DNA of 50,805 bases. It comes from Janibacter terrae NBRC 107853 (GTDB lineage Bacteria > Actinomycetota > Actinomycetes > Actinomycetales > Dermatophilaceae). The stretch covers positions 1 through 50,805 of the forward strand of contig NZ_BCUV01000008.1 of NCBI RefSeq assembly GCF_001591405.1, in the 5' to 3' direction. The notes below the pieces were generated by a model that was not told the DNA's origin, did not search any database, and worked only from the letters and a program-made list of their open reading frames with translations. This document shows, one piece after another, positions 1-50,805 of the stretch; the first letter of the stretch is position 1, and the number at the start of each line of letters is the position of its first letter. The translations under genes and the position numbers were made by a program.

Positions 1-2641
1 TAGCGGCGCCGGTCTCCCACGAGGGCGCGGCGTTCTTGGCGGCCGCCGAGTCGGTCTCCCACGACGGGGCAGAGTTCTTGCCGGCCACGGTCTCGTTGCC
101 CTTGACCGCCTGCGCGTCCTCGCCGGCCTCCTCGACCGCCTCGGCGGTCTGGGCCGTCTCGGCCTCGCTCGGGGCCTGCGGGGTCGCCCCCTTCGCGTCC
201 TGGCCCTCGGCCGGAGCCGGGACGGCGGTCTTGGGCTCGGCCTCGGCCTGCTCCTGCGCCTCGGTCGTGCCGGACTTGGCCTGGGCCGGGGTGGCCTCCT
301 TGATGGACGCCAGCAGCATCTGCGCGACGTCGACCACCTCGATCTCCTCGGACGCGCCCTCGGACTGCTTGGCCGTCAGGCCGTCGCTGAGCATCACGCG
401 GCAGAAGGGGCAGCCGACGGCGATCCGGTCGGCGCCGGTCGCGATGGCTTCCTCGGTGCGGTTGAGGTTGATGCGCGAGCCGAGCTGCTCCTCCATCCAC
501 ATGCGGGCACCGCCGGCGCCGCAGCAGAAGGACTTCTCCTTGGAGCGCTCCATCTCCTTGAGCTCGACACCCGGCAGGGCGGAGATGAGCTCACGCGGCG
601 GCGCGTAGACGTTGTTGTGGCGACCGAGGTAGCACGGGTCGTGGTAGGTCACCGACGGCGCCGACGAGGCGACGTCCTTCAGGCTCGACTTGCGCGGGCC
701 CTCGGGGCGGTTCACCGGCACGATCTTCTTCTCGCGGACGAGGCGGTTGAGCAGCTGCGTGTGGTGCAGCACCTCGTACTTGCCGCCGAGCTGCGGGTAC
801 TCGTTCTTGATCGTGTTGAAGCAGTGGGCGCAGGTGACGACGATCTTCGTCGCGCCGACCTCGTTGAGCGTCTCGACGTTCTGCTCCGCGAGCATCTGGA
901 AGAGCACCTCGTTGCCGGCGCGGCGAGCGGAGTCGCCCGTGCAGGTCTCGCCGTTGCCGAGGACCGCGAAGTCCACGCCGGCGTGGTCGAAGAGCTCGGC
1001 CACCGCACGCGTCGTCTTCTTGGCCCGGTCCTCGTAGGCGCCGGCGCAGCCGACCCAGAAGAGGTAGTCGACCTCGTCGGCGGACTCGACGTCCTCGCCG
1101 AGCACCTTGACGGCGAAGGGGAGGTCCTTCGCCCAGTCCATGCGCGCCTTGGCGCCCATGCCCCACGGGTTGCCCTTGGACTCGAGCTTCTTGAACAGGC
1201 CACCGAGCTCGCTCGGGAAGGCCGACTCGATGAGGTTCTGGTAACGCCGCATGTCGACGATGTGGTCGACGTGCTCGATGTCGACGGGGCACTGCTCGAC
1301 GCAGGCGCCGCAGGTGGTGCAGGACCACAGGACGTCCTCGTCGATGACGGCGTCCGGGCCGTGCGGGTTGTACGCCGACAGCGGGTGGTCGACGTCGTAG
1401 CCGGTCTGGCCGACGAGGGCCATCTCGGCCCAGTTGATCGCGTCGGGCTCGGCGGTGGCGACGGACCCGTCGGTCTGCCTCGGAGCGCCGGCCAGCGCGA
1501 CCGCGCCGTGGGCGGTCTGCGATCGGGCGCCACCCGAGGAGGAGAGGACGCCGGAGGTCCCGTTGGCGGCGGCCAGGTACGGCGCCTTGGCGTGCGCGTG
1601 GTCGCGCAGCGTCATCATCAGCAGCTTGGGGGAGAGGGGCTTCTCGGTGTTCCACGCGGGGCACTGGCTCTGGCAGCGACCGCACTCGGTGCAGGTGGAG
1701 AAGTCGAGCAATCCCTTCCAGGTGAAGTCCTCGACCTTGCCCACGCCGAGGGTGGTCTCCTCCTCCATCTCCTCCATGACCTCCATGGAGAAGGGCTTGC
1801 CCTCGACCAGCATCGGCTGCAGCTCACCGAGCGAGGTGCGGCCGTCGGCGTGGCGCTTGAAGTAGATGTTGAAGAACGCGAGGAAGCGGTGCCACGCGAC
1901 GCCCATCGTCGGGTTGATCGAGATGGTGATCATCCACGCGTACGAGATGAGCAGCTTGATGAGCGCGACGACGACGATGCCGGCCTCGAGGGCGCCGACG
2001 GACATCCCCGAGAAGAGCGACCCGAGCCACCCGGTGAGCGGGAAGTGCAGTAGCGACGCGTGGTCGGTCTCGCCGGTGTTGAGCAGCAGCGCCCGCTCGA
2101 GGCCGCGCAGCAGCGCGATGCAGATGCCGACGCCGAGGATCGTCAGCTCGACGTAGTAGGCCTGCCAGAACGTCGAGCCGAAGAAGCGCGACCTGCGGCC
2201 GTCCTCCCCGTCGGCGGAGCGCGGGTGGTTCTTCTGCCGGATGACCATCAGCATGACGATCGTGACGATGCCCGTCACCGCGAAGAGCTCGGTGATCCAC
2301 TCGTAGAGGAAGAACGAGCCGATGATCGGCAGCACGAAGTGCGGGTCGAAGAGCTGGACCGTCGCCTGGACGAGCGTCAGGAAGAGCACGCCGAAGGAGA
2401 TCATCGTGACCCAGTGGGCGATCGCCACGACGGGCAGCCGCGCCATGCGGGTGTGGCCGAGGAACTCCCGGAGCAGGGTCGCCGTGCGCGTGGCCGGCTG
2501 GTTCGTCCGCTCCTTGGCCGGAGTCGGTGCTCCGAGCTTGAAGACGGACAAGAAGTGCTTGACGGCTCGAGCGAGCAGGCCCCATCCGACGATGGTGACC
2601 CCGACCCCGAGGATGATCGCGACGATCTGGAGGGCAGACAT
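1..2641 (-). CDS. Membrane-bound (Fe-S)-binding reductase, HdrD/GlpC-like (3' end outside window)
   Basis: The frame stays open from ATG 2641 to the window edge (880 residues seen), so the C-terminus is missing. The N-terminal third has several membrane segments, like the HdrE/NarI-type cytochrome domain. Two 4Fe-4S motifs follow, [12 protein letters not shown] and [12 protein letters not shown], then two CCG-type cysteine domains ([24 protein letters not shown]). This is the architecture of the actinobacterial Rv0338c-type reductase, thought to pass electrons between a soluble donor and the membrane; the physiological substrate is unknown. The last ~110 visible residues are a low-complexity Ala/Glu/Pro tail ending in two copies of an NxAPSWET motif. 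It is divergent from cysK. Confidence 0.88.
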
Positions 2642-2767
2642 GGGGGGGAGTCTAGGTCGCGCGGGGCCCGCAACAGCCTTGAGGTCGTGCGGCCCTCGTC
2701 ACCTCGCGCGGCCCCGGCTCGGAGGCGGGAAGGGGGGCGCACCCCTTCCTGAGACCCCCTTGCGACC

Positions 2768-2795
2768 ATGGATAACGCGATGTTGGAATATCCAT
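2768..2795. promoter_or_regulatory. Inverted repeat upstream of cysK, candidate operator
   Basis: ATGGATA (2768-2774) and TATCCAT (2789-2795) form a perfect 7-bp inverted repeat with a 14-nt spacer. It lies in the divergent intergenic region about 75 bp before the cysK start. The local base composition is AT-rich compared with its surroundings. A sulfur-responsive regulator is an inference only. Confidence 0.35.
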
Positions 2796-2870
2796 AACAC
2801 CTCGTTCGTTTTTCCGGACGAGCAGCCGCGGTCGCCGCGGCTCACTGACCATCCGATGGAAGGACCCGCG

Positions 2871-3797
2871 TTGCCCATCTACGAAGACGCCACCAAGCTC
2901 GTCGGCCGGACCCCCCTGGTGCGGATCAACCGCATCATCGAGTCCGAGGCCACCGTCGCCGCGAAGCTCGAGTTCTACAACCCGGCCAGCTCGGTCAAGG
3001 ACCGCATCGGCGCCGCGATCATCGACGCGGCCGAGGCCTCCGGCGAGCTCAAGCCCGGCGGCACGATCGTCGAGGCGACGTCCGGCAACACGGGCATCGC
3101 CCTGGCGATGGTCGGCGCGGCGCGCGGCTACAAGGTCGTCCTGGCCATGCCCGAGACGATGTCCAAGGAGCGCCGCGCGCTCCTGCGCGCCTACGGTGCC
3201 GAGCTCGTCCTCACCGAGGGCCCCAAGGGCATGAAGGGCGCGGTCGAGAAGGCCGAGGAGATCGCCGCCGAGCGCGGCGCGGTCCAGGCCCGCCAGTTCG
3301 CCAACGCGGCCAACCCCGCCATCCACGAGAAGACGACCGGCCCGGAGATCTGGGAGGACACCGACGGTGAGGTCGACATCCTCATCTCCGGTATCGGCAC
3401 GGGCGGCACCATCACCGGCGCCGGCCGCTACCTGCGCTCGAAGAAGTCCGACGTCGAGATCATCGCCGTCGAGCCGGCCGAGTCCGCGATCCTCAACGGT
3501 GGCGCTCCCGGCCCGCACAAGATCCAGGGCCTCGGCGCCAACTTCGTCCCGGAGATCCTCGACACCGAGATCTACAACGAGGTCATCGACATCGACGCGC
3601 CCACGGCGATCGACTGGGCGCGCAAGGCGGCCACCGACGAGGGCCTGCTCGTCGGCATCTCCTCCGGTGCCGCCCTCGCGGCCGCCGACCAGGTGGCCCG
3701 CCGCCCGGAGAACGCCGGCAAGACGATCGTCGTCATCATCCCGAGCTTCGGCGAGCGCTACCTCTCCACCCCGCTCTTCGAGGGTCTCGTCGACTGA
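2871..3797 (+). CDS. cysK: Cysteine synthase A (O-acetylserine sulfhydrylase)
   Basis: It makes L-cysteine from O-acetylserine and sulfide with PLP, in the cytoplasm. The protein begins [20 protein letters not shown]. It shows the PLP lysine in [11 protein letters not shown], the substrate loop TSGNTG and the glycine-rich [10 protein letters not shown] phosphate clamp. At 308 aa it has the usual family length. I chose the TTG at 2871 because GGAAGGA lies about 7 nt upstream and family members start at this residue; an in-frame ATG at 2856 would add five residues but has no ribosome site. cysE follows after two bases, so the pair is an operon that makes O-acetylserine and uses it. Confidence 0.93.
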
Positions 3798-3799
3798 CC

Positions 3800-4396
3800 G
3801 TGGACGCCCACCTGCCGATCCGCGCCACGATCCGTGAGGATCTCGTCGCGGCCATGGAGCGCGACCCCGCCGCGACCTCGCGGTGGGTCGTGCTCCTCAC
3901 CTCTGCCGGTCTGCACGCGATCTGGTTGCACCGCCTCGCCCACCGCTGGTGGCTGCGACCCGGCTGGAAGTGGCCCGCCCGGCTCCTCGCCTACGTGTCG
4001 CGATCGGTGACCGGGATCGAGATCCACCCGGGTGCGCACATCGGTCGACGCTTCTTCATCGACCACGGGATGGGTGTCGTCATCGGCGAGACCGCGATCG
4101 TCGGTGACGACGTCATGCTCTTCCACGGGGTGACCCTGGGCGGCACGTCCGGCAAGCGGGTCAAGCGCCACCCGACGCTCGGCGACAAGGTCATGGTCGG
4201 CGCCGGCGCGAAGATCCTCGGTGACATCCACGTCGGCAGCAACGTCAAGGTCGGGGCCAACTCGGTGGTCGTCAAGGACGTCCCGACCGGGGCCGTCGCG
4301 ACGGGCATCCCGGCGCAGTACCGCTTCCCCCAGCTGGAGGCCGGCGGGCCGAGCGCCGAGGAGCTGTTCTACGCGGACCCGGCGATCTTCATCTGA
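3800..4396 (+). CDS. cysE: Serine O-acetyltransferase
   Basis: It acetylates L-serine with acetyl-CoA to feed CysK. The 198-aa protein has the short actinobacterial/plant-type N-terminal helical part and then the left-handed beta-helix of hexapeptide repeats ([41 protein letters not shown]). The histidine of IDHGMG and the FHGVTLGG segment are the catalytic region. The GTG start is two bases after the cysK stop, so translation is probably coupled. A strong hairpin follows. Confidence 0.93.
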
Positions 4397-4409
4397 TCCT
4401 CCGCAGCAC

Positions 4410-4454
4410 GACGAAGGGGGGATCGCACCCGGCCGGTGCGATCCCCCCTTCGTC
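4410..4454. terminator. Bidirectional hairpin terminator between cysE and the YtxH-like gene
   Basis: A perfect 20-bp stem (4410-4429 with 4435-4454) encloses a 5-nt loop. It lies between two convergent genes. The CGAAGGG heptamer forms the base of the stem. There is no clear U-tract. Confidence 0.8.
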
Positions 4455-4469
4455 ATGCCCGGACGTGCG

Positions 4470-4799
4470 TCAGGACGGCGTCGGCCCCTCGCCGAGCGGG
4501 TAGGTCGACGGGCCCTCGAGGTTGCTCGCGACATCACGGTGGGGGTCGCCGGTGATCTTGGCCGCGCCCTCGCGCATCTTGTCGCCAGCGACCGAGGCCG
4601 CGGAGCTCACGGCGTCGAGGGCCGCGGGGGCGGCCTTGGTCCTGGCGGTGTGCTTGGCGGTGGCCACCTGGCTCTGCACGGGTTGCGACTGCCACGCCCT
4701 GCTCGCCCCGGCGCGGATCTGCTCGTACCGCTCCCGGCCGGCGCGAGCACCGAGCACGTATCCGACGGCGGCTCCCAGGAGGAAGGAGATCTTCGACAT
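4470..4799 (-). CDS. YtxH-like small protein with N-terminal glycine-zipper membrane segment
   Basis: The start at 4799 is supported by AAAGGA about 5 nt upstream; the frame extends further upstream but only through the tRNA. The 109-aa protein opens with KISFLLGAAVGYVLGARAGR, a glycine-rich hydrophobic segment ending in the GxRAGRERYEQI motif typical of actinobacterial YtxH-like proteins. The remainder is Ala/Lys-rich, probably helical. The function is unknown; such proteins are often stress-linked and membrane-associated. It is convergent with cysE. Confidence 0.75.
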   Translation of the reverse strand: MSKISFLLGAAVGYVLGARAGRERYEQIRAGASRAWQSQPVQSQVATAKHTARTKAAPAALDAVSSAASVAGDKMREGAAKITGDPHRDVASNLEGPSTYPLGEGPTPS

Positions 4800-4896
4800 C
4801 TGACGTCCTTTCGATCTGTTGGTCGGCTTCACCACCGACACTACCCACTGGGCCCATGGCCTACCGTGGTCTCGCTCGCCGGGGTCCCCGGCGGCT

Positions 4897-4983
4897 GGAG
4901 GGCTCGCATAGTGGCCTAGTGCGGCGGTCTTGAAAACCGCTATGGCGGCAACGTCATCGTGGGTTCGAATCCCACGCCCTCCG
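4897..4983 (+). tRNA. tRNA-Ser (anticodon TGA)
   Basis: The acceptor stem GGAGGGC (4897-4903) pairs with GCCCTCC (4976-4982), followed by discriminator G. The anticodon stem GCGGT/ACCGC encloses CTTGAAA with TGA at 4931-4933. The long variable arm (87 nt in all) and the GGGTTCGAATCCC T-arm fit a class II serine tRNA. CCA is not encoded. Confidence 0.95.
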
Positions 4984-5041
4984 CGCGCTCGGCTCACGCG
5001 GGGACGTCCACGTCTGCGCGATGGGGTGAGGAGGCCGGGGC

Positions 5042-5047
5042 TAGGCT
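5042..5047 (+). promoter_or_regulatory. -10 box for leaderless aroQ transcript
   Basis: TAGGCT lies exactly six bases before the GTG start at 5054, so transcription is predicted to begin at or next to the start codon. No Shine-Dalgarno sequence is present. Confidence 0.5.
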
Positions 5048-5053
5048 GCGCGC

Positions 5054-5497
5054 GTGAGCGCCCGACCCGTCCTCGTCGTCCTCAACGGACCCAACCTCAA
5101 CCTGCTGGGCGAGCGGGAGCCGGAGATCTACGGCTCGCAGACGCTCGCCGACGTCGAGGCCCTGTGCCGCGCGCGCTGCGAGGAGCTGGGCTGGGAGCTC
5201 GACTTCCGGCAGACCAACCACGAGGGCGTGCTCATCGACGCGATCCAGGAGGTCCGGCGCTCGTGCACCGGGCTCGTGCTCAACGCTGCCGGCTGGACGC
5301 ACACGTCGGTCGCGATCCGGGACGCGCTCGCCGCGGTCGTGGCCCCGGTCATCGAGGTGCACATCTCCGACGTCCACGCGCGCGAGGAGTTCCGCCGCCA
5401 CTCCTACATCAGCGACGTGGCCGACGAGGTCATCGTCGGGCGGGGCGTCCAGGGGTACGTGGACGCCGTCGACGCGGTGGTCCGGCACCGCTCCTGA
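5054..5497 (+). CDS. aroQ: 3-dehydroquinate dehydratase, type II
   Basis: It dehydrates 3-dehydroquinate to 3-dehydroshikimate in the shikimate pathway as a cytoplasmic dodecamer. The 147-aa length is typical. Visible motifs are [17 protein letters not shown] (catalytic arginine and tyrosine), [17 protein letters not shown], and [19 protein letters not shown] (catalytic histidine and substrate-binding residues). The GTG start is set by the -10 box six bases upstream. It stands alone here, without other aro genes. Confidence 0.95.
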
Positions 5498-5732
5498 GAC
5501 CCTTCGTGCAGATGCCCTGTGGCCGAGGACATGCTCCTGCGCTCTTTTGCTGGTAGCGTCCATGTCGTAGTTGCACAACAGAACTTCTCGCACGATGCAT
5601 TTGGGTGCGGCCGCCAGCCGGACCCACAGTATTACCAGAGGCGTGTACCTCTGCCGAGGGGAGCTTTGCAGCTGGCACAAGGTACCGCGACCTGCGGGAC
5701 CGGATTGTTCAACAGGAAAGAAGTTTCACCTC
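5498..5732 (+). promoter_or_regulatory. Long AT-richer 5' leader of the cold-shock gene
   Basis: This 235-nt noncoding stretch is AT-rich for the window. It holds a short hairpin (CAGAGG 5636-5641 with CCTCTG 5648-5653) and AGGAAAG about 12 nt before the start. Long structured leaders are characteristic of csp mRNAs, where they sense temperature; that role is an inference here. Confidence 0.5.
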
Positions 5733-5936
5733 ATGGCACAGGGCACCGTTAAGTGGTTCAACGCTGAGAAGGGCTTTGGCTTCATCGCCCAGGACGGCGG
5801 AGGCCCCGACGTGTTCGTTCACTACTCCGCGATCGACACGACCGGCTACCGGTCGCTCGACGAGGCGCAGCGCGTCGAGTTCGAGATCACCCAGGGCCCC
5901 AAGGGCCCGCAGGCCGAGCGCGTTCACCCCGTCTGA
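5733..5936 (+). CDS. Cold-shock domain protein
   Basis: This is a 67-aa single-domain CSD protein that binds single-stranded RNA and DNA. It carries RNP1 (KGFGFI) and RNP2 (VFVHYSAI), with the leading [14 protein letters not shown] typical of CspA. The ATG at 5733 follows AGGAAAGAAG; longer in-frame extensions run into the leader and are not credible. The gene is monocistronic, with a long leader before it and hairpins after it. Confidence 0.93.
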
Positions 5937-5961
5937 TCGACGCGATGACGCACGACCTGAT

Positions 5962-6016
5962 GCGGTGACAACACCGCTTCGTCGAAGGGCCCTCACCGGA
6001 TGGTGGGGGCCCTTCG
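5962..6016 (+). terminator. Two consecutive hairpins after the csp gene
   Basis: GCGGTG/CACCGC (5962-5977, 4-nt loop) is followed by a larger hairpin, CGAAGGGCCC at 5983-5992 pairing with GGGCCCTTCG at 6007-6016, with further pairing inside. They lie between csp and the LCP gene. Confidence 0.65.
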
Positions 6017-6030
6017 CACGTCGGGGCCGC

Positions 6031-6036
6031 TATCGT
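6031..6036 (+). promoter_or_regulatory. -10 box for the LCP gene
   Basis: TATCGT lies nine bases before the ATG at 6046. There is no Shine-Dalgarno sequence, so a leaderless or near-leaderless start is likely. Confidence 0.4.
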
Positions 6037-6045
6037 GGCGCTGCG

Positions 6046-7518
6046 ATGAGCACCGACGGACACGGCCCCCACCCCACCCGCGCGCAGGTGCGCCGGGCAC
6101 GCCAGGCTCGTCGGGCAACCTTCCGCCGCAGGGGGCTCGTCGCCTCGGGAGCGGTCGGCGCACTGGTGGCGGCCGGTGGCCTCACGGTCGGCCTGCAGCT
6201 GAACAACAACATCACCCGGGTCGACATCGCCAAGGGGTCCGCGCAGCGGCCCGCCGACGTCGACAGCGCGATCAACCTGCTCGTCATCGGCTCGGACACG
6301 CGCGAGGGCCTCGGGACGACCGAGTACGGGGTCGGGACCGCCGAGGGTGGCCCCCGCTCCGACACCAACCTCCTCGTGCACATCTCCGCGGACCGCTCGT
6401 CCGCATACGTCATCTCGATCCCGCGCGACTCGATGACCAAGGCGCCCACGGATTGCGACGACCCCGCATCGACCGTCGCCGACGGCGAGGTCCGCCGGTG
6501 GAACGACAACTTCAACCAGGGCGGACCGGCGTGCACGGTCAAGACCCTCGAGGGACTCACCGGGATCTACGTCGACCACGTCGCGGTCATCGACTTCAGC
6601 GGCTTCCAGTCGATGGTCGACGGACTCGGCGGCGTCGAGGTCTGCCTGCCGGAGGCGGTGGACGACCCCGACGCCCAGATCCATCTCGAGGCCGGCCGCC
6701 AGCGCCTGGAGGGCAAGGAGGCGCTGGGCTACGTGCGCATGCGCAAGTCCCTCGGCGACGGCTCCGACCTGCAGCGCATCAAGCGGCAGCAGGCCTTCAT
6801 GTCCTCGATGGCCCAGGAGGCCACCGACACCTCGCTGCTGCTGCGCCCCGACCGTCTCTACAGGTTCCTGAATGCCGCGACCCGGTCCATGACCGCAGAC
6901 GACCGCCTCGGGCTTTCCCGCCTCACGTCCATCGCGACCAGCCTCAAGGACCTCGGCACCGACGAGCTCGTCTTCGTCACCGTGCCCACCGAGCCGTACC
7001 CCGCCGATCCCAACCGGGTGCAGTGGCGCGAGGAGGCCTCGGACGAGCTGTGGGCCGCGGTCCGCGACGACACCCCCCTGCCGGGCGCCGAGAAGAGGAC
7101 GACGAAGCAGCGTCCGCTCACGGTCCCCCCTTCGTCCGTGGCCGTGAGCGTCGTCAACGACACCGGGGCGTCCGGGCTGGCCCGGCAGGAGGTCGCCGCG
7201 CTCGAGGTGCAGGGCTTCACCGCGACCGTCGCGGACCTCGCCCCGACGTCCGGGACGACGGGCGTCCTCGTCCGCCACGCGAAGGGGGACACGGAGTCCG
7301 CGCGCACCGTCGCCGCCGCGTACCCGGGCGCCAAGCTCAAGGTGGAGCCCGGGCAGCAGCGCGGCAGCGTCCAGGTGGTCCTCGGGGCCGGCTCCGGCCA
7401 CGCCCGCGAGGTCCCGAACCGCCTCGGCGACGCACCGATCCCGGAGGCGACCGTCCGCGCGCCGGCCGCCCCGACCGCCGTCGAGACCCGGGCGGCGTCC
7501 GAGGACATCTGCGCCTGA
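6046..7518 (+). CDS. LytR-CpsA-Psr (LCP) family protein with C-terminal LytR_C domain
   Basis: LCP enzymes transfer undecaprenyl-linked glycopolymers (arabinogalactan, teichoic-acid-like polymers) to peptidoglycan on the outer membrane face. The 490-aa protein has a basic cytoplasmic N-terminus and one membrane segment (about residues 30-50). The LCP core begins at INLLVIGSDTRE and includes ISIPRDSM, the conserved arginine of GYVRMRKS and DLQRIKRQQ. A LytR_C domain follows (about 365-455, beginning SVAVSVVNDTGASG). The start follows a TATCGT box and excludes the preceding hairpins. The exact polymer cannot be told. Confidence 0.9.
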   Translation: MSTDGHGPHPTRAQVRRARQARRATFRRRGLVASGAVGALVAAGGLTVGLQLNNNITRVDIAKGSAQRPADVDSAINLLVIGSDTREGLGTTEYGVGTAEGGPRSDTNLLVHISADRSSAYVISIPRDSMTKAPTDCDDPASTVADGEVRRWNDNFNQGGPACTVKTLEGLTGIYVDHVAVIDFSGFQSMVDGLGGVEVCLPEAVDDPDAQIHLEAGRQRLEGKEALGYVRMRKSLGDGSDLQRIKRQQAFMSSMAQEATDTSLLLRPDRLYRFLNAATRSMTADDRLGLSRLTSIATSLKDLGTDELVFVTVPTEPYPADPNRVQWREEASDELWAAVRDDTPLPGAEKRTTKQRPLTVPPSSVAVSVVNDTGASGLARQEVAALEVQGFTATVADLAPTSGTTGVLVRHAKGDTESARTVAAAYPGAKLKVEPGQQRGSVQVVLGAGSGHAREVPNRLGDAPIPEATVRAPAAPTAVETRAASEDICA

Positions 7519-7574
7519 ACCGGGACCCGAGTTGGAGGCCCGACCGCCCGGCAGATACTCTGTCCGGGTTGTCT

Positions 7575-7664
7575 GGAGGCGTCGCCTAGTCCGGTCTATG
7601 GCGCCGCACTGCTAATGCGGTTTGGGCTAACCGCCCATCGAGGGTTCAAATCCCTCCGCCTCCG
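7575..7664 (+). tRNA. tRNA-Ser (anticodon GCT)
   Basis: Acceptor GGAGGCG (7575-7581) pairs with CGCCTCC (7657-7663), discriminator G. The anticodon arm CCGCA-CTGCTAA-TGCGG puts GCT at 7611-7613. The molecule is 90 nt with the long class II variable arm. Confidence 0.95.
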
Positions 7665-7669
7665 CAGCA

Positions 7670-7707
7670 GACGCAGCCCCCGGGCCCATCGGCGCGGGGG
7701 CTGCGTC
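7670..7707 (+). terminator. Hairpin terminator after tRNA-Ser(GCT)
   Basis: GACGCAGCCCCCG (7670-7682) pairs perfectly with CGGGGGCTGCGTC (7695-7707). It also lies just past the stop of the convergent histidine kinase gene and can serve both. Confidence 0.8.
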
Positions 7708-7719
7708 GTCCCCTGACCC

Positions 7720-9198
7720 TCAGCCTGCGGGCAGCGAGACGGTGAAGACCGTCCGGCCCGGGCGGGACTCGACCTCGACCGACCCACCGTGGGCGCGGGT
7801 CACCGCCCGCACGATCGACAGCCCCAGCCCGGTGCTCCCGGACGCCCGCTGGCGCGAGTCGTCGCCCCGGGTGAACCGCTCGAAGACGTCGGGGCGCAGG
7901 TCCTCCGGGATCCCGGGTCCGTCGTCGGCGATCGCGACGAGCACGCGGTCCCCCTCACGGCGAAGGGAGGTCCGCACCGTCGTCCCCTGCGGCGTGTGGG
8001 TGCGCGCGTTGGCGAGCAGGTTGGCGAGGACCTGGTGGAGCCGGTCCCGGTCACCGACGATCTCCACCGGCTCCGACGGCAGGTCGAGCTCCCAGCGGTG
8101 TGCTGGGGAGGCCGCGCGCGCGTCCCCGGTGACGTCGAGCGCGAGCATCGTCAGGTCGACGCTCTCGCGCTCCAGCGGCCGCCCGGTGTCGAGGCGGGCG
8201 AGGAGCAGCAGGTCCTCGACGAGCGCCTGCATGCGCAGCGCCTCCGACTCGACCCGCGACAGCGCGTGGACCACGCCCTCGGGGACCGGTTCGGGCTCCC
8301 GCCGCGAGAGCTCGGCATAGCCGCGGATGGAGGCCAGCGGGGTGCGGAGCTCGTGGCTCGCGTCGGTGACGAACTGGCGGGCCCGCGTCTCCGACTCCTG
8401 CCGGGCGCGCAGCGCACCGTCGACGTTGTCGAGCATGGAGTTGAGCGCCAGCCCGACCTGCCCGACCTCGGTGCGGGGGTCGACGTCGGGGACGCGCTCG
8501 GCGAGCGAGACGTCGCCCGCGTCGAGCTCGAGCTCGGAGACCCGCCGGGCGGTGCCGGCGACCCGGTCGAGGGGCTGGAGGTTGCGGCGCACGAGGTAGG
8601 TGCCGCCGACCCACACGCCGACGAGCCCGATGAGGCTCGAGCCGGCGACGATGAGCACCATCGCGCGGACCGTCGTGTCGATGGGTCCGACGGGCACACC
8701 CGTGACCGCGGTCCACCCGTCGCGCGTACGCACGGACACGAGACGGTAGGGGCCGATGTCGCCGCCGAGGTCCACGGTGCTCGGCCGCGCCCCGAGGTCG
8801 GCGGCGTTGAGCCGGGCCACCTGCTCGGCGTCGAGCGAGTCGTTGGCCCCGCGCGTGTTGACGGCGTAGTTGAGCTCGTCACCGCGCTCGTCGACGACGA
8901 CGGCACCGTCCCGCAGGACGAGGTGCAGCACCGCGTTGCCGCTGCCTGCGGGGGGCCCGCCGCTGGGTCCGGTGGGCAGCGGCGGTTGTGTCCCGTCGAT
9001 CGCCCCGACGAGGCGTCCCGACGCGTCGCGCAGGTCCTGGTCGACCTGCTGGGTGAGGTACTGGCGGGCCGCGAGGCCCGTGAGGGCTCCGGTGAGGGCG
9101 GTGACCGCGAGGAAGAGCAGGAGGACCGAGGCGACGAGCTTGGCCCGCAGCGTCCAGCCGGCAGGGTGGCGCAGCACCTCGAGCGGAAGGGGCGTCAC
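7720..9198 (-). CDS. Two-component sensor histidine kinase
   Basis: Membrane sensor of 492 aa. Segments: TM1 about 20-44, an extracytoplasmic sensing region of ~130 residues with no recognised fold, TM2 about 178-202, HAMP about 203-265, the HisKA box SHELRTPLASIRGY with phosphorylated His282, and HATPase_c with the N box around 393-400, DDGPGIP (425-431) and GSTGLGLSIV. The GTG start overlaps the response-regulator stop (GTGA), so both are translated as a coupled pair. It resembles TrcS/MtrB-type actinobacterial kinases, but the signal cannot be inferred. Confidence 0.9.
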   Translation of the reverse strand: MTPLPLEVLRHPAGWTLRAKLVASVLLLFLAVTALTGALTGLAARQYLTQQVDQDLRDASGRLVGAIDGTQPPLPTGPSGGPPAGSGNAVLHLVLRDGAVVVDERGDELNYAVNTRGANDSLDAEQVARLNAADLGARPSTVDLGGDIGPYRLVSVRTRDGWTAVTGVPVGPIDTTVRAMVLIVAGSSLIGLVGVWVGGTYLVRRNLQPLDRVAGTARRVSELELDAGDVSLAERVPDVDPRTEVGQVGLALNSMLDNVDGALRARQESETRARQFVTDASHELRTPLASIRGYAELSRREPEPVPEGVVHALSRVESEALRMQALVEDLLLLARLDTGRPLERESVDLTMLALDVTGDARAASPAHRWELDLPSEPVEIVGDRDRLHQVLANLLANARTHTPQGTTVRTSLRREGDRVLVAIADDGPGIPEDLRPDVFERFTRGDDSRQRASGSTGLGLSIVRAVTRAHGGSVEVESRPGRTVFTVSLPAG

Positions 9199-9923
9199 GA
9201 CGCCGGCTTGATGACGTAGCCCGCGCCGCGCTTGGTGTGGATCATCGGCGCACGCCCGGCGTCGACCTTCTTGCGCAGGTAGGAGATGTACAGCTCGACG
9301 ACGTTGGCCTGCCCGCCGAAGTCGTAGTCCCACACGCGGTCGAGGATTTGTGCCTTGGACAGCACCCGCCGAGGGTTGCGCATGAGGTAGCGCAGCAGCT
9401 CGAACTCGGTCGCCGTCAGCTCGATCTCGGCACCGCCGCGCACGACCTCGCGGCTGTCCTCGTCGAGGGTGAGGTCACCGACGACGAGCAGGGACGAGCC
9501 CTCGTCGGTGCTCACGGCCGTGCGGCGCATGAGGGCCCGGAGGCGGGCGACGACCTCCTCGAGGGAGAAGGGCTTGGTCACGTAGTCGTCCCCACCCGCG
9601 GTGAGCCCGGCGATGCGGTCCTCGACGGAGTCGCGGGCGGTGAGGAAGAGGACCGGCACCTCGGGCTCGTCGGCGCGCATGCGCCGCAGGACCTCCATGC
9701 CGTCGAAGTCCGGGAGCATCATGTCGAGCACGACCGCGTCCGGCCCGAAGTCGCGGGCCGCGCGGACCGCCTCGGTGCCGCTGCCCGCGGTCCGCACGTC
9801 CCACCCTTCGTACCGCAGAGCCATGGCGATGAGCTCGGTGAGGTTGACCTCGTCGTCGACGACGAGCACCCGGACGGGTGAGCCGTCGGGTCGGGTGAGC
9901 GAGGGCGCGGTCCGGGCGGTCAT
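9195..9923 (-). CDS. OmpR/PhoB-family response regulator
   Basis: The 242-aa regulator has an N-terminal receiver (acidic pair VVDDE, phosphoacceptor Asp67 in VVLDMMLPDFDG, Lys117 in YVTKPFS) and a C-terminal winged helix DNA-binding domain with ELTATEFELLRYL and the GAGY wing. The ATG at 9923 is the first good start; upstream frame continuity into the integrase region is accidental. It is transcribed first, with the kinase directly downstream. It is TrcR-like; its targets are unknown. Confidence 0.92.
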   Translation of the reverse strand: MTARTAPSLTRPDGSPVRVLVVDDEVNLTELIAMALRYEGWDVRTAGSGTEAVRAARDFGPDAVVLDMMLPDFDGMEVLRRMRADEPEVPVLFLTARDSVEDRIAGLTAGGDDYVTKPFSLEEVVARLRALMRRTAVSTDEGSSLLVVGDLTLDEDSREVVRGGAEIELTATEFELLRYLMRNPRRVLSKAQILDRVWDYDFGGQANVVELYISYLRKKVDAGRAPMIHTKRGAGYVIKPAS

Positions 9924-10082
9924 GGACCCATCCAACCGGGCTCGACCACACGCCCGCCATGCGTCCGCTGTGCATCTGCTGTGGACGAAGGGGGCCAGCA
10001 GCGCGCCGTGTGGCGCCGATTTCGCTGCTCGGCAGCGAGCAGGTACTCTCTTCACTTGTCGCCGAGCACAGCCCGGCGGAGA

Positions 10083-10155
10083 GCGCCCGTAGCTCAACGG
10101 ATAGAGCATCTGACTACGGATCAGAAGGTTAGGGGTTCGAATCCCTTCGGGCGCA
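10083..10155 (+). tRNA. tRNA-Arg (anticodon ACG), integration target
   Basis: Acceptor GCGCCCG (10083-10089) pairs with CGGGCGC (10148-10154), discriminator A. The anticodon loop CTACGGA has ACG at 10116-10118. Bases from 10114 onward are part of the 117-bp att repeat, so the 3' part of this functional tRNA was supplied or restored by the integrated element. Its A34 is the expected substrate of the TadA encoded at 44.7 kb. Confidence 0.96.
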
Positions 10156-10230
10156 CTCTGTGTTGAGACAGACGGAACAGGCCCTGCCAGCGGAGACGCG
10201 GCAGGGCCTGACTCGTTCCCGGGCCTCCGG
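10114..10230 (+). repeat. attL: 117-bp direct repeat at the left edge of the integrated element
   Basis: Bases 10114-10230 are identical to 21244-21360. The repeat covers the tRNA-Arg from its anticodon loop to the 3' end plus 75 bp downstream, including the terminator hairpin. The sequences differ immediately outside on both sides (A/C at the left, C/T at the right), which fixes the ends. Confidence 0.93.
10178..10210 (+). terminator. Hairpin terminator of tRNA-Arg (inside attL)
   Basis: CAGGCCCTGCC (10178-10188) pairs perfectly with GGCAGGGCCTG (10200-10210), with an 11-nt loop. An identical copy lies in attR at 21308-21340. Confidence 0.85.
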
Positions 10231-10253
10231 CGGACCACGACGGCGACGGCCAC

Positions 10254-10273
10254 TGACAGCAGCCGTGACAGCA
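10254..10273. promoter_or_regulatory. Candidate integrase arm-type sites near attL
   Basis: Two direct copies of TGACAGCA (10254-10261 and 10266-10273) are separated by GCCG. The same pair with the same 4-nt spacing recurs at 21131-21150 near attR, just inside the other end. Paired short repeats inside both att sites are how tyrosine integrases mark their arm sites. Confidence 0.55.
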
Positions 10274-10300
10274 ACTGGGCGACTCGCCCCTGCTGGATCA

Positions 10301-11432
10301 TCAGCCGAACACCCCGTCGAGAGCATCTGCCGCCGACCGCAGTGCCGAGGGCATGACGTGACCGTAGAGGTCCGTCGTCATGCTCATCTGGGAGTGGCCG
10401 AGGACCTCCATCACCACGCGCGGCGAGACCCCCTGCGCCAGCAGCAAGGACGCGCACGTGTGCCGGAGGTCGTGGAACCGGATCCGTCGCAGGCCGGCTC
10501 GAGCGATCGCCTCGTCGAGGAAGCGATTGAGATTGCGCGGCTCGATCATCGTCCCCTTCGACGTCGTGAAGACCAACCCCGCGTCGTGCCACGAGGTCGC
10601 TTCTGCTCGCTCCAGCTCCTGGGCCGTCCGATGCTGCCGAAGGGTGTCCACGAGCACCCGGGGGAGGGGCAGCGTGCGCCGACTGCGTGCCGTCTTCGGC
10701 GAGCCCCGTCACCAGACCCACACCCTTGCCGAGCCGCTGCACCGTCGCCCGAACGCGCAGCACGCCGACGTCGAGGTCGACGTCCTGCCACCGCAGGGCG
10801 AGCAGCTCTCCCTTGCGCAGTCCGAGGGCGACACCCACGGCGAAGAGGGGGCGCAGCCGGTGCCCCTCGAGCGAGGTCAGGAACTGACCTGCCTCGTCCG
10901 CGGTCCACGGGACGACCTCCTCCCGCTCGACGCGAGGTCCCTTGACCAGGGCCGCGACGTTGCGGTGGATCAGCTGATCGCGTTCTGCATCCGCAAGCAT
11001 CGAGCGCAGCACCGCCCGGCTCAGCTGCACCGTTCGGGCCGAGACGCCGGACTCGGAGACAGCCAGCAGTAAGTTCCGCACGTGTTGCGGGGACAGCGCG
11101 ACCAGCCGCTGACGCCCGATGTTCGGCAGGACATGCCGGTCGAGGACCCAGCGGTAGTTGCTGACCGTCGCGGGCTTGAGCCCCGACGACCCCAGCCGTT
11201 CGAGCCAGGACTGCGCGTACTGCTGCACCGTCACCTCGACGGGTGCGGCGGGGATGTGCTTCCGGTTCAGGCTGAGCAAGTCGGCCACCTTGCCGGCCAC
11301 CTCGGCACGGGTCCTGCCGTAGACCTGTCGTCGCTGCCGGCCACCCTCGCGGTTCAGCACGTAGACCGCGCCGGTCCAGCGTCCGTCCTTGCGCTGGTAG
11401 ATGGACCCTTCGCCGTTGGCCCGGCGGCTCAT
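10301..11432 (-). pseudogene. int: Tyrosine-recombinase integrase, frameshifted
   Basis: The intact reading would be about 376 aa: an N-terminal arm-binding region (GEGSIYQRKDGRWTGAVYV), a SAM-like core-binding domain and a catalytic domain. The first arginine is in ALGLRKGELLALRW, HDLRHT supplies H-x-x-R, LGHSQ the next histidine and TTDLYGHV the nucleophile tyrosine. The frame breaks in the C run at 10704-10707. Removing one base converts the out-of-frame reading to VTGSPKTARSRRTLPLPRVL, which joins both halves. The ATG overlaps the xis stop (ATGA). Either the element is stuck or this is a sequence error in a 4-base run. Confidence 0.88.
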
Positions 11433-11623
11433 GCTCGGGACCACTCGTCGGAGACCGCGGCCACGTATTCGTGCACCGCGGAGACCGGGATGCGACGCAG
11501 TCGACCGATCTTCACGCTGGGCAGTCGGTTCATCCGGATCAGGTCATAGACCGCGGACTTTCCGACGTTCAGCACCTCGGCCGCTTCGGCCACCGTCATC
11601 AACAGCTTCTCTGTCATGGTCAT
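11429..11623 (-). CDS. xis: Excisionase-like helix-turn-helix protein
   Basis: Small basic protein of 64 aa with an AlpA/MerR-like DNA-binding fold: MTVAEAAEVLNVGKSAVYDL is the helix-turn-helix, followed by RMNRLPSVKIGRLRRIP, the wing of excisionases. Its start overlaps the rep stop (ATGA) and its own stop overlaps the int start (ATGA), so rep-xis-int form one translationally coupled operon. An internal ATG at 11617, better spaced from AAGGG, is an alternative start. It is expected to bend attachment-site DNA and steer int toward excision. Confidence 0.85.
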   Translation of the reverse strand: MTMTEKLLMTVAEAAEVLNVGKSAVYDLIRMNRLPSVKIGRLRRIPVSAVHEYVAAVSDEWSRA

Positions 11624-12481
11624 CCCTTTGTCTCTAGTCCACTTCGGGTCACGCGTCGTTGGGCTTTCCACAGGTCGTACTCGCGGGTGCGGGCGGCGAC
11701 GGCCAGGGCCATTGCTTCTTCGGTGTGGTCGCGCCAGCCGGTGCCGATGTAGGTCCAGGCGCCGACGACCTGGGTGGTTTCGTCTGCGTCCTCGGCGAGC
11801 AGGCGTGCTTCGAGGTCGCGGGTGTCGATCGGGGTGCCGGTGCGGCGGGACTCGGCGGCGAGTTCTTGCCAGCGGGACCTTGCGCGGCGAAGGGCGCCGA
11901 GGGTGATGGAGTAGCGGCGGGACTTGGTGCCGAAGTGGCCGCGAAAGCCCAGGCAGCGCACCCACTGGCTCATGCGTTGGTAGTCGTGGTCGACGTGGTG
12001 GAAGGTTGCGGCTCGCTGCGCCATCTTGCGGCATTCCCGTTTGAGGGCGAGGAGGTGGGGGCGTCCTTGGCCGTGGCCGTGCAGGCTCGAGGAGTCCTTG
12101 GTGGAGTACTTCGCGAGGTAGCCGGCGACCTGGTCGGGGGTCAGCGGTCCGGTCGGGTCGTCGGTGCGGGACCCGGCGCGTACGGTGCGGGCGTCGACCT
12201 GGGCGCCGAAGGCCAGCACGCGTGGACTGTCGTCGTGGTCGACGGGTTCGGCGAGGGCGGTCACGGTGGGCACGACGTCGCGGACCAGGCCAGCCAGGGC
12301 GTGGCCGGTCAGCGAGGGGGGCGCGGGGGAGCCGGTGCCGCCGGCGGCGGGTCCATCCAGGCGGATCAGGGCGTGGAAGTGCACCAGTCCGCGGCTTTGG
12401 TACTCGGCGACCTTGGCGTACTGGATGCAGGCGTGCTCGTTCAGGCGTGTGTCGGGCACGGCCAGGTGGCGGGCGATGCCG
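11620..12481 (-). pseudogene. RepSA-like replication initiator, 3' part (split by IS3)
   Basis: This is the C-terminal ~286 residues of the rep gene. Deleting the IS3 element and one GCCG duplicate fuses it in frame with the part at 15268-15957, giving FTIALRRG-IARHLAVPDT and about 515 aa in all. VHFHALIRLDG is the HUH metal motif of rolling-circle initiators, and VAGYLAKYSTKDS holds the candidate catalytic tyrosine. It belongs to the pSAM2 RepSA type, which starts rolling-circle replication of the excised circle. It is probably inactive in this state. Confidence 0.85.
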
Positions 12482-12534
12482 TGAAGCGCCCCAGGTTTGA
12501 TGCCGCTCCTGTTTGAGTCCAGGAGGATGAGCAC

Positions 12535-12846
12535 ATGCCGAAGAAGATTGATCCCGAGTTGCGGGCTCGAGCTGTGAGGTTGGTGATCGAGCACCGGCAG
12601 GAGTACCCGTCGATGACCGAGGCGATGGTCGCGGTGTCGAAGCAGCTGAACGTTTCGCGGGAGTCGGTACGGCGCTGGGTCGCCCAGGCGGACATCGACG
12701 CGGGCCGTCGGGAGGGGACCACGACGCAGGAGTCTGAGGAGATCAAGAAGTTGAGGGCCGAGAACCGGCGGTTGCGCGAGGACGTGGCCGTGCTGAAAGC
12801 GGCGACGACTTTCTTCGCGGGGGAACTCGACCCCCGCAACCGCTGA
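12535..12846 (+). CDS. IS3-family transposase OrfA
   Basis: The 103-aa OrfA has an N-terminal helix-turn-helix (MTEAMVAVSKQLNVSRESV, then RRWVAQADID) that binds the IS ends and a C-terminal leucine-zipper-like coiled coil (EEIKKLRAENRRLREDVAVL). OrfB lies in the -1 frame directly after, as expected for IS3 elements that make OrfAB by programmed -1 frameshifting. Confidence 0.9.
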   Translation: MPKKIDPELRARAVRLVIEHRQEYPSMTEAMVAVSKQLNVSRESVRRWVAQADIDAGRREGTTTQESEEIKKLRAENRRLREDVAVLKAATTFFAGELDPRNR

Positions 12847-13613
12847 TCATGGGATTCATCGACACCATGAGAAGCCAGGGCCACGCGGTCGAGTCGATCT
12901 GCCGGGTGCTGCGCGAGCAGGGCTGTCAGGTTGCCGCGCGGACCTACCGCAGCTGGAAGAGCGTCGGGCGGGCCGTAGCCACACGGACCGTCACCGACGC
13001 CCAGGTCATGGACGCGGTGCGCGATATCGCTTGGACCACCGACCAGCCGACCAGCACGGCCGCAGCAAGTTGACTCCGGAGGGGCTGTACGGGCGCCGGA
13101 AGATGAGCGCCTACATACGTCGCACCGTCATCGCCGACGCCTCGTTCGGGTCGGTGGATCGGGCGATGCGCACCCTTGGTCTGGTCGGCGTGCGGCGTGA
13201 CAAAGGCGTTCGGACCACGATCCCGGCCAAGGACGGCATCCGGGCCGGTGACCTGCTCGATCGTGACTTCACCGCCGAGGCACCCAACCGGGTGTGGGTC
13301 ACCGACTTCACGTATGTCAGGACGTGGGCGGGCTTCACCTATGTCGCGTTCATCGTCGATGTCTACGCCCAACGGATCGTGGCCTGGCACGCTGCGACGA
13401 CCAAGCAGACCGATCTGGTGATGGTCCCGCTGCGGATGGCGATTTGGCAGCGCGGCCGTGAGGGACGCCTGGCGGATCCCGGCCAGTTGATCCACCACTC
13501 GGATGCCGGGTCGCAATACACGAGTCTGCGGCTGACGGAACATCTTGCCCTTGAGCAGATCCGCCCCTCGATCGGGTCGGTCGGCGATGCCTACGACTGC
13601 GAGCATCGTGACT

Positions 13614-13790
13614 GCGCCACCACCTGGGGTCTGACCCTTGCTTATGACCGGCCCTGCGGGTGCCCTCGCGTTGACGTGTCGGCCCCGGGTGGTGGCGTTC
13701 ACCAGGCTGCTGGCCGGGTGGGCAGTGACCTGATAGGAGCCTGACTCGACCAGGGCCTCATCGCAGTCCTGTCCGCCCACTCCGGCCAGC
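13614..13790 (+). ncRNA. Candidate IS110 bridge RNA (target loop then donor loop)
   Basis: Two long stem-loops. The first has CGCCACCACCTGGGG (13615-13629) pairing with CCCCGGGTGGTGGCG (13683-13697), 15 bp with one G-U. Its loop holds GCTTATGAC (13640-13648), matching target left GCCTACGAC with two wobble-tolerated differences, and CGCGTTG (13667-13673), complementary to target right CAACGCG. The second has GCTGGCCGG plus GTGGGC (13709-13723) pairing with GCCCAC plus CCGGCCAGC (13775-13790, one bulge). Its loop holds ATAGGAGC (13733-13740), identical to the element's right end 15002-15009, and TCGCAGTC (13761-13768), the complement of GACTGCGA at the left junction. This is the target-loop/donor-loop order of known bridge RNAs. 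Confidence 0.78.
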
Positions 13791-13840
13791 TGAGCCATGG
13801 ACAGCCCGCCCGGAAAGTGCGAGAGAGGATCCACAGCCCG

Positions 13841-14986
13841 ATGCCCAGCATGCAGCTTCGGCGTGACGATGTCATCGTCGGCGTCGACACCCACAAGGAC
13901 AACCACGTAGCGGTCGCGATCGACGGCTTTGGCGGCCGGCTCGGCGACATCGTCGTGCCCACCACCATCGCCGGGTTTGAGGAGCTCCTCGCCTTCTGTC
14001 TGGCCTTCGTCGGGTCGGCCGGTCGGCTGATCGGGTTCGGCGTCGAGGGCACCGGCTCCTACGGGGTCGGCTTGGCGCGCTACCTGCGCAACCACGGTCA
14101 CGACGTCCACGAGATCGCCCGCCCAGCACGGGCCGCGGAACGTCGACTCGCAGGGAAGAACGACACCATCGATGCCGAGCACGCTGCACGCCAGCTCCTG
14201 GCTGGGCACGGGCTGTCGACACCCAAGACCGCCGACGGCGCGGTCGAAACGATCAGGCTGGTCAAGATCGCCTACGACGGTGCCGTTCAAGCGCGGACAA
14301 CCGCGATGATCACGCTCAAGGCGACCCTCGCGACCGGGAGCGAGGCGTTGCGGGCGGAGCTGGAGACGCTCACCGACCACAAGCTGATCCTCGCGTGCGC
14401 GGCGCTGGAGGGTCCGACTCCACTGCCGCCCGTGCGCCGTGGCGCACCTGCCGTTGTTGTGCCGGGCGACCCGGATGTGGCGATGCGACACGTGCTGTCC
14501 TCGATGGCGAAGCGTTGGCTGGCGCTGCACGAGGAGGCCAAGGCTCACGCCGCATCAATGAAGGCACTCACTGCGGCCGCTGCGCCCCAGCTCGTCGAGG
14601 CCGTCGGCGTCGGCTACGACACTGCGGCACAGATGCTGATCACCGCCGGCGACAACGCCAACCGGATCAAGTCCGAGGCAGCGTTTGCCAAGATGTGTGG
14701 CGCGTGCCCGATCCCGGCTGGATCCGGCAAGACCAACAGCCGGCACCGTCTGTACCGCGGCGGGAACCGGCAGGCCAACGCCGCGCTGTATCGCGTGGTC
14801 ATCGTGCGCATGCGCTGGCATCAGCCGACGATCGACTACGTGGCCCGTCGCACCGCCGAGGGCATGTCGAAGCGGGAGATCATCCGGTGCCTGAAGCGGT
14901 ACCTCGCTCGCGAGCTCTTCCGCCTGCTGCCGGCCCCGGACGCCATCGCCAAGCCCGTTAATGGAGAGCTCGAAATCGCGGCCTGA
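13841..14986 (+). CDS. IS110-family transposase (DEDD recombinase)
   Basis: About 381 aa. The N-terminal DEDD RuvC-like domain shows VIVGVDTHKDNHVAVAID (first Asp), FGVEGTGSYGVGLARYL (Glu) and LAGKNDTIDAEHAARQL (Asp-Asp). The C-terminal Tnp_20 domain includes GVGYDTAAQMLITAGDN and a serine-containing stretch (GACPIPAGSGKTNSRHRLYR) expected to supply the catalytic serine. It works with the bridge RNA to join donor and target. The start is uncertain: ATG 13841 follows GAGAGAGG, GTG 13817 would add eight residues. It appears intact. Confidence 0.9.
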   Translation: MPSMQLRRDDVIVGVDTHKDNHVAVAIDGFGGRLGDIVVPTTIAGFEELLAFCLAFVGSAGRLIGFGVEGTGSYGVGLARYLRNHGHDVHEIARPARAAERRLAGKNDTIDAEHAARQLLAGHGLSTPKTADGAVETIRLVKIAYDGAVQARTTAMITLKATLATGSEALRAELETLTDHKLILACAALEGPTPLPPVRRGAPAVVVPGDPDVAMRHVLSSMAKRWLALHEEAKAHAASMKALTAAAAPQLVEAVGVGYDTAAQMLITAGDNANRIKSEAAFAKMCGACPIPAGSGKTNSRHRLYRGGNRQANAALYRVVIVRMRWHQPTIDYVARRTAEGMSKREIIRCLKRYLARELFRLLPAPDAIAKPVNGELEIAA

Positions 14987-15267
14987 TCGACTTGACGATC
15001 TATAGGAGCATCAACGCGCTGATGGAGACGATCAACGGCTTGTACAAGGCCGAGTGCATCCGCACCACCGTCTTCCACGACGGGCCGTTCAAGAGCATCG
15101 CGGACGTCGAGTACGCCACCGCCGGCTGGGTCGACTGGTACAACGCCCGACGGCTCCACAGCTCGCTGGGCCACATCCCGCCCATCGAGTACGAGCACGC
15201 CCACTACGCTGCCCTCAACCCCGAGCCGCAGCCCGTATGAGAGCGGCAGAGAACCTGGGGCGCTTCA

Positions 15268-15957
15268 GCCGCGGCGCAGGGCGATGGTGAATCGTCGCCA
15301 CAGCTCGGGGGCGTGCCACTGCCACATCACCGCGGAGGCCGTGTCGTGGCACTCGTTGCACAGCGGTGACCCGGTGACCTCGTCCTGTTCGTCGTGGGTG
15401 CGGGTGCACCAGGTGGGTTGGCCGTGGGGGCAGCGGGTGCGGGCCTGGGGTCGTCGGGGTCGGCAGGGGCGGCCGTGGCGGTGGCCGTGGACGGGCCCGA
15501 AGGAGGGGGCGGTGAGGGTGACGAAGAGCAGCGGGTTGTCGCGGACCTGGTCGGGGACGGTCTTGCCGCCGTTGATGCCGGCGTGGATCAGGGCGTAGGT
15601 GTCGCGGGCGTAGACCCGGGAGCAGGACGGGCAGATCGAGGCGCGGCGGTTGCCGCAGGGGCGGTGCAGGACCCCGAAGGGCAGGTCCCGGGTGTCGAAG
15701 GTGGAGATGACTTGCCCGGTGGTGGTGTCGACGGTGAGGGAGGATCCGGCCAGTCGGACGGGGTGGGCGCAGTTGCCGGTGGCGGCCAGGGCGTCGAAGA
15801 AGGCGTCCATCGTGCCGTCGCGCATGCGGGAGGCGATCAGCTGCGCGGACTGGGGGCGGGCCAGGGCCGGGAGGTCGAGTGGGGTGTCTTCGCCGTAGCC
15901 GGGGAAGTGATCCCCCCGGGCCAGGTCGGGGGAGGGTGACGCGGTGGTGGTGTGCAC
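15268..15957 (-). pseudogene. RepSA-like replication initiator, 5' part (split by IS3)
   Basis: N-terminal 230 residues of rep from GTG 15957, with GGAGGG about 5 nt upstream. It shows the zinc-finger-like RPCGNRRASICPSCSRVYA and a second cysteine cluster toward the end (PLCNECHD), typical of RepSA proteins of actinomycete integrative elements. Without the IS the frame runs directly into the 3' part at 12477. As it stands it ends in a TGA within the IS3 end. Confidence 0.85.
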
Positions 15958-15974
15958 GATCCCTCCGATCAGAA

Positions 15975-16026
15975 GGGTGTGCCGCGTGAACGGTGGTGCT
16001 GGCCTTGGGGTTCACGCGACACACCC
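15975..16026. promoter_or_regulatory. Large inverted repeat just upstream of rep, candidate replication origin or operator
   Basis: GGGTGTGCCGCGTGAAC (15975-15991) pairs with GTTCACGCGACACACCC (16010-16026), 17-bp arms with one mismatch and an 18-nt loop. It begins 18 bp before the rep start. Strong dyads beside HUH initiators are typical of nicking sites or repressor operators; which one cannot be told. Confidence 0.5.
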
Positions 16027-16197
16027 AGACTGTGGGGGAGCGCGGCAAAAAGAGTGAGAGGTCCGACGCCGCAAGGCCGCTCAACGCCGGTCGCACCGCC
16101 ACATGGGGGCGGGTGCAGGGCGCGGATCCAGTCGAGTGGTTGTAGCGGCCATCTGTGATGCGAGCGCACTGGGCCCGAGGTGGGGAGCCGACCCCCA

Positions 16198-17617
16198 AAT
16201 TGAGTCCCCGATAGTGGTGTAGCGCGGTCGCCGACATGGTCCCGGTTGTGGACGTGTGTGCGGCCACCGCGTGATCCTTCGAGCGAACCTTCCACAGCAC
16301 TCTCGAATGGAGTCATCACGATGACCGCACCACACATTGTCGACCCTGTCGGCCTGCTGGGTGAAGCCCTGTCCGAAGCCTCCCCGGACTTGATGCGTTC
16401 CCTGCTGCAGACCATGATCAACGCGTTGCTGTCCGCGGACGCCGATGCCGTCGTCGGAGCCGAGTACGGCCGACCCAGCGCGACTCGCACGGCGCAGCGC
16501 AATGGCTACCGCCACCGCGACCTGGACACCCGCGTCGGGACGGTCGACGTCGCGATCCCGAAGCTGCGGAGCGGGACCTACTGCCCCGAGTGGCTCCTCG
16601 AGCGCCGCAAGCGCGCGGAGTCCGCGCTGATCACGGTCGTCGCGGACTGCTACCTCGCTGGCGTGTCGACCCGCCGCATGGACAAGCTCGTCAAGACCCT
16701 GGGGATCGACTCGCTGAGCAAGTCCCAGGTGTCGCGGATGGCCGCTGATCTGGACCAGATCGTCGAGGAGTTTCGCCACCGGCCGCTGGCCGATGCCGGG
16801 CCGTTCACGTTCGTGTCCGCGGACGCGTTGACGATGAAGGTCCGCGAGGGCGGACGCGTGATCAACGCCGTCGCGTTGATTGCCGTCGGTGTCAACGCTG
16901 ACGGGCACCGCGAGGTCCTGGGCCTGCGCGTGGCCACGTCCGAGACAGGTCCGGCGTGGAATGAGTTCTTCGCCGACCTGAGCGCCCGCGGACTGAGCGG
17001 GGTGCGGCTGGTCACCTCCGACGCCCACAAGGGCTTGGTCGAGGCCATCGCGGCGAACCTGCCCGGCGCGTCGTGGCAACGCTGCCGCACGCACTACGCC
17101 GCGAACCTGATGTCCGTGACCCCCAAGAGCATGTGGCCGGCCGTGAAGGCGATGTTGCACTCGGTGTACGACCAACCCGACAAGGACGCCGTCCAGGCGC
17201 AGTTCGAGCGGCTGCTGGAGTACGTCGACGGCAAGCTGCCCGATGTCCACGACCACCTCGACGCAGCGCGAGCGGACATCCTGGCGTTCACCGCCTTCCC
17301 CAAGGACGTGTGGACCCAGATCTGGTCGAACAACCCCGCCGAACGCCTCAACCGCGAGATCCGACGCCGCACCGACTCCGTGGGCATCTTCCCCAACCGG
17401 GCCGCGATCGTGCGCCTGGTCGGCGCCGTGCTGGCCGAGCAGACCGACGAATGGGCCGAAGGACGGCGCTACCTCGGCCTCGACGTCCTGGCCCGCTGCC
17501 GCATCACCATCGTCACCGACATCAACCCCGAGATCGGAGACCACACCCTGCCAGCACTGACCGCCTAACCCCTAGCCAAGGAGAACACGCCGCTACACCA
17601 CCACCCGGGACTTGACC
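16198..17617 (+). mobile_element. IS256-family insertion sequence
   Basis: The ends match as imperfect inverted repeats of about 28 bp (both end in GGTGTAGCG inward, AGTCCC outward). An 8-bp target duplication GACCCCCA lies at 16190-16197 and 17618-17625, and the two neighbouring bases also match. At 1,420 bp with a single gene it is normal for the family. It separates rep from the cargo genes and may have cut off upstream regulatory DNA of rep. Confidence 0.85.
16321..17568 (+). CDS. IS256-family (mutator-type) transposase
   Basis: The 415-aa DDE transposase begins at ATG 16321. Family features are RNGYRHRDLDTRVGTVDVAI, VSTRRMDKLVKTLGI, the catalytic Asp of FVSADALTMKV, the second Asp of LVTSDAHKGLVEAI, WQRCRTHYAANLM and the Glu of SNNPAERLNREIRRR. 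The reading frame is intact with no frameshift, so this IS is probably active. Confidence 0.94.
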   Translation: MTAPHIVDPVGLLGEALSEASPDLMRSLLQTMINALLSADADAVVGAEYGRPSATRTAQRNGYRHRDLDTRVGTVDVAIPKLRSGTYCPEWLLERRKRAESALITVVADCYLAGVSTRRMDKLVKTLGIDSLSKSQVSRMAADLDQIVEEFRHRPLADAGPFTFVSADALTMKVREGGRVINAVALIAVGVNADGHREVLGLRVATSETGPAWNEFFADLSARGLSGVRLVTSDAHKGLVEAIAANLPGASWQRCRTHYAANLMSVTPKSMWPAVKAMLHSVYDQPDKDAVQAQFERLLEYVDGKLPDVHDHLDAARADILAFTAFPKDVWTQIWSNNPAERLNREIRRRTDSVGIFPNRAAIVRLVGAVLAEQTDEWAEGRRYLGLDVLARCRITIVTDINPEIGDHTLPALTA

Positions 17618-17890
17618 GACCCCCAGGGACTTATCCCGTTCAATGTGGGTGTTGATCCGCACCCACTACCCTGCCGCACCCGAAGGCCCCGCGCATCTTT
17701 CACCCGAGATCCCTGTGGATGACTCGACTCGTCACTGACAGTGGTCATCGAGACATCTTTACGCCGGGCGCCACGCACCGCTGCTCGGGCACGGGCAGCG
17801 CGACGAGCCCGGATCGGACCCTCCCCTTCACTGTCGGTTCGAGGTAGCACCGGCCGAGTATTCAGACTTGATCGCTCGAACCAGGCGTCG
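17618..17890. other. Noncoding stretch between IS256 and the cargo genes
   Basis: I see no credible gene here. It contains the right IS256 target duplication, a small dyad GTGGGTG...CACCCAC around 17646-17668 and a short palindrome CACTGACAGTG. It was originally contiguous with the region upstream of rep. Confidence 0.4.
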
Positions 17891-19000
17891 TCAGTCGATG
17901 CCCCTGGCCTCGTTCCACCACTGGCGCAGGTCGTCGGTTTCGAAGCGGTCCATCGTCATGGTCTCGAAAGTGCGGAAGCCTGTCTTCGCGTGCTTGAGGA
18001 TTCCCTCGAGACTTTCGACGTCAGCGGACGTGAGGTCCATGGAGTTGACGGTAAGCAGCACTGCGTCACCGGCTGCCGACTCCTCCAGGTCGCAGGTCGA
18101 GGGCACGTCCACCAAGAGGTCGCCGAAGAGTCCGTCGGGCCGGAACTTGCTGGTCCCCTCGCTCATGCCCTCCATGGTCTTGGCGAAGCTAATCCTCTTG
18201 CCCGGAGCCCGTGCAGCCACGAGCAGTTGCAGCTCCATGCTCTCGAGAGCCTCGCCCTCATCTGAACCTCGCTCGCACGGCGAGTCCTGCGAGTCGTGCC
18301 ACCACGATCGGATGTCCTCGGCGCCGAAGAGCCCAAAAGCTTTGGTGTCGTACACCCAGAAGTCCTCAGCTCGCTGGACCATGTCGACCAAGAGACCGAG
18401 CTGGGCCGTCGACACGTCGTCGGCATCGACGATCAGCATGAGCGCGTCACCGTCCACGCTCTCCCGCACATACCACCCGGATCGGTCATTCCACACAGGC
18501 TTGATCTTGCGGATGAGCGGCCCGAAGGGGCCCTTCCGGCGCGGGTCGCGCCACTGACGGTCCATCTCGATCACCCCTGCGAAGGGCGGCGCCTCCACTC
18601 CAGCGACACGGCGAACGAGGAGCAGATCGAGGTCGGGACTTCGGCCGTTGCTGTACTTCCCCACGAACTCGCTCGCCACATGCGCCCCGTCCAACCAACG
18701 TGACTCATCACCTAGGTCCCGGACGAACTCCTCGACCCAGGAACGGAGAGCACGCTCCACGTCGTCCGGCGCGGAGAAGGTTCCCGACCTCAGAGTCGAA
18801 CGGACCCACGGACCGCCGTGATGCCGCATGTTCTTGTCGACACCCCACAGGGAATGACCCACCACGGGCGGGACCTCGGCCCAGGCCCTCTGCCCCGGCC
18901 AACCAGACCGAAACACCTCCGCGGCCTCGACCCAATGCCTCGTGCGCAAAGCTGCGATCCCGACCGTCAGATCCTTCTTCCACGTTTCGGTCCACACCAA
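17891..19000 (-). CDS. Unknown protein with an internally duplicated ~55-residue domain
   Basis: About 369 aa, no membrane segment or signal peptide, no family I recognise. Two related segments are visible: residues ~184-238 (GDALMLIVDADDV...SWWHDSQ) and ~311-366 (GDAVLLTVNSMDL...QWWNEAR), each with a hydrophobic strand, a helix and a D-(I/L)-R-x-WW motif. The N-terminal half is acidic/aromatic with LDLLLVRR and EMDRQWRDPRRKGPFG. The start is uncertain (TTG 19000 or GTG 18997). It lies 21 bp after the small gene at 19022-19318, probably an operon. It is cargo of the integrated element. Confidence 0.6.
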   Translation of the reverse strand: MVWTETWKKDLTVGIAALRTRHWVEAAEVFRSGWPGQRAWAEVPPVVGHSLWGVDKNMRHHGGPWVRSTLRSGTFSAPDDVERALRSWVEEFVRDLGDESRWLDGAHVASEFVGKYSNGRSPDLDLLLVRRVAGVEAPPFAGVIEMDRQWRDPRRKGPFGPLIRKIKPVWNDRSGWYVRESVDGDALMLIVDADDVSTAQLGLLVDMVQRAEDFWVYDTKAFGLFGAEDIRSWWHDSQDSPCERGSDEGEALESMELQLLVAARAPGKRISFAKTMEGMSEGTSKFRPDGLFGDLLVDVPSTCDLEESAAGDAVLLTVNSMDLTSADVESLEGILKHAKTGFRTFETMTMDRFETDDLRQWWNEARGID

Positions 19001-19021
19001 GGCCAGCCAGTCACCTACCGC

Positions 19022-19318
19022 TCAGCAGTCCCAAGCCGGAGCGACGTATTCGCCGGCCTCCGCCTCTCGCTCATCAGCAGACTCTCCGTCCATCGCCCAC
19101 ACCTCATCGACCATCGTGAGCGGAGGACGGGCGAGAGGCTCACCGAGCACAGGCTCGAGAAGGTCACGACAATTGACGGTGTACGTGGGCACCATCGGAA
19201 TCATCTTCGGCGAATGCCCATACGTCAACGTTCGGGGAGTCGCGCGGGGAGCAGCGCTCGTTTGTGCCCTCGTCACCGCACACGGTGGCCCTTGTTCCGA
19301 GTCGAGCGACCAGCTCAT
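19022..19318 (-). CDS. Small protein of unknown function upstream of the duplicated-domain protein
   Basis: A 98-aa frame from ATG 19318. Its C-terminal half looks protein-like (MVPTYTVNCRDLLEPVLGEP, then LTMVDEVWAMDGESADEREA); the N-terminal third is less convincing, so the true start may be internal (ATG near MIPMVPTY). It is acidic and soluble. Reading continues into the next gene after a short gap, which suggests joint function. No family recognised. Confidence 0.45.
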   Translation of the reverse strand: MSWSLDSEQGPPCAVTRAQTSAAPRATPRTLTYGHSPKMIPMVPTYTVNCRDLLEPVLGEPLARPPLTMVDEVWAMDGESADEREAEAGEYVAPAWDC

Positions 19319-19329
19319 GACTAGGGCCC

Positions 19330-19358
19330 TTGTCGAGCTATGAGAACGCCCGTATCTT
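19330..19358 (+). promoter_or_regulatory. Sigma-70-type promoter for the signal-peptide protein
   Basis: TTGTCG (19330-19335), a 17-bp spacer and TATCTT (19353-19358). It lies between the two divergent cargo operons. Confidence 0.5.
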
Positions 19359-19419
19359 GAACAGGGAGTTCATCCGCTCGATGCCGAGCCGGATGACCAC
19401 CACTGGAGGGGGAGCCAGG

Positions 19420-19863
19420 ATGAAGCGCATGTCTGCGTTTATCGCGGCGGGCGCGATCACGGCAGGGGCCGTCGTGGCTCTGACGTTCGCGACAGCCGCC
19501 AATTCGTCCGAGCCACGCCCGCAGTCGGGGGCCGAGTCGACCACCCGGACCATCGCACCCCCCTTCAAGGATGCGCCTCACGGAGAGGCTCGTGACAACG
19601 CAGCTGATTCCGGCGTCAACTCCCGAGGCGAGTCATACGGGTCGGAACTCGACGCCAGCTCTGCAGCTGAGGTGCCCGACTTGATCGCGGCGGTGGCCAC
19701 CAACGGCAAGGCGGGCTACGTGCGCAAGAGCGAGCTCGATGCCGCCGACCCTGCACCCATCAGCCCAGAGGCAGCAGCCACGGCTAAGCCGGTGCGCGAG
19801 ACCGTGCCCGTTTATGCAAGTGATGGGAGCACTGTCATCGGCGAGTTCAAGGTGGGGGTGTGA
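19420..19863 (+). CDS. Secreted or membrane-anchored small protein, actinobacterial
   Basis: 147 aa from ATG 19420, preceded by GGAGGGGGA about 7 nt upstream. It begins KRMSAFIAAGAITAGAVVAL, a signal peptide or N-terminal anchor with no lipobox cysteine. The C-terminus contains GYVRKSELDAADP and VPVYASDGSTVIGEFKVG, a motif I associate with a widespread but uncharacterised actinobacterial secreted family. No catalytic motif is seen. It is cargo of the element. Confidence 0.65.
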   Translation: MKRMSAFIAAGAITAGAVVALTFATAANSSEPRPQSGAESTTRTIAPPFKDAPHGEARDNAADSGVNSRGESYGSELDASSAAEVPDLIAAVATNGKAGYVRKSELDAADPAPISPEAAATAKPVRETVPVYASDGSTVIGEFKVGV

Positions 19864-19962
19864 GGGGTCGACTCTCCCACGGGTCCTGCAGAATGAGGGA
19901 GTCCCGCGCCGCGAGGCAGTTGAACGCCGGTCGCACCGGGATACCCAGGAAGGGTGGAAGTT

Positions 19963-20709
19963 GTGCCTTCGATCAATGACCGGGCCCTAATTGCGGGGGA
20001 TCCGCGCGCAGGCGAGACCGACCTGCTCGCCGCGTCGATTGACAGATCGCCGAAGGTTCGCGCAGCAGCCGCGGAGAACCCATCGACACCTCCGGAAGTT
20101 CTAGCCCAGCTCGTCGAAGATGACCGATGGCAAGTCCGATTTGCCGTGGTGGATAACCCGACCGCGGAAGCGCTTCGTATCGCCTTGTCCAGCTCTGATC
20201 CAGACGTCCGTGGACTCGCCGCGCAGCGCGACGATTTGAATCGGGCGCAGGTCCAGCAGGTCCTCCAGGACCCGGCCCATTCCGTGAGAGAGCAACTCTC
20301 CTTGGTAGCCACCGACGACGAGGTGATGCGAAGACTCGCCCGCGACCCCCATCCCGCGGTCAGAGCCAGCCTGGCCTCGAACAGTGCGTTGCCACTCGAC
20401 GTCCTCGTGACACTCGCAAGGGACGGGCGCGCTGCCGTGAGATCGGCTGCCGCTGCCTCTCGCCGCCTGCCGCCCGAGGTGTTGACGGAGCTGGCGACCG
20501 ACCGCTCAGTTCAGGTCCAGTGGAACGTTCTTGTCAGCAACCCAGAACGCCTCGACATCGCAACGACGATCGCAGGACACTCAGACGCAATGAACGTCGA
20601 CCAAGCACAAGCTCAACTCGAACACCCCGAAAACTTCACCCGTTTCCTCGGTCCCATCGATCTCGTCCAGTCGAATGACAACGAACTGCGCTCGGAAGCG
20701 ACTGAATGA
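19963..20709 (+). CDS. Leucine-rich-repeat-variant (LRV/HEAT-like) protein
   Basis: 248 aa made of about seven ~23-residue helical repeats of the form D-x-x-P-x-V-R-x-x-hydrophobic-A-x-N...P-x-x-hydrophobic-L-x-x-L-A, e.g. SPKVRAAAAENPSTPPEVLA and DPHPAVRASLASNSALPLDV. Such solenoids usually mediate protein binding. GTG 19963 is preferred since AGGAAGG sits 9 nt upstream; GTG 19954 directly abuts that ribosome site. No cysteine cluster for an Fe-S domain is visible. Its partner is unknown. Confidence 0.7.
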   Translation: MPSINDRALIAGDPRAGETDLLAASIDRSPKVRAAAAENPSTPPEVLAQLVEDDRWQVRFAVVDNPTAEALRIALSSSDPDVRGLAAQRDDLNRAQVQQVLQDPAHSVREQLSLVATDDEVMRRLARDPHPAVRASLASNSALPLDVLVTLARDGRAAVRSAAAASRRLPPEVLTELATDRSVQVQWNVLVSNPERLDIATTIAGHSDAMNVDQAQAQLEHPENFTRFLGPIDLVQSNDNELRSEATE

Positions 20710-21243
20710 CGTACAGGCGACAGCGGTGGCTAACACTTCATCGTGAGGACTTTCTCTACTGACTCAAGGCGGGCCTCCGGCCCGCGCCCGGCCGGCTTCC
20801 TTCGGCCGCTCCGGTGGGGACCCCCGCGCTCCGGGCTCGTTCCTCGCCCTCCGCGCACCCCCACCTGCACGCCCTTCGTCGCCGACCGAGCACAAGAAGA
20901 GGCACCCGGTGATCGCCTCACCGAGCGCCCCTCCACTTCCGAACCACCGACCCGGTGCTACACCATCCGGCCTGCACGGGCACGGCTCAAGCGGCCACCG
21001 AATGCACCATCCGGGACGCGCTCCGCGCCTGCGATCCACACCTGACCGTGTATCCCGGCCGCTTGACCCGAACCCGCTCCGACCGGCTCTGCTCCGCTAT
21101 CGGGTCGCCGGGTAGCTCCGCCCGACTTTGACAGCAGCCATGACAGCAACCAGAGGCTTCGCCGTCGCAACAGGTCGAGACAACCGTTGCCGTCGCTCCG
21201 CGATCTCAGTGCATGGTGTGCCCCAGTTCGGCCCTGGAGGAGC
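20710..21243. other. Noncoding right end of the integrated element
   Basis: I find no convincing gene in this 534-bp stretch. It contains a GC-rich hairpin (GCGGGCCTCCGGCCCGC, about 20769-20785), the CGAAGGG heptamer in reverse, and the second pair of TGACAGCA repeats near the end. Its base and codon pattern looks like a decayed coding region but nothing is recognisable. Confidence 0.5.
21131..21150. promoter_or_regulatory. Candidate integrase arm-type sites near attR
   Basis: Direct copies of TGACAGCA at 21131-21138 and 21143-21150, separated by GCCA. Same layout as the pair at 10254-10273. Confidence 0.55.
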
Positions 21244-21360
21244 CTACGGATCAGAAGGTTAGGGGTTCGAATCCCTTCGGGCGCACTCTGTGTTGAGACA
21301 GACGGAACAGGCCCTGCCAGCGGAGACGCGGCAGGGCCTGACTCGTTCCCGGGCCTCCGG
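21244..21360 (+). repeat. attR: 117-bp direct repeat with tRNA-Arg 3' fragment
   Basis: Identical to 10114-10230. 21244-21285 is the displaced 3' part of tRNA-Arg(ACG), without the 5' half, so it is not a functional tRNA. The duplicated terminator hairpin is at 21308-21340. Confidence 0.93.
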
Positions 21361-21364
21361 TGCA

Positions 21365-21409
21365 CGACGAGGCCCCGCCCCCCTTCGTCAGGGGAGCGGG
21401 GCCTCGTCG
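21365..21409 (-). terminator. Hairpin terminator of the PEPCK gene
   Basis: CGACGAGGCCCCGC (21365-21378) pairs perfectly with GCGGGGCCTCGTCG (21396-21409). It begins 15 bp past the PEPCK stop codon and belongs to the original chromosome. Confidence 0.8.
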
Positions 21410-21423
21410 GTGCGTGGGGCGGA

Positions 21424-23265
21424 TCAGCCCTGGGCGTTGTCCAGGTCGGAGGCCACGCGACGGTGGGCCTCCCAGATCTCCTCCGGCAGGCGCTCGAAGG
21501 CCTTGAGGTGCGCCTCGCGGAAGCCCATCTCCTGCTGCCAGCGCGGCACGTCGATGTCGAGGATGCGGTCGAGGTCCTCCTGCGGCAGGTCGAGGCCGAG
21601 CAGCTCGAGCTCGTCCTGCGTCGGGAGGATGCCGACCGGCGTCTGGCGACCCTTGACCTCGCCGTCCTTGAGAGCCATGAGCCACAGGAGCGGACGCAGG
21701 TTCTCCCGGTAGCCGGGCCACAGGTAGTGACCGTCCTCCGGGTCCTTCTGGAACCAGTTGACGTGCGCGAAGAGCGGCTGGTTCTTGGCGGCACCGACGA
21801 TGTCGAGGTAGTGGCGCGCGTAGTCGCCCTCGCCGTAGGCCATGAAGGGCCGGTTGGACATCGGGTCGTAGCGCAGCTGGCCCTCGACGCCCTCGGCCGC
21901 GGCCGTGGCCTCGGCACCCAGCGTCAGGCCGTCGTACACGCCCTCGGCGAGGTCGGTGATCGCGCGGATCAGCGGCTCGCGGTCACGCGTGCGACCACCG
22001 AAGATGATGGCGTCGATCTCGACGCCCTCGGGCTCGTCGAAGTCAGGCGCGGCGTTCGGGACATTGGCCAGCGTCGTCGTGAAGCGGCTGTTGGGGTGCG
22101 CCCACGGCGAGGTGTCGCCCGGCTCGCGGTCGGAGATCGCCTCGCCCTTCCAGTCCAGCCACCCGTCGACGTCGGCCGGCGGCTCGGGCGTGCGGCCCTC
22201 CCACCAGACCTCCTCGGTCTTCGGGTTGTACGCGATGTTGGTGAAGATGACCTTCGTGCCCGGGTCGACCGAGTGCAGCGCGGTCGGGTTGGTCGTCTCG
22301 TTGGTGTCCTTGGCGACACCGAAGACGCCGTACTCCGGGTTCATGCCCATGAGCTTGCCGGTCTGCTCGTCGACCCACAGCCACGCGATGTCGTCGCCGT
22401 AGAAGTCGACCTGGTAGCGGTCCCCGAGTGCGTCCGGGGGCAGCATCATCGCCAGGTTGGTCTTGCCCGAGGCGCTCGGGAAGCCACCGGTGATGTGGTA
22501 GCGCTTGCCGGTCTGCTTGTCGGAGATGCCGATGAGCATGTACTGCTCGGCGAGGAACTTCTTCGTCGCCCACCCGTCGTACGCGCCCTGGCGCAGCCCG
22601 TGGGCGATCTTGCCCAGGAGCGCGTTGCCGCCGTACGAGGAGCCGAAGTGCAGGATCGTGCGCTCGTCGGCGACGGTCACGAAGTAGCGCTTGTCGTCGG
22701 GCGTGCCCTGGCCGAGGTTCTCGAGGTCGCCGGTGACGTGGACGGCGCGGACGAAGTCGTCCTGGACCGGCAGGTCGTTGACGTGCTCGAGGCCGACCCG
22801 CGACATGCGGATCATGTGGAGCACGACGGGGCGGGAGTCGGTGAGCTCGACACCGGTGGCCCACTGCGCGAGCACGTTGCCCTTGGGGGACATGAGGTAG
22901 GGCAGGACGTACATCGTCTTGCCCTTGGACTGGCCGCGCATGAGCTCGGTCAGCTTCGCCTTCATCTCCGAGGCGGGACGCCAGTTGTTGTAGACGCCCT
23001 TGTCCTTCTCGTCGTTCGTCGCGACGATCGTCCGCTCCTCGGAGCGGGCGGTGTCCTTGGAGTAGGAGCGGGAGTAGTAGCGGCCCTCGCCTGCGGGGAG
23101 CAGCTCGCCGGCCTCGACGGCCTCGGCGATGAGCCGGTCGTCGTCGGCGGCGCTGACCACCTCGATCCTGTCCGGCTGGGTGATCTCGGCCCAGTGCTTC
23201 ACGTACTCGCGAACGGCCTCGTTGGTGAGACCTGACGCGTCAAGCGCGGCGTCGACGTCGACCAT
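21424..23265 (-). CDS. pckG: Phosphoenolpyruvate carboxykinase (GTP)
   Basis: It converts oxaloacetate and GTP to phosphoenolpyruvate, CO2 and GDP, the entry to gluconeogenesis. 613 aa, normal length. Motifs include the P-loop FPSASGKTNLAM, the metal/oxaloacetate region FYGDDIAWLW, MNPEYGVFGVAKDTN and SRFTTTLANVPN. The P-loop has Ser where the GTP-dependent family has its reactive cysteine (FPSACGKT), which is unusual. ATG 23265 has GAGGG 9 nt upstream; an upstream in-frame ATG would add only six residues. Divergent from the acyl-CoA dehydrogenase, sharing an intergenic dyad. Confidence 0.95.
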   Translation of the reverse strand: MVDVDAALDASGLTNEAVREYVKHWAEITQPDRIEVVSAADDDRLIAEAVEAGELLPAGEGRYYSRSYSKDTARSEERTIVATNDEKDKGVYNNWRPASEMKAKLTELMRGQSKGKTMYVLPYLMSPKGNVLAQWATGVELTDSRPVVLHMIRMSRVGLEHVNDLPVQDDFVRAVHVTGDLENLGQGTPDDKRYFVTVADERTILHFGSSYGGNALLGKIAHGLRQGAYDGWATKKFLAEQYMLIGISDKQTGKRYHITGGFPSASGKTNLAMMLPPDALGDRYQVDFYGDDIAWLWVDEQTGKLMGMNPEYGVFGVAKDTNETTNPTALHSVDPGTKVIFTNIAYNPKTEEVWWEGRTPEPPADVDGWLDWKGEAISDREPGDTSPWAHPNSRFTTTLANVPNAAPDFDEPEGVEIDAIIFGGRTRDREPLIRAITDLAEGVYDGLTLGAEATAAAEGVEGQLRYDPMSNRPFMAYGEGDYARHYLDIVGAAKNQPLFAHVNWFQKDPEDGHYLWPGYRENLRPLLWLMALKDGEVKGRQTPVGILPTQDELELLGLDLPQEDLDRILDIDVPRWQQEMGFREAHLKAFERLPEEIWEAHRRVASDLDNAQG

Positions 23266-23434
23266 GCTGTGTTTCCCTCTCACGTGCTCTGGTGTTCGGG
23301 CGGTCCCTCGCGGGTTCTCCCGGTTGCGGGCAGGTTACCGCCCTGTGACCGGGCAGAGGGGGAGGGCCTGCGGGGCGGGGGGTGATCTCACGCACGCCCC
23401 CGACGCGCCCTCGACCCGTAGTGACCCACGGGTT

Positions 23435-23467
23435 TACCGATACCACCTGTAGCAGGTACCGTCGGTA
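23435..23467. promoter_or_regulatory. 33-bp dyad between PEPCK and acyl-CoA dehydrogenase genes
   Basis: The symmetric arrangement is TACCGA, 4 nt, ACCTG, TAG, CAGGT, 4 nt, TCGGTA. It sits 51 bp before the dehydrogenase start and about 170 bp before the PEPCK start. The size and symmetry suit a dimeric (or paired-dimer) TetR/GntR-type operator controlling fatty-acid oxidation and perhaps gluconeogenesis. Confidence 0.5.
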
Positions 23468-23518
23468 CCGCACACTTTCCCGCACCACCCACGACCTGCG
23501 CGAAGGGGAATCACCCAG

Positions 23519-24844
23519 ATGGCTTCCACCGACTCGATGTCCTTGGCCGACAAGGGCCAGCGACTTGGCCTGCGCCTGATCGCCAAGGCCGGCGGTCTCC
23601 CCGGCCTGAAGGACAAGGAGGTGCGCGCCAAGGTCGAGCGGTACCTGTACAAGGGCGCCGTCACCGGGTTCAAGGCCCAGACCGCCGCCGGGCGGGCCTT
23701 CGCCGAGCGGCAGGGAGCGGGCGACCCCGCGCGCGTCGCGCCGGCCAAGCCCAGGGCCCTGTTCGACCTCACGCCCAGTGAGGACCAGCGGATGATCCAG
23801 GGCGTCGCGCGCGAGCTCGCGGACGAGGTCATCCGGCCGGCGGCGGCGCAGGCGGACGCCGAGCGCACCATCCCCGCCGAGGTCCGCACCGCGGCCGCCG
23901 AGATGGGCCTGCACCTCCTCGGTGTCCCCGCCGAGCTCGAGGGCATCGCCGAGGAGCGCTCCGCCGTGACCGGCGCGATCGTGCTGGAGGAGCTCGCCCG
24001 CGGGGACATGGGCATCACCACCGCGATCATGGCCCCCGCCGCGGTCGCGACGGCCATCGCCAGCTACGGCGACGCCGACCAGCAGGCCACCTACCTGCCC
24101 GAGTTCACCAGCGAGGACCCGCCCACCGCAGCCCTCGCCCTCCACGAGCCGCAGCCGCTGTTCGACCCCTTCGCGTTGCGGACCACCGGTCGGGTCGAGG
24201 GCGACGAGATCGTCCTCGACGGCATCAAGGCGATCGTGCCCGGGGCGAGCGCCGCAGACCTCTTCGTCGTCTCCGCGGCGATCGACGGCGAGCCCCGTCT
24301 CGTCATCGTCACGCCGGGCACCGAGGGCGTGCAGACGCAGGACGACCCCGCCATGGGTGTCCGCGCCGCCACTACCGCGCGCCTCTTCCTGGAGGGCGTA
24401 CGCGTCCCGCGGTCCGACCTGCTCGGCACCACCGAGGACCACGCCGATGCCGTGCGCCGGGCGCGTCTGGCGTGGGCCGCGGCCGCCGTCGGCACCTCGC
24501 AGGCGGTCCTGGACCACGTGAGCGGGTACGTCAAGGAGCGCAAGGCCTTCGGCGAGCCCATCGGGTACCGCCAGGCAGTCGCTTTCACCGTCTCCGACAT
24601 CGCCATCGAGCTGGCCGGCCTGCGCCTCGTCGTCTGGAAGGCCGCCGCCCGCCTCGACCGCGGTGAGGACGCCTCCGCCGAGATCGCCCAGGCCCGCAGC
24701 CTCGTCAGCCGCCACGCCACGTGGATCGGCTCGAGCGGCGTGCAGCTGCTCGGCGGCCACGGCTTCGTCAAGGAGTTCGACAACGAGCGCTGGTACCGCG
24801 ACCTGCGGGGCGCCGGGGTCCTCGAGGGCACGCTGCTCGTCTGA
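23519..24844 (+). CDS. Acyl-CoA dehydrogenase, first of a pair
   Basis: FAD enzyme that oxidises acyl-CoA to enoyl-CoA. 441 aa with a ~75-residue N-terminal extension before the ACAD alpha-helical domain (DLTPSEDQRMIQGVARELAD). The beta domain (PTAALALHEPQP, RVEGDEIVLDGIKAIVPGA) and the C-terminal helical domain (RKAFGEPIGYRQAVAFTVSD; QLLGGHGFVKEF followed by ERWYRDLRG with the catalytic-region Glu) are complete. RBS GAAGGGG upstream. The next gene is 45 bp downstream. Homologues occur as adjacent pairs in actinobacteria; substrate chain length cannot be inferred. Confidence 0.9.
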   Translation: MASTDSMSLADKGQRLGLRLIAKAGGLPGLKDKEVRAKVERYLYKGAVTGFKAQTAAGRAFAERQGAGDPARVAPAKPRALFDLTPSEDQRMIQGVARELADEVIRPAAAQADAERTIPAEVRTAAAEMGLHLLGVPAELEGIAEERSAVTGAIVLEELARGDMGITTAIMAPAAVATAIASYGDADQQATYLPEFTSEDPPTAALALHEPQPLFDPFALRTTGRVEGDEIVLDGIKAIVPGASAADLFVVSAAIDGEPRLVIVTPGTEGVQTQDDPAMGVRAATTARLFLEGVRVPRSDLLGTTEDHADAVRRARLAWAAAAVGTSQAVLDHVSGYVKERKAFGEPIGYRQAVAFTVSDIAIELAGLRLVVWKAAARLDRGEDASAEIAQARSLVSRHATWIGSSGVQLLGGHGFVKEFDNERWYRDLRGAGVLEGTLLV

Positions 24845-24889
24845 GCGCGCCCCCCTTCCTCATCCCGACCTGACACGAAGGACACGATC

Positions 24890-26158
24890 ATGATCGACCT
24901 CGAGGTTCCGAAGAAGTTCCGCCCCCTCGTCGCCCAGGCGCGCGGCATGGCCGAGGAGGTCTTCTGGCCCATCTCGCGCAAGTACGACCGAGCGGAGCAC
25001 GAGTACCCCGCCGAGCTCGACCTCGTCTCGGCCGTCATCGACGGCATGGCCGACGGTGGCGCCGGCCAGGGGGCCGGTGCGTCCTCCTCGACCCGCGCCG
25101 AGGACGGCGGTGCCCAGGAGGGCGACGTCGCAGCCGTCGGCTCCGGGCGCAGGGCCGGCACGCGTGAGGACTCCGCCAACCGCAACGGCTCCAACATCTC
25201 CTCCGTCCTGTCCATCCTGGAGACCTGCCGCGGCGACGTCGGCCTGACGCTGTCGATCCCGCGCCAGGGCCTCGGCAACGCTGCCATCGCGGCCGTCGCC
25301 AACGACGAGCAGAAGGCGCGCTACGCGGGCAAGTGGGCCGCCATGGCGATCACCGAGCCCGACGTCGGCTCCGACTCCGGCGCCATCCGCACCACGGCGG
25401 TCAAGGACGGCGACGAGTACGTCCTCAACGGCGAGAAGATCTTCGTCACCTCCGGCGAGCGCGCCGAGCTGGTCGTCGTGTGGGCGACGCTCGACCGCAG
25501 CCTCGGCAAGACGGCGATCAAGTCCTTCGTCGTCAGCCGGGAGAACCCCGGGCTGCAGCTCGTGCGTCTCGAGCACAAGCTCGGCATCCGGGCCTCCGAC
25601 ACCGCGGCCTTCGTCCTCGACGACTGCCGGGTGCCCGCCGAGGACCTGCTCGGCGACCCGGAGATCAGGATCGAGGGCGGCTTCGGCGGCGCGATGCAGA
25701 CCTTCGACAACACCCGGCCGCTCGTCGCGGCGATGGCCCTGGGCCTGACCCGCGCCTCGCTCGACCGGACCACCGAGCTCCTCCGGGAGGCCGGCGTCGC
25801 GGTCGACTGGGACCGCCCGGGCAACGTCCAGTCCGCTGCGGCCGCGAATCTCATCGAGATGGAGGCCGACTACCAGAGCGCCTACCTGCTGACGCTGCGT
25901 GCGGCCTGGATGGCGGACAACGGCAAGCCGAACTCCATGGAGGCCTCCATGGCGAAGGCCAAGGCGGGCCGCACCTGCGTCGACGTCGCGCTCGCGTGCG
26001 TCGAGCTGGCGGGCGCCACCGGGTACGCCGAGACCGAGCTGCTCGAGAAGTGGGCCCGCGACTGCAAGATCCTCGACATCTTCGAGGGGACGCAGCAGAT
26101 CCAGCTGCTCGTCGTCGCCCGGCGCATCCTCGGGTACTCGAGCAAGGAGCTCAAGTAG
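24890..26158 (+). CDS. Acyl-CoA dehydrogenase, second of a pair
   Basis: 422 aa. The N-terminal region carries an insert of low complexity (about residues 48-95, Gly/Ala/Ser/Glu-rich). Core motifs are GLGNAAIAAVANDEQKARYA, MAITEPDVGSDSGAIRTTA (FAD/substrate-binding), GEKIFVTSGERAELVVVWAT, and the C-terminal CKILDIFEGTQQIQLLVVAR. ATG 24890 follows GAAGGACACG. It is cotranscribed with the preceding dehydrogenase and likely forms a heteromer or sequential partner. Confidence 0.9.
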   Translation: MIDLEVPKKFRPLVAQARGMAEEVFWPISRKYDRAEHEYPAELDLVSAVIDGMADGGAGQGAGASSSTRAEDGGAQEGDVAAVGSGRRAGTREDSANRNGSNISSVLSILETCRGDVGLTLSIPRQGLGNAAIAAVANDEQKARYAGKWAAMAITEPDVGSDSGAIRTTAVKDGDEYVLNGEKIFVTSGERAELVVVWATLDRSLGKTAIKSFVVSRENPGLQLVRLEHKLGIRASDTAAFVLDDCRVPAEDLLGDPEIRIEGGFGGAMQTFDNTRPLVAAMALGLTRASLDRTTELLREAGVAVDWDRPGNVQSAAAANLIEMEADYQSAYLLTLRAAWMADNGKPNSMEASMAKAKAGRTCVDVALACVELAGATGYAETELLEKWARDCKILDIFEGTQQIQLLVVARRILGYSSKELK

Positions 26159-26177
26159 TCCGAGGCCGCGCCGCGCC

Positions 26178-26183
26178 TAGGAT
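26178..26183 (+). promoter_or_regulatory. -10 box for leaderless ParA-like gene
   Basis: TAGGAT lies six bases before the GTG at 26190; no ribosome binding site is present. Confidence 0.5.
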
Positions 26184-26189
26184 GCGGAC

Positions 26190-26987
26190 GTGGTGGTCAT
26201 CGCGGTGTGCAGTCTCAAGGGCGGGGTCGGCAAGACGTCCGTGACCCTCGGGATGACCTCGGCCGCCCGTGAGGCCGGGCTGCGCACCCTCGTCGTCGAC
26301 CTCGACCCGCAGGGGGACTCGACGGCCGGGCTCGACATCGAGGACGAGGTCACCTCGAGCAGCGCCCTGGTCATCGAGGAGCCGCGCCGTCGCAACCTGC
26401 GCGCCGCCACCCGGCGCAGTCACTGGAGCGAGGGCGCGGCGGCGCCGATCGACGTGGTCGTCGGCGGCCTGGACCTGGCCCGGCTCGACCGGACCGACCT
26501 CTCCAGCCGTGGGCTGACCTCCCTTCGCACCGTGCTCGACAAGGTCGACGACGAGTACGACCTCGTCATCGTCGACTGCCCCCCGTCGCTGGGTGGCCTG
26601 ACGCGCATCGGCCTCGCCGCGGCCGACCGAGCCGTGATCGTCACCGAGCCCGGTGTCTTCGCGATCGCGGCCGCCGACCGGGCCCTGCGGGCCGTGCACG
26701 AGGTGCGCACCTCCCTCGCGCCGCGGCTGCAGCCGCTCGGCATCGTCATCAACCGCGTGCGCGCGCACATCGGCGAGCACCAGTACCGCGTCGAGGAGCT
26801 GACCTCGCTCTTCGGTCCTCTCGTGCTCTCCCAGCACATCCCCGAGCGCACGTCCGTGCAGCGCGCCCAGGGCGCCTACGCCCCGATCCACGCCTTCCGC
26901 GGCTCCGGGGCGCGTGAGGTCGCGGGGCTCTTCGACGGGATCCTGGCGCACGCCCTGCGTGCCGCTCGCCGCACCGCCGGGCGGTAG
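26190..26987 (+). CDS. ParA-family ATPase (orphan)
   Basis: 265 aa deviant-Walker P-loop ATPase: KGGVGKTSVT at the N-terminus (signature lysine and Walker A), VVDLDPQGDSTAGLDI (switch I/A'), and LVIVDCPPSLGGLTRIGL (Walker B). No parB or parS-like repeats lie next to it, and it is far from any plasmid gene, so a role in positioning some other cargo is more likely than plasmid partition. GTG start set by the leaderless -10 box. Follows the dehydrogenase stop by 31 bp. Confidence 0.88.
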   Translation: MVVIAVCSLKGGVGKTSVTLGMTSAAREAGLRTLVVDLDPQGDSTAGLDIEDEVTSSSALVIEEPRRRNLRAATRRSHWSEGAAAPIDVVVGGLDLARLDRTDLSSRGLTSLRTVLDKVDDEYDLVIVDCPPSLGGLTRIGLAAADRAVIVTEPGVFAIAAADRALRAVHEVRTSLAPRLQPLGIVINRVRAHIGEHQYRVEELTSLFGPLVLSQHIPERTSVQRAQGAYAPIHAFRGSGAREVAGLFDGILAHALRAARRTAGR

Positions 26988-27088
26988 GTCGAGAAGGGAC
27001 GCTGCTTCGGCCCCATCGGTGTGACTCGCGTCATATCGTGGCCTGCATGCCCGGCTGACGTCCGGGACCAAACTCTGGGAGGAAATTC

Positions 27089-28813
27089 ATGCGACACACA
27101 CGCATGGTCTCGGCCCTGGGCGCCTGCGCGCTCGGGCTGACCGGATTGGCGGCGACCACCACTGCCGCCGCTGCGCCCACCGTGGACAGTGGAGTGAGCT
27201 CGACCACGGGCCCCGCCAAGCACTACGTGGTCCTGGCGGACCGCGGCGGCAGCGCCAAGGCGCTCGCCGCCCGTCTCAAGGCGAAGGGAGCGAAGATCAC
27301 CTCGGTCAACGAAGCCGTCGGCATGGTCACGCTCACCTCGACCGACACCCGGTTCGCGGCCAAGGCCCGTGGCATGAGCGGTGTCTTCGGCGCCGCGGAC
27401 GAGGGCGTCGTCGGTCGCTCACCGCAGCCGAAGAAGAAGGACGGTGTCGAGCGCCCCGACCGGGTCAAGGCCAAGGGTGGGGCTACCAAGGCCGACGCCA
27501 AGGGCGGCCCGGACCCGCTCGACGACAAGCTGTGGGGCATGGACATGATCCAGGCGCCGCAGGCGCAGGCGATCGAGTCCGGCGACAACCGCGTCAAGGT
27601 CGGCATCATCGACACCGGCGTCGACGCGAGCCACCCGGACATCGCGCCGAACTTCGACCACAAGCTCTCGCGCAACTTCACCACAGACATGCCCGACGTC
27701 GACGGTCCCTGCGAGGTCGAGTCCTGTGTCGACCCGGCCGACGTCGACAACGGTGGCCACGGCACGCACGTCGCCGGCACCGTCGCGGCCGCGAAGAACG
27801 GCATCGGCGTCTCGGGCGTCGCCCCCGACGTCTCGATCGTCAACGCGCGTGCCGGCCAGGACTCGGGCTACTTCTTCGTCGGCCCGACCGTCAACGCCCT
27901 CACCTACTCGGCCGACGCAGGGCTCGACGTGGTCAACATGAGCTTCTACGTCGACCCGTGGGCGTACAACTGCGTGGGCGGTGCCCCGGAGGACACGCCG
28001 GAGGAGGCCGCCGAGCAGGACATGATCATCGAGTCGATGTCCCGGGCCCTGCGGTACGCGCACTCCAAGGACGTCACGATGGTCGGTGCCCTCGGCAACT
28101 CCGCGGAGGACCTGGCCAATGTCACCTTCGACGACTCCAGCCCCGACTACCCGGAGGGTGCCGCCCACCCGCGGACCATCGACAACGCGAGCTGCTACGA
28201 CCTGCCGGTCGAGGGGCCCGAGGTCATCGGTGTCTCGGCCGTGGGCCCGTCGGAGCGCAAGTCCTACTACTCGAACTACACGACGGACCTGCAGTCCGGC
28301 GAGATCGAGGTCAGCGCCCCCGGTGGTGACTCCCGCGAGTACTTCGGGACCCCGGACTACCGCAGCCCGGCCAACCTGATCCTCTCCTCCGTCCCGGAGA
28401 ACGTCGTGAAGTCCGAGGGCTCGGTCGACGAGGACGGCAACATCACGGAGTTCGGTGAGGGCTACGTCTTCAAGGACTGCGGCACGGTCAAGGGCAAGGA
28501 GGCCTGCGGGTACTACGAGTACTACCAGGGCACCTCGATGGCCTCACCGCACGCCGCGGGCGTCTCGGCGCTCATCGTCAGCCGCTACGGCAAGGTCGAG
28601 GGCAAGGAGGGCTTCGGTCTCGACGCGGACACCACCCGCGACATCCTGATGGGCTCGGCCCGCAACAAGGCCTGCCCGGAGCCGCGCACCTTCGTCTACC
28701 CGGGTCTGCCCGCCGCCTACACGGCGGAGTGCGTCGGTGACGAGGACTTCAACGGCTTCTACGGCGACGGCATCATCAATGCCTACGCCGCGGTCGCGCC
28801 GAAGAAGCGCTGA
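27089..28813 (+). CDS. Secreted subtilisin-like serine protease (S8 family)
   Basis: 574 aa with a signal peptide (RMVSALGACALGLTGLAATT, cleavage after AAAA). An inhibitor_I9-like propeptide follows (KHYVVLADRGGSAKALAARL). The S8 domain shows catalytic Asp at about 174 (VGIIDTGVDASHPD), His at about 223 (NGGHGTHVAGTV) and Ser at about 483 (YQGTSMASPHAAG). Three pairs of cysteines suggest disulfides. RBS GGGAGGA. It is extracellular; the substrate is unknown. A hairpin terminator follows. Confidence 0.92.
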   Translation: MRHTRMVSALGACALGLTGLAATTTAAAAPTVDSGVSSTTGPAKHYVVLADRGGSAKALAARLKAKGAKITSVNEAVGMVTLTSTDTRFAAKARGMSGVFGAADEGVVGRSPQPKKKDGVERPDRVKAKGGATKADAKGGPDPLDDKLWGMDMIQAPQAQAIESGDNRVKVGIIDTGVDASHPDIAPNFDHKLSRNFTTDMPDVDGPCEVESCVDPADVDNGGHGTHVAGTVAAAKNGIGVSGVAPDVSIVNARAGQDSGYFFVGPTVNALTYSADAGLDVVNMSFYVDPWAYNCVGGAPEDTPEEAAEQDMIIESMSRALRYAHSKDVTMVGALGNSAEDLANVTFDDSSPDYPEGAAHPRTIDNASCYDLPVEGPEVIGVSAVGPSERKSYYSNYTTDLQSGEIEVSAPGGDSREYFGTPDYRSPANLILSSVPENVVKSEGSVDEDGNITEFGEGYVFKDCGTVKGKEACGYYEYYQGTSMASPHAAGVSALIVSRYGKVEGKEGFGLDADTTRDILMGSARNKACPEPRTFVYPGLPAAYTAECVGDEDFNGFYGDGIINAYAAVAPKKR

Positions 28814-28830
28814 CGCGCCACCACCGCAGG

Positions 28831-28860
28831 AGGGCCGGTCACCGCGAGGTGTCCGGCCCT
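28831..28860. terminator. Hairpin between the protease and the BtuF-like gene
   Basis: AGGGCCGG (28831-28838) pairs with CCGGCCCT (28853-28860), and CACC/GGTG pair inside. It serves two convergent genes and overlaps the stop codon of the minus-strand gene at 28839-28841. Confidence 0.7.
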
Positions 28861-29618
28861 TCGTGCGCCAACAGCTCGTACGCCTCGACCATCGCCGGGC
28901 CGTACCAGGTGAGCAGTCGGCCGCTGACGAGCCGGGTCGGTACCCGCTCGAAGGCCTCCGGGCCGTCCTCGGGCGTGAAGACGTAGGGCTCGTCGGGCAG
29001 GAGGACGAGGTCGACGTCCTCGCGGTCGATGTCCGCGAGCTCGACGTGCGGGTAGCGCTGCGACGGGTCTGCGTCCGGCCCCGCGCAGGCGTTGGTCCAG
29101 CCGAGCCTGCTGAGCAGGTCGGTCGTGTAGGTCCGGGGGCCGACGACCATCCACGGGTCGCGCCAGATCGGGACGACCACCCGACCGCGGTCGGCCGGCG
29201 GGGGAGCCGACCACACCTCGTCGGCGCGCTCGAGCCAGGCCGGCGCGGCGAGGTCGAGCGCCTCGGTGAAGAGACGGCGCATCGACGTGATCGCCTGCGG
29301 CACGGTCTCGATGTCGGTGACCCAGACGGTGGTCCCGCGCTCGCGGAGGCGGCGCACGTCGAGCTCGCGGTTCTCCTCCTTGTTGGCCACGACGAGGTCG
29401 GGGGAGAGCCCGGCGATCGCACGCAGGTCGGGGTTCTTCGTCCCGCGCACCCGCGCGACCGCGAGGTCGGTGGGGTACGTGCACCAGTCCGTCGCCCCGA
29501 CGAGGCGCTCCGGGCAGGTCGCGGCGATCGCCTCGGTGAGGCTCGGCACGAGCGAGACGACCCGCTGCAGGGGCGAAGGGAGGTCGACCGGGGCGTCCAG
29601 GTCGTCGCGAGCGGTCAT
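28839..29618 (-). CDS. BtuF-like helical-backbone metal-receptor (cobalamin/iron-type binding) protein
   Basis: 259 aa with the Peripla_BP_2 fold: RVVSLVPSLTEAIAATCPER, GATDWCTYPTD, NPDLRAIAGLSPDLVVANKE and the long-helix region. No signal peptide or lipobox is visible, so it is predicted to be cytoplasmic, odd for a transport-binding protein. It is the last gene of the icmF-DUF202-DUF202 cluster and overlaps the preceding gene by ATGA. Next to a B12 enzyme, a cobalamin-binding role is plausible but unproven. Confidence 0.8.
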   Translation of the reverse strand: MTARDDLDAPVDLPSPLQRVVSLVPSLTEAIAATCPERLVGATDWCTYPTDLAVARVRGTKNPDLRAIAGLSPDLVVANKEENRELDVRRLRERGTTVWVTDIETVPQAITSMRRLFTEALDLAAPAWLERADEVWSAPPPADRGRVVVPIWRDPWMVVGPRTYTTDLLSRLGWTNACAGPDADPSQRYPHVELADIDREDVDLVLLPDEPYVFTPEDGPEAFERVPTRLVSGRLLTWYGPAMVEAYELLAHEGPDTSR

Positions 29619-29941
29619 CGCCCCGCCAGGGCGAGGGCGAGCAGCTCGCTGAGCGCCATCGCCGAGATCGCCAGGGCCAGCGCGAAGGGGGCCCGGCCGT
29701 CACGTCGTCGGGAGGGCTCGACCGGCGCGGCGGCGTACCGCCGCCGGCCGAGCACGAAGGCTGCGCCCGCCAGCCCCAGGGTGGCGAGCATGATGACGAG
29801 CGCCGCGGGGCCGAGCTGACCGGAGGTGTGCCGGGCGATGATCGCCGCGCCGGCGGCGGCCGCGAGGGCGGTCCGCTGCCAGGCCAGCGCGGTGCGCTCC
29901 GGCTGGGCGCCGTGCGGCGCCGACCGCGCGAGCTCGCTCAT
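29615..29941 (-). CDS. DUF202 small membrane protein (second copy)
   Basis: 108 aa, three hydrophobic segments, with the DUF202 opening PERTALAWQRTALAAAAGAA. ATGA overlap with the BtuF-like gene downstream; 7 bp after the other DUF202 gene. Function unknown. Confidence 0.8.
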   Translation of the reverse strand: MSELARSAPHGAQPERTALAWQRTALAAAAGAAIIARHTSGQLGPAALVIMLATLGLAGAAFVLGRRRYAAAPVEPSRRRDGRAPFALALAISAMALSELLALALAGR

Positions 29942-29948
29942 CCCCGGC

Positions 29949-30314
29949 TCACCTCCCCGCCACGACGACGGTGAGCACGGCCGCCGCCACGAGGATGACG
30001 CCCGTGACGACGGCGGCCGCCACGCCGAGGGAGGGCAGGGGCTCGGCGCGGCGCATGGCGCGCTCGGCCATCGCCCACCGGAGGAAGGCCAGGACCGGGC
30101 AGAGCGCGCCGAGGACGAGCAGCATCGCCGCCAGCCCGCGCGTGATCGCCTCGGGCGCCCCGAGGTCGAGCACGTCGACGGCCACCCCCGCGGCGAGCAG
30201 CGCGAGCGTCGTGCGCAGCCATGCGAGGAAGGTCCGCTCGTTGGCGAGGGAGAAGCGGTAGTCCGGTTCCTCCCCTTCGCCGTACACCTGCGACGGCCAG
30301 CGATCAGTGCTCAC
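29949..30314 (-). CDS. DUF202 (YidH-type) membrane protein (first copy)
   Basis: 121 aa, DYRFSLANERTFLAWLRTTL is the DUF202 signature, followed by three membrane segments. The GTG start overlaps the icmF stop (GTGA), so it is translationally coupled to the mutase. The two DUF202 genes are paired here, as is common in actinobacteria. Function unknown. Confidence 0.85.
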   Translation of the reverse strand: MSTDRWPSQVYGEGEEPDYRFSLANERTFLAWLRTTLALLAAGVAVDVLDLGAPEAITRGLAAMLLVLGALCPVLAFLRWAMAERAMRRAEPLPSLGVAAAVVTGVILVAAAVLTVVVAGR

Positions 30315-33300
30315 ACGTTGCGACGGTACTGCCCGCCGACCTCGAAGAAGGCGTCGGTCACCTGCTGCAGGCTGCACACGCGCGCGGCGTCCATCAGGAC
30401 GTCGAAGACGTTGGCATCGGTGGTCGCCGCCTCCTTGAGGCGGGCGATCGCCTGCTCGGCCTCCTCGCGGTGCGTCTCCTGGTACGCGCGTACGCGCTGC
30501 AGCTGCGAGACCTTCTCGGACTCGGTGGCGCGGGCGAGCTCGATCTCGTCGGCCTCCCCCTTCGACCCGTCCTCGCGGAGGAAGGTGTTGACGCCGATGA
30601 TCGGCAGCGTGCCGTCGTGCTTGCGGTGCTCGTAGAGCATCGACTCGTCCTGGATCCTGCCCCGCTGGTACCCGGTCTCCATGGCGCCGAGGACGCCACC
30701 GCGGTCGCTGATCCGGTCGAACTCGACGAGCACGGCCTCCTCGACGAGGTCGGTGAGCTCGTCCATGAGGTAGCTGCCCTGGAGGGGGTTCTCGTTGAAG
30801 GAGACGCCCCACTCGCGGCTGATGATCAGCTGGATCGCGAGCGCCCGGCGCACCGACTCCGTCGACGGGGTGGTGACGGCCTCGTCGTAGGCGTTGGTGT
30901 GCAGGCTGTTGGCGTTGTCGTAGAGCGCGTTGAGCGCCTGCAGCGTCGTGCGGATGTCGTTGAAGTCCATCTCCTGCGCGTGCAGCGACCGGCCGGAGGT
31001 CTGGATGTGGTACTTCAGCTTCTGGCTGCGCTCGTTGGCCCCGTACTTCTCCTTCATCGCCACGGCCCAGATGCGGCGGGCGACCCGGCCGAGGACCGCG
31101 TACTCCGGGTCCATGCCGGAGGAGAAGAAGAAGGACAGGTTGGGCGCGAAGTCGTTGATGTCCATGCCGCGCGCGAGGTAGGTCTCGACGTAGGTGAACC
31201 CGTTCGCGAGGGTGAAGGCGAGCTGGCTGATGGGGTTCGCCCCGGCCTCGGCGATGTGGTACCCGGAGATCGAGACCGAGTAGAAGTTGCGCACTTGCTG
31301 CTCGATGAACCACTCCTGGATGTCGGCCATCATCCGCAGCGAGAACTCGGTGGAGAAGAGGCAGGTGTTCTGCCCCTGGTCCTCCTTGAGGATGTCCGCC
31401 TGGACGGTGCCGCGGACGTTGTGCAGCGCGTGGGCGCGCAGCTCCTCGGCCTCGGCGGCGGAGGGCTCGCGGCCCTCGCGCTCGCGGAAGGCGTCGACCT
31501 GCTGGTCGATCGCGGTGTTGAGGAAGAAGGCGAGGACCGTCGGCGCGGGGCCGTTGATGGTCATCGACACGCTCGTCGAGGGGGAGAGCAGGTCGAAGCC
31601 CGAATACAGCGCCTTCATGTCCTCGAGGGTCGCGACGGAGACGCCGGAGGTGCCGACCTTGCCGTAGATGTCCGGGCGCTCGCCGGGGTCGCGACCGTAG
31701 AGGGTCACGGAGTCGAAGGCAGTCGACAGGCGCGTGGCGGGCTGCCCCTCGGAGAGCAGCTTGAACCGGCGGTTGGTGCGGAAGGGGTCGCCCTCGCCGG
31801 CGAACATGCGCGCCGGGTCCTCGTTGTCCCGCTTGAACGGGAAGACGCCGGCGGTGAAGGGGAAGCGGCCGGGGAGGTTCTCCCGGCGCCAGAAGCTCAC
31901 GAGCTCGCCGTGGTCGGTGGTCCGGGGGAGCGCGACGCGGGAGATCTTGTTGCCCGACAGCGACTCCTTGAAAAGGCGTGTGCGCACAGGCTCTTTTCGT
32001 CCCCGGATCGTCACGACCTGCTCGTCGCCCGAGTAGGACTCGACGACGCTCGGCCAGGCCTCGATCTGCTCGCCGATCTCCGCGGGGAGGGTCGTGCGGG
32101 CGGCATCGAGCAGCTCGTCGACGCCGTGACCGTCCTTGCCGGCCGCGGTCAGCTCGTCGTCGACGAGCGCGAGCCGCTGCACGCGACGCGCGGTCTCGGC
32201 GAGCCGCGCGGTCTCGGCGTGGTACCCACGCACGGTCTCGGCGATCTCGGCGAGGTAGCGCACCCTGGTGGCGGGCACGAGCTGGTCGAAGCGGGTGGAG
32301 TACTTCGTCGCGACCGGTGCGAGCTGGCCCTCCTCGACGTGCAGCCCCTTGTCGGTGAGCAGGTCCCGGACGTGGTGGTACAGCGCGGTGACGCCGTCGT
32401 CGTTGAAGGTCGCGGCCGAGGTGCCGAAGACCGGCATGTCCTCGGGACGCTGGCCGAAGGCCTCGCGGTTGCGCACGAGCTGGCGCGCGACGTCACGCAG
32501 TGCGTCGGCCGCGCCACGGCGCTCGAACTTGTTGATCGCGACCACCTCGGCGAAGTCGAGCATGTCGATCTTCTCCAGCTGGCTGGCCGCGCCGAACTCC
32601 GGCGTCATGACGTACATCGGCACGTCGACGAAGGGGATGATCGCGGCGTCGCCCTGCCCGATGCCGGGCGTCTCCACGATGACGAGGTCGTAGCCGGCCG
32701 CCTTGATGATGTCGATGACGGTCTGCAGCGAGTCGGGGACCTCGCGGTCGCCGCGGGTGGCGAGCGAGCGGAAGAACACGGGGGAGGCGCCGGACGTGGA
32801 CTCGCCGAGGGAGTTCATCCGGATCCGGTCGCCGAGGAGGGCACCGCCGCCCTTGCGGCGGGTCGGGTCGACCGCGATGACGGCGATGCGCAGCTTGTCC
32901 TGCTGGTCGACGCGGAAGCGGCGGACGAGCTCGTCGGTGAGCGAGGACTTGCCCGAGCCGCCGGTGCCGGTGAGACCGAGGACGGGGGCGGAGGATCGAC
33001 GTGCCGCCTCCGCGATGCCGCCGAGGAAGGCCTCGTCGAGGTGGCCGAGCTCGGCGCCGGAGATGGCGCGGGCGACGGCGGCGCGCTCGCCGGCGAGGAC
33101 CGGCTCGAGGGCGACGGGGCCCTCCTCCCACACGTCGGTGTCGCAGTCCCGGATGAGCGTGTTGATCATGCCGGGCAGGCCGAGCCGCTGGCCGTCCTCG
33201 GGGGAGAAGATGCGCACACCCGCCTCGCGCAACCGGTCGATCTCCTCGGGGACGATGACGCCGCCACCGCCGCCGAAGACCTTGACGTGACCCGCGCCCT

Positions 33301-33577
33301 GCTCGCGCAGCAGCTGCGTCAGGTACTCGAAGTACTCGACGTGCCCGCCCTGGTAGGACGAGACGGCGACGCCCTGGACGTCCTCGTCGATCGCCGCGTC
33401 GACGACCTCCTGGACGGAGCGGTTGTGACCGAGGTGGACGACCTCCGCCCCCTGGCTCTGCATGATCCGTCGCATGATGTTGATCGATGCGTCGTGCCCG
33501 TCGAAGAGCGCGGACGCGGTCACGAAACGGACCGGGTGGGTCGGGGAGTGCAGCTCGGGCGTGGCAGGCGCAGCCAT
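30311..33577 (-). CDS. icmF: Fused isobutyryl-CoA mutase IcmF (B12-dependent)
   Basis: It interconverts isobutyryl-CoA and n-butyryl-CoA with adenosylcobalamin. 1,088 aa, the normal IcmF length, with three parts: N-terminal B12-binding domain ([19 protein letters not shown] with the lower-ligand His; [16 protein letters not shown]), a MeaB-like GTPase chaperone ([48 protein letters not shown]) and the C-terminal mutase barrel ([40 protein letters not shown]). ATG 33577 lies downstream of a promoter and MarR-type operator; the frame stays open upstream through the 36-bp repeats, but that is not a credible start. First gene of a four-gene operon. Confidence 0.93.
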   Translation of the reverse strand: [1088 protein letters not shown]

Positions 33578-33614
33578 CGGTGAGTCCTCGTCGTCGGGGA
33601 GCCGGTACGGACAA

Positions 33615-33632
33615 ATACTAGGACATCCAAGT
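33615..33632 (-). promoter_or_regulatory. icmF promoter -10 (TAGTAT) overlapping a MarR-type operator
   Basis: On the minus strand ACTTGGATGTCCTAGT (33632-33617) is a near-perfect palindrome overlapping TAGTAT (33620-33615). The same element occurs before the marR gene (34344-34359), with 12 of 16 bases identical and AT/AA flanks shared. Confidence 0.6.
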
Positions 33633-33651
33633 AAATGCCGAAACCCCCGCC

Positions 33652-33831
33652 CTCGCTCCCTGAGGAGCTTGCGCAGGCGGTCTGCCCCTCGCTCCCTGAG
33701 GAGCTCGCGCTCGCGGGCTTCCCCTCGCTCCCTGAGGAGCTTGCGCAGGCGGTCTGCCCCTCGCTCCCTGAGGAGCTTGCGCAGGCGGTCTGCCCCTCGC
33801 TCCCTGAGGAGCTTGCGCAGCAAGCGTCGCG
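33652..33831. repeat. Five tandem 36-bp repeats between marR and icmF
   Basis: Units start at 33652, 33688, 33724, 33760 and 33796 (the last diverges after 25 bp). Each begins CTCGCTCCCTGAGGAGC, which folds GCTCC-CTGA-GGAGC. Unit 2 differs in its second half. The last unit continues into GCTTGCGCAGCAAGC and CGAAGGG, a form I recognise as an actinobacterial intergenic repeat. There are no spacers, so it is not CRISPR. Being a multiple of three, it keeps both strands open as repeated peptides. Confidence 0.9.
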
Positions 33832-33836
33832 AAGGG

Positions 33837-34334
33837 TCACTCCACGGTGTCGCCGTGCGCCGCGCGAAGGGAGCCGAGCAGCGCGGTCGCAGAACGCACC
33901 TCGTCCGCCGCGAGCCCCGGCGAGCGGAACACGCACGCGTTGAGGTCGGCGGTCGCGGCCTCGACGCGCTCCTCGCCGGCGCGGGTGAGCGAGGCGAGGA
34001 CGACCCGTCGGTCGGTCTCGCGGCGCAGCCGCTCGACGAGCCCGTGCGCCTCGAGCCGCGCCACGGCACTCGTCACGCTCGTCGCATGCACCTGGAGGAG
34101 CGAGCCGAGGCGACTCATCGGCATGGACCGACGTCGGCTGAAGGCGAGCAGTCGCAGGATCTCGTACCGGGCGAAGCTCAGCTCGTGCGGGCGCAGGGCG
34201 GTCTCGATGCGCTCGACGAGCAGCTGGTTGGCCCGGGTGATCGAGGTGATCAGGGCCATGCCGTCGGCGGCGTCGTCCCACCCGTGGGCGACCCACTGGT
34301 CGTGGGCCGCGGCGATGGGGTCCCGGTCGGTCAT
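33837..34334 (-). CDS. MarR-family transcriptional regulator
   Basis: 165 aa winged-helix dimeric repressor: NQLLVERIETALRPHELSFA, RYEILRLLAFSRRRSMPMSR, the recognition helix SLLQVHATSVTSAVARLEAH, and the wing VERLRRETDRRVVLASLT. The ATG at 34334 lies seven bases after TAGGAT within a palindrome also found at the icmF promoter, so it probably autoregulates and controls icmF, likely responding to an acyl-CoA. Confidence 0.88.
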   Translation of the reverse strand: MTDRDPIAAAHDQWVAHGWDDAADGMALITSITRANQLLVERIETALRPHELSFARYEILRLLAFSRRRSMPMSRLGSLLQVHATSVTSAVARLEAHGLVERLRRETDRRVVLASLTRAGEERVEAATADLNACVFRSPGLAADEVRSATALLGSLRAAHGDTVE

Positions 34335-34341
34335 GCAGGAG

Positions 34342-34359
34342 ATCCTAGGACGTCCATGC
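34342..34359 (-). promoter_or_regulatory. marR promoter (-10 TAGGAT) and autoregulatory operator
   Basis: Minus strand GCATGGACGTCCTAGG (34359-34344) overlaps TAGGAT (34347-34342), seven bases from the ATG. The same motif is at the icmF promoter. Confidence 0.6.
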
Positions 34360-34363
34360 AACC

Positions 34364-34720
34364 TCAGGAGGCCAGCCACCAGCCGAGGGAGACGAGGGCC
34401 AGGCCGAGGGCGAGGTTGAGGACGACGTCGGCGACCGCGTGGCGGGGGCGCCCGGAGCGGGCCGCCGAGGCGACCTCGACCGCGTGCGTGGCGAAGGTCG
34501 TGAAGGCCCCGCAGAACCCGATCCCCGCGAGAGGGAGCAACCAGCCGGAGGAGCCGCCGGAGGCATGCCCGGCGACGAGCCCGAGCAGGAGCGAACCGGT
34601 GGCGTTGACCGCGAGCACGCCTCCCGCGGGCGTCGCACCCCGGGCGCGAAGGGAGGTCATCACCAGGTGTCGGGACGCGGCCCCGAGGGCCGCGCCGAGC
34701 GCGACGAGCAGCGCGGTCAC
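34364..34720 (-). CDS. crcB: CrcB/FEX fluoride channel subunit (second copy)
   Basis: 118 aa, four membrane segments, with the Fluc signature AVNATGSLLLGL and GFCGAFTTFATHAVE (pore phenylalanines and Na+ site). The GTG start overlaps the stop of the other crcB gene (GTGA). Paired genes suggest a heterodimeric antiparallel fluoride channel. Confidence 0.9.
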   Translation of the reverse strand: MTALLVALGAALGAASRHLVMTSLRARGATPAGGVLAVNATGSLLLGLVAGHASGGSSGWLLPLAGIGFCGAFTTFATHAVEVASAARSGRPRHAVADVVLNLALGLALVSLGWWLAS

Positions 34721-35139
34721 AGCTCCTCCTGGTCGATCGCGGTGTCGTCGACGAGCGGCGGTGTGTGCCAGAGCCGCTCGCCGATGACGAGCCCGGCGAG
34801 CGCCGCACCGACACCGAGCCCGAGGGTGAGCGCGAGGTAGCCGAGCAGGCCGCCGAGACCGTCGGTCGCGAGTGCGTGCCCGTCGAGCGCCAACGTCGAG
34901 TAAGTCGTCCAGCCGCCGAGCAGCCCGACGGCGACGAAGGGCCGCACGAGCGGGTGCCGCTGCGCCGCACCGAGCCACGCGACGAGCAGGCCGAGCGTGA
35001 GGGCGCCGGTGAGGTTGACGACCACCGTGCCCCACGGGGCTCCGGCCGCCGAGGAGACCGCCCAGCGCCCGAGCGAGCCGAGGACGCCGCCCGCGGCGAC
35101 GGCGAGGAGGGTCCACCCTTCCCCCGGGGCCCGGCTCAT
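34717..35139 (-). CDS. crcB: CrcB/FEX fluoride channel subunit (first copy)
   Basis: 140 aa, four membrane segments, WGTVVVNLTGALTLGLLVAW and VGLLGGWTTYSTLALDGHAL are the Fluc motifs. Its C-terminus is acidic. It overlaps the aminotransferase stop (ATGA) upstream and the second crcB downstream. No fluoride riboswitch is visible because the genes are internal to the operon. Confidence 0.9.
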   Translation of the reverse strand: MSRAPGEGWTLLAVAAGGVLGSLGRWAVSSAAGAPWGTVVVNLTGALTLGLLVAWLGAAQRHPLVRPFVAVGLLGGWTTYSTLALDGHALATDGLGGLLGYLALTLGLGVGAALAGLVIGERLWHTPPLVDDTAIDQEEL

Positions 35140-36353
35140 GCCCGCTGGGTCTCGAGGAACTCCGCGATACGTCCGATCGCCTCGGTGAGGACGTCCTCGT
35201 CGGGCAGGGTCACCAGACGGAAGTGGTCGGTGTCCGGCCAGTTGAAGCCGGTGCCGTGGGTGACGAGGATCTTCTTGGCGCGCAGCAGCTCGATGACGAA
35301 GGCCTCGTCGTCGTCGATCCGGTAGACCTCCGGGTCGAGCCTCGGGAAGCAGTAGAGCGCGCCCCTCGGCTCGACGCAGCTGACGCCCGGGATCTCGTTG
35401 AGCAGGCGCGAGGCGAGCTTGATCTGGTCGTGGTACCGACCGCCGGGGACGATCAGCTCGTTGATCGACTGGTACCCGCCGAGCGCCGTCTGGATCGCGT
35501 GTTGGGCCGGCACGTTCGCGCACATCCGCATGTTGGCCAGGAGGGTGAGACCCTCCAGGAAGTCCGCCGCCAGGTGCTTCGGCCCCGAGATCATCACCCA
35601 GCCGGCGCGGTACCCGCAGACCCGGTAGGCCTTGGACAGGCCGGAGAAGGTCAGGCACAGCACGTCGTCGTCGGCGTACTCGGCGGCGTGGTGGTGGACG
35701 GCGTCGTCGAAGATGATCTTCTCGTAGATCTCGTCGGCCATGACGACGAGATCATGACGCCGCGCGATGTCGACGAGCCCGCGGACGATCTCCGGCGAGT
35801 AGACCGCACCCGTCGGGTTGTTGGGGTTGATGATGACGAGCGCGTGGGTGTTGTCGGTGATCTTGGACTCGATGTCCGCCAGGTCGGGGTTCCACCCGTT
35901 GCCCTCGTCGCACCGGTAGTGCACGGGCGTGCCGCCGGCGAGCGAGACGGCGCCGGTCCACAGCGGGTAGTCCGGTGCCGGGATGAGGATCTCGTTGCCG
36001 TTGTCGACGAAGGCCTGCAGCACCATCGAGATCAGCTCGGACACGCCGTTGCCGATGTAGACGTCCTCGACGGTCGTCTCCCGCAGCCCGCGCGACTGGT
36101 AGTACTGCGCCACCGCGGTGCGGGCCGAGTAGATCCCCTTGCTGTCGACGTAGCCCTGCGAGCCGGGCAGGTGCCGGGTCATGTCGGCGACGATCGCCTC
36201 GGGGGCCTCGAAGCCGAAGGGGGCGGTGTTGCCGATGTTGAGCTTGAGGATCTTGTGGCCCTCGGCCTCGAGGCGCTGGGCCTCGACGAGGATGGGGCCG
36301 CGCACGTCGTAACGCACGTCCTTCAGCTTGCGGCTCTGGCGGATCTGGCGCAT
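35136..36353 (-). CDS. Class I/II pyridoxal-phosphate aminotransferase, AlaA-like
   Basis: 405 aa; probably glutamate-pyruvate (alanine) transaminase. It begins RQIRQSRKLKDVRYDVRGPI, typical of AlaA. Visible motifs: SQGYVDSKGIYSARTAVAQY, YIGNGVSELI, VIINPNNPTGAVYS, VMADEIYEKI and the PLP lysine in FSGLSKAYRVCGYRAGW. It is close to mycobacterial Rv0337c, which sits beside the Rv0338c-type reductase there; here the two are 33 kb apart. GAGACT lies six bases before the ATG, suggesting a leaderless start. Heads an operon with both crcB genes. Confidence 0.9.
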   Translation of the reverse strand: MRQIRQSRKLKDVRYDVRGPILVEAQRLEAEGHKILKLNIGNTAPFGFEAPEAIVADMTRHLPGSQGYVDSKGIYSARTAVAQYYQSRGLRETTVEDVYIGNGVSELISMVLQAFVDNGNEILIPAPDYPLWTGAVSLAGGTPVHYRCDEGNGWNPDLADIESKITDNTHALVIINPNNPTGAVYSPEIVRGLVDIARRHDLVVMADEIYEKIIFDDAVHHHAAEYADDDVLCLTFSGLSKAYRVCGYRAGWVMISGPKHLAADFLEGLTLLANMRMCANVPAQHAIQTALGGYQSINELIVPGGRYHDQIKLASRLLNEIPGVSCVEPRGALYCFPRLDPEVYRIDDDEAFVIELLRAKKILVTHGTGFNWPDTDHFRLVTLPDEDVLTEAIGRIAEFLETQRA

Positions 36354-36416
36354 GGCGTCAGTCTCTCAGGGAGAGGGGCCGATGCCCGGCAACGACCGGC
36401 CGACGGACCCGGCGGG

Positions 36417-38066
36417 CTACATCCCCGTCGTCGAGCGGGGGTAGGGGATCTGCGGGTCCGTGACGATGTTGACGAGGTACGGCACGCCGGCGGCGAAGGC
36501 CCGGTCGAGGGCCGGCCCGATCTGCGCCGGGTCCGTGACGAGCTCACCGGCACCGCCGAGCGCCGTGACCACCTGGTCGTAGCGGGTCCGGGGGGCGAGG
36601 TCGGTGGCGACGTCGTAGCCGTAGAGCATCTGCATCGGCTGCTTCTCCAGCCCCCACGCGCTGTTGTTGCCCATGACGATGACGACCGGGAGGTCGTGCC
36701 GCACGAGCGTGTCGACGTCCATGAGCGACAGGCCGGAGGCCCCGTCGCCGAGGAGCAGCACGACCTGGGACGAAGGGCGGGCCACCCGGGCCGCGATCGC
36801 CGCACCGAGGCCGGCGCCGAGGCAGCCGAAGGGGCCGGGGTCCAGCCACCCGCCCGGACGTTGCGGCTCGACGAACCGCCCGGCCCAGGAGACGAAGTCG
36901 CCGCCGTCGCCGATGACGACCGCGTCCTCCGCGAGGCGGGGGAGCAGCTCCCCGTAGATGCGGGCCGGGTGCGCGGGCGAGACCGCGCTCGTCAGCAGCT
37001 CCCGGTCCCGGCTCGCGCGGCCGGCGGCCTCCTCGGCGAGCCGGTCCGTCCAGGCCGTCCAGTCCGCGTGGCCGCGTGCCGTGACCGCGGCGAGCAGGGC
37101 GTCGAGGACGAGCGTGAGGTCACCGGAGGCGCTCGCCGCCGGCTCCGCGTGCGAGCTGACCTGCCCGAGGGAGTCGGCGATGTGCACGACCTGCGCGTCC
37201 GCTCCTCCGAGGCCGCCGAACTGCCCGTAGGCGAGCCGGAAGTCGAGCGGTGTGCCGACGACGACCGCGAGGTCGCACTCGCCGACAGCGGTCCTGCGCG
37301 CCCTGCCGACGAGCAGCGGGTGCCCGCCGGGGAGGATGCCACGGCCCATGCCGTTGGTCAGGGTCGGCAGGCCGAGCTCCTCGACGAGGCGCAGCGCCGA
37401 CTCCTCCGCGCCGTCGCTCCACACGTCGGTGCCGAGGACGAGCAGCGGACGTTCGGCGCGGGCCACGAGCCCGGCGACGGCGTCGACGTCACCGCTCGTC
37501 GGCTGCTGGGGCAGGGGCGCGCTCGCCTCGACCGGCGCCCCCTCGGCGTCGCCGAAGAGCTCGTCCATCGGGATGTCGAGGAAGACCGGGCCCCGGTGCG
37601 GCGCCGCCGCGAGGTGGAAGGCCTCGTCGACCTCGTCGGCGATCTCGTCGACCGAGCCGACCGTCGCCGCGCGCTTGGTGACCGGCCCGAGCAGGCGGGG
37701 GTGGTCGAGCTCCTGGAGCGCCCCCCTTCCCCACGAGAAGGATGCCGCCCGGCCGCCGAGGACGACGAGGGGGGAGCCCGAGAAGTGCGCCTGGGTGATG
37801 GCGCTGATCCCGTTGGTGACGCCGGGGCCGGCGGTGAGCACTGCCAGGCCGGGTGTGCGGGTCAGCTTGCCCATCGCCTCGGCCGCGAAGACCGCGGTCT
37901 GCTCGTGGCGCACGTCGAGCAGGCGCATCGGCGGCTCGGCGCGGACCGCGCCGTCGTAGAACGGGAACACGTGGGCGCCCGTGAGCGTGAACATCGTGCT
38001 CACCCCGTGCGCCGCCGCGGCGGAGACGGCGCACGCGCCGCCGCTGACCTCGTCGAAGTGCTCCAT
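36417..38066 (-). CDS. Acetolactate-synthase-like thiamine-diphosphate enzyme
   Basis: 549 aa with the three ThDP-enzyme domains: PYR (TMFTLTGAHVFPFYD; HEQTAVFAAEAMGKLT with the activating Glu), the central domain (ERPLLVLGTDVWSD), and PP (GDGASGLSLMDVDTLVRHDL then VVIVMGNNSAWGLEK, the GDG...NN cofactor-binding motif). It resembles mycobacterial IlvG more than the main IlvB. No small subunit gene is adjacent, so it may be another ThDP lyase. Divergent from the small gene at 38109; TAACCT eight bases before the ATG suggests a leaderless start. Confidence 0.82.
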   Translation of the reverse strand: MEHFDEVSGGACAVSAAAAHGVSTMFTLTGAHVFPFYDGAVRAEPPMRLLDVRHEQTAVFAAEAMGKLTRTPGLAVLTAGPGVTNGISAITQAHFSGSPLVVLGGRAASFSWGRGALQELDHPRLLGPVTKRAATVGSVDEIADEVDEAFHLAAAPHRGPVFLDIPMDELFGDAEGAPVEASAPLPQQPTSGDVDAVAGLVARAERPLLVLGTDVWSDGAEESALRLVEELGLPTLTNGMGRGILPGGHPLLVGRARRTAVGECDLAVVVGTPLDFRLAYGQFGGLGGADAQVVHIADSLGQVSSHAEPAASASGDLTLVLDALLAAVTARGHADWTAWTDRLAEEAAGRASRDRELLTSAVSPAHPARIYGELLPRLAEDAVVIGDGGDFVSWAGRFVEPQRPGGWLDPGPFGCLGAGLGAAIAARVARPSSQVVLLLGDGASGLSLMDVDTLVRHDLPVVIVMGNNSAWGLEKQPMQMLYGYDVATDLAPRTRYDQVVTALGGAGELVTDPAQIGPALDRAFAAGVPYLVNIVTDPQIPYPRSTTGM

Positions 38067-38096
38067 GCGCCCCTAGGTTACTCTTCGGTAGGTCCG

Positions 38097-38102
38097 TAGG
38101 GT
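38097..38102 (+). promoter_or_regulatory. -10 box for the 40-residue protein gene
   Basis: TAGGGT lies exactly six bases before the GTG at 38109, the same layout as aroQ and the ParA-like gene. Confidence 0.45.
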
Positions 38103-38108
38103 GGCGGG

Positions 38109-38231
38109 GTGAGCACCGACCCTTCGCACACCGTGTGGGACGACGAGGAGGCCGCCCGGGAGGCGGCCATCGCCGAGGAGCACCTCGCCGAGGACGAAGG
38201 GGAGGCCCCTCCCGTCGACGACGCGGACTGA
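38109..38231 (+). CDS. Small acidic protein, 40 residues
   Basis: The frame STDPSHTVWDDEEAAREAA... ends at TGA 38229-38231. Fourteen of its residues are Asp or Glu and only one is Arg. It has a plausible leaderless promoter six bases upstream and lies between the divergent ThDP gene and pntA. No family recognised; conservation is untested. Confidence 0.45.
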   Translation: MSTDPSHTVWDDEEAAREAAIAEEHLAEDEGEAPPVDDAD

Positions 38232-38377
38232 GCGCCGACCGGGACTGTCCAGTGAGACGAGACGCCGTCTCACCTCGTGGCCTGTGATCATCGTCCCCAT
38301 CCCAGACCCACGGGTGGCGTGGGGGCCTGTCGTAGGTTGCCCACCAACCACACCCACACCCCTGACCAGGAGTGACG

Positions 38378-39907
38378 ATGCGACTTGGCGTGCCCAAGGA
38401 GTCGAAGCGCGGAGAAACCCGCGTCGCGGCGACCCCCAGAACGGTCGAGCAGCTGATCAAGCTCGGATACGACGTCGTCGTCGAGCCCGGTGCCGGTGAG
38501 GCCTCCGCCTACCCGGACCAGGCCTACCTCGACGCCGGAGCCACCCTCGAGCCCGCCGAGCAGGTGTGGGCCAGCGACGTCGTCGCCAAGATCAACGCGC
38601 CCTCCGACGAAGAGGTGCCGCGCCTGCGGTCCGGGGCGATCCTCGCCTCCCTGCTCGCGCCGGCGCTCAACCCCGACAAGGTCGAGGCGCTGCGCGCCCA
38701 GGGCGTCACCGCGCTGGCGATGGACGCCGTGCCGCGCATCTCGCGCGCGCAGTCGCTCGACGTGCTCTCCTCGATGGCCAACATCGCGGGCTACCGCGCG
38801 GTCGTCGAGTCCGCGCACGAGTTCGGTGGCCTCTTCACCGGACAGGTGACGGCCGCGGGCAAGGTCCCGCCGGCCAAGGTCCTCGTCTGCGGGGCCGGCG
38901 TCGCCGGCCTGGCGGCGATCGGTGCCGCCGGTTCGCTCGGTGCGATCGTGCGCGCCTTCGACGTGCGCCCCGAGGTCGCCGAGCAGGTCGAGTCGATGGG
39001 CGCCGAGTTCCTCCGGATCGACGTCCAGCAGGAGGTCTCGAGCGACGGCTACGCCAAGGAGACCGGCGAGGACTTCAACCGCAAGGCCGCCAAGCTGTAC
39101 GCGGAGCAGGCCAAGGACGTCGACATCATCATCACGACGGCCCTCATCCCCGGCCGGCCGGCGCCGCGCCTCATCACCGAGGAGATGGTCGCCTCGATGA
39201 AGCCGGGCTCGGTCATCATCGACATGGCGGCCGGCTCCGGCGGCAACGTCGCCGGGTCCGTCGCGGACGAGCGTGTCGTCACCGAGGGCGGCGTGCGGAT
39301 CATCGGCTACACCGACCTCGCGGGCCGCCTGCCCACGCAGGCCAGCCAGCTCTTCGGCACCAACATCGTCAACCTGCTCAAGCTGCTGACCCCGGACAAG
39401 GACGGTCGGCCCGTCCTCGACATGGAGGACACCGTCGTGCGCGGCATGACGGTCACCCGGGCCGAGGAGACCCTCTGGCCGCCGCCGCCCGTGCAGGTCT
39501 CCGCGGCTCAGAGCGCCCCGGCCGCCGCGGCACAGGTCGAGCCCGAGCCCGCGAAGCCCGTCGACCCCAACCGCAAGTTCTGGCTCATCGGCGGGGCAGC
39601 GGTGGTCTTCCTCGTCCTCGCCGCCTTCATGCCGGCCGCCTTCCTGTCGCACTTCATCGTCTTCGCGCTCGCGGTCGTCATCGGCTTCTACGTCATCGGG
39701 CACGTGCACCACGCGCTGCACACGCCGCTGATGTCGGTGACCAACGCGATCTCCGGGATCATCGTCGTCGGGGCCCTGCTGCAGGTCACCTCGTCGAACC
39801 TGACGATCCAGGTCGTCGCAGCCGCCGCCATCTTCTTCGCCAGCATCAACGTCTTCGGTGGCTTCACCGTGACGAACCGGATGCTCAACATGTTCCGGAA
39901 GGGCTGA
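38378..39907 (+). CDS. pntA: NAD(P) transhydrogenase alpha subunit
   Basis: PntAB couples proton re-entry to hydride transfer from NADH to NADP+. The 509-aa alpha subunit has the NAD-binding domain I ([40 protein letters not shown]) and, after an Ala/Pro linker around 380-395, the membrane domain II part with four hydrophobic segments. AGGAG lies 5 nt before ATG 38378. It is the E. coli-type full-length alpha, not the split form. Confidence 0.95.
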
Positions 39908-39910
39908 GTC

Positions 39911-41359
39911 GTGCTGTCCACCGTCGTCACCGCCGCCTACATCGTCGCGGCGCTCCTCTTCATCCTGTCCCTGGCCGGCCTGAGCAGGCACGAGTCGGCC
40001 AAGCACGGCAACTGGTTCGGCATGGCCGGCATGGCCATCGCCCTCCTCGCCACCATCGCCCTCGTCATCGACGGGGTCTACGGCGACGGCGAGGCCACCG
40101 ACGCCGGCAAGTGGGGCCTGGGCGTCCTCGTCGTCACGATGGCCCTCGGCGGGCTCATCGGTGTGCGCATCGCCCGCCGGGTCGAGATGACCGGCATGCC
40201 CGAGCTCATCGCGATGATGCACTCCTTCGTCGGCCTGGCCGCCGTGCTCGTCGGCTACAACACCTTCTTCGCGTCGCACGGTGACGGCGCCGAGGCGGTC
40301 GCCGAGCACAAGCGGCTCGAGGCGATCGACATGGTCGGCATCCACAACGGCGAGGTCTTCGTCGGCGTTTTCATCGGCGCAGTGACCTTCACCGGATCGA
40401 TCGTCGCCTACCTCAAGCTCAGCGCGAAGATGAAGTCCTCGCCGCTCGTGCTCCCCGCGCGGCACTGGCTCAACCTGCTCGCCGTGCTCGTCTCCGTCGC
40501 CCTGTGCGTCTGGTTCGTCGTCTCCCCTTCGCTCCTGCCGCTGGCGATCATGACGGTCATCGCGCTGCTCTTCGGCTGGCACCTCGTCGCCTCCATCGGC
40601 GGCGGCGACATGCCGGTCGTCGTCTCGATGCTCAACAGCTACTCGGGCTGGGCCGCGGCCGCCGCGGGCTTCATGCTCTCCAACGACCTGCTCATCGTCA
40701 CCGGTGCGCTCGTCGGCTCCTCCGGTGCCTTCCTGAGCTACATCATGTGCAAGGCGATGAACCGCTCCTTCGTCTCCGTCATCGCCGGTGGCTTCGGCTC
40801 CGACGGCCAGGTCACGGGCGAGGACAAGGACTACGGCGAGCACCGCGAGATCCAGGCCGATGCCGTCGCCGAGCTGCTCCTCGAGGCCTCGTCGGTGGTC
40901 ATCGCCCCGGGCTACGGCATGGCCGTCGCGCAGGCGCAGTACCCGGTCGCCGACCTCACCGCCCAGCTGCGGGCGAAGGGGGTGGACGTCCGGTTCGGCA
41001 TCCACCCGGTCGCCGGCCGCCTCCCGGGCCACATGAACGTCCTCCTCGCCGAGGCGAAGGTGCCCTACGACGTCGTGCTCGAGATGGACGAGATCAACGA
41101 CGACTTCCCGGAGACGGACGTCGTCCTGGTCATCGGCGCCAACGACACGGTCAACCCGGCCGCGGCCGAGGACCCGACGAGCCCGATCGCCGGCATGCCG
41201 GTGCTCGAGGTGTGGAACGCCAAGGACGTCATCGTCTTCAAGCGCTCGATGGCCACGGGGTACGCGGGCGTCCAGAACCCGCTGTTCTTCCGGGACAACA
41301 CCCAGATGCTCTTCGGCGACGCCAAGGACCGGGTCGGCGACATCCTCAAGGCCCTCTGA
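39911..41359 (+). CDS. pntB: NAD(P) transhydrogenase beta subunit
   Basis: 482 aa, GTG start four bases after pntA. The N-terminal half has eight or nine membrane segments (domain II). The C-terminal NADP-binding domain III shows [40 protein letters not shown] and [12 protein letters not shown]. Forms the proton channel with PntA. A strong palindromic terminator follows. Confidence 0.95.
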
Positions 41360-41384
41360 GGTCCTCTGGGCCACCGCACCACCG

Positions 41385-41426
41385 CGAAGGGCGGCGCTCA
41401 CCCCATGGGGTGGGCGCCGCCCTTCG
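41385..41426. terminator. Palindromic terminator after pntB
   Basis: CGAAGGGCGGCGC (41385-41397) pairs with GCGCCGCCCTTCG (41414-41426), with CACCCC-AT-GGGGTG pairing inside, giving an almost unbroken ~20-bp stem. Confidence 0.85.
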
Positions 41427-41442
41427 TCGTCCCCGGACCCCA

Positions 41443-41460
41443 CATTCCCCTAGGGCAATG
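41443..41460. promoter_or_regulatory. Palindromic site, first of two copies 32 bp apart
   Basis: CATTCCCCTAGGGCAATG is palindromic at 16 of 18 positions. A second identical copy starts at 41475 and is split by the IS481 element (41475-41486, continuing at 42640/42646). Two identical dyads three helical turns apart look like a paired operator. Confidence 0.45.
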
Positions 41461-41481
41461 CGCACCTGAACCCGCATTCCC

Positions 41482-42519
41482 CTAGGTGTAACTGGGCATG
41501 ACCTTGGTGACACGGGTCTTGGCGCGGCTGGCTGGGGGTTGGTCCCCGATGGCGCTGTGTGGGCGATGGTAGTTGTAGTGGGTCACCCAGATCTGTAGCT
41601 GTCGTCGGCGGGCTTCTTCGGAGGGGTAGGCGTCGGCGTAGAGGACCTCGCGGGCCATGGTCTGCTGGTAGCGCTCGACCTTGCCGTTGTGCTTGGGCGT
41701 GTAGGGCTTGATCCGCTTGTGTTTCGAGGCGAAGGAGAGCACCGAGCGGGTGAAGTTCTTGGCGCGGTAACAGGACCCGTTGTCGGTGACGATGCGGGTG
41801 ATGCGGGTGATGCCGTGCGCGGCGAAGAAGACCCGGGCGCGGGCCAGGAACGCGATCGCGGTCGCGGCGCTCTCGTCGTCGTGGGCCTCGGTGTAGACCA
41901 TCCGGGTGAAGCCGTCCACGGCCGAGTGCAGGTAGGTGTAGCCCACCTTGGCGCCGCGGTGGTGTCCTCGCAGGCCGCGGGCCCGGTCAGCGTCCGAGCC
42001 GCGGCCGTGGACGCGCCACCCGCCCCCGGGCGGGATGCGTCCGACCTTCTTCACGTCCAGGTGGATCATGTGCCCGGGGTAGCGCGCGATGATCTTGCCG
42101 GCGGGCTGCTGGCGCAGGGGCTGCCCGTCGACGTCCAGGTCCCGCAGCCGGTTCAAGCCCTCGCGGCGCAGGATCCGGGCGATGGTGCACACCGCCACAT
42201 TCGTGCCCTCATCGGCCAGCGCCAGATGGATGCGCCGCGCGGACCACTTACGGCGCCGCAGCTCGATGATCCGCTCGACCACCGGTTCGGCAGTCGCGCT
42301 CGGGGAGCGTTGTGGCCGGCTGGAGCGGTCGTGCAGCCCTTCCTCGCCGTGCTCGCGGTAGCGGGCTACCCATTTGGACAGGCACTGGCGTGAGATCGCG
42401 GCCTCGGCTGCGACGTGCGCGATCGGCCGCGGGCCGGCCTCATCATTGGCCTGACCCAGCACTCGCTCGATCAGACGTAGGCGACCACCAGGGGTCATCG
42501 GGGCATTAGCGTGGGACAC
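41482..42519 (-). CDS. IS481-family transposase
   Basis: 345 aa. N-terminal helix-turn-helix (AISRQCLSKWVARYREHGEE) and homeodomain-like region, then an rve DDE core: HMIHLDVKKVGRI (first Asp), RIVTDNGSCYRAKNF (second Asp), PYTPKHNGKVERYQQTMARE (Glu). The TAG stop (41484-41482) is entirely in the CCTAGG target duplication, not in the IS. The reading frame is intact. Confidence 0.92.
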   Translation of the reverse strand: MSHANAPMTPGGRLRLIERVLGQANDEAGPRPIAHVAAEAAISRQCLSKWVARYREHGEEGLHDRSSRPQRSPSATAEPVVERIIELRRRKWSARRIHLALADEGTNVAVCTIARILRREGLNRLRDLDVDGQPLRQQPAGKIIARYPGHMIHLDVKKVGRIPPGGGWRVHGRGSDADRARGLRGHHRGAKVGYTYLHSAVDGFTRMVYTEAHDDESAATAIAFLARARVFFAAHGITRITRIVTDNGSCYRAKNFTRSVLSFASKHKRIKPYTPKHNGKVERYQQTMAREVLYADAYPSEEARRRQLQIWVTHYNYHRPHSAIGDQPPASRAKTRVTKVMPSYT

Positions 42520-42639
42520 AGGGCAGGTTCCTTTGGCTGGCTCGTGATGAACGGCTTTGACACCCTCATCCTGTCGCCACGGGGACCTGCCCGCCCTGTT
42601 ACGCCCCTCCTCGTGTCACCAACCTCATGCCCCGCAACA
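41487..42639 (-). mobile_element. IS481-family insertion sequence
   Basis: Terminal inverted repeats of about 30 bp begin TGT at 41487 and, on the other strand, at 42639; the inner GGGCATGA and TTGGTGACACG blocks match. The target duplication CCTAGG lies at 41481-41486 and 42640-42645. The uninterrupted target is known from the intact palindrome at 41443, which confirms the ends. Length 1,153 bp. Confidence 0.92.
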
Positions 42640-42656
42640 CCTAGGGCAATGCAGAG

Positions 42657-42946
42657 GTGCGTGGGCGCGTGACGGGTGGAGCCGCCCGCTCGCCGCAGCC
42701 AGCCTCGTCAGCGCCGTCGTCTCCGGGGCCGCGCTCGTGTGGCTGCTCCTCACCGAGCAGCTGCTCACGGATCTGCCGCGAGAACTCGAAGCGACCTTCG
42801 GCTGGGACGCGGGCTGGAGCATCTCGATCCCGGCGGTGGCGGTCGGCATCGTCGTCATCACCGGCTGGGAGGCGTTCACGGCGGTGCGCCGCATGCGCGA
42901 CACCGGCCGCGTCGAGCCGGTCGGCGCCCGCACCGACGGTCAGTAG
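42657..42946 (+). pseudogene. Two-segment membrane protein, start lost or frameshifted next to IS481
   Basis: The clear protein-like frame reads SLVSAVVSGAALVWLLLTEQ... and SISIPAVAVGIVVITGWEAF..., two membrane segments, ending at TAG 42944-42946. No start codon fits this frame downstream of the IS; the open frame begins inside the IS end. A GTG at 42657 in another frame gives RGRVTG and would join if one G were restored in the GGG run at about 42673. Either a frameshift (or sequence error) or an unusual start. Overlaps the convergent PH-domain gene by 7 bp. Confidence 0.45.
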
Positions 42947-43689
42947 GCGTCGGGGTCGTACGGGGGGAGCTCTCCGGTGTCGGCGTCGTGCTCACGGTGC
43001 TCGAGGTCGCGGCTGCGGTAGATGGAGCTGTCGAGGCGGGGCGGGGGCCCGTAGACCGCCGGGTCGGGCACCGGACCGCCCCCGACGTACACGCCGTCGA
43101 CGATCCCCAGGCGCGTCGCGTAGTCCGCCGAGGTCTCCCAGGCCGGCTCGTCGTCGCGGGGGGCGCCCCCTTCGTCATCGTCGTCGATCGGACCCATGCC
43201 GAAGACCACCGAGCAGATCGCCCGGTAGTTGTCGTCCGGGTCGGGCACGAAGCGGATGCTCGAGAGGGCCTGGTCCTGCCCGGCGCTCTCGAGGACGAAG
43301 GTGCCGTATCCGAGGATGCGGCCGAGCAGCGGGCGCTCGTAGCCCATGTCGGTGACCTTCTTGAGCGGCATCATCGAGACCTTGTGGTTGATCCAGCCCT
43401 CGAAGAGCACGATCCGCTTGTCGGTCGCGACGACCCGCGTGTGGCGCCACTCGATCCACTGCCACGCGGCCCAGGCAACCACGCCGAACCACAGCAGCCA
43501 CACGTAGCCGAGGATGCCGGCGTCGGCGTCGCTCACCGAGATGTCGAGCCAGAGACAGAGCGCGAGCGAGGCGAGCACGGCCACGGCGGGCTTGAGCAGG
43601 ACGATGCGGTGGTGCCGGATCTCGGCCACCGGGGTCTCGCCGGGGAGGAGGTACTTGCGCAGCCCTCGGTGGGCGACCTCCGCGGCCAT
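42940..43689 (-). CDS. Bacterial PH-domain (bPH2) membrane protein
   Basis: 249 aa. Two membrane segments (about 31-45 and 59-80) precede a PH-like domain (RHTRVVATDKRIVLFEGWIN, KVTDMGYERPLLGRILGYGT). The C-terminal ~90 residues are acidic and Pro/Tyr-rich and look disordered. The ATG at 43689 follows the small gene at 43692 by 2 bp, so they are coupled. Function unknown. Confidence 0.82.
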   Translation of the reverse strand: MAAEVAHRGLRKYLLPGETPVAEIRHHRIVLLKPAVAVLASLALCLWLDISVSDADAGILGYVWLLWFGVVAWAAWQWIEWRHTRVVATDKRIVLFEGWINHKVSMMPLKKVTDMGYERPLLGRILGYGTFVLESAGQDQALSSIRFVPDPDDNYRAICSVVFGMGPIDDDDEGGAPRDDEPAWETSADYATRLGIVDGVYVGGGPVPDPAVYGPPPRLDSSIYRSRDLEHREHDADTGELPPYDPDAY

Positions 43690-43691
43690 CG

Positions 43692-43865
43692 TTACCTCGC
43701 GATGAGGGAGTCGAAGAAGCGCCCGATGTTGCGCACGCCGTTGGCGATCACGTCCCAGGCGGAGCCGACGATGTTGGCCGCGTCGCTCGGCGAGGTGAGA
43801 ATCGCGTAGAGGAGGAAGATCGTGAGCAGCCACAGGACGATCTTCTTGATCGGCGGCGTGTTCAT
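43692..43865 (-). CDS. Small single-pass membrane protein, 57 residues
   Basis: Starts NTPPIKKIVLWLLTIFLLYA, a transmembrane helix, followed by an amphipathic tail (DVIANGVRNIGRFFDSL). GGAGGAG lies about 8 nt upstream of ATG 43865 and the stop is 2 bp before the PH-domain gene. The clear ribosome site, good hydrophobic profile and tight coupling support a real gene. Function unknown. Confidence 0.7.
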   Translation of the reverse strand: MNTPPIKKIVLWLLTIFLLYAILTSPSDAANIVGSAWDVIANGVRNIGRFFDSLIAR

Positions 43866-44000
43866 CTCGCGTGCTCCTCCGTCATCTGCGGGCTGGGGTC
43901 GGCCCGGGGCGGGCGTGGGACGGGCTCAAGTGTTGCAGATGTGACGGGTGTGGCGTCCGACATTCCTCCCGGCGCGCCGGAGCCGGCGGACGAAGGGGGA

Positions 44001-44639
44001 TCAGACGACCCCGTAGAGCCGGTCGCCGGCGTCCCCGAGCCCCGGGATGATGTAGCCGTCCTCGTTGAGCCGCTCGTCGACGGCCGCGGTGACGAGCGTG
44101 ACCGGCACGTCGAGGCTCGCGAGCTGGCCCTCGAGCGCCGCGATGCCCTCGGGGGCGGCCAGCAGGGTGACGGCGGTGATGTCGTCGGCGCCGCGCTCGA
44201 CGAGGTACTGGATCGACATCGCGAGCGTGCCGCCGGTGGCGAGCATCGGGTCGAGCACGTAGCACTGGCGGCCGGACAGGTCGTCGGGGAGCCGGTTGGC
44301 GTAGGTGACCGCCTCCAGCGTCTCCTCGTTGCGCAGCATGCCGAGGAACCCGACCTCGGCCGTCGGCAGCAGGCGCACCATGCCCTCGAGCATCCCGAGG
44401 CCGGCGCGCAGGATCGGCACGACGAGCGGCTTGGGCGTCGAGAGCCTGATCCCGGTGGTCGGGGCGACGGGCGTGACGATGTCGAAGGGCTCGACCCGCA
44501 CCTCGCGCGTGGCCTCGTAGGCCAGGAGGGTGACGAGCTCGTCCGCGAGACGACGGAAGGTCGGGCTGTCGGTGTCCTTGTGCCTCAGGTAGGTCAGCTT
44601 GTGGGCGATGAGCGGGTGGTCCGCGACGATGACGCGCAT
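44001..44639 (-). CDS. upp: Uracil phosphoribosyltransferase
   Basis: It salvages uracil to UMP with PRPP. 212 aa, typical length. The PRPP loop is [19 protein letters not shown]; other motifs are [16 protein letters not shown] and the uracil-binding C-terminal [19 protein letters not shown] 44639 is preceded by TAGTTT seven bases away, a leaderless start. Divergent from tadA. Confidence 0.95.
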
Positions 44640-44646
44640 GCCCGTG

Positions 44647-44652
44647 AAACTA
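44647..44652 (-). promoter_or_regulatory. -10 box for leaderless upp
   Basis: TAGTTT on the minus strand, seven bases from the ATG at 44639. No Shine-Dalgarno sequence. Confidence 0.45.
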
Positions 44653-44672
44653 CCGTGCGGGAGACTGGGCCC

Positions 44673-45176
44673 GTGAGTCACGACCCCGCCCGTCCCCAGC
44701 GCCCCGCCGAGGAGACGTGGATGGCGCGCGCCCTCGAGCTCGCCGCGCAGGCGGCGGCGGACGGCGACGTCCCCGTGGGCGCGGTCGTCGTCGACGCGGA
44801 CGGCGTCGTCATCGGGGAGGGGAGGAACACCCGGGAGCGCGACGGCGACCCCACCGGGCACGCGGAGGTCCTCGCGATGCGCGCCGCGGCCGAGGCGAAG
44901 GGGGAGTGGCGCCTCACGGGGTGCACGCTCGTCGTGACGCTCGAGCCCTGCCCGATGTGTGCCGGCGCGATCGTGCTCACCCGGCTCCCGCGCGTGGTCC
45001 TCGGCGCCTGGGACCCCAAGATGGGCGCGTGCGGGTCGGTGTGGGACATCGTCCGTGACCGTCGCTCGGTCCACCGCGCCGAGGTCGTCGGCGGGGTGCG
45101 CGAAGGGGAGGCCGCGCAGCTGCTCGTCGACTTCTTCGAGCGGCGTCGGGAGGACGTTGGCCCGGACGTGGGCTGA
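44673..45176 (+). CDS. tadA: tRNA-specific adenosine deaminase
   Basis: It deaminates A34 to inosine in tRNA-Arg(ACG), whose gene lies at 10083. 167 aa. Zinc/proton-shuttle motif [13 protein letters not shown], zinc cysteines in [12 protein letters not shown], and the [13 protein letters not shown] segment typical of TadA. GTG 44673 is six bases after GAGACT, a leaderless-type start. Divergent from upp. Confidence 0.9.
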
Positions 45177-45235
45177 TGTTCACATCGCTCTGGCACACAT
45201 GACGAGACCAGATCGTCCTTCCCCGAGGAGCCCCC

Positions 45236-46252
45236 GTGCGTCCTGTCCGCCTGCTCGCCGCGCCCGCCGTCGTCGCGCTCGTCGCCACCGCCCCCTTCGC
45301 CTCCGCGTCCACCGCGGCGCCCGCCGAGACCGGCTACTCGTTCGCCGTCATCGGTGACGTGCCCTACGGCGCCGACCAGGTCGCCGCCTTCCCGTCGTGG
45401 ATCGAGCAGATCGACGCCGACCGGCAGGTGCACTTCACCGTGCACGTCGGGGACATCAAGAACGGCTCGAGCCGGTGCGACGATGCCTACCTCGAGGGGA
45501 TCCGCGACCGCTTCGAGTCCTTCGACCGCCCGCTCGTCTACAGCCCGGGCGACAACGAGTGGACCGACTGCCACCGCGTGAACAACGGCGCCTACGACCC
45601 GCTCGAGCGCCTCGGCCTGATCCGCGAGCTCTTCTACCCCGAGGCGGGCCGCACCCTCGGCGAGCAGGAGATGAGGGTGCAGGACGACGCGGCAGCAGGC
45701 TTCCCGGAGAACGTCACCTGGCGCAGGGCCGGGGTCTCCATGGCTGCCGTGCACGTGGTCGGGAGCAACAACGGCCTCGAGCCGTGGACCGGCCTCGGCA
45801 GGACCGAGCCCACCCAGGAGCAGGTCGCGGAGGAGGAGGCCCGCATGGACTCCAGCACCGCGACGATGCGCGCCAGCTTCGACTCCGCGAAGAGGCACCG
45901 TGACGGAGCCGTGACGGTCTTCCTCCAGGCAGACATGTTCGACCCCTCGTACCAGCCGACGTGGCACGTGGACGCCTTCACCCCCTTCGTCAGGGCGCTC
46001 GCCGAGGAGTCCCGCGACTTCGACGGCAATGTCTACCTCGTCAACGGGGACAGCCACGCATACAACGACGACCGTCCGCTGGCGACCGGGTCCTCGTGGC
46101 TCGACGTCTACGGGGTCGACGCACCGGCGGACAACCTCAGGCGCGTCACGGTCGACGGGTCGAACAACAACACCGACTGGCTCAAGACGACGGTGCGCCG
46201 CCACGCCGGCGAGACGACGCTGTCGTGGCAGCAGGTGCCCTACGGCTCGTGA
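45236..46252 (+). CDS. Secreted metallophosphoesterase (calcineurin-like)
   Basis: 338 aa with a signal peptide (RPVRLLAAPAVVALVATAPF, cleavage near ASA/STAAPA). Metal-binding motifs of the family are visible: FAVIGDVPYG, FTVHVGDIKNGSS, YSPGDNEWTD and VNGDSHAY. The GTG start has GAGGAG upstream. No membrane anchor at the C-terminus. Substrate unknown. Confidence 0.82.
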   Translation: MRPVRLLAAPAVVALVATAPFASASTAAPAETGYSFAVIGDVPYGADQVAAFPSWIEQIDADRQVHFTVHVGDIKNGSSRCDDAYLEGIRDRFESFDRPLVYSPGDNEWTDCHRVNNGAYDPLERLGLIRELFYPEAGRTLGEQEMRVQDDAAAGFPENVTWRRAGVSMAAVHVVGSNNGLEPWTGLGRTEPTQEQVAEEEARMDSSTATMRASFDSAKRHRDGAVTVFLQADMFDPSYQPTWHVDAFTPFVRALAEESRDFDGNVYLVNGDSHAYNDDRPLATGSSWLDVYGVDAPADNLRRVTVDGSNNNTDWLKTTVRRHAGETTLSWQQVPYGS

Positions 46253-46305
46253 GGGTCGGGCCCCGGATTTCGGGCCGTGGGCACGTGCGCTGTATTGTGC
46301 TCCGC

Positions 46306-46392
46306 GGTGGCGTGTCCGAGCGGCCTAAGGAGAACGCCTCGAAAGCGTTTGTCGGTTGACGCCGACCGTGGGTTCAAATCCCACCGCCACCG
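46306..46392 (+). tRNA. tRNA-Ser (anticodon CGA)
   Basis: Acceptor GGTGGCG (46306-46312) pairs with CGCCACC (46385-46391), discriminator G. The anticodon arm AACGC-CTCGAAA-GCGTT puts CGA at 46340-46342. 87 nt with a long variable arm. Confidence 0.95.
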
Positions 46393-46401
46393 CTCTAGGC
46401 C

Positions 46402-46442
46402 GAGGCCCTGGAACCCTGACGTGTCAGCGGTTCCGGGGCCTC
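46402..46442. terminator. Hairpin terminator after tRNA-Ser(CGA)
   Basis: GAGGCCCTGGAACC (46402-46415) pairs with GGTTCCGGGGCCTC (46429-46442), one G-U, with CTGAC/GTCAG pairing inside. It also ends the convergent alcohol dehydrogenase transcript. Confidence 0.8.
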
Positions 46443-46444
46443 TG

Positions 46445-47479
46445 TCATGTCTGCCGTCCCCCGTGCTGGACCCCCATGTCGAACACCAGCCGCGCCGGCA
46501 CCTGACCGGCCAGCACCTCCTCGAAGCAGTCGTTGACGTCCTCGAGCCGACGGCGCTGGGTCACCACCCGGGTCAGCCCACGGGCGTGGAGGTCGAAGCA
46601 CGTCGCCAGGTCGTTGCGTGTCCCGACCAGCGATCCGATGACCGAGATCCCCTTGAGCACCGTCTCGAACACCGGCAGCTCGAGCCGGTTGTCAGCCGGC
46701 AGCCCCACGATCACGAGTCGGCCCCGGGGGTTGAGTGCGGCGTGGGCGGCGTGCATCGCCGCGGGGGAGGGCACGGTCACCAAGGCGATGTCGACGCCGC
46801 CGAGGGCCGCCAGCTCCGACTCCTGGTCACCGCGCGCGTCGACCACGTGGTCGGCGCCGAGCTCCTGGGCGAGCTGCAGCTTGTCGTCATGCACGTCGAC
46901 CGCGACGGTGCGCGTGCCGAAGATCCGCGCGTACTGCAGGCCGAGGTGGCCCAGGCCGCCGACGCCGACGACCATCGTGGTCTCGCCGGGCTGGGGGTGT
47001 GCGACCTTGAGCGCCTTGTACGTCGTCACGCCGGCGCAGGTCAGCGGAGCGGCGTCGATGGGCGCGACCCCGTCCGGCACGGGCACGACGTGGCTCGCCC
47101 AGGCGACGGCGTACTCCGCGTAGCTGCCGTCCATGGTGTAGCCCATGTACGAGGGGCTGGTGCAGTAGGTCTCCCAGCCGTCGACGCAGTAGCGGCAGTG
47201 ACCGCACGCGTGGCCCAGCCAGGGCAGCGCGACCCGCTGCCCGACCGGGACCGGCAGGTCTCCCTCGCCGACGGCCTCGACGATCCCGACACCCTCGTGC
47301 CCGGGGACGAGGAGCTCCTTGGGCTTGACCGGCCACTCACCGCGCGCGGCGTGGATGTCGGTGTGGCAGAGCCCGCAGGTCTCGATGCGTACGAGCACCT
47401 GACCGGGACCGGCCGTCGGGATCGGGACATCGCGGATCTCCAGCGGTGCGCCGAGCGTGGGGACGACAGCAGCCTTCAT
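46445..47479 (-). CDS. Zinc-dependent alcohol dehydrogenase (AdhP-type)
   Basis: 344 aa MDR enzyme that oxidises primary alcohols or reduces aldehydes with NAD. Catalytic zinc ligands in TCGLCHTDIHAARG and LVPGHEGVGIV; structural zinc in CGHCRYCVDGWETYC; Rossmann motif VVGVGGLGHLGLQYA. RBS AGGAGG before ATG 47479, which overlaps the stop of the upstream membrane protein (ATGA). Last gene of a three-gene cluster. Confidence 0.93.
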   Translation of the reverse strand: MKAAVVPTLGAPLEIRDVPIPTAGPGQVLVRIETCGLCHTDIHAARGEWPVKPKELLVPGHEGVGIVEAVGEGDLPVPVGQRVALPWLGHACGHCRYCVDGWETYCTSPSYMGYTMDGSYAEYAVAWASHVVPVPDGVAPIDAAPLTCAGVTTYKALKVAHPQPGETTMVVGVGGLGHLGLQYARIFGTRTVAVDVHDDKLQLAQELGADHVVDARGDQESELAALGGVDIALVTVPSPAAMHAAHAALNPRGRLVIVGLPADNRLELPVFETVLKGISVIGSLVGTRNDLATCFDLHARGLTRVVTQRRRLEDVNDCFEEVLAGQVPARLVFDMGVQHGGRQT

Positions 47480-48384
47480 GGTTTCCTCCTGATGGTTGGA
47501 CGGGGGTATCCGGTCGGGGACGTCGAGGTGGTCATCGCTGGCGACTTCCGTTCGTGATGGGTCGAGCCGCGCAGCCACAGGACCAGGGGGACGAGGGTCG
47601 CTGCAGCGAGGACGACGAAGACCACGACGCCGCCCTGGGTCGCCACGGCGGAGGTCGGATCGGCTCGGTGCCCGAACCACTGGTCGGCTGCCACGCCGAT
47701 CGCCTCGATCAGCCAGAAGACCAGCCCGGCCCCGGCGAGGAAGAGGCCGGAAGGTCGGCGCTGCCAGAGCAGCACGGCCACGATCGCCAGCGCGGGCAGC
47801 CAGACCGCGAGGTCCTGGACGTAGATGGGGTTGGTGGTCAGGCCGGTCCCGTCCAGGAAGCCCGGCGGGTCCTGCCCCAGGTCGGGCACGATGAACCGCA
47901 ACCAGGCCAGCGCGTTGAGCGCGACCACCGTCAGGATGAACGCGGCGATGCCGCGCGCCGGCAACCGGCTGTCCGGCAGCAGGAGCGGGCGGGGGTCGAG
48001 CAGCGCGCTGACCAGGGACCACAGCGACAGCCCGAGCAGGGCGACGTAGGCCAGGAACAGCTCGTTGAACGGGGTGGCGTAGACCAGCAGGGTGGCGTTG
48101 TAGGTGAGGTAGGCGAGCGACCCGATGAGGACCGCCCGTCCCCGGACCGAGCCCCGGGTCGAGGTCACCATGCCGAGCCCGAGCACGGGGAGCGCCAGCG
48201 CGAACATGGTGAGCGCGGTGCCGCGCGCCGATCCGTTCATCACCGCCGTCCCGTTGAGGATCCCGTCCACGAAGAACGTCGGGACGGCCGCGATCACCAC
48301 CAGCGCCGCCACGGCGGCGCAGAGCCGCTGTGTCCGGCGGCTCACCTCCTCGGTGGACCGTCGGACGTCGTCGGCCGGCGTCAT
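47476..48384 (-). CDS. Multi-pass membrane protein of unknown function
   Basis: 302 aa with about eight membrane segments (e.g. LCAAVAALVVIAAVPTFFVD, ALTMFALALPVLGLGMV, AYVALLGLSLWSLVSALL) and a short basic C-terminus. Start overlaps the previous gene (ATGA), stop overlaps adh (ATGA). No family recognised with confidence. Confidence 0.7.
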   Translation of the reverse strand: MTPADDVRRSTEEVSRRTQRLCAAVAALVVIAAVPTFFVDGILNGTAVMNGSARGTALTMFALALPVLGLGMVTSTRGSVRGRAVLIGSLAYLTYNATLLVYATPFNELFLAYVALLGLSLWSLVSALLDPRPLLLPDSRLPARGIAAFILTVVALNALAWLRFIVPDLGQDPPGFLDGTGLTTNPIYVQDLAVWLPALAIVAVLLWQRRPSGLFLAGAGLVFWLIEAIGVAADQWFGHRADPTSAVATQGGVVVFVVLAAATLVPLVLWLRGSTHHERKSPAMTTSTSPTGYPRPTIRRKP

Positions 48385-48788
48385 CGCCACGATCCCTCCT
48401 CCTCGCCGAGGTCGGCCGAAGGGGGGAGTGCCGGTGTCCACGCCACGACGAGCACGCCCGTCACGAGGTAGACCACCTGCAGGACGTGGAACCCTCGGAT
48501 CGAGGCGACCTCTCCGACGATCCAGATCACCATGATGGTCCCGGCGAGGATGCTGGCGAGGTGCAAACCGTCGCTGCGCTTGGCCAGTGCGACGGCCGCG
48601 ACCAGCGAGCTGCCTCCGACGATGGCCAGCAGGATCACGCCCGGGAAGTAGTTGCTGGGGAAGTCGGTGTCCCGGAGCCAGGACGTCTGCTCGGGGATCC
48701 AGTCGGTCATCAGTGCGAGCCCCCCGCCCGCGGCCGTGAGGCCGTTGAACAGCAGCAACCCGAGGAGGATCTTGTCCTTGCGGTTCAT
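48381..48788 (-). CDS. Small four-segment membrane protein of unknown function
   Basis: 135 aa from ATG 48788: KDKILLGLLLFNGLTAAGGG, NYFPGVILLAIVGGSSLVAA, ASILAGTIMVIWIVGEVASI and VLQVVYLVTGVLVVAWTPAL are four hydrophobic segments. First gene of the adh cluster, divergent from the ABC exporter. Confidence 0.7.
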   Translation of the reverse strand: MNRKDKILLGLLLFNGLTAAGGGLALMTDWIPEQTSWLRDTDFPSNYFPGVILLAIVGGSSLVAAVALAKRSDGLHLASILAGTIMVIWIVGEVASIRGFHVLQVVYLVTGVLVVAWTPALPPSADLGEEEGSWR

Positions 48789-48951
48789 CGCGCCCTCGTC
48801 TCCGGTGTGGGTGGGCTCGGTGGCGTCCCCAACGGTCGGTGATCACGCTATGCAGCGACGAGGCCTCGGGGCAGGGCCGAAGGTCCTCGGCACCGCAGGC
48901 GGGTGCAGTCGGGGCTTTCGCCCTCTGGTGGGTCGTGGCTGCGGGGCGTGT

Positions 48952-48970
48952 ACTGGACGAACGAGCCAGT
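48952..48970. promoter_or_regulatory. Candidate TetR-like operator before the ABC exporter
   Basis: ACTGG (48952-48956) and CCAGT (48966-48970) form a spaced dyad about 27 bp before the ABC ATPase start, in the divergent intergenic region. No regulator gene is in the window. Confidence 0.3.
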
Positions 48971-48996
48971 GCGCGATCGACCAGGAGGTGACGGCG

Positions 48997-49935
48997 ATGC
49001 ACGCCATCGAGGTGCAGGGTCTGCACAAGCACTACGGGGAGACCCACGCGGTCGACGGGCTGTCGTTCTGCGTCGAACCGGGGGAGGTCTTCGCCCTGGT
49101 GGGACCCAACGGTGCGGGCAAGACCACGACCGTGGAGATCCTGGAGGGCCACCGTCGTCGCACCTCCGGCCGGGTCGAGGTGCTGGGCTTCGACCCCGAG
49201 ACCGGCGGTCGCGACTACCGGGAGCGGATCGGCATCGTGCTGCAGGACGCTGGGGTCGATGAGGACTTCACGCCACGCGAGCTCGTGAGGCTGTACTCCG
49301 GCATGTATCCGCGTCAGCTGCCGGTCGAGGGCGTGATCGACCTGGTCGGGCTCACCGACAAGGCGGACGCGAAGGTCAAGAGCCTCTCGGGGGGTCAGCG
49401 GCGGAGGCTGGACCTGGCGCTCGGGCTGGTCGGAGATCCGGAGCTGTTGTTCCTCGACGAGCCGACCACGGGGTTCGACCCCTCAGCGCGCCGTCGAGCC
49501 TGGGAGCTGGTGGAGAACCTGCGGGGGCTGGGCAAGACCGTGCTGCTCACCACGCACTACATGGACGAGGCCGAGCACCTGGCCGACCGGGTCGGGGTCG
49601 TGGTCGCCGGACGGCTGATCGCTCTCGGTGCCCCCGCGGAGATCGGCGGTGAGGCTCGAGCGCGCTCGACGATCACGTTCCGGCTGCCTGCCGGGGTGGC
49701 GGAGTCCGAGCTGCCCGACGTGGGTGCGCCGTTGCGGCCCCAGGGCGGGGACTGGCAGCTGCGCAGCGCCCAGCCCACGCAGGTGCTGGAGAGACTGCTC
49801 GGCTGGTCGCGCTCGCGCGGTGTCACCCTCGCGGGGCTGACCGTCGAGCGACCCTCCCTCGAGGATGTCTACCTCGAGCTGATCGAGGACGCCGGCGCCA
49901 TGGCTGTCCCGCCGCACCCGGTGGGGGTCCCGTGA
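48997..49935 (+). CDS. ABC-2-type exporter ATPase (DrrA-like)
   Basis: 312 aa: Walker A GPNGAGKTTTVEIL, Q-loop, signature LSGGQRRRLDLAL, Walker B LLFLDEPTTGFDP and the H-loop LLTTHYMDEAEH, followed by the C-terminal domain of antibiotic/daunorubicin-type exporters. ATG 48997 lies 8 nt after AGGAGG. Overlaps the permease by TGATG. Substrate unknown. Confidence 0.9.
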   Translation: MHAIEVQGLHKHYGETHAVDGLSFCVEPGEVFALVGPNGAGKTTTVEILEGHRRRTSGRVEVLGFDPETGGRDYRERIGIVLQDAGVDEDFTPRELVRLYSGMYPRQLPVEGVIDLVGLTDKADAKVKSLSGGQRRRLDLALGLVGDPELLFLDEPTTGFDPSARRRAWELVENLRGLGKTVLLTTHYMDEAEHLADRVGVVVAGRLIALGAPAEIGGEARARSTITFRLPAGVAESELPDVGAPLRPQGGDWQLRSAQPTQVLERLLGWSRSRGVTLAGLTVERPSLEDVYLELIEDAGAMAVPPHPVGVP

Positions 49936-50805
49936 TGTCCGTCCTGACCGCGGGTCGACCCTCGGTGGCTCGGCTGCTGCTGGACCAGCTGGACTACGGG
50001 ATACGGGATCTGTGGCGCACGCGGATCGCGTTCATCTTCACGTTCCTGTTCCCACTCATCTTCCTGGTCGTCATCGGCGCCATGGTCGGCAACACCAGGG
50101 TCAGCGCCGACTCGACCGTGCGGGTCATGCAGTTCGTGACCCCCTCGGCTGCGGTGATGGGTGCCCTGTACGGCGCCTACCCCACGGTGGCCGCGTCCCT
50201 GGCCGATGCCCGCGAAAGAGCGGTGCTCAAGCGCGTGCACGGCACGCCGCTGCCCGGCTGGGTGTACCTGGCGGGGCGGATCGGCGCCGCGGTGCTCTTC
50301 GCGCTCGGCTCGCTGACGTTGATGCTGGTCGTCGGTGTCATCGCCTACGACGTGCAGGTCCAGTGGCACACGATGCCGGCCACCGTGGTGACGGTGCTGG
50401 TCGCCGTGACCTGCTTCGCCTCCGCCGGTGTCGCGGTCGCCGGACTGGCCCGTTCCGCTGCGGTCGCCCAGGCAGCATCCATCGCGACCGCAGTGGTCCT
50501 GTCCTGGGTCTCCGGGGTGATGGGGTACGGCGACATGCCGAGCTGGGCGGACCGGATCGCGCAGGTCTTTCCCCTCAAGCCCTTCAACGACGCCCTCGCC
50601 GACCAGTTCGACCCGTTCACCACCGGCAACGGCTGGGACCTCGGCGCACTGGCCGTCATGGCGGCCTGGACCGCCGGTGCCGTCGCTGTCGCCGCGCTGA
50701 CCTTCCACTGGAGCCCCGTGCCCGCGAGGCGAGCGCGGAGACGCCGGATCGAGGCGGCGCACGCCGGGCCGGAGCCGGCCCCGGTCCCCGGGCCCGGCGC
50801 CGGGC
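49935..50805 (+). CDS. ABC-2-type permease (3' end outside window)
   Basis: 290 codons are visible from ATG 49935 without a stop. Six membrane segments, beginning IAFIFTFLFPLIFLVVIGAM after DLWRTR, with the ABC2 pattern and GVMGYGDMPSW before the last pair. The tail after the last segment is basic then Pro/Gly-rich. Pairs with the ATPase directly upstream. Confidence 0.85.
   Translation, partial: MSVLTAGRPSVARLLLDQLDYGIRDLWRTRIAFIFTFLFPLIFLVVIGAMVGNTRVSADSTVRVMQFVTPSAAVMGALYGAYPTVAASLADARERAVLKRVHGTPLPGWVYLAGRIGAAVLFALGSLTLMLVVGVIAYDVQVQWHTMPATVVTVLVAVTCFASAGVAVAGLARSAAVAQAASIATAVVLSWVSGVMGYGDMPSWADRIAQVFPLKPFNDALADQFDPFTTGNGWDLGALAVMAAWTAGAVAVAALTFHWSPVPARRARRRRIEAAHAGPEPAPVPGPGAG

Follow-up and report, generated by a model that had tools for sequence, protein, structure and literature searches.

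A bridge RNA-type IS110 lineage that probably uses codons beside the presumed catalytic glutamate of IS3-family transposases as its insertion site

Some IS110-family elements are already known as predators of other mobile DNA, e.g. IS4321 and IS5075, which insert into the inverted repeats of Tn21-family transposons, and members of the IS1111 family target attC sites. Bridge RNAs represent a new class of programmable recombination guide, and their natural targets, and the reasons for these targets, are poorly mapped.

As far as IS621 is covered in the accessible parts of two reports (Durrant 2024, Hiraizumi 2024), the element described here shares with it the DEDD and Transposase_20 domains, an RNA (presumed here) in the left end, a target loop followed by a donor loop, left guides followed by right guides, pairing with the bottom and the top strand, handshake-type bases and a promoter-like junction. 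With ISEc21 and the other IS110/IS1111 seekRNA elements (Siddiquee 2024, PMC11187229, accessible part) it shares that each IS or close group has its own target, set by an RNA from the non-coding region; natural reprogramming, and a non-coding region located upstream as in the IS110 type, are likewise shared with the ISEc21 group.

Here we describe the anatomy, the junctions and the conservation of such an element from Janibacter terrae and its relatives, and the fit between guides and targets. Comparison of these sequences makes it very probable that a bridge-RNA IS110 lineage uses the catalytic-Glu site of many IS3 elements, and that a sister clade does the same at IS481 elements. We also lean towards a broader reading, in which all members of the lineage would be hyperparasites that use RNA guides against DDE transposons. 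Their bridge RNAs would spell codons near the catalytic Glu of D(35)E enzymes, and they would have moved from one transposase family to another (IS3, IS481 and, with locus L011, at least one more rve type) by rewriting guides at a homologous position, each insertion inactivating a rival.

Anatomy of the element and of the IS3 gene that it splits

The window, i.e. the whole stretch of 50,805 nucleotides from Janibacter terrae NBRC 107853 that was analysed, carries a 1415-bp IS110 element (Table 1). A previous sequence-only reading had assigned 13589..15016 to an IS110 bridge RNA and its insertion site; the presence of the IS110 element was borne out, while its ends were corrected to 13598-15012 because 13597 is the last position of the left target and 15013 the first of the right target. 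The recombinase gene, which has an alternative GTG start at 13817, lies between a non-coding left end (LE) and a short right end (RE). Its product has DEDD (RuvC-like; PF01548, 5.3e-18) and Transposase_20 (PF02371, 4.8e-16) domains and scores 153 bits with NF033542 (cut-off 140). A recombinase profile based on five relatives (alignment A1, of which L036 and L037, plasmid, were picked for an annotated IS3 transposase beside IS110) matched the solved structures of IS621 (8wt6) and ISCro4 (9t56). In the profile alignment the D, E and D-D motifs line up with those of IS621, and the Ser in AGSG aligns with chain residue 243 of 8wt6; allowing for a two-residue offset, this Ser would correspond to S241 of IS621.

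Table 1. Features of the nested IS3 and IS110 elements (window coordinates)
Feature	Position	Strand	Evidence or remark
IS3-family element carrying IS110, inverted repeats TGAAGCGCCCCAGGTT...	12480..15267	+	2788-bp unit, twice in genome, 100% identity
IS3 OrfA	12535..12846	+	Pfam HTH_Tnp_1; NCBIfam IS3 below NCBIfam cut-off
IS3 OrfB 5' part, first two catalytic Asp, ends ...SVGDAYD	13031..13597	+	Pfam rve 2.1e-20; NF033516 up to 313
Left target GCCTACGAC (codons A-Y-D)	13589..13597	+	Pairs with LTG
IS110 element	13598..15012	+	Ends from copies elsewhere (L003, L006, L039, L042) and IS3 profile ends
Left end (LE), non-coding, 243 nt, presumed bridge RNA	13598..13840	+	Conserved, 51 distinct left ends
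Target-binding loop	13616..13697	+	Stem arms 13616-13635 / 13678-13697; 19 pairs; covariation
Bridge RNA covariance-model match	13622..13782	+	141.6 bits, by construction (copy L001 in model)
Left target guide (LTG) GCTTATGAC	13640..13648	+	9/9 with own target; covaries across relatives
Right target guide (RTG) CGCGTTG	13667..13673	+	Complement of CAACGCG; covaries in diverse set, not in IS3 set
Donor-binding loop	13710..13790	+	Stem arms 13710-13729 / 13771-13790; 18 pairs; weaker comparative support
Left donor guide (LDG) ATAGGAGC	13733..13740	+	Equals RE 15002-15009; covaries with RE
Right donor guide (RDG) TCGCAGTC	13761..13768	+	5/5 pairs with own LE start, 51/51 left ends
IS110 recombinase, 381 aa	13841..14986	+	PF01548, PF02371, NF033542 above cut-offs
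Right end (RE), 26 nt	14987..15012	+	-35-like TTGACG and ATAGGAGCATC
IS3 OrfB 3' part, begins N-A-L-M-E	15013..15240	+	NF033516 from 314; Pfam rve_3

The element splits an IS3-family OrfB gene between the codons D and N of GDAYDNA (left flank ...PSIGSVGDAYD, right flank NALMETINGLYK), four codons upstream of the Glu with which D(35)E is completed; this identity of the target had escaped the sequence-only reading. In an intact IS3 protein encoded in the same genome (L003, 470-1405) the Glu of NALAE lies 35 residues from the second Asp, i.e. D(35)E, and judged from this protein the split point lies 31 residues after the second Asp. We take the Glu of N-A-x-x-E in IS3 proteins to be the catalytic Glu of the DDE family, and the fifth residue of NALME is presumed to be this residue; the identity is supported because the Glu of ERF in IS481 proteins aligns to position 318 of the IS3 profile, the Glu of N-A-x-x-E.

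The first approximately 60 residues of the OrfB protein are in another frame than the rest (13031-13597), and this IS3 copy may therefore already have been frameshifted. The IS3::IS110 unit, which by eye has a GCCG repeat on each side in the window, breaks a gene for a RepSA (pSAM2-type) replication initiator (11620-15957; PF20199 pieces 2-186 and 189-437), giving three levels of nesting with IS110 inside IS3 inside an integrative element. An intact-looking Mutator/IS256-type transposase gene (PF00872, 1.6e-132) is located nearby, at 16246-17568.

All four guides proposed in the sequence-only reading are present where it had placed them, in the order left then right and target loop then donor loop (LTG, RTG, LDG, RDG), and they match the element's own junctions. 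Specifically, the LTG pairs with the left target at nine of nine positions, two of them as G-U, and the RTG is complementary to C plus AACGCG (13597 and 15013-15018). The LDG is identical to the right end at 15002-15009 and the RDG is complementary to GACTGCGA across the left junction (13595-13602). The RDG fits the integrated junction and not the donor circle, since its 3' part pairs with GAC of the target. Over 20,000 randomisations the single guides recurred at frequencies of 0.084 (LTG), 0.014 (RTG), 0.0013 (LDG) and 0.0027 (RDG); hence the LTG match by itself is not significant. None of the 20,000 randomised left ends (first-order Markov) had all four together.

Conservation of the RNA and of the guide-target fit

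Relatives were collected by a profile-based scan of genome contigs, with recombinases 46-100% identical and 80 loci among the matches listed; their order follows resemblance to the window protein without regard to flank, and the choice of queries was not flank-blind. They provide 51 distinct left ends, from which guides were read using conserved anchors; copies of the window locus (L002, L005) and duplicate left ends (L006, L039, L040, L041, L085) were excluded.

Folding of a single sequence, 234 nt of the left end, gives modest support, with a z of -1.95 and 8 of 200 shuffles equally good; the convincing structural evidence is comparative. The two stem-loops read from the left end stand, while their stems, described as 15 bp, have 19 (target loop) and 18 (donor loop) pairs with bulges. 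The alignment of relatives shows that the target-loop stem covaries: two-sided changes were seen in 53 cells vs 18.6 after shuffling (none of 500 shuffles as high), 93.1% of the cells are paired, and the values are low when the arms are slid. Moreover, native arms are more stable than arms swapped between elements (-30.5 vs -19.7 kcal/mol for the target loop, -23.5 vs -20.1 kcal/mol for the donor loop), and the native pair of arms falls within the best tenth in 38 of 51 rows for the target loop and in 22 of 51 for the donor loop. RNAalifold did not predict the expected outer stem of the donor loop and paired the donor-loop region otherwise. For the donor loop, therefore, the evidence is weaker than for the target-loop stem and its outer stem is less certain, although the native arms still perform better than swapped ones.

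A covariance model was built from 38 of the 51 left ends (alignment A2), and the search suggested in the sequence-only reading found it, at E up to 1, in 51 of the 60 sources examined, the matches of the window, L006 and L039 being so by construction as they share a left end with a model sequence. The nine sources with no model match are L009, L015, L019, L021, L038, L083, L084, L100 and L102, of which at least L084 is cut at a contig end. Rfam gave no match up to E = 1 in 13300-15300.

Guides that match the flank of each copy were the other expectation set out beforehand, and the LTG fits its own flank better than the flanks of other copies. Among cluster representatives it scores 7.78 of 9 against its own target vs 6.78 when permuted (n=32, P at most 5e-5), and the donor guides fit as well (LDG 7.80 vs 7.66, n=30; RDG 5.00 vs 4.38, n=32; P at most 5e-5 for both), with the RDG matching its own LE at five of five positions in 51/51. 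For the RTG, covariation is absent from the IS3 set (5.87 with own targets, 5.95 with permuted ones, P = 0.84), where the test has little power because the target is almost constant. In a set with diverse targets (n=21) the LTG scores 8.0 vs 4.95 and the RTG 5.67 vs 3.83; 13 of the 21 are hand-picked loci away from the exact IS3 site, several of them chosen after their left-guide matches had been seen, so that the left-guide figure is biased upward, while the right guide played no part in the choice. TGGGA left guides are found at Trp sites in L056 and L098, and Tyr-type guides at Trp-type sites in L041, L010, L092 and L053. Of the 51 left ends, 50 have an RDG that also pairs with GAC of the target. 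This would be expected of a guide that takes up the target strand once exchange has occurred, as the accessible part of PMC11208158 describes for the handshake guides of IS621.

An automated guide-target scan covered 63 rows, of which 18 had no target loop by pattern; a 9/9 left guide at a TG-type junction was found in 6 of the 45 scored loci (null P 0 to 0.015), all with unrelated targets (L051 and L052 from cyanobacteria, L055, L099, L114 and L117). The scan is insensitive, since it picked wrong places for the near-identical L006, L039 and L041. By eye, L114 lies after KGKVWQY in an integrase-core-like gene.

We also considered whether U at third codon positions of the LTG serves wobble decoding (TAC/TAT, GAC/GAT) and rejected the idea, as U in the guide does not significantly exceed T in the target (32 cluster representatives; P = 0.29 for the Asp codon, P = 0.38 for the Tyr codon). 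The guide base opposite the third position of the Asn codon is G throughout.

Insertion sites across the lineage and alternative explanations

IS3 sites were scored by searching profiles of both IS3 protein halves in the listed loci. Among the matches listed, which are from other genomes, 56 of 80 loci have the exact D/N site (slash, insertion point), i.e. the IS3 match ends at D on the left or starts at N on the right, and in 43 listed loci this junction is present on both sides; the other 24 of the 80 listed lie away from the exact IS3 site. The hosts of the listed relatives are Actinomycetota and some Pseudomonadota. No D/N site was found in 22 more distant IS110 control loci, which come from a DNA search of relatives, are 36-52% identical and thus overlap the low end of the test set (46-100%), and include L018 and L019 (IS481 clade) and L015 (inside the 74-row clade described below).

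A quick tree was built from 107 rows, excluding seven rows and all those shorter than 250 aa; in it, a clade of 74 rows (SH-aLRT 99) has all 62 IS3-site rows and 12 others. Its sister clade (SH-aLRT 99) has nine rows representing eight distinct loci, L018 and L108 having the same sequence. The insertion point of these elements is immediately upstream of the Glu codon in genes for IS481-type transposases, [NQ]G[KE][VI]/ER. The NCBIfam scan covered seven distinct sister-clade loci; on the left side the match to the IS481 profile runs as far as 232 in L106, L108, L109, L111, L113 and L118, and on the right side it begins at 233 in L106, L112 and L118. For L109 the junction lies 35 residues after the Asp and the Glu is next, and L019, with a right flank only, reads ERFHRTL. 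L011 is located in a further rve transposase (Pfam rve and rve_3) at SND/NPFSE, a site which its left guide GTAACGAC and its right guide (reverse complement CAACCCG) fit, both target guides being rewritten, and where by eye the D-to-E spacing is also 35.

Two close relatives from one Parafrankia genome, L046 and L047, have different targets and look like a natural reprogramming pair: the right guide is CAATCC in L046 for the target AATCC and CAACGC in L047 for AATGC, while the left guide of L046 matches at only 6/9. Distant (42%) relatives are also present on viral contigs (L119-L122), with IS3-like matches upstream, not at the exact junction, in L120 and L122.

Within the Janibacter genome, an identical 2788-bp IS3::IS110 block is present at a second place (G000:C7), where the surroundings of the unit differ. 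A third copy (contig C11, 99%) interrupts another IS3 gene, and does so at the same boundary between codons, GSCFD/NAMAEALNSLFK. Near-identical copies occupy still other IS3 genes (L007, L041, L042, L043), and two (L006 and L039) have surroundings that gave no IS3 match, with GAC on the left and AACGCG or AGCGCA on the right; their left guides match these non-IS3 sites poorly.

These last two insertions fit an explanation that we regard as possible, if somewhat doubtful, namely that the element uses a generic site (about GAC/AACGC) and that insertions into host genes are lost while those into dispensable IS3 elements persist. The preference for IS3 would then, to the same tentative degree, be mostly selection after the fact rather than adapted target choice. 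The genome also has 11 unoccupied TWYGAYAAYGC sites, two in IS3 genes and nine elsewhere, and the left guide matches both IS3 sites at 6/9 and the others at 6-8/9; one of the latter, in a methylmalonyl-CoA mutase gene (TACGACAACGC, 30912-30922, minus strand), is matched by the guides at 7/9 (left) and 6/7 (right). Several non-IS3 sites are thus better matches for the left guide than the two in IS3 genes, and the guide alone does not account for the presence of all three copies in IS3 genes; the preference probably owes something to the elimination of harmful insertions or to IS3 genes being dispensable. However, the left guides vary with the form of the IS3 motif (the n=32 permutation, with L056 and L098 at Trp sites), and the sister clade is tuned to the homologous IS481 site, and on these two grounds we argue that the guide is also adapted.

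It is unlikely that the IS110 element rarely inserts and is instead copied inside IS3, the common junction reflecting descent. The 2788-bp unit does occur twice at 100% identity, the window copy lying between its GCCG repeats, and a search of the genome found no uninterrupted copy of the carrier IS3. Yet near-identical elements are found in unlike IS3 genes (the window, L003, L007, L041, L042 and L043), L006 and L039 are outside IS3, and among the matches listed 43 of 52 right-flank IS3 fragments are distinct at 90% over 40 aa, which points to mostly separate insertions.

Finally, it is very improbable that the recombinase protein rather than the RNA sets the target and that guide matches are incidental: most members of one protein clade do share one target, but same-clade elements with other targets have matching left guides (the six 9/9 loci of the scan), RTG and LTG both fit in the 21-element test, and experiments on IS621 and ISEc21, in the accessible parts of PMC11208160 and PMC11187229, show programming by RNA.

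Proposed mechanism and comparison with known systems

The left targets end with GA[CT] and the LE starts with TG in 51/51, and the RE ends with TC in 48/48, followed by AA of the target. With GA[CT]/TG on the left and TC/AA on the right, donor and target have no more than one base in common where the strands are exchanged, and a CT core present in both is absent from these junctions. Upstream of the RE-LE junction, TTG[AC][CA] is present in the RE of 44/48, and the best -10-like hexamer in the LE is located across the circle junction at a spacing of 17 (33), 18 (10) or 19 (1) bases, the spacing being the best of 16-19 and the hexamers weak. The RE-LE junction thus fits a junction promoter.

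On the model of IS621, the element would excise as a circle with the expected junction RE-TC/TG-LE (...GGAGCATC/TGCGAG...), and the promoter formed there would transcribe the bridge RNA. The target loop would pair with both strands of TAYGAY/AAYGC, which is the IS3 codon block [YF]D/NA before the catalytic Glu, and the donor loop with RE and LE. The recombinase would then exchange strands at the D/N boundary, and each insertion would separate an IS3 transposase from its catalytic Glu. Expression of the RNA, its pairing in the cell, transposition and loss of IS3 activity are thus expected by analogy.

A guide directed at a catalytic motif has many targets in each genome and follows a sequence that the victim cannot easily change; if this reading is true, the IS110 would act as a natural brake on elements of the IS3 and IS481 types. 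Many natural guide-target pairs are available in the lineage, among them cases of a switch from one transposase family to another, and its core differs from the CT shared in IS621; all of these are useful for testing which positions must match.

In the part of the PMC literature that was searched, including the accessible parts of PMC11208160, PMC11208158, PMC11187229, PMC12500396 and PMC2516522, we found no IS110 element described as having the catalytic codons of a transposase as its target. The target of IS621 is a REP element and its donor and target have a CT core, according to the accessible parts of PMC11208160 and PMC11208158, whereas the target here is a transposase coding motif and at most one base is shared. 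Likewise, the accessible part of PMC11187229 names no target in transposase catalytic codons for the ISEc21/seekRNA group, in contrast to the lineage described here. The known transposon predator of the IS110 superfamily attacks the inverted repeats of one transposon family; here the site is a conserved coding motif across IS3 elements. The mechanism is thus already known from IS621, and it is the target class, together with a core of at most one shared base, that seems to be the new part.
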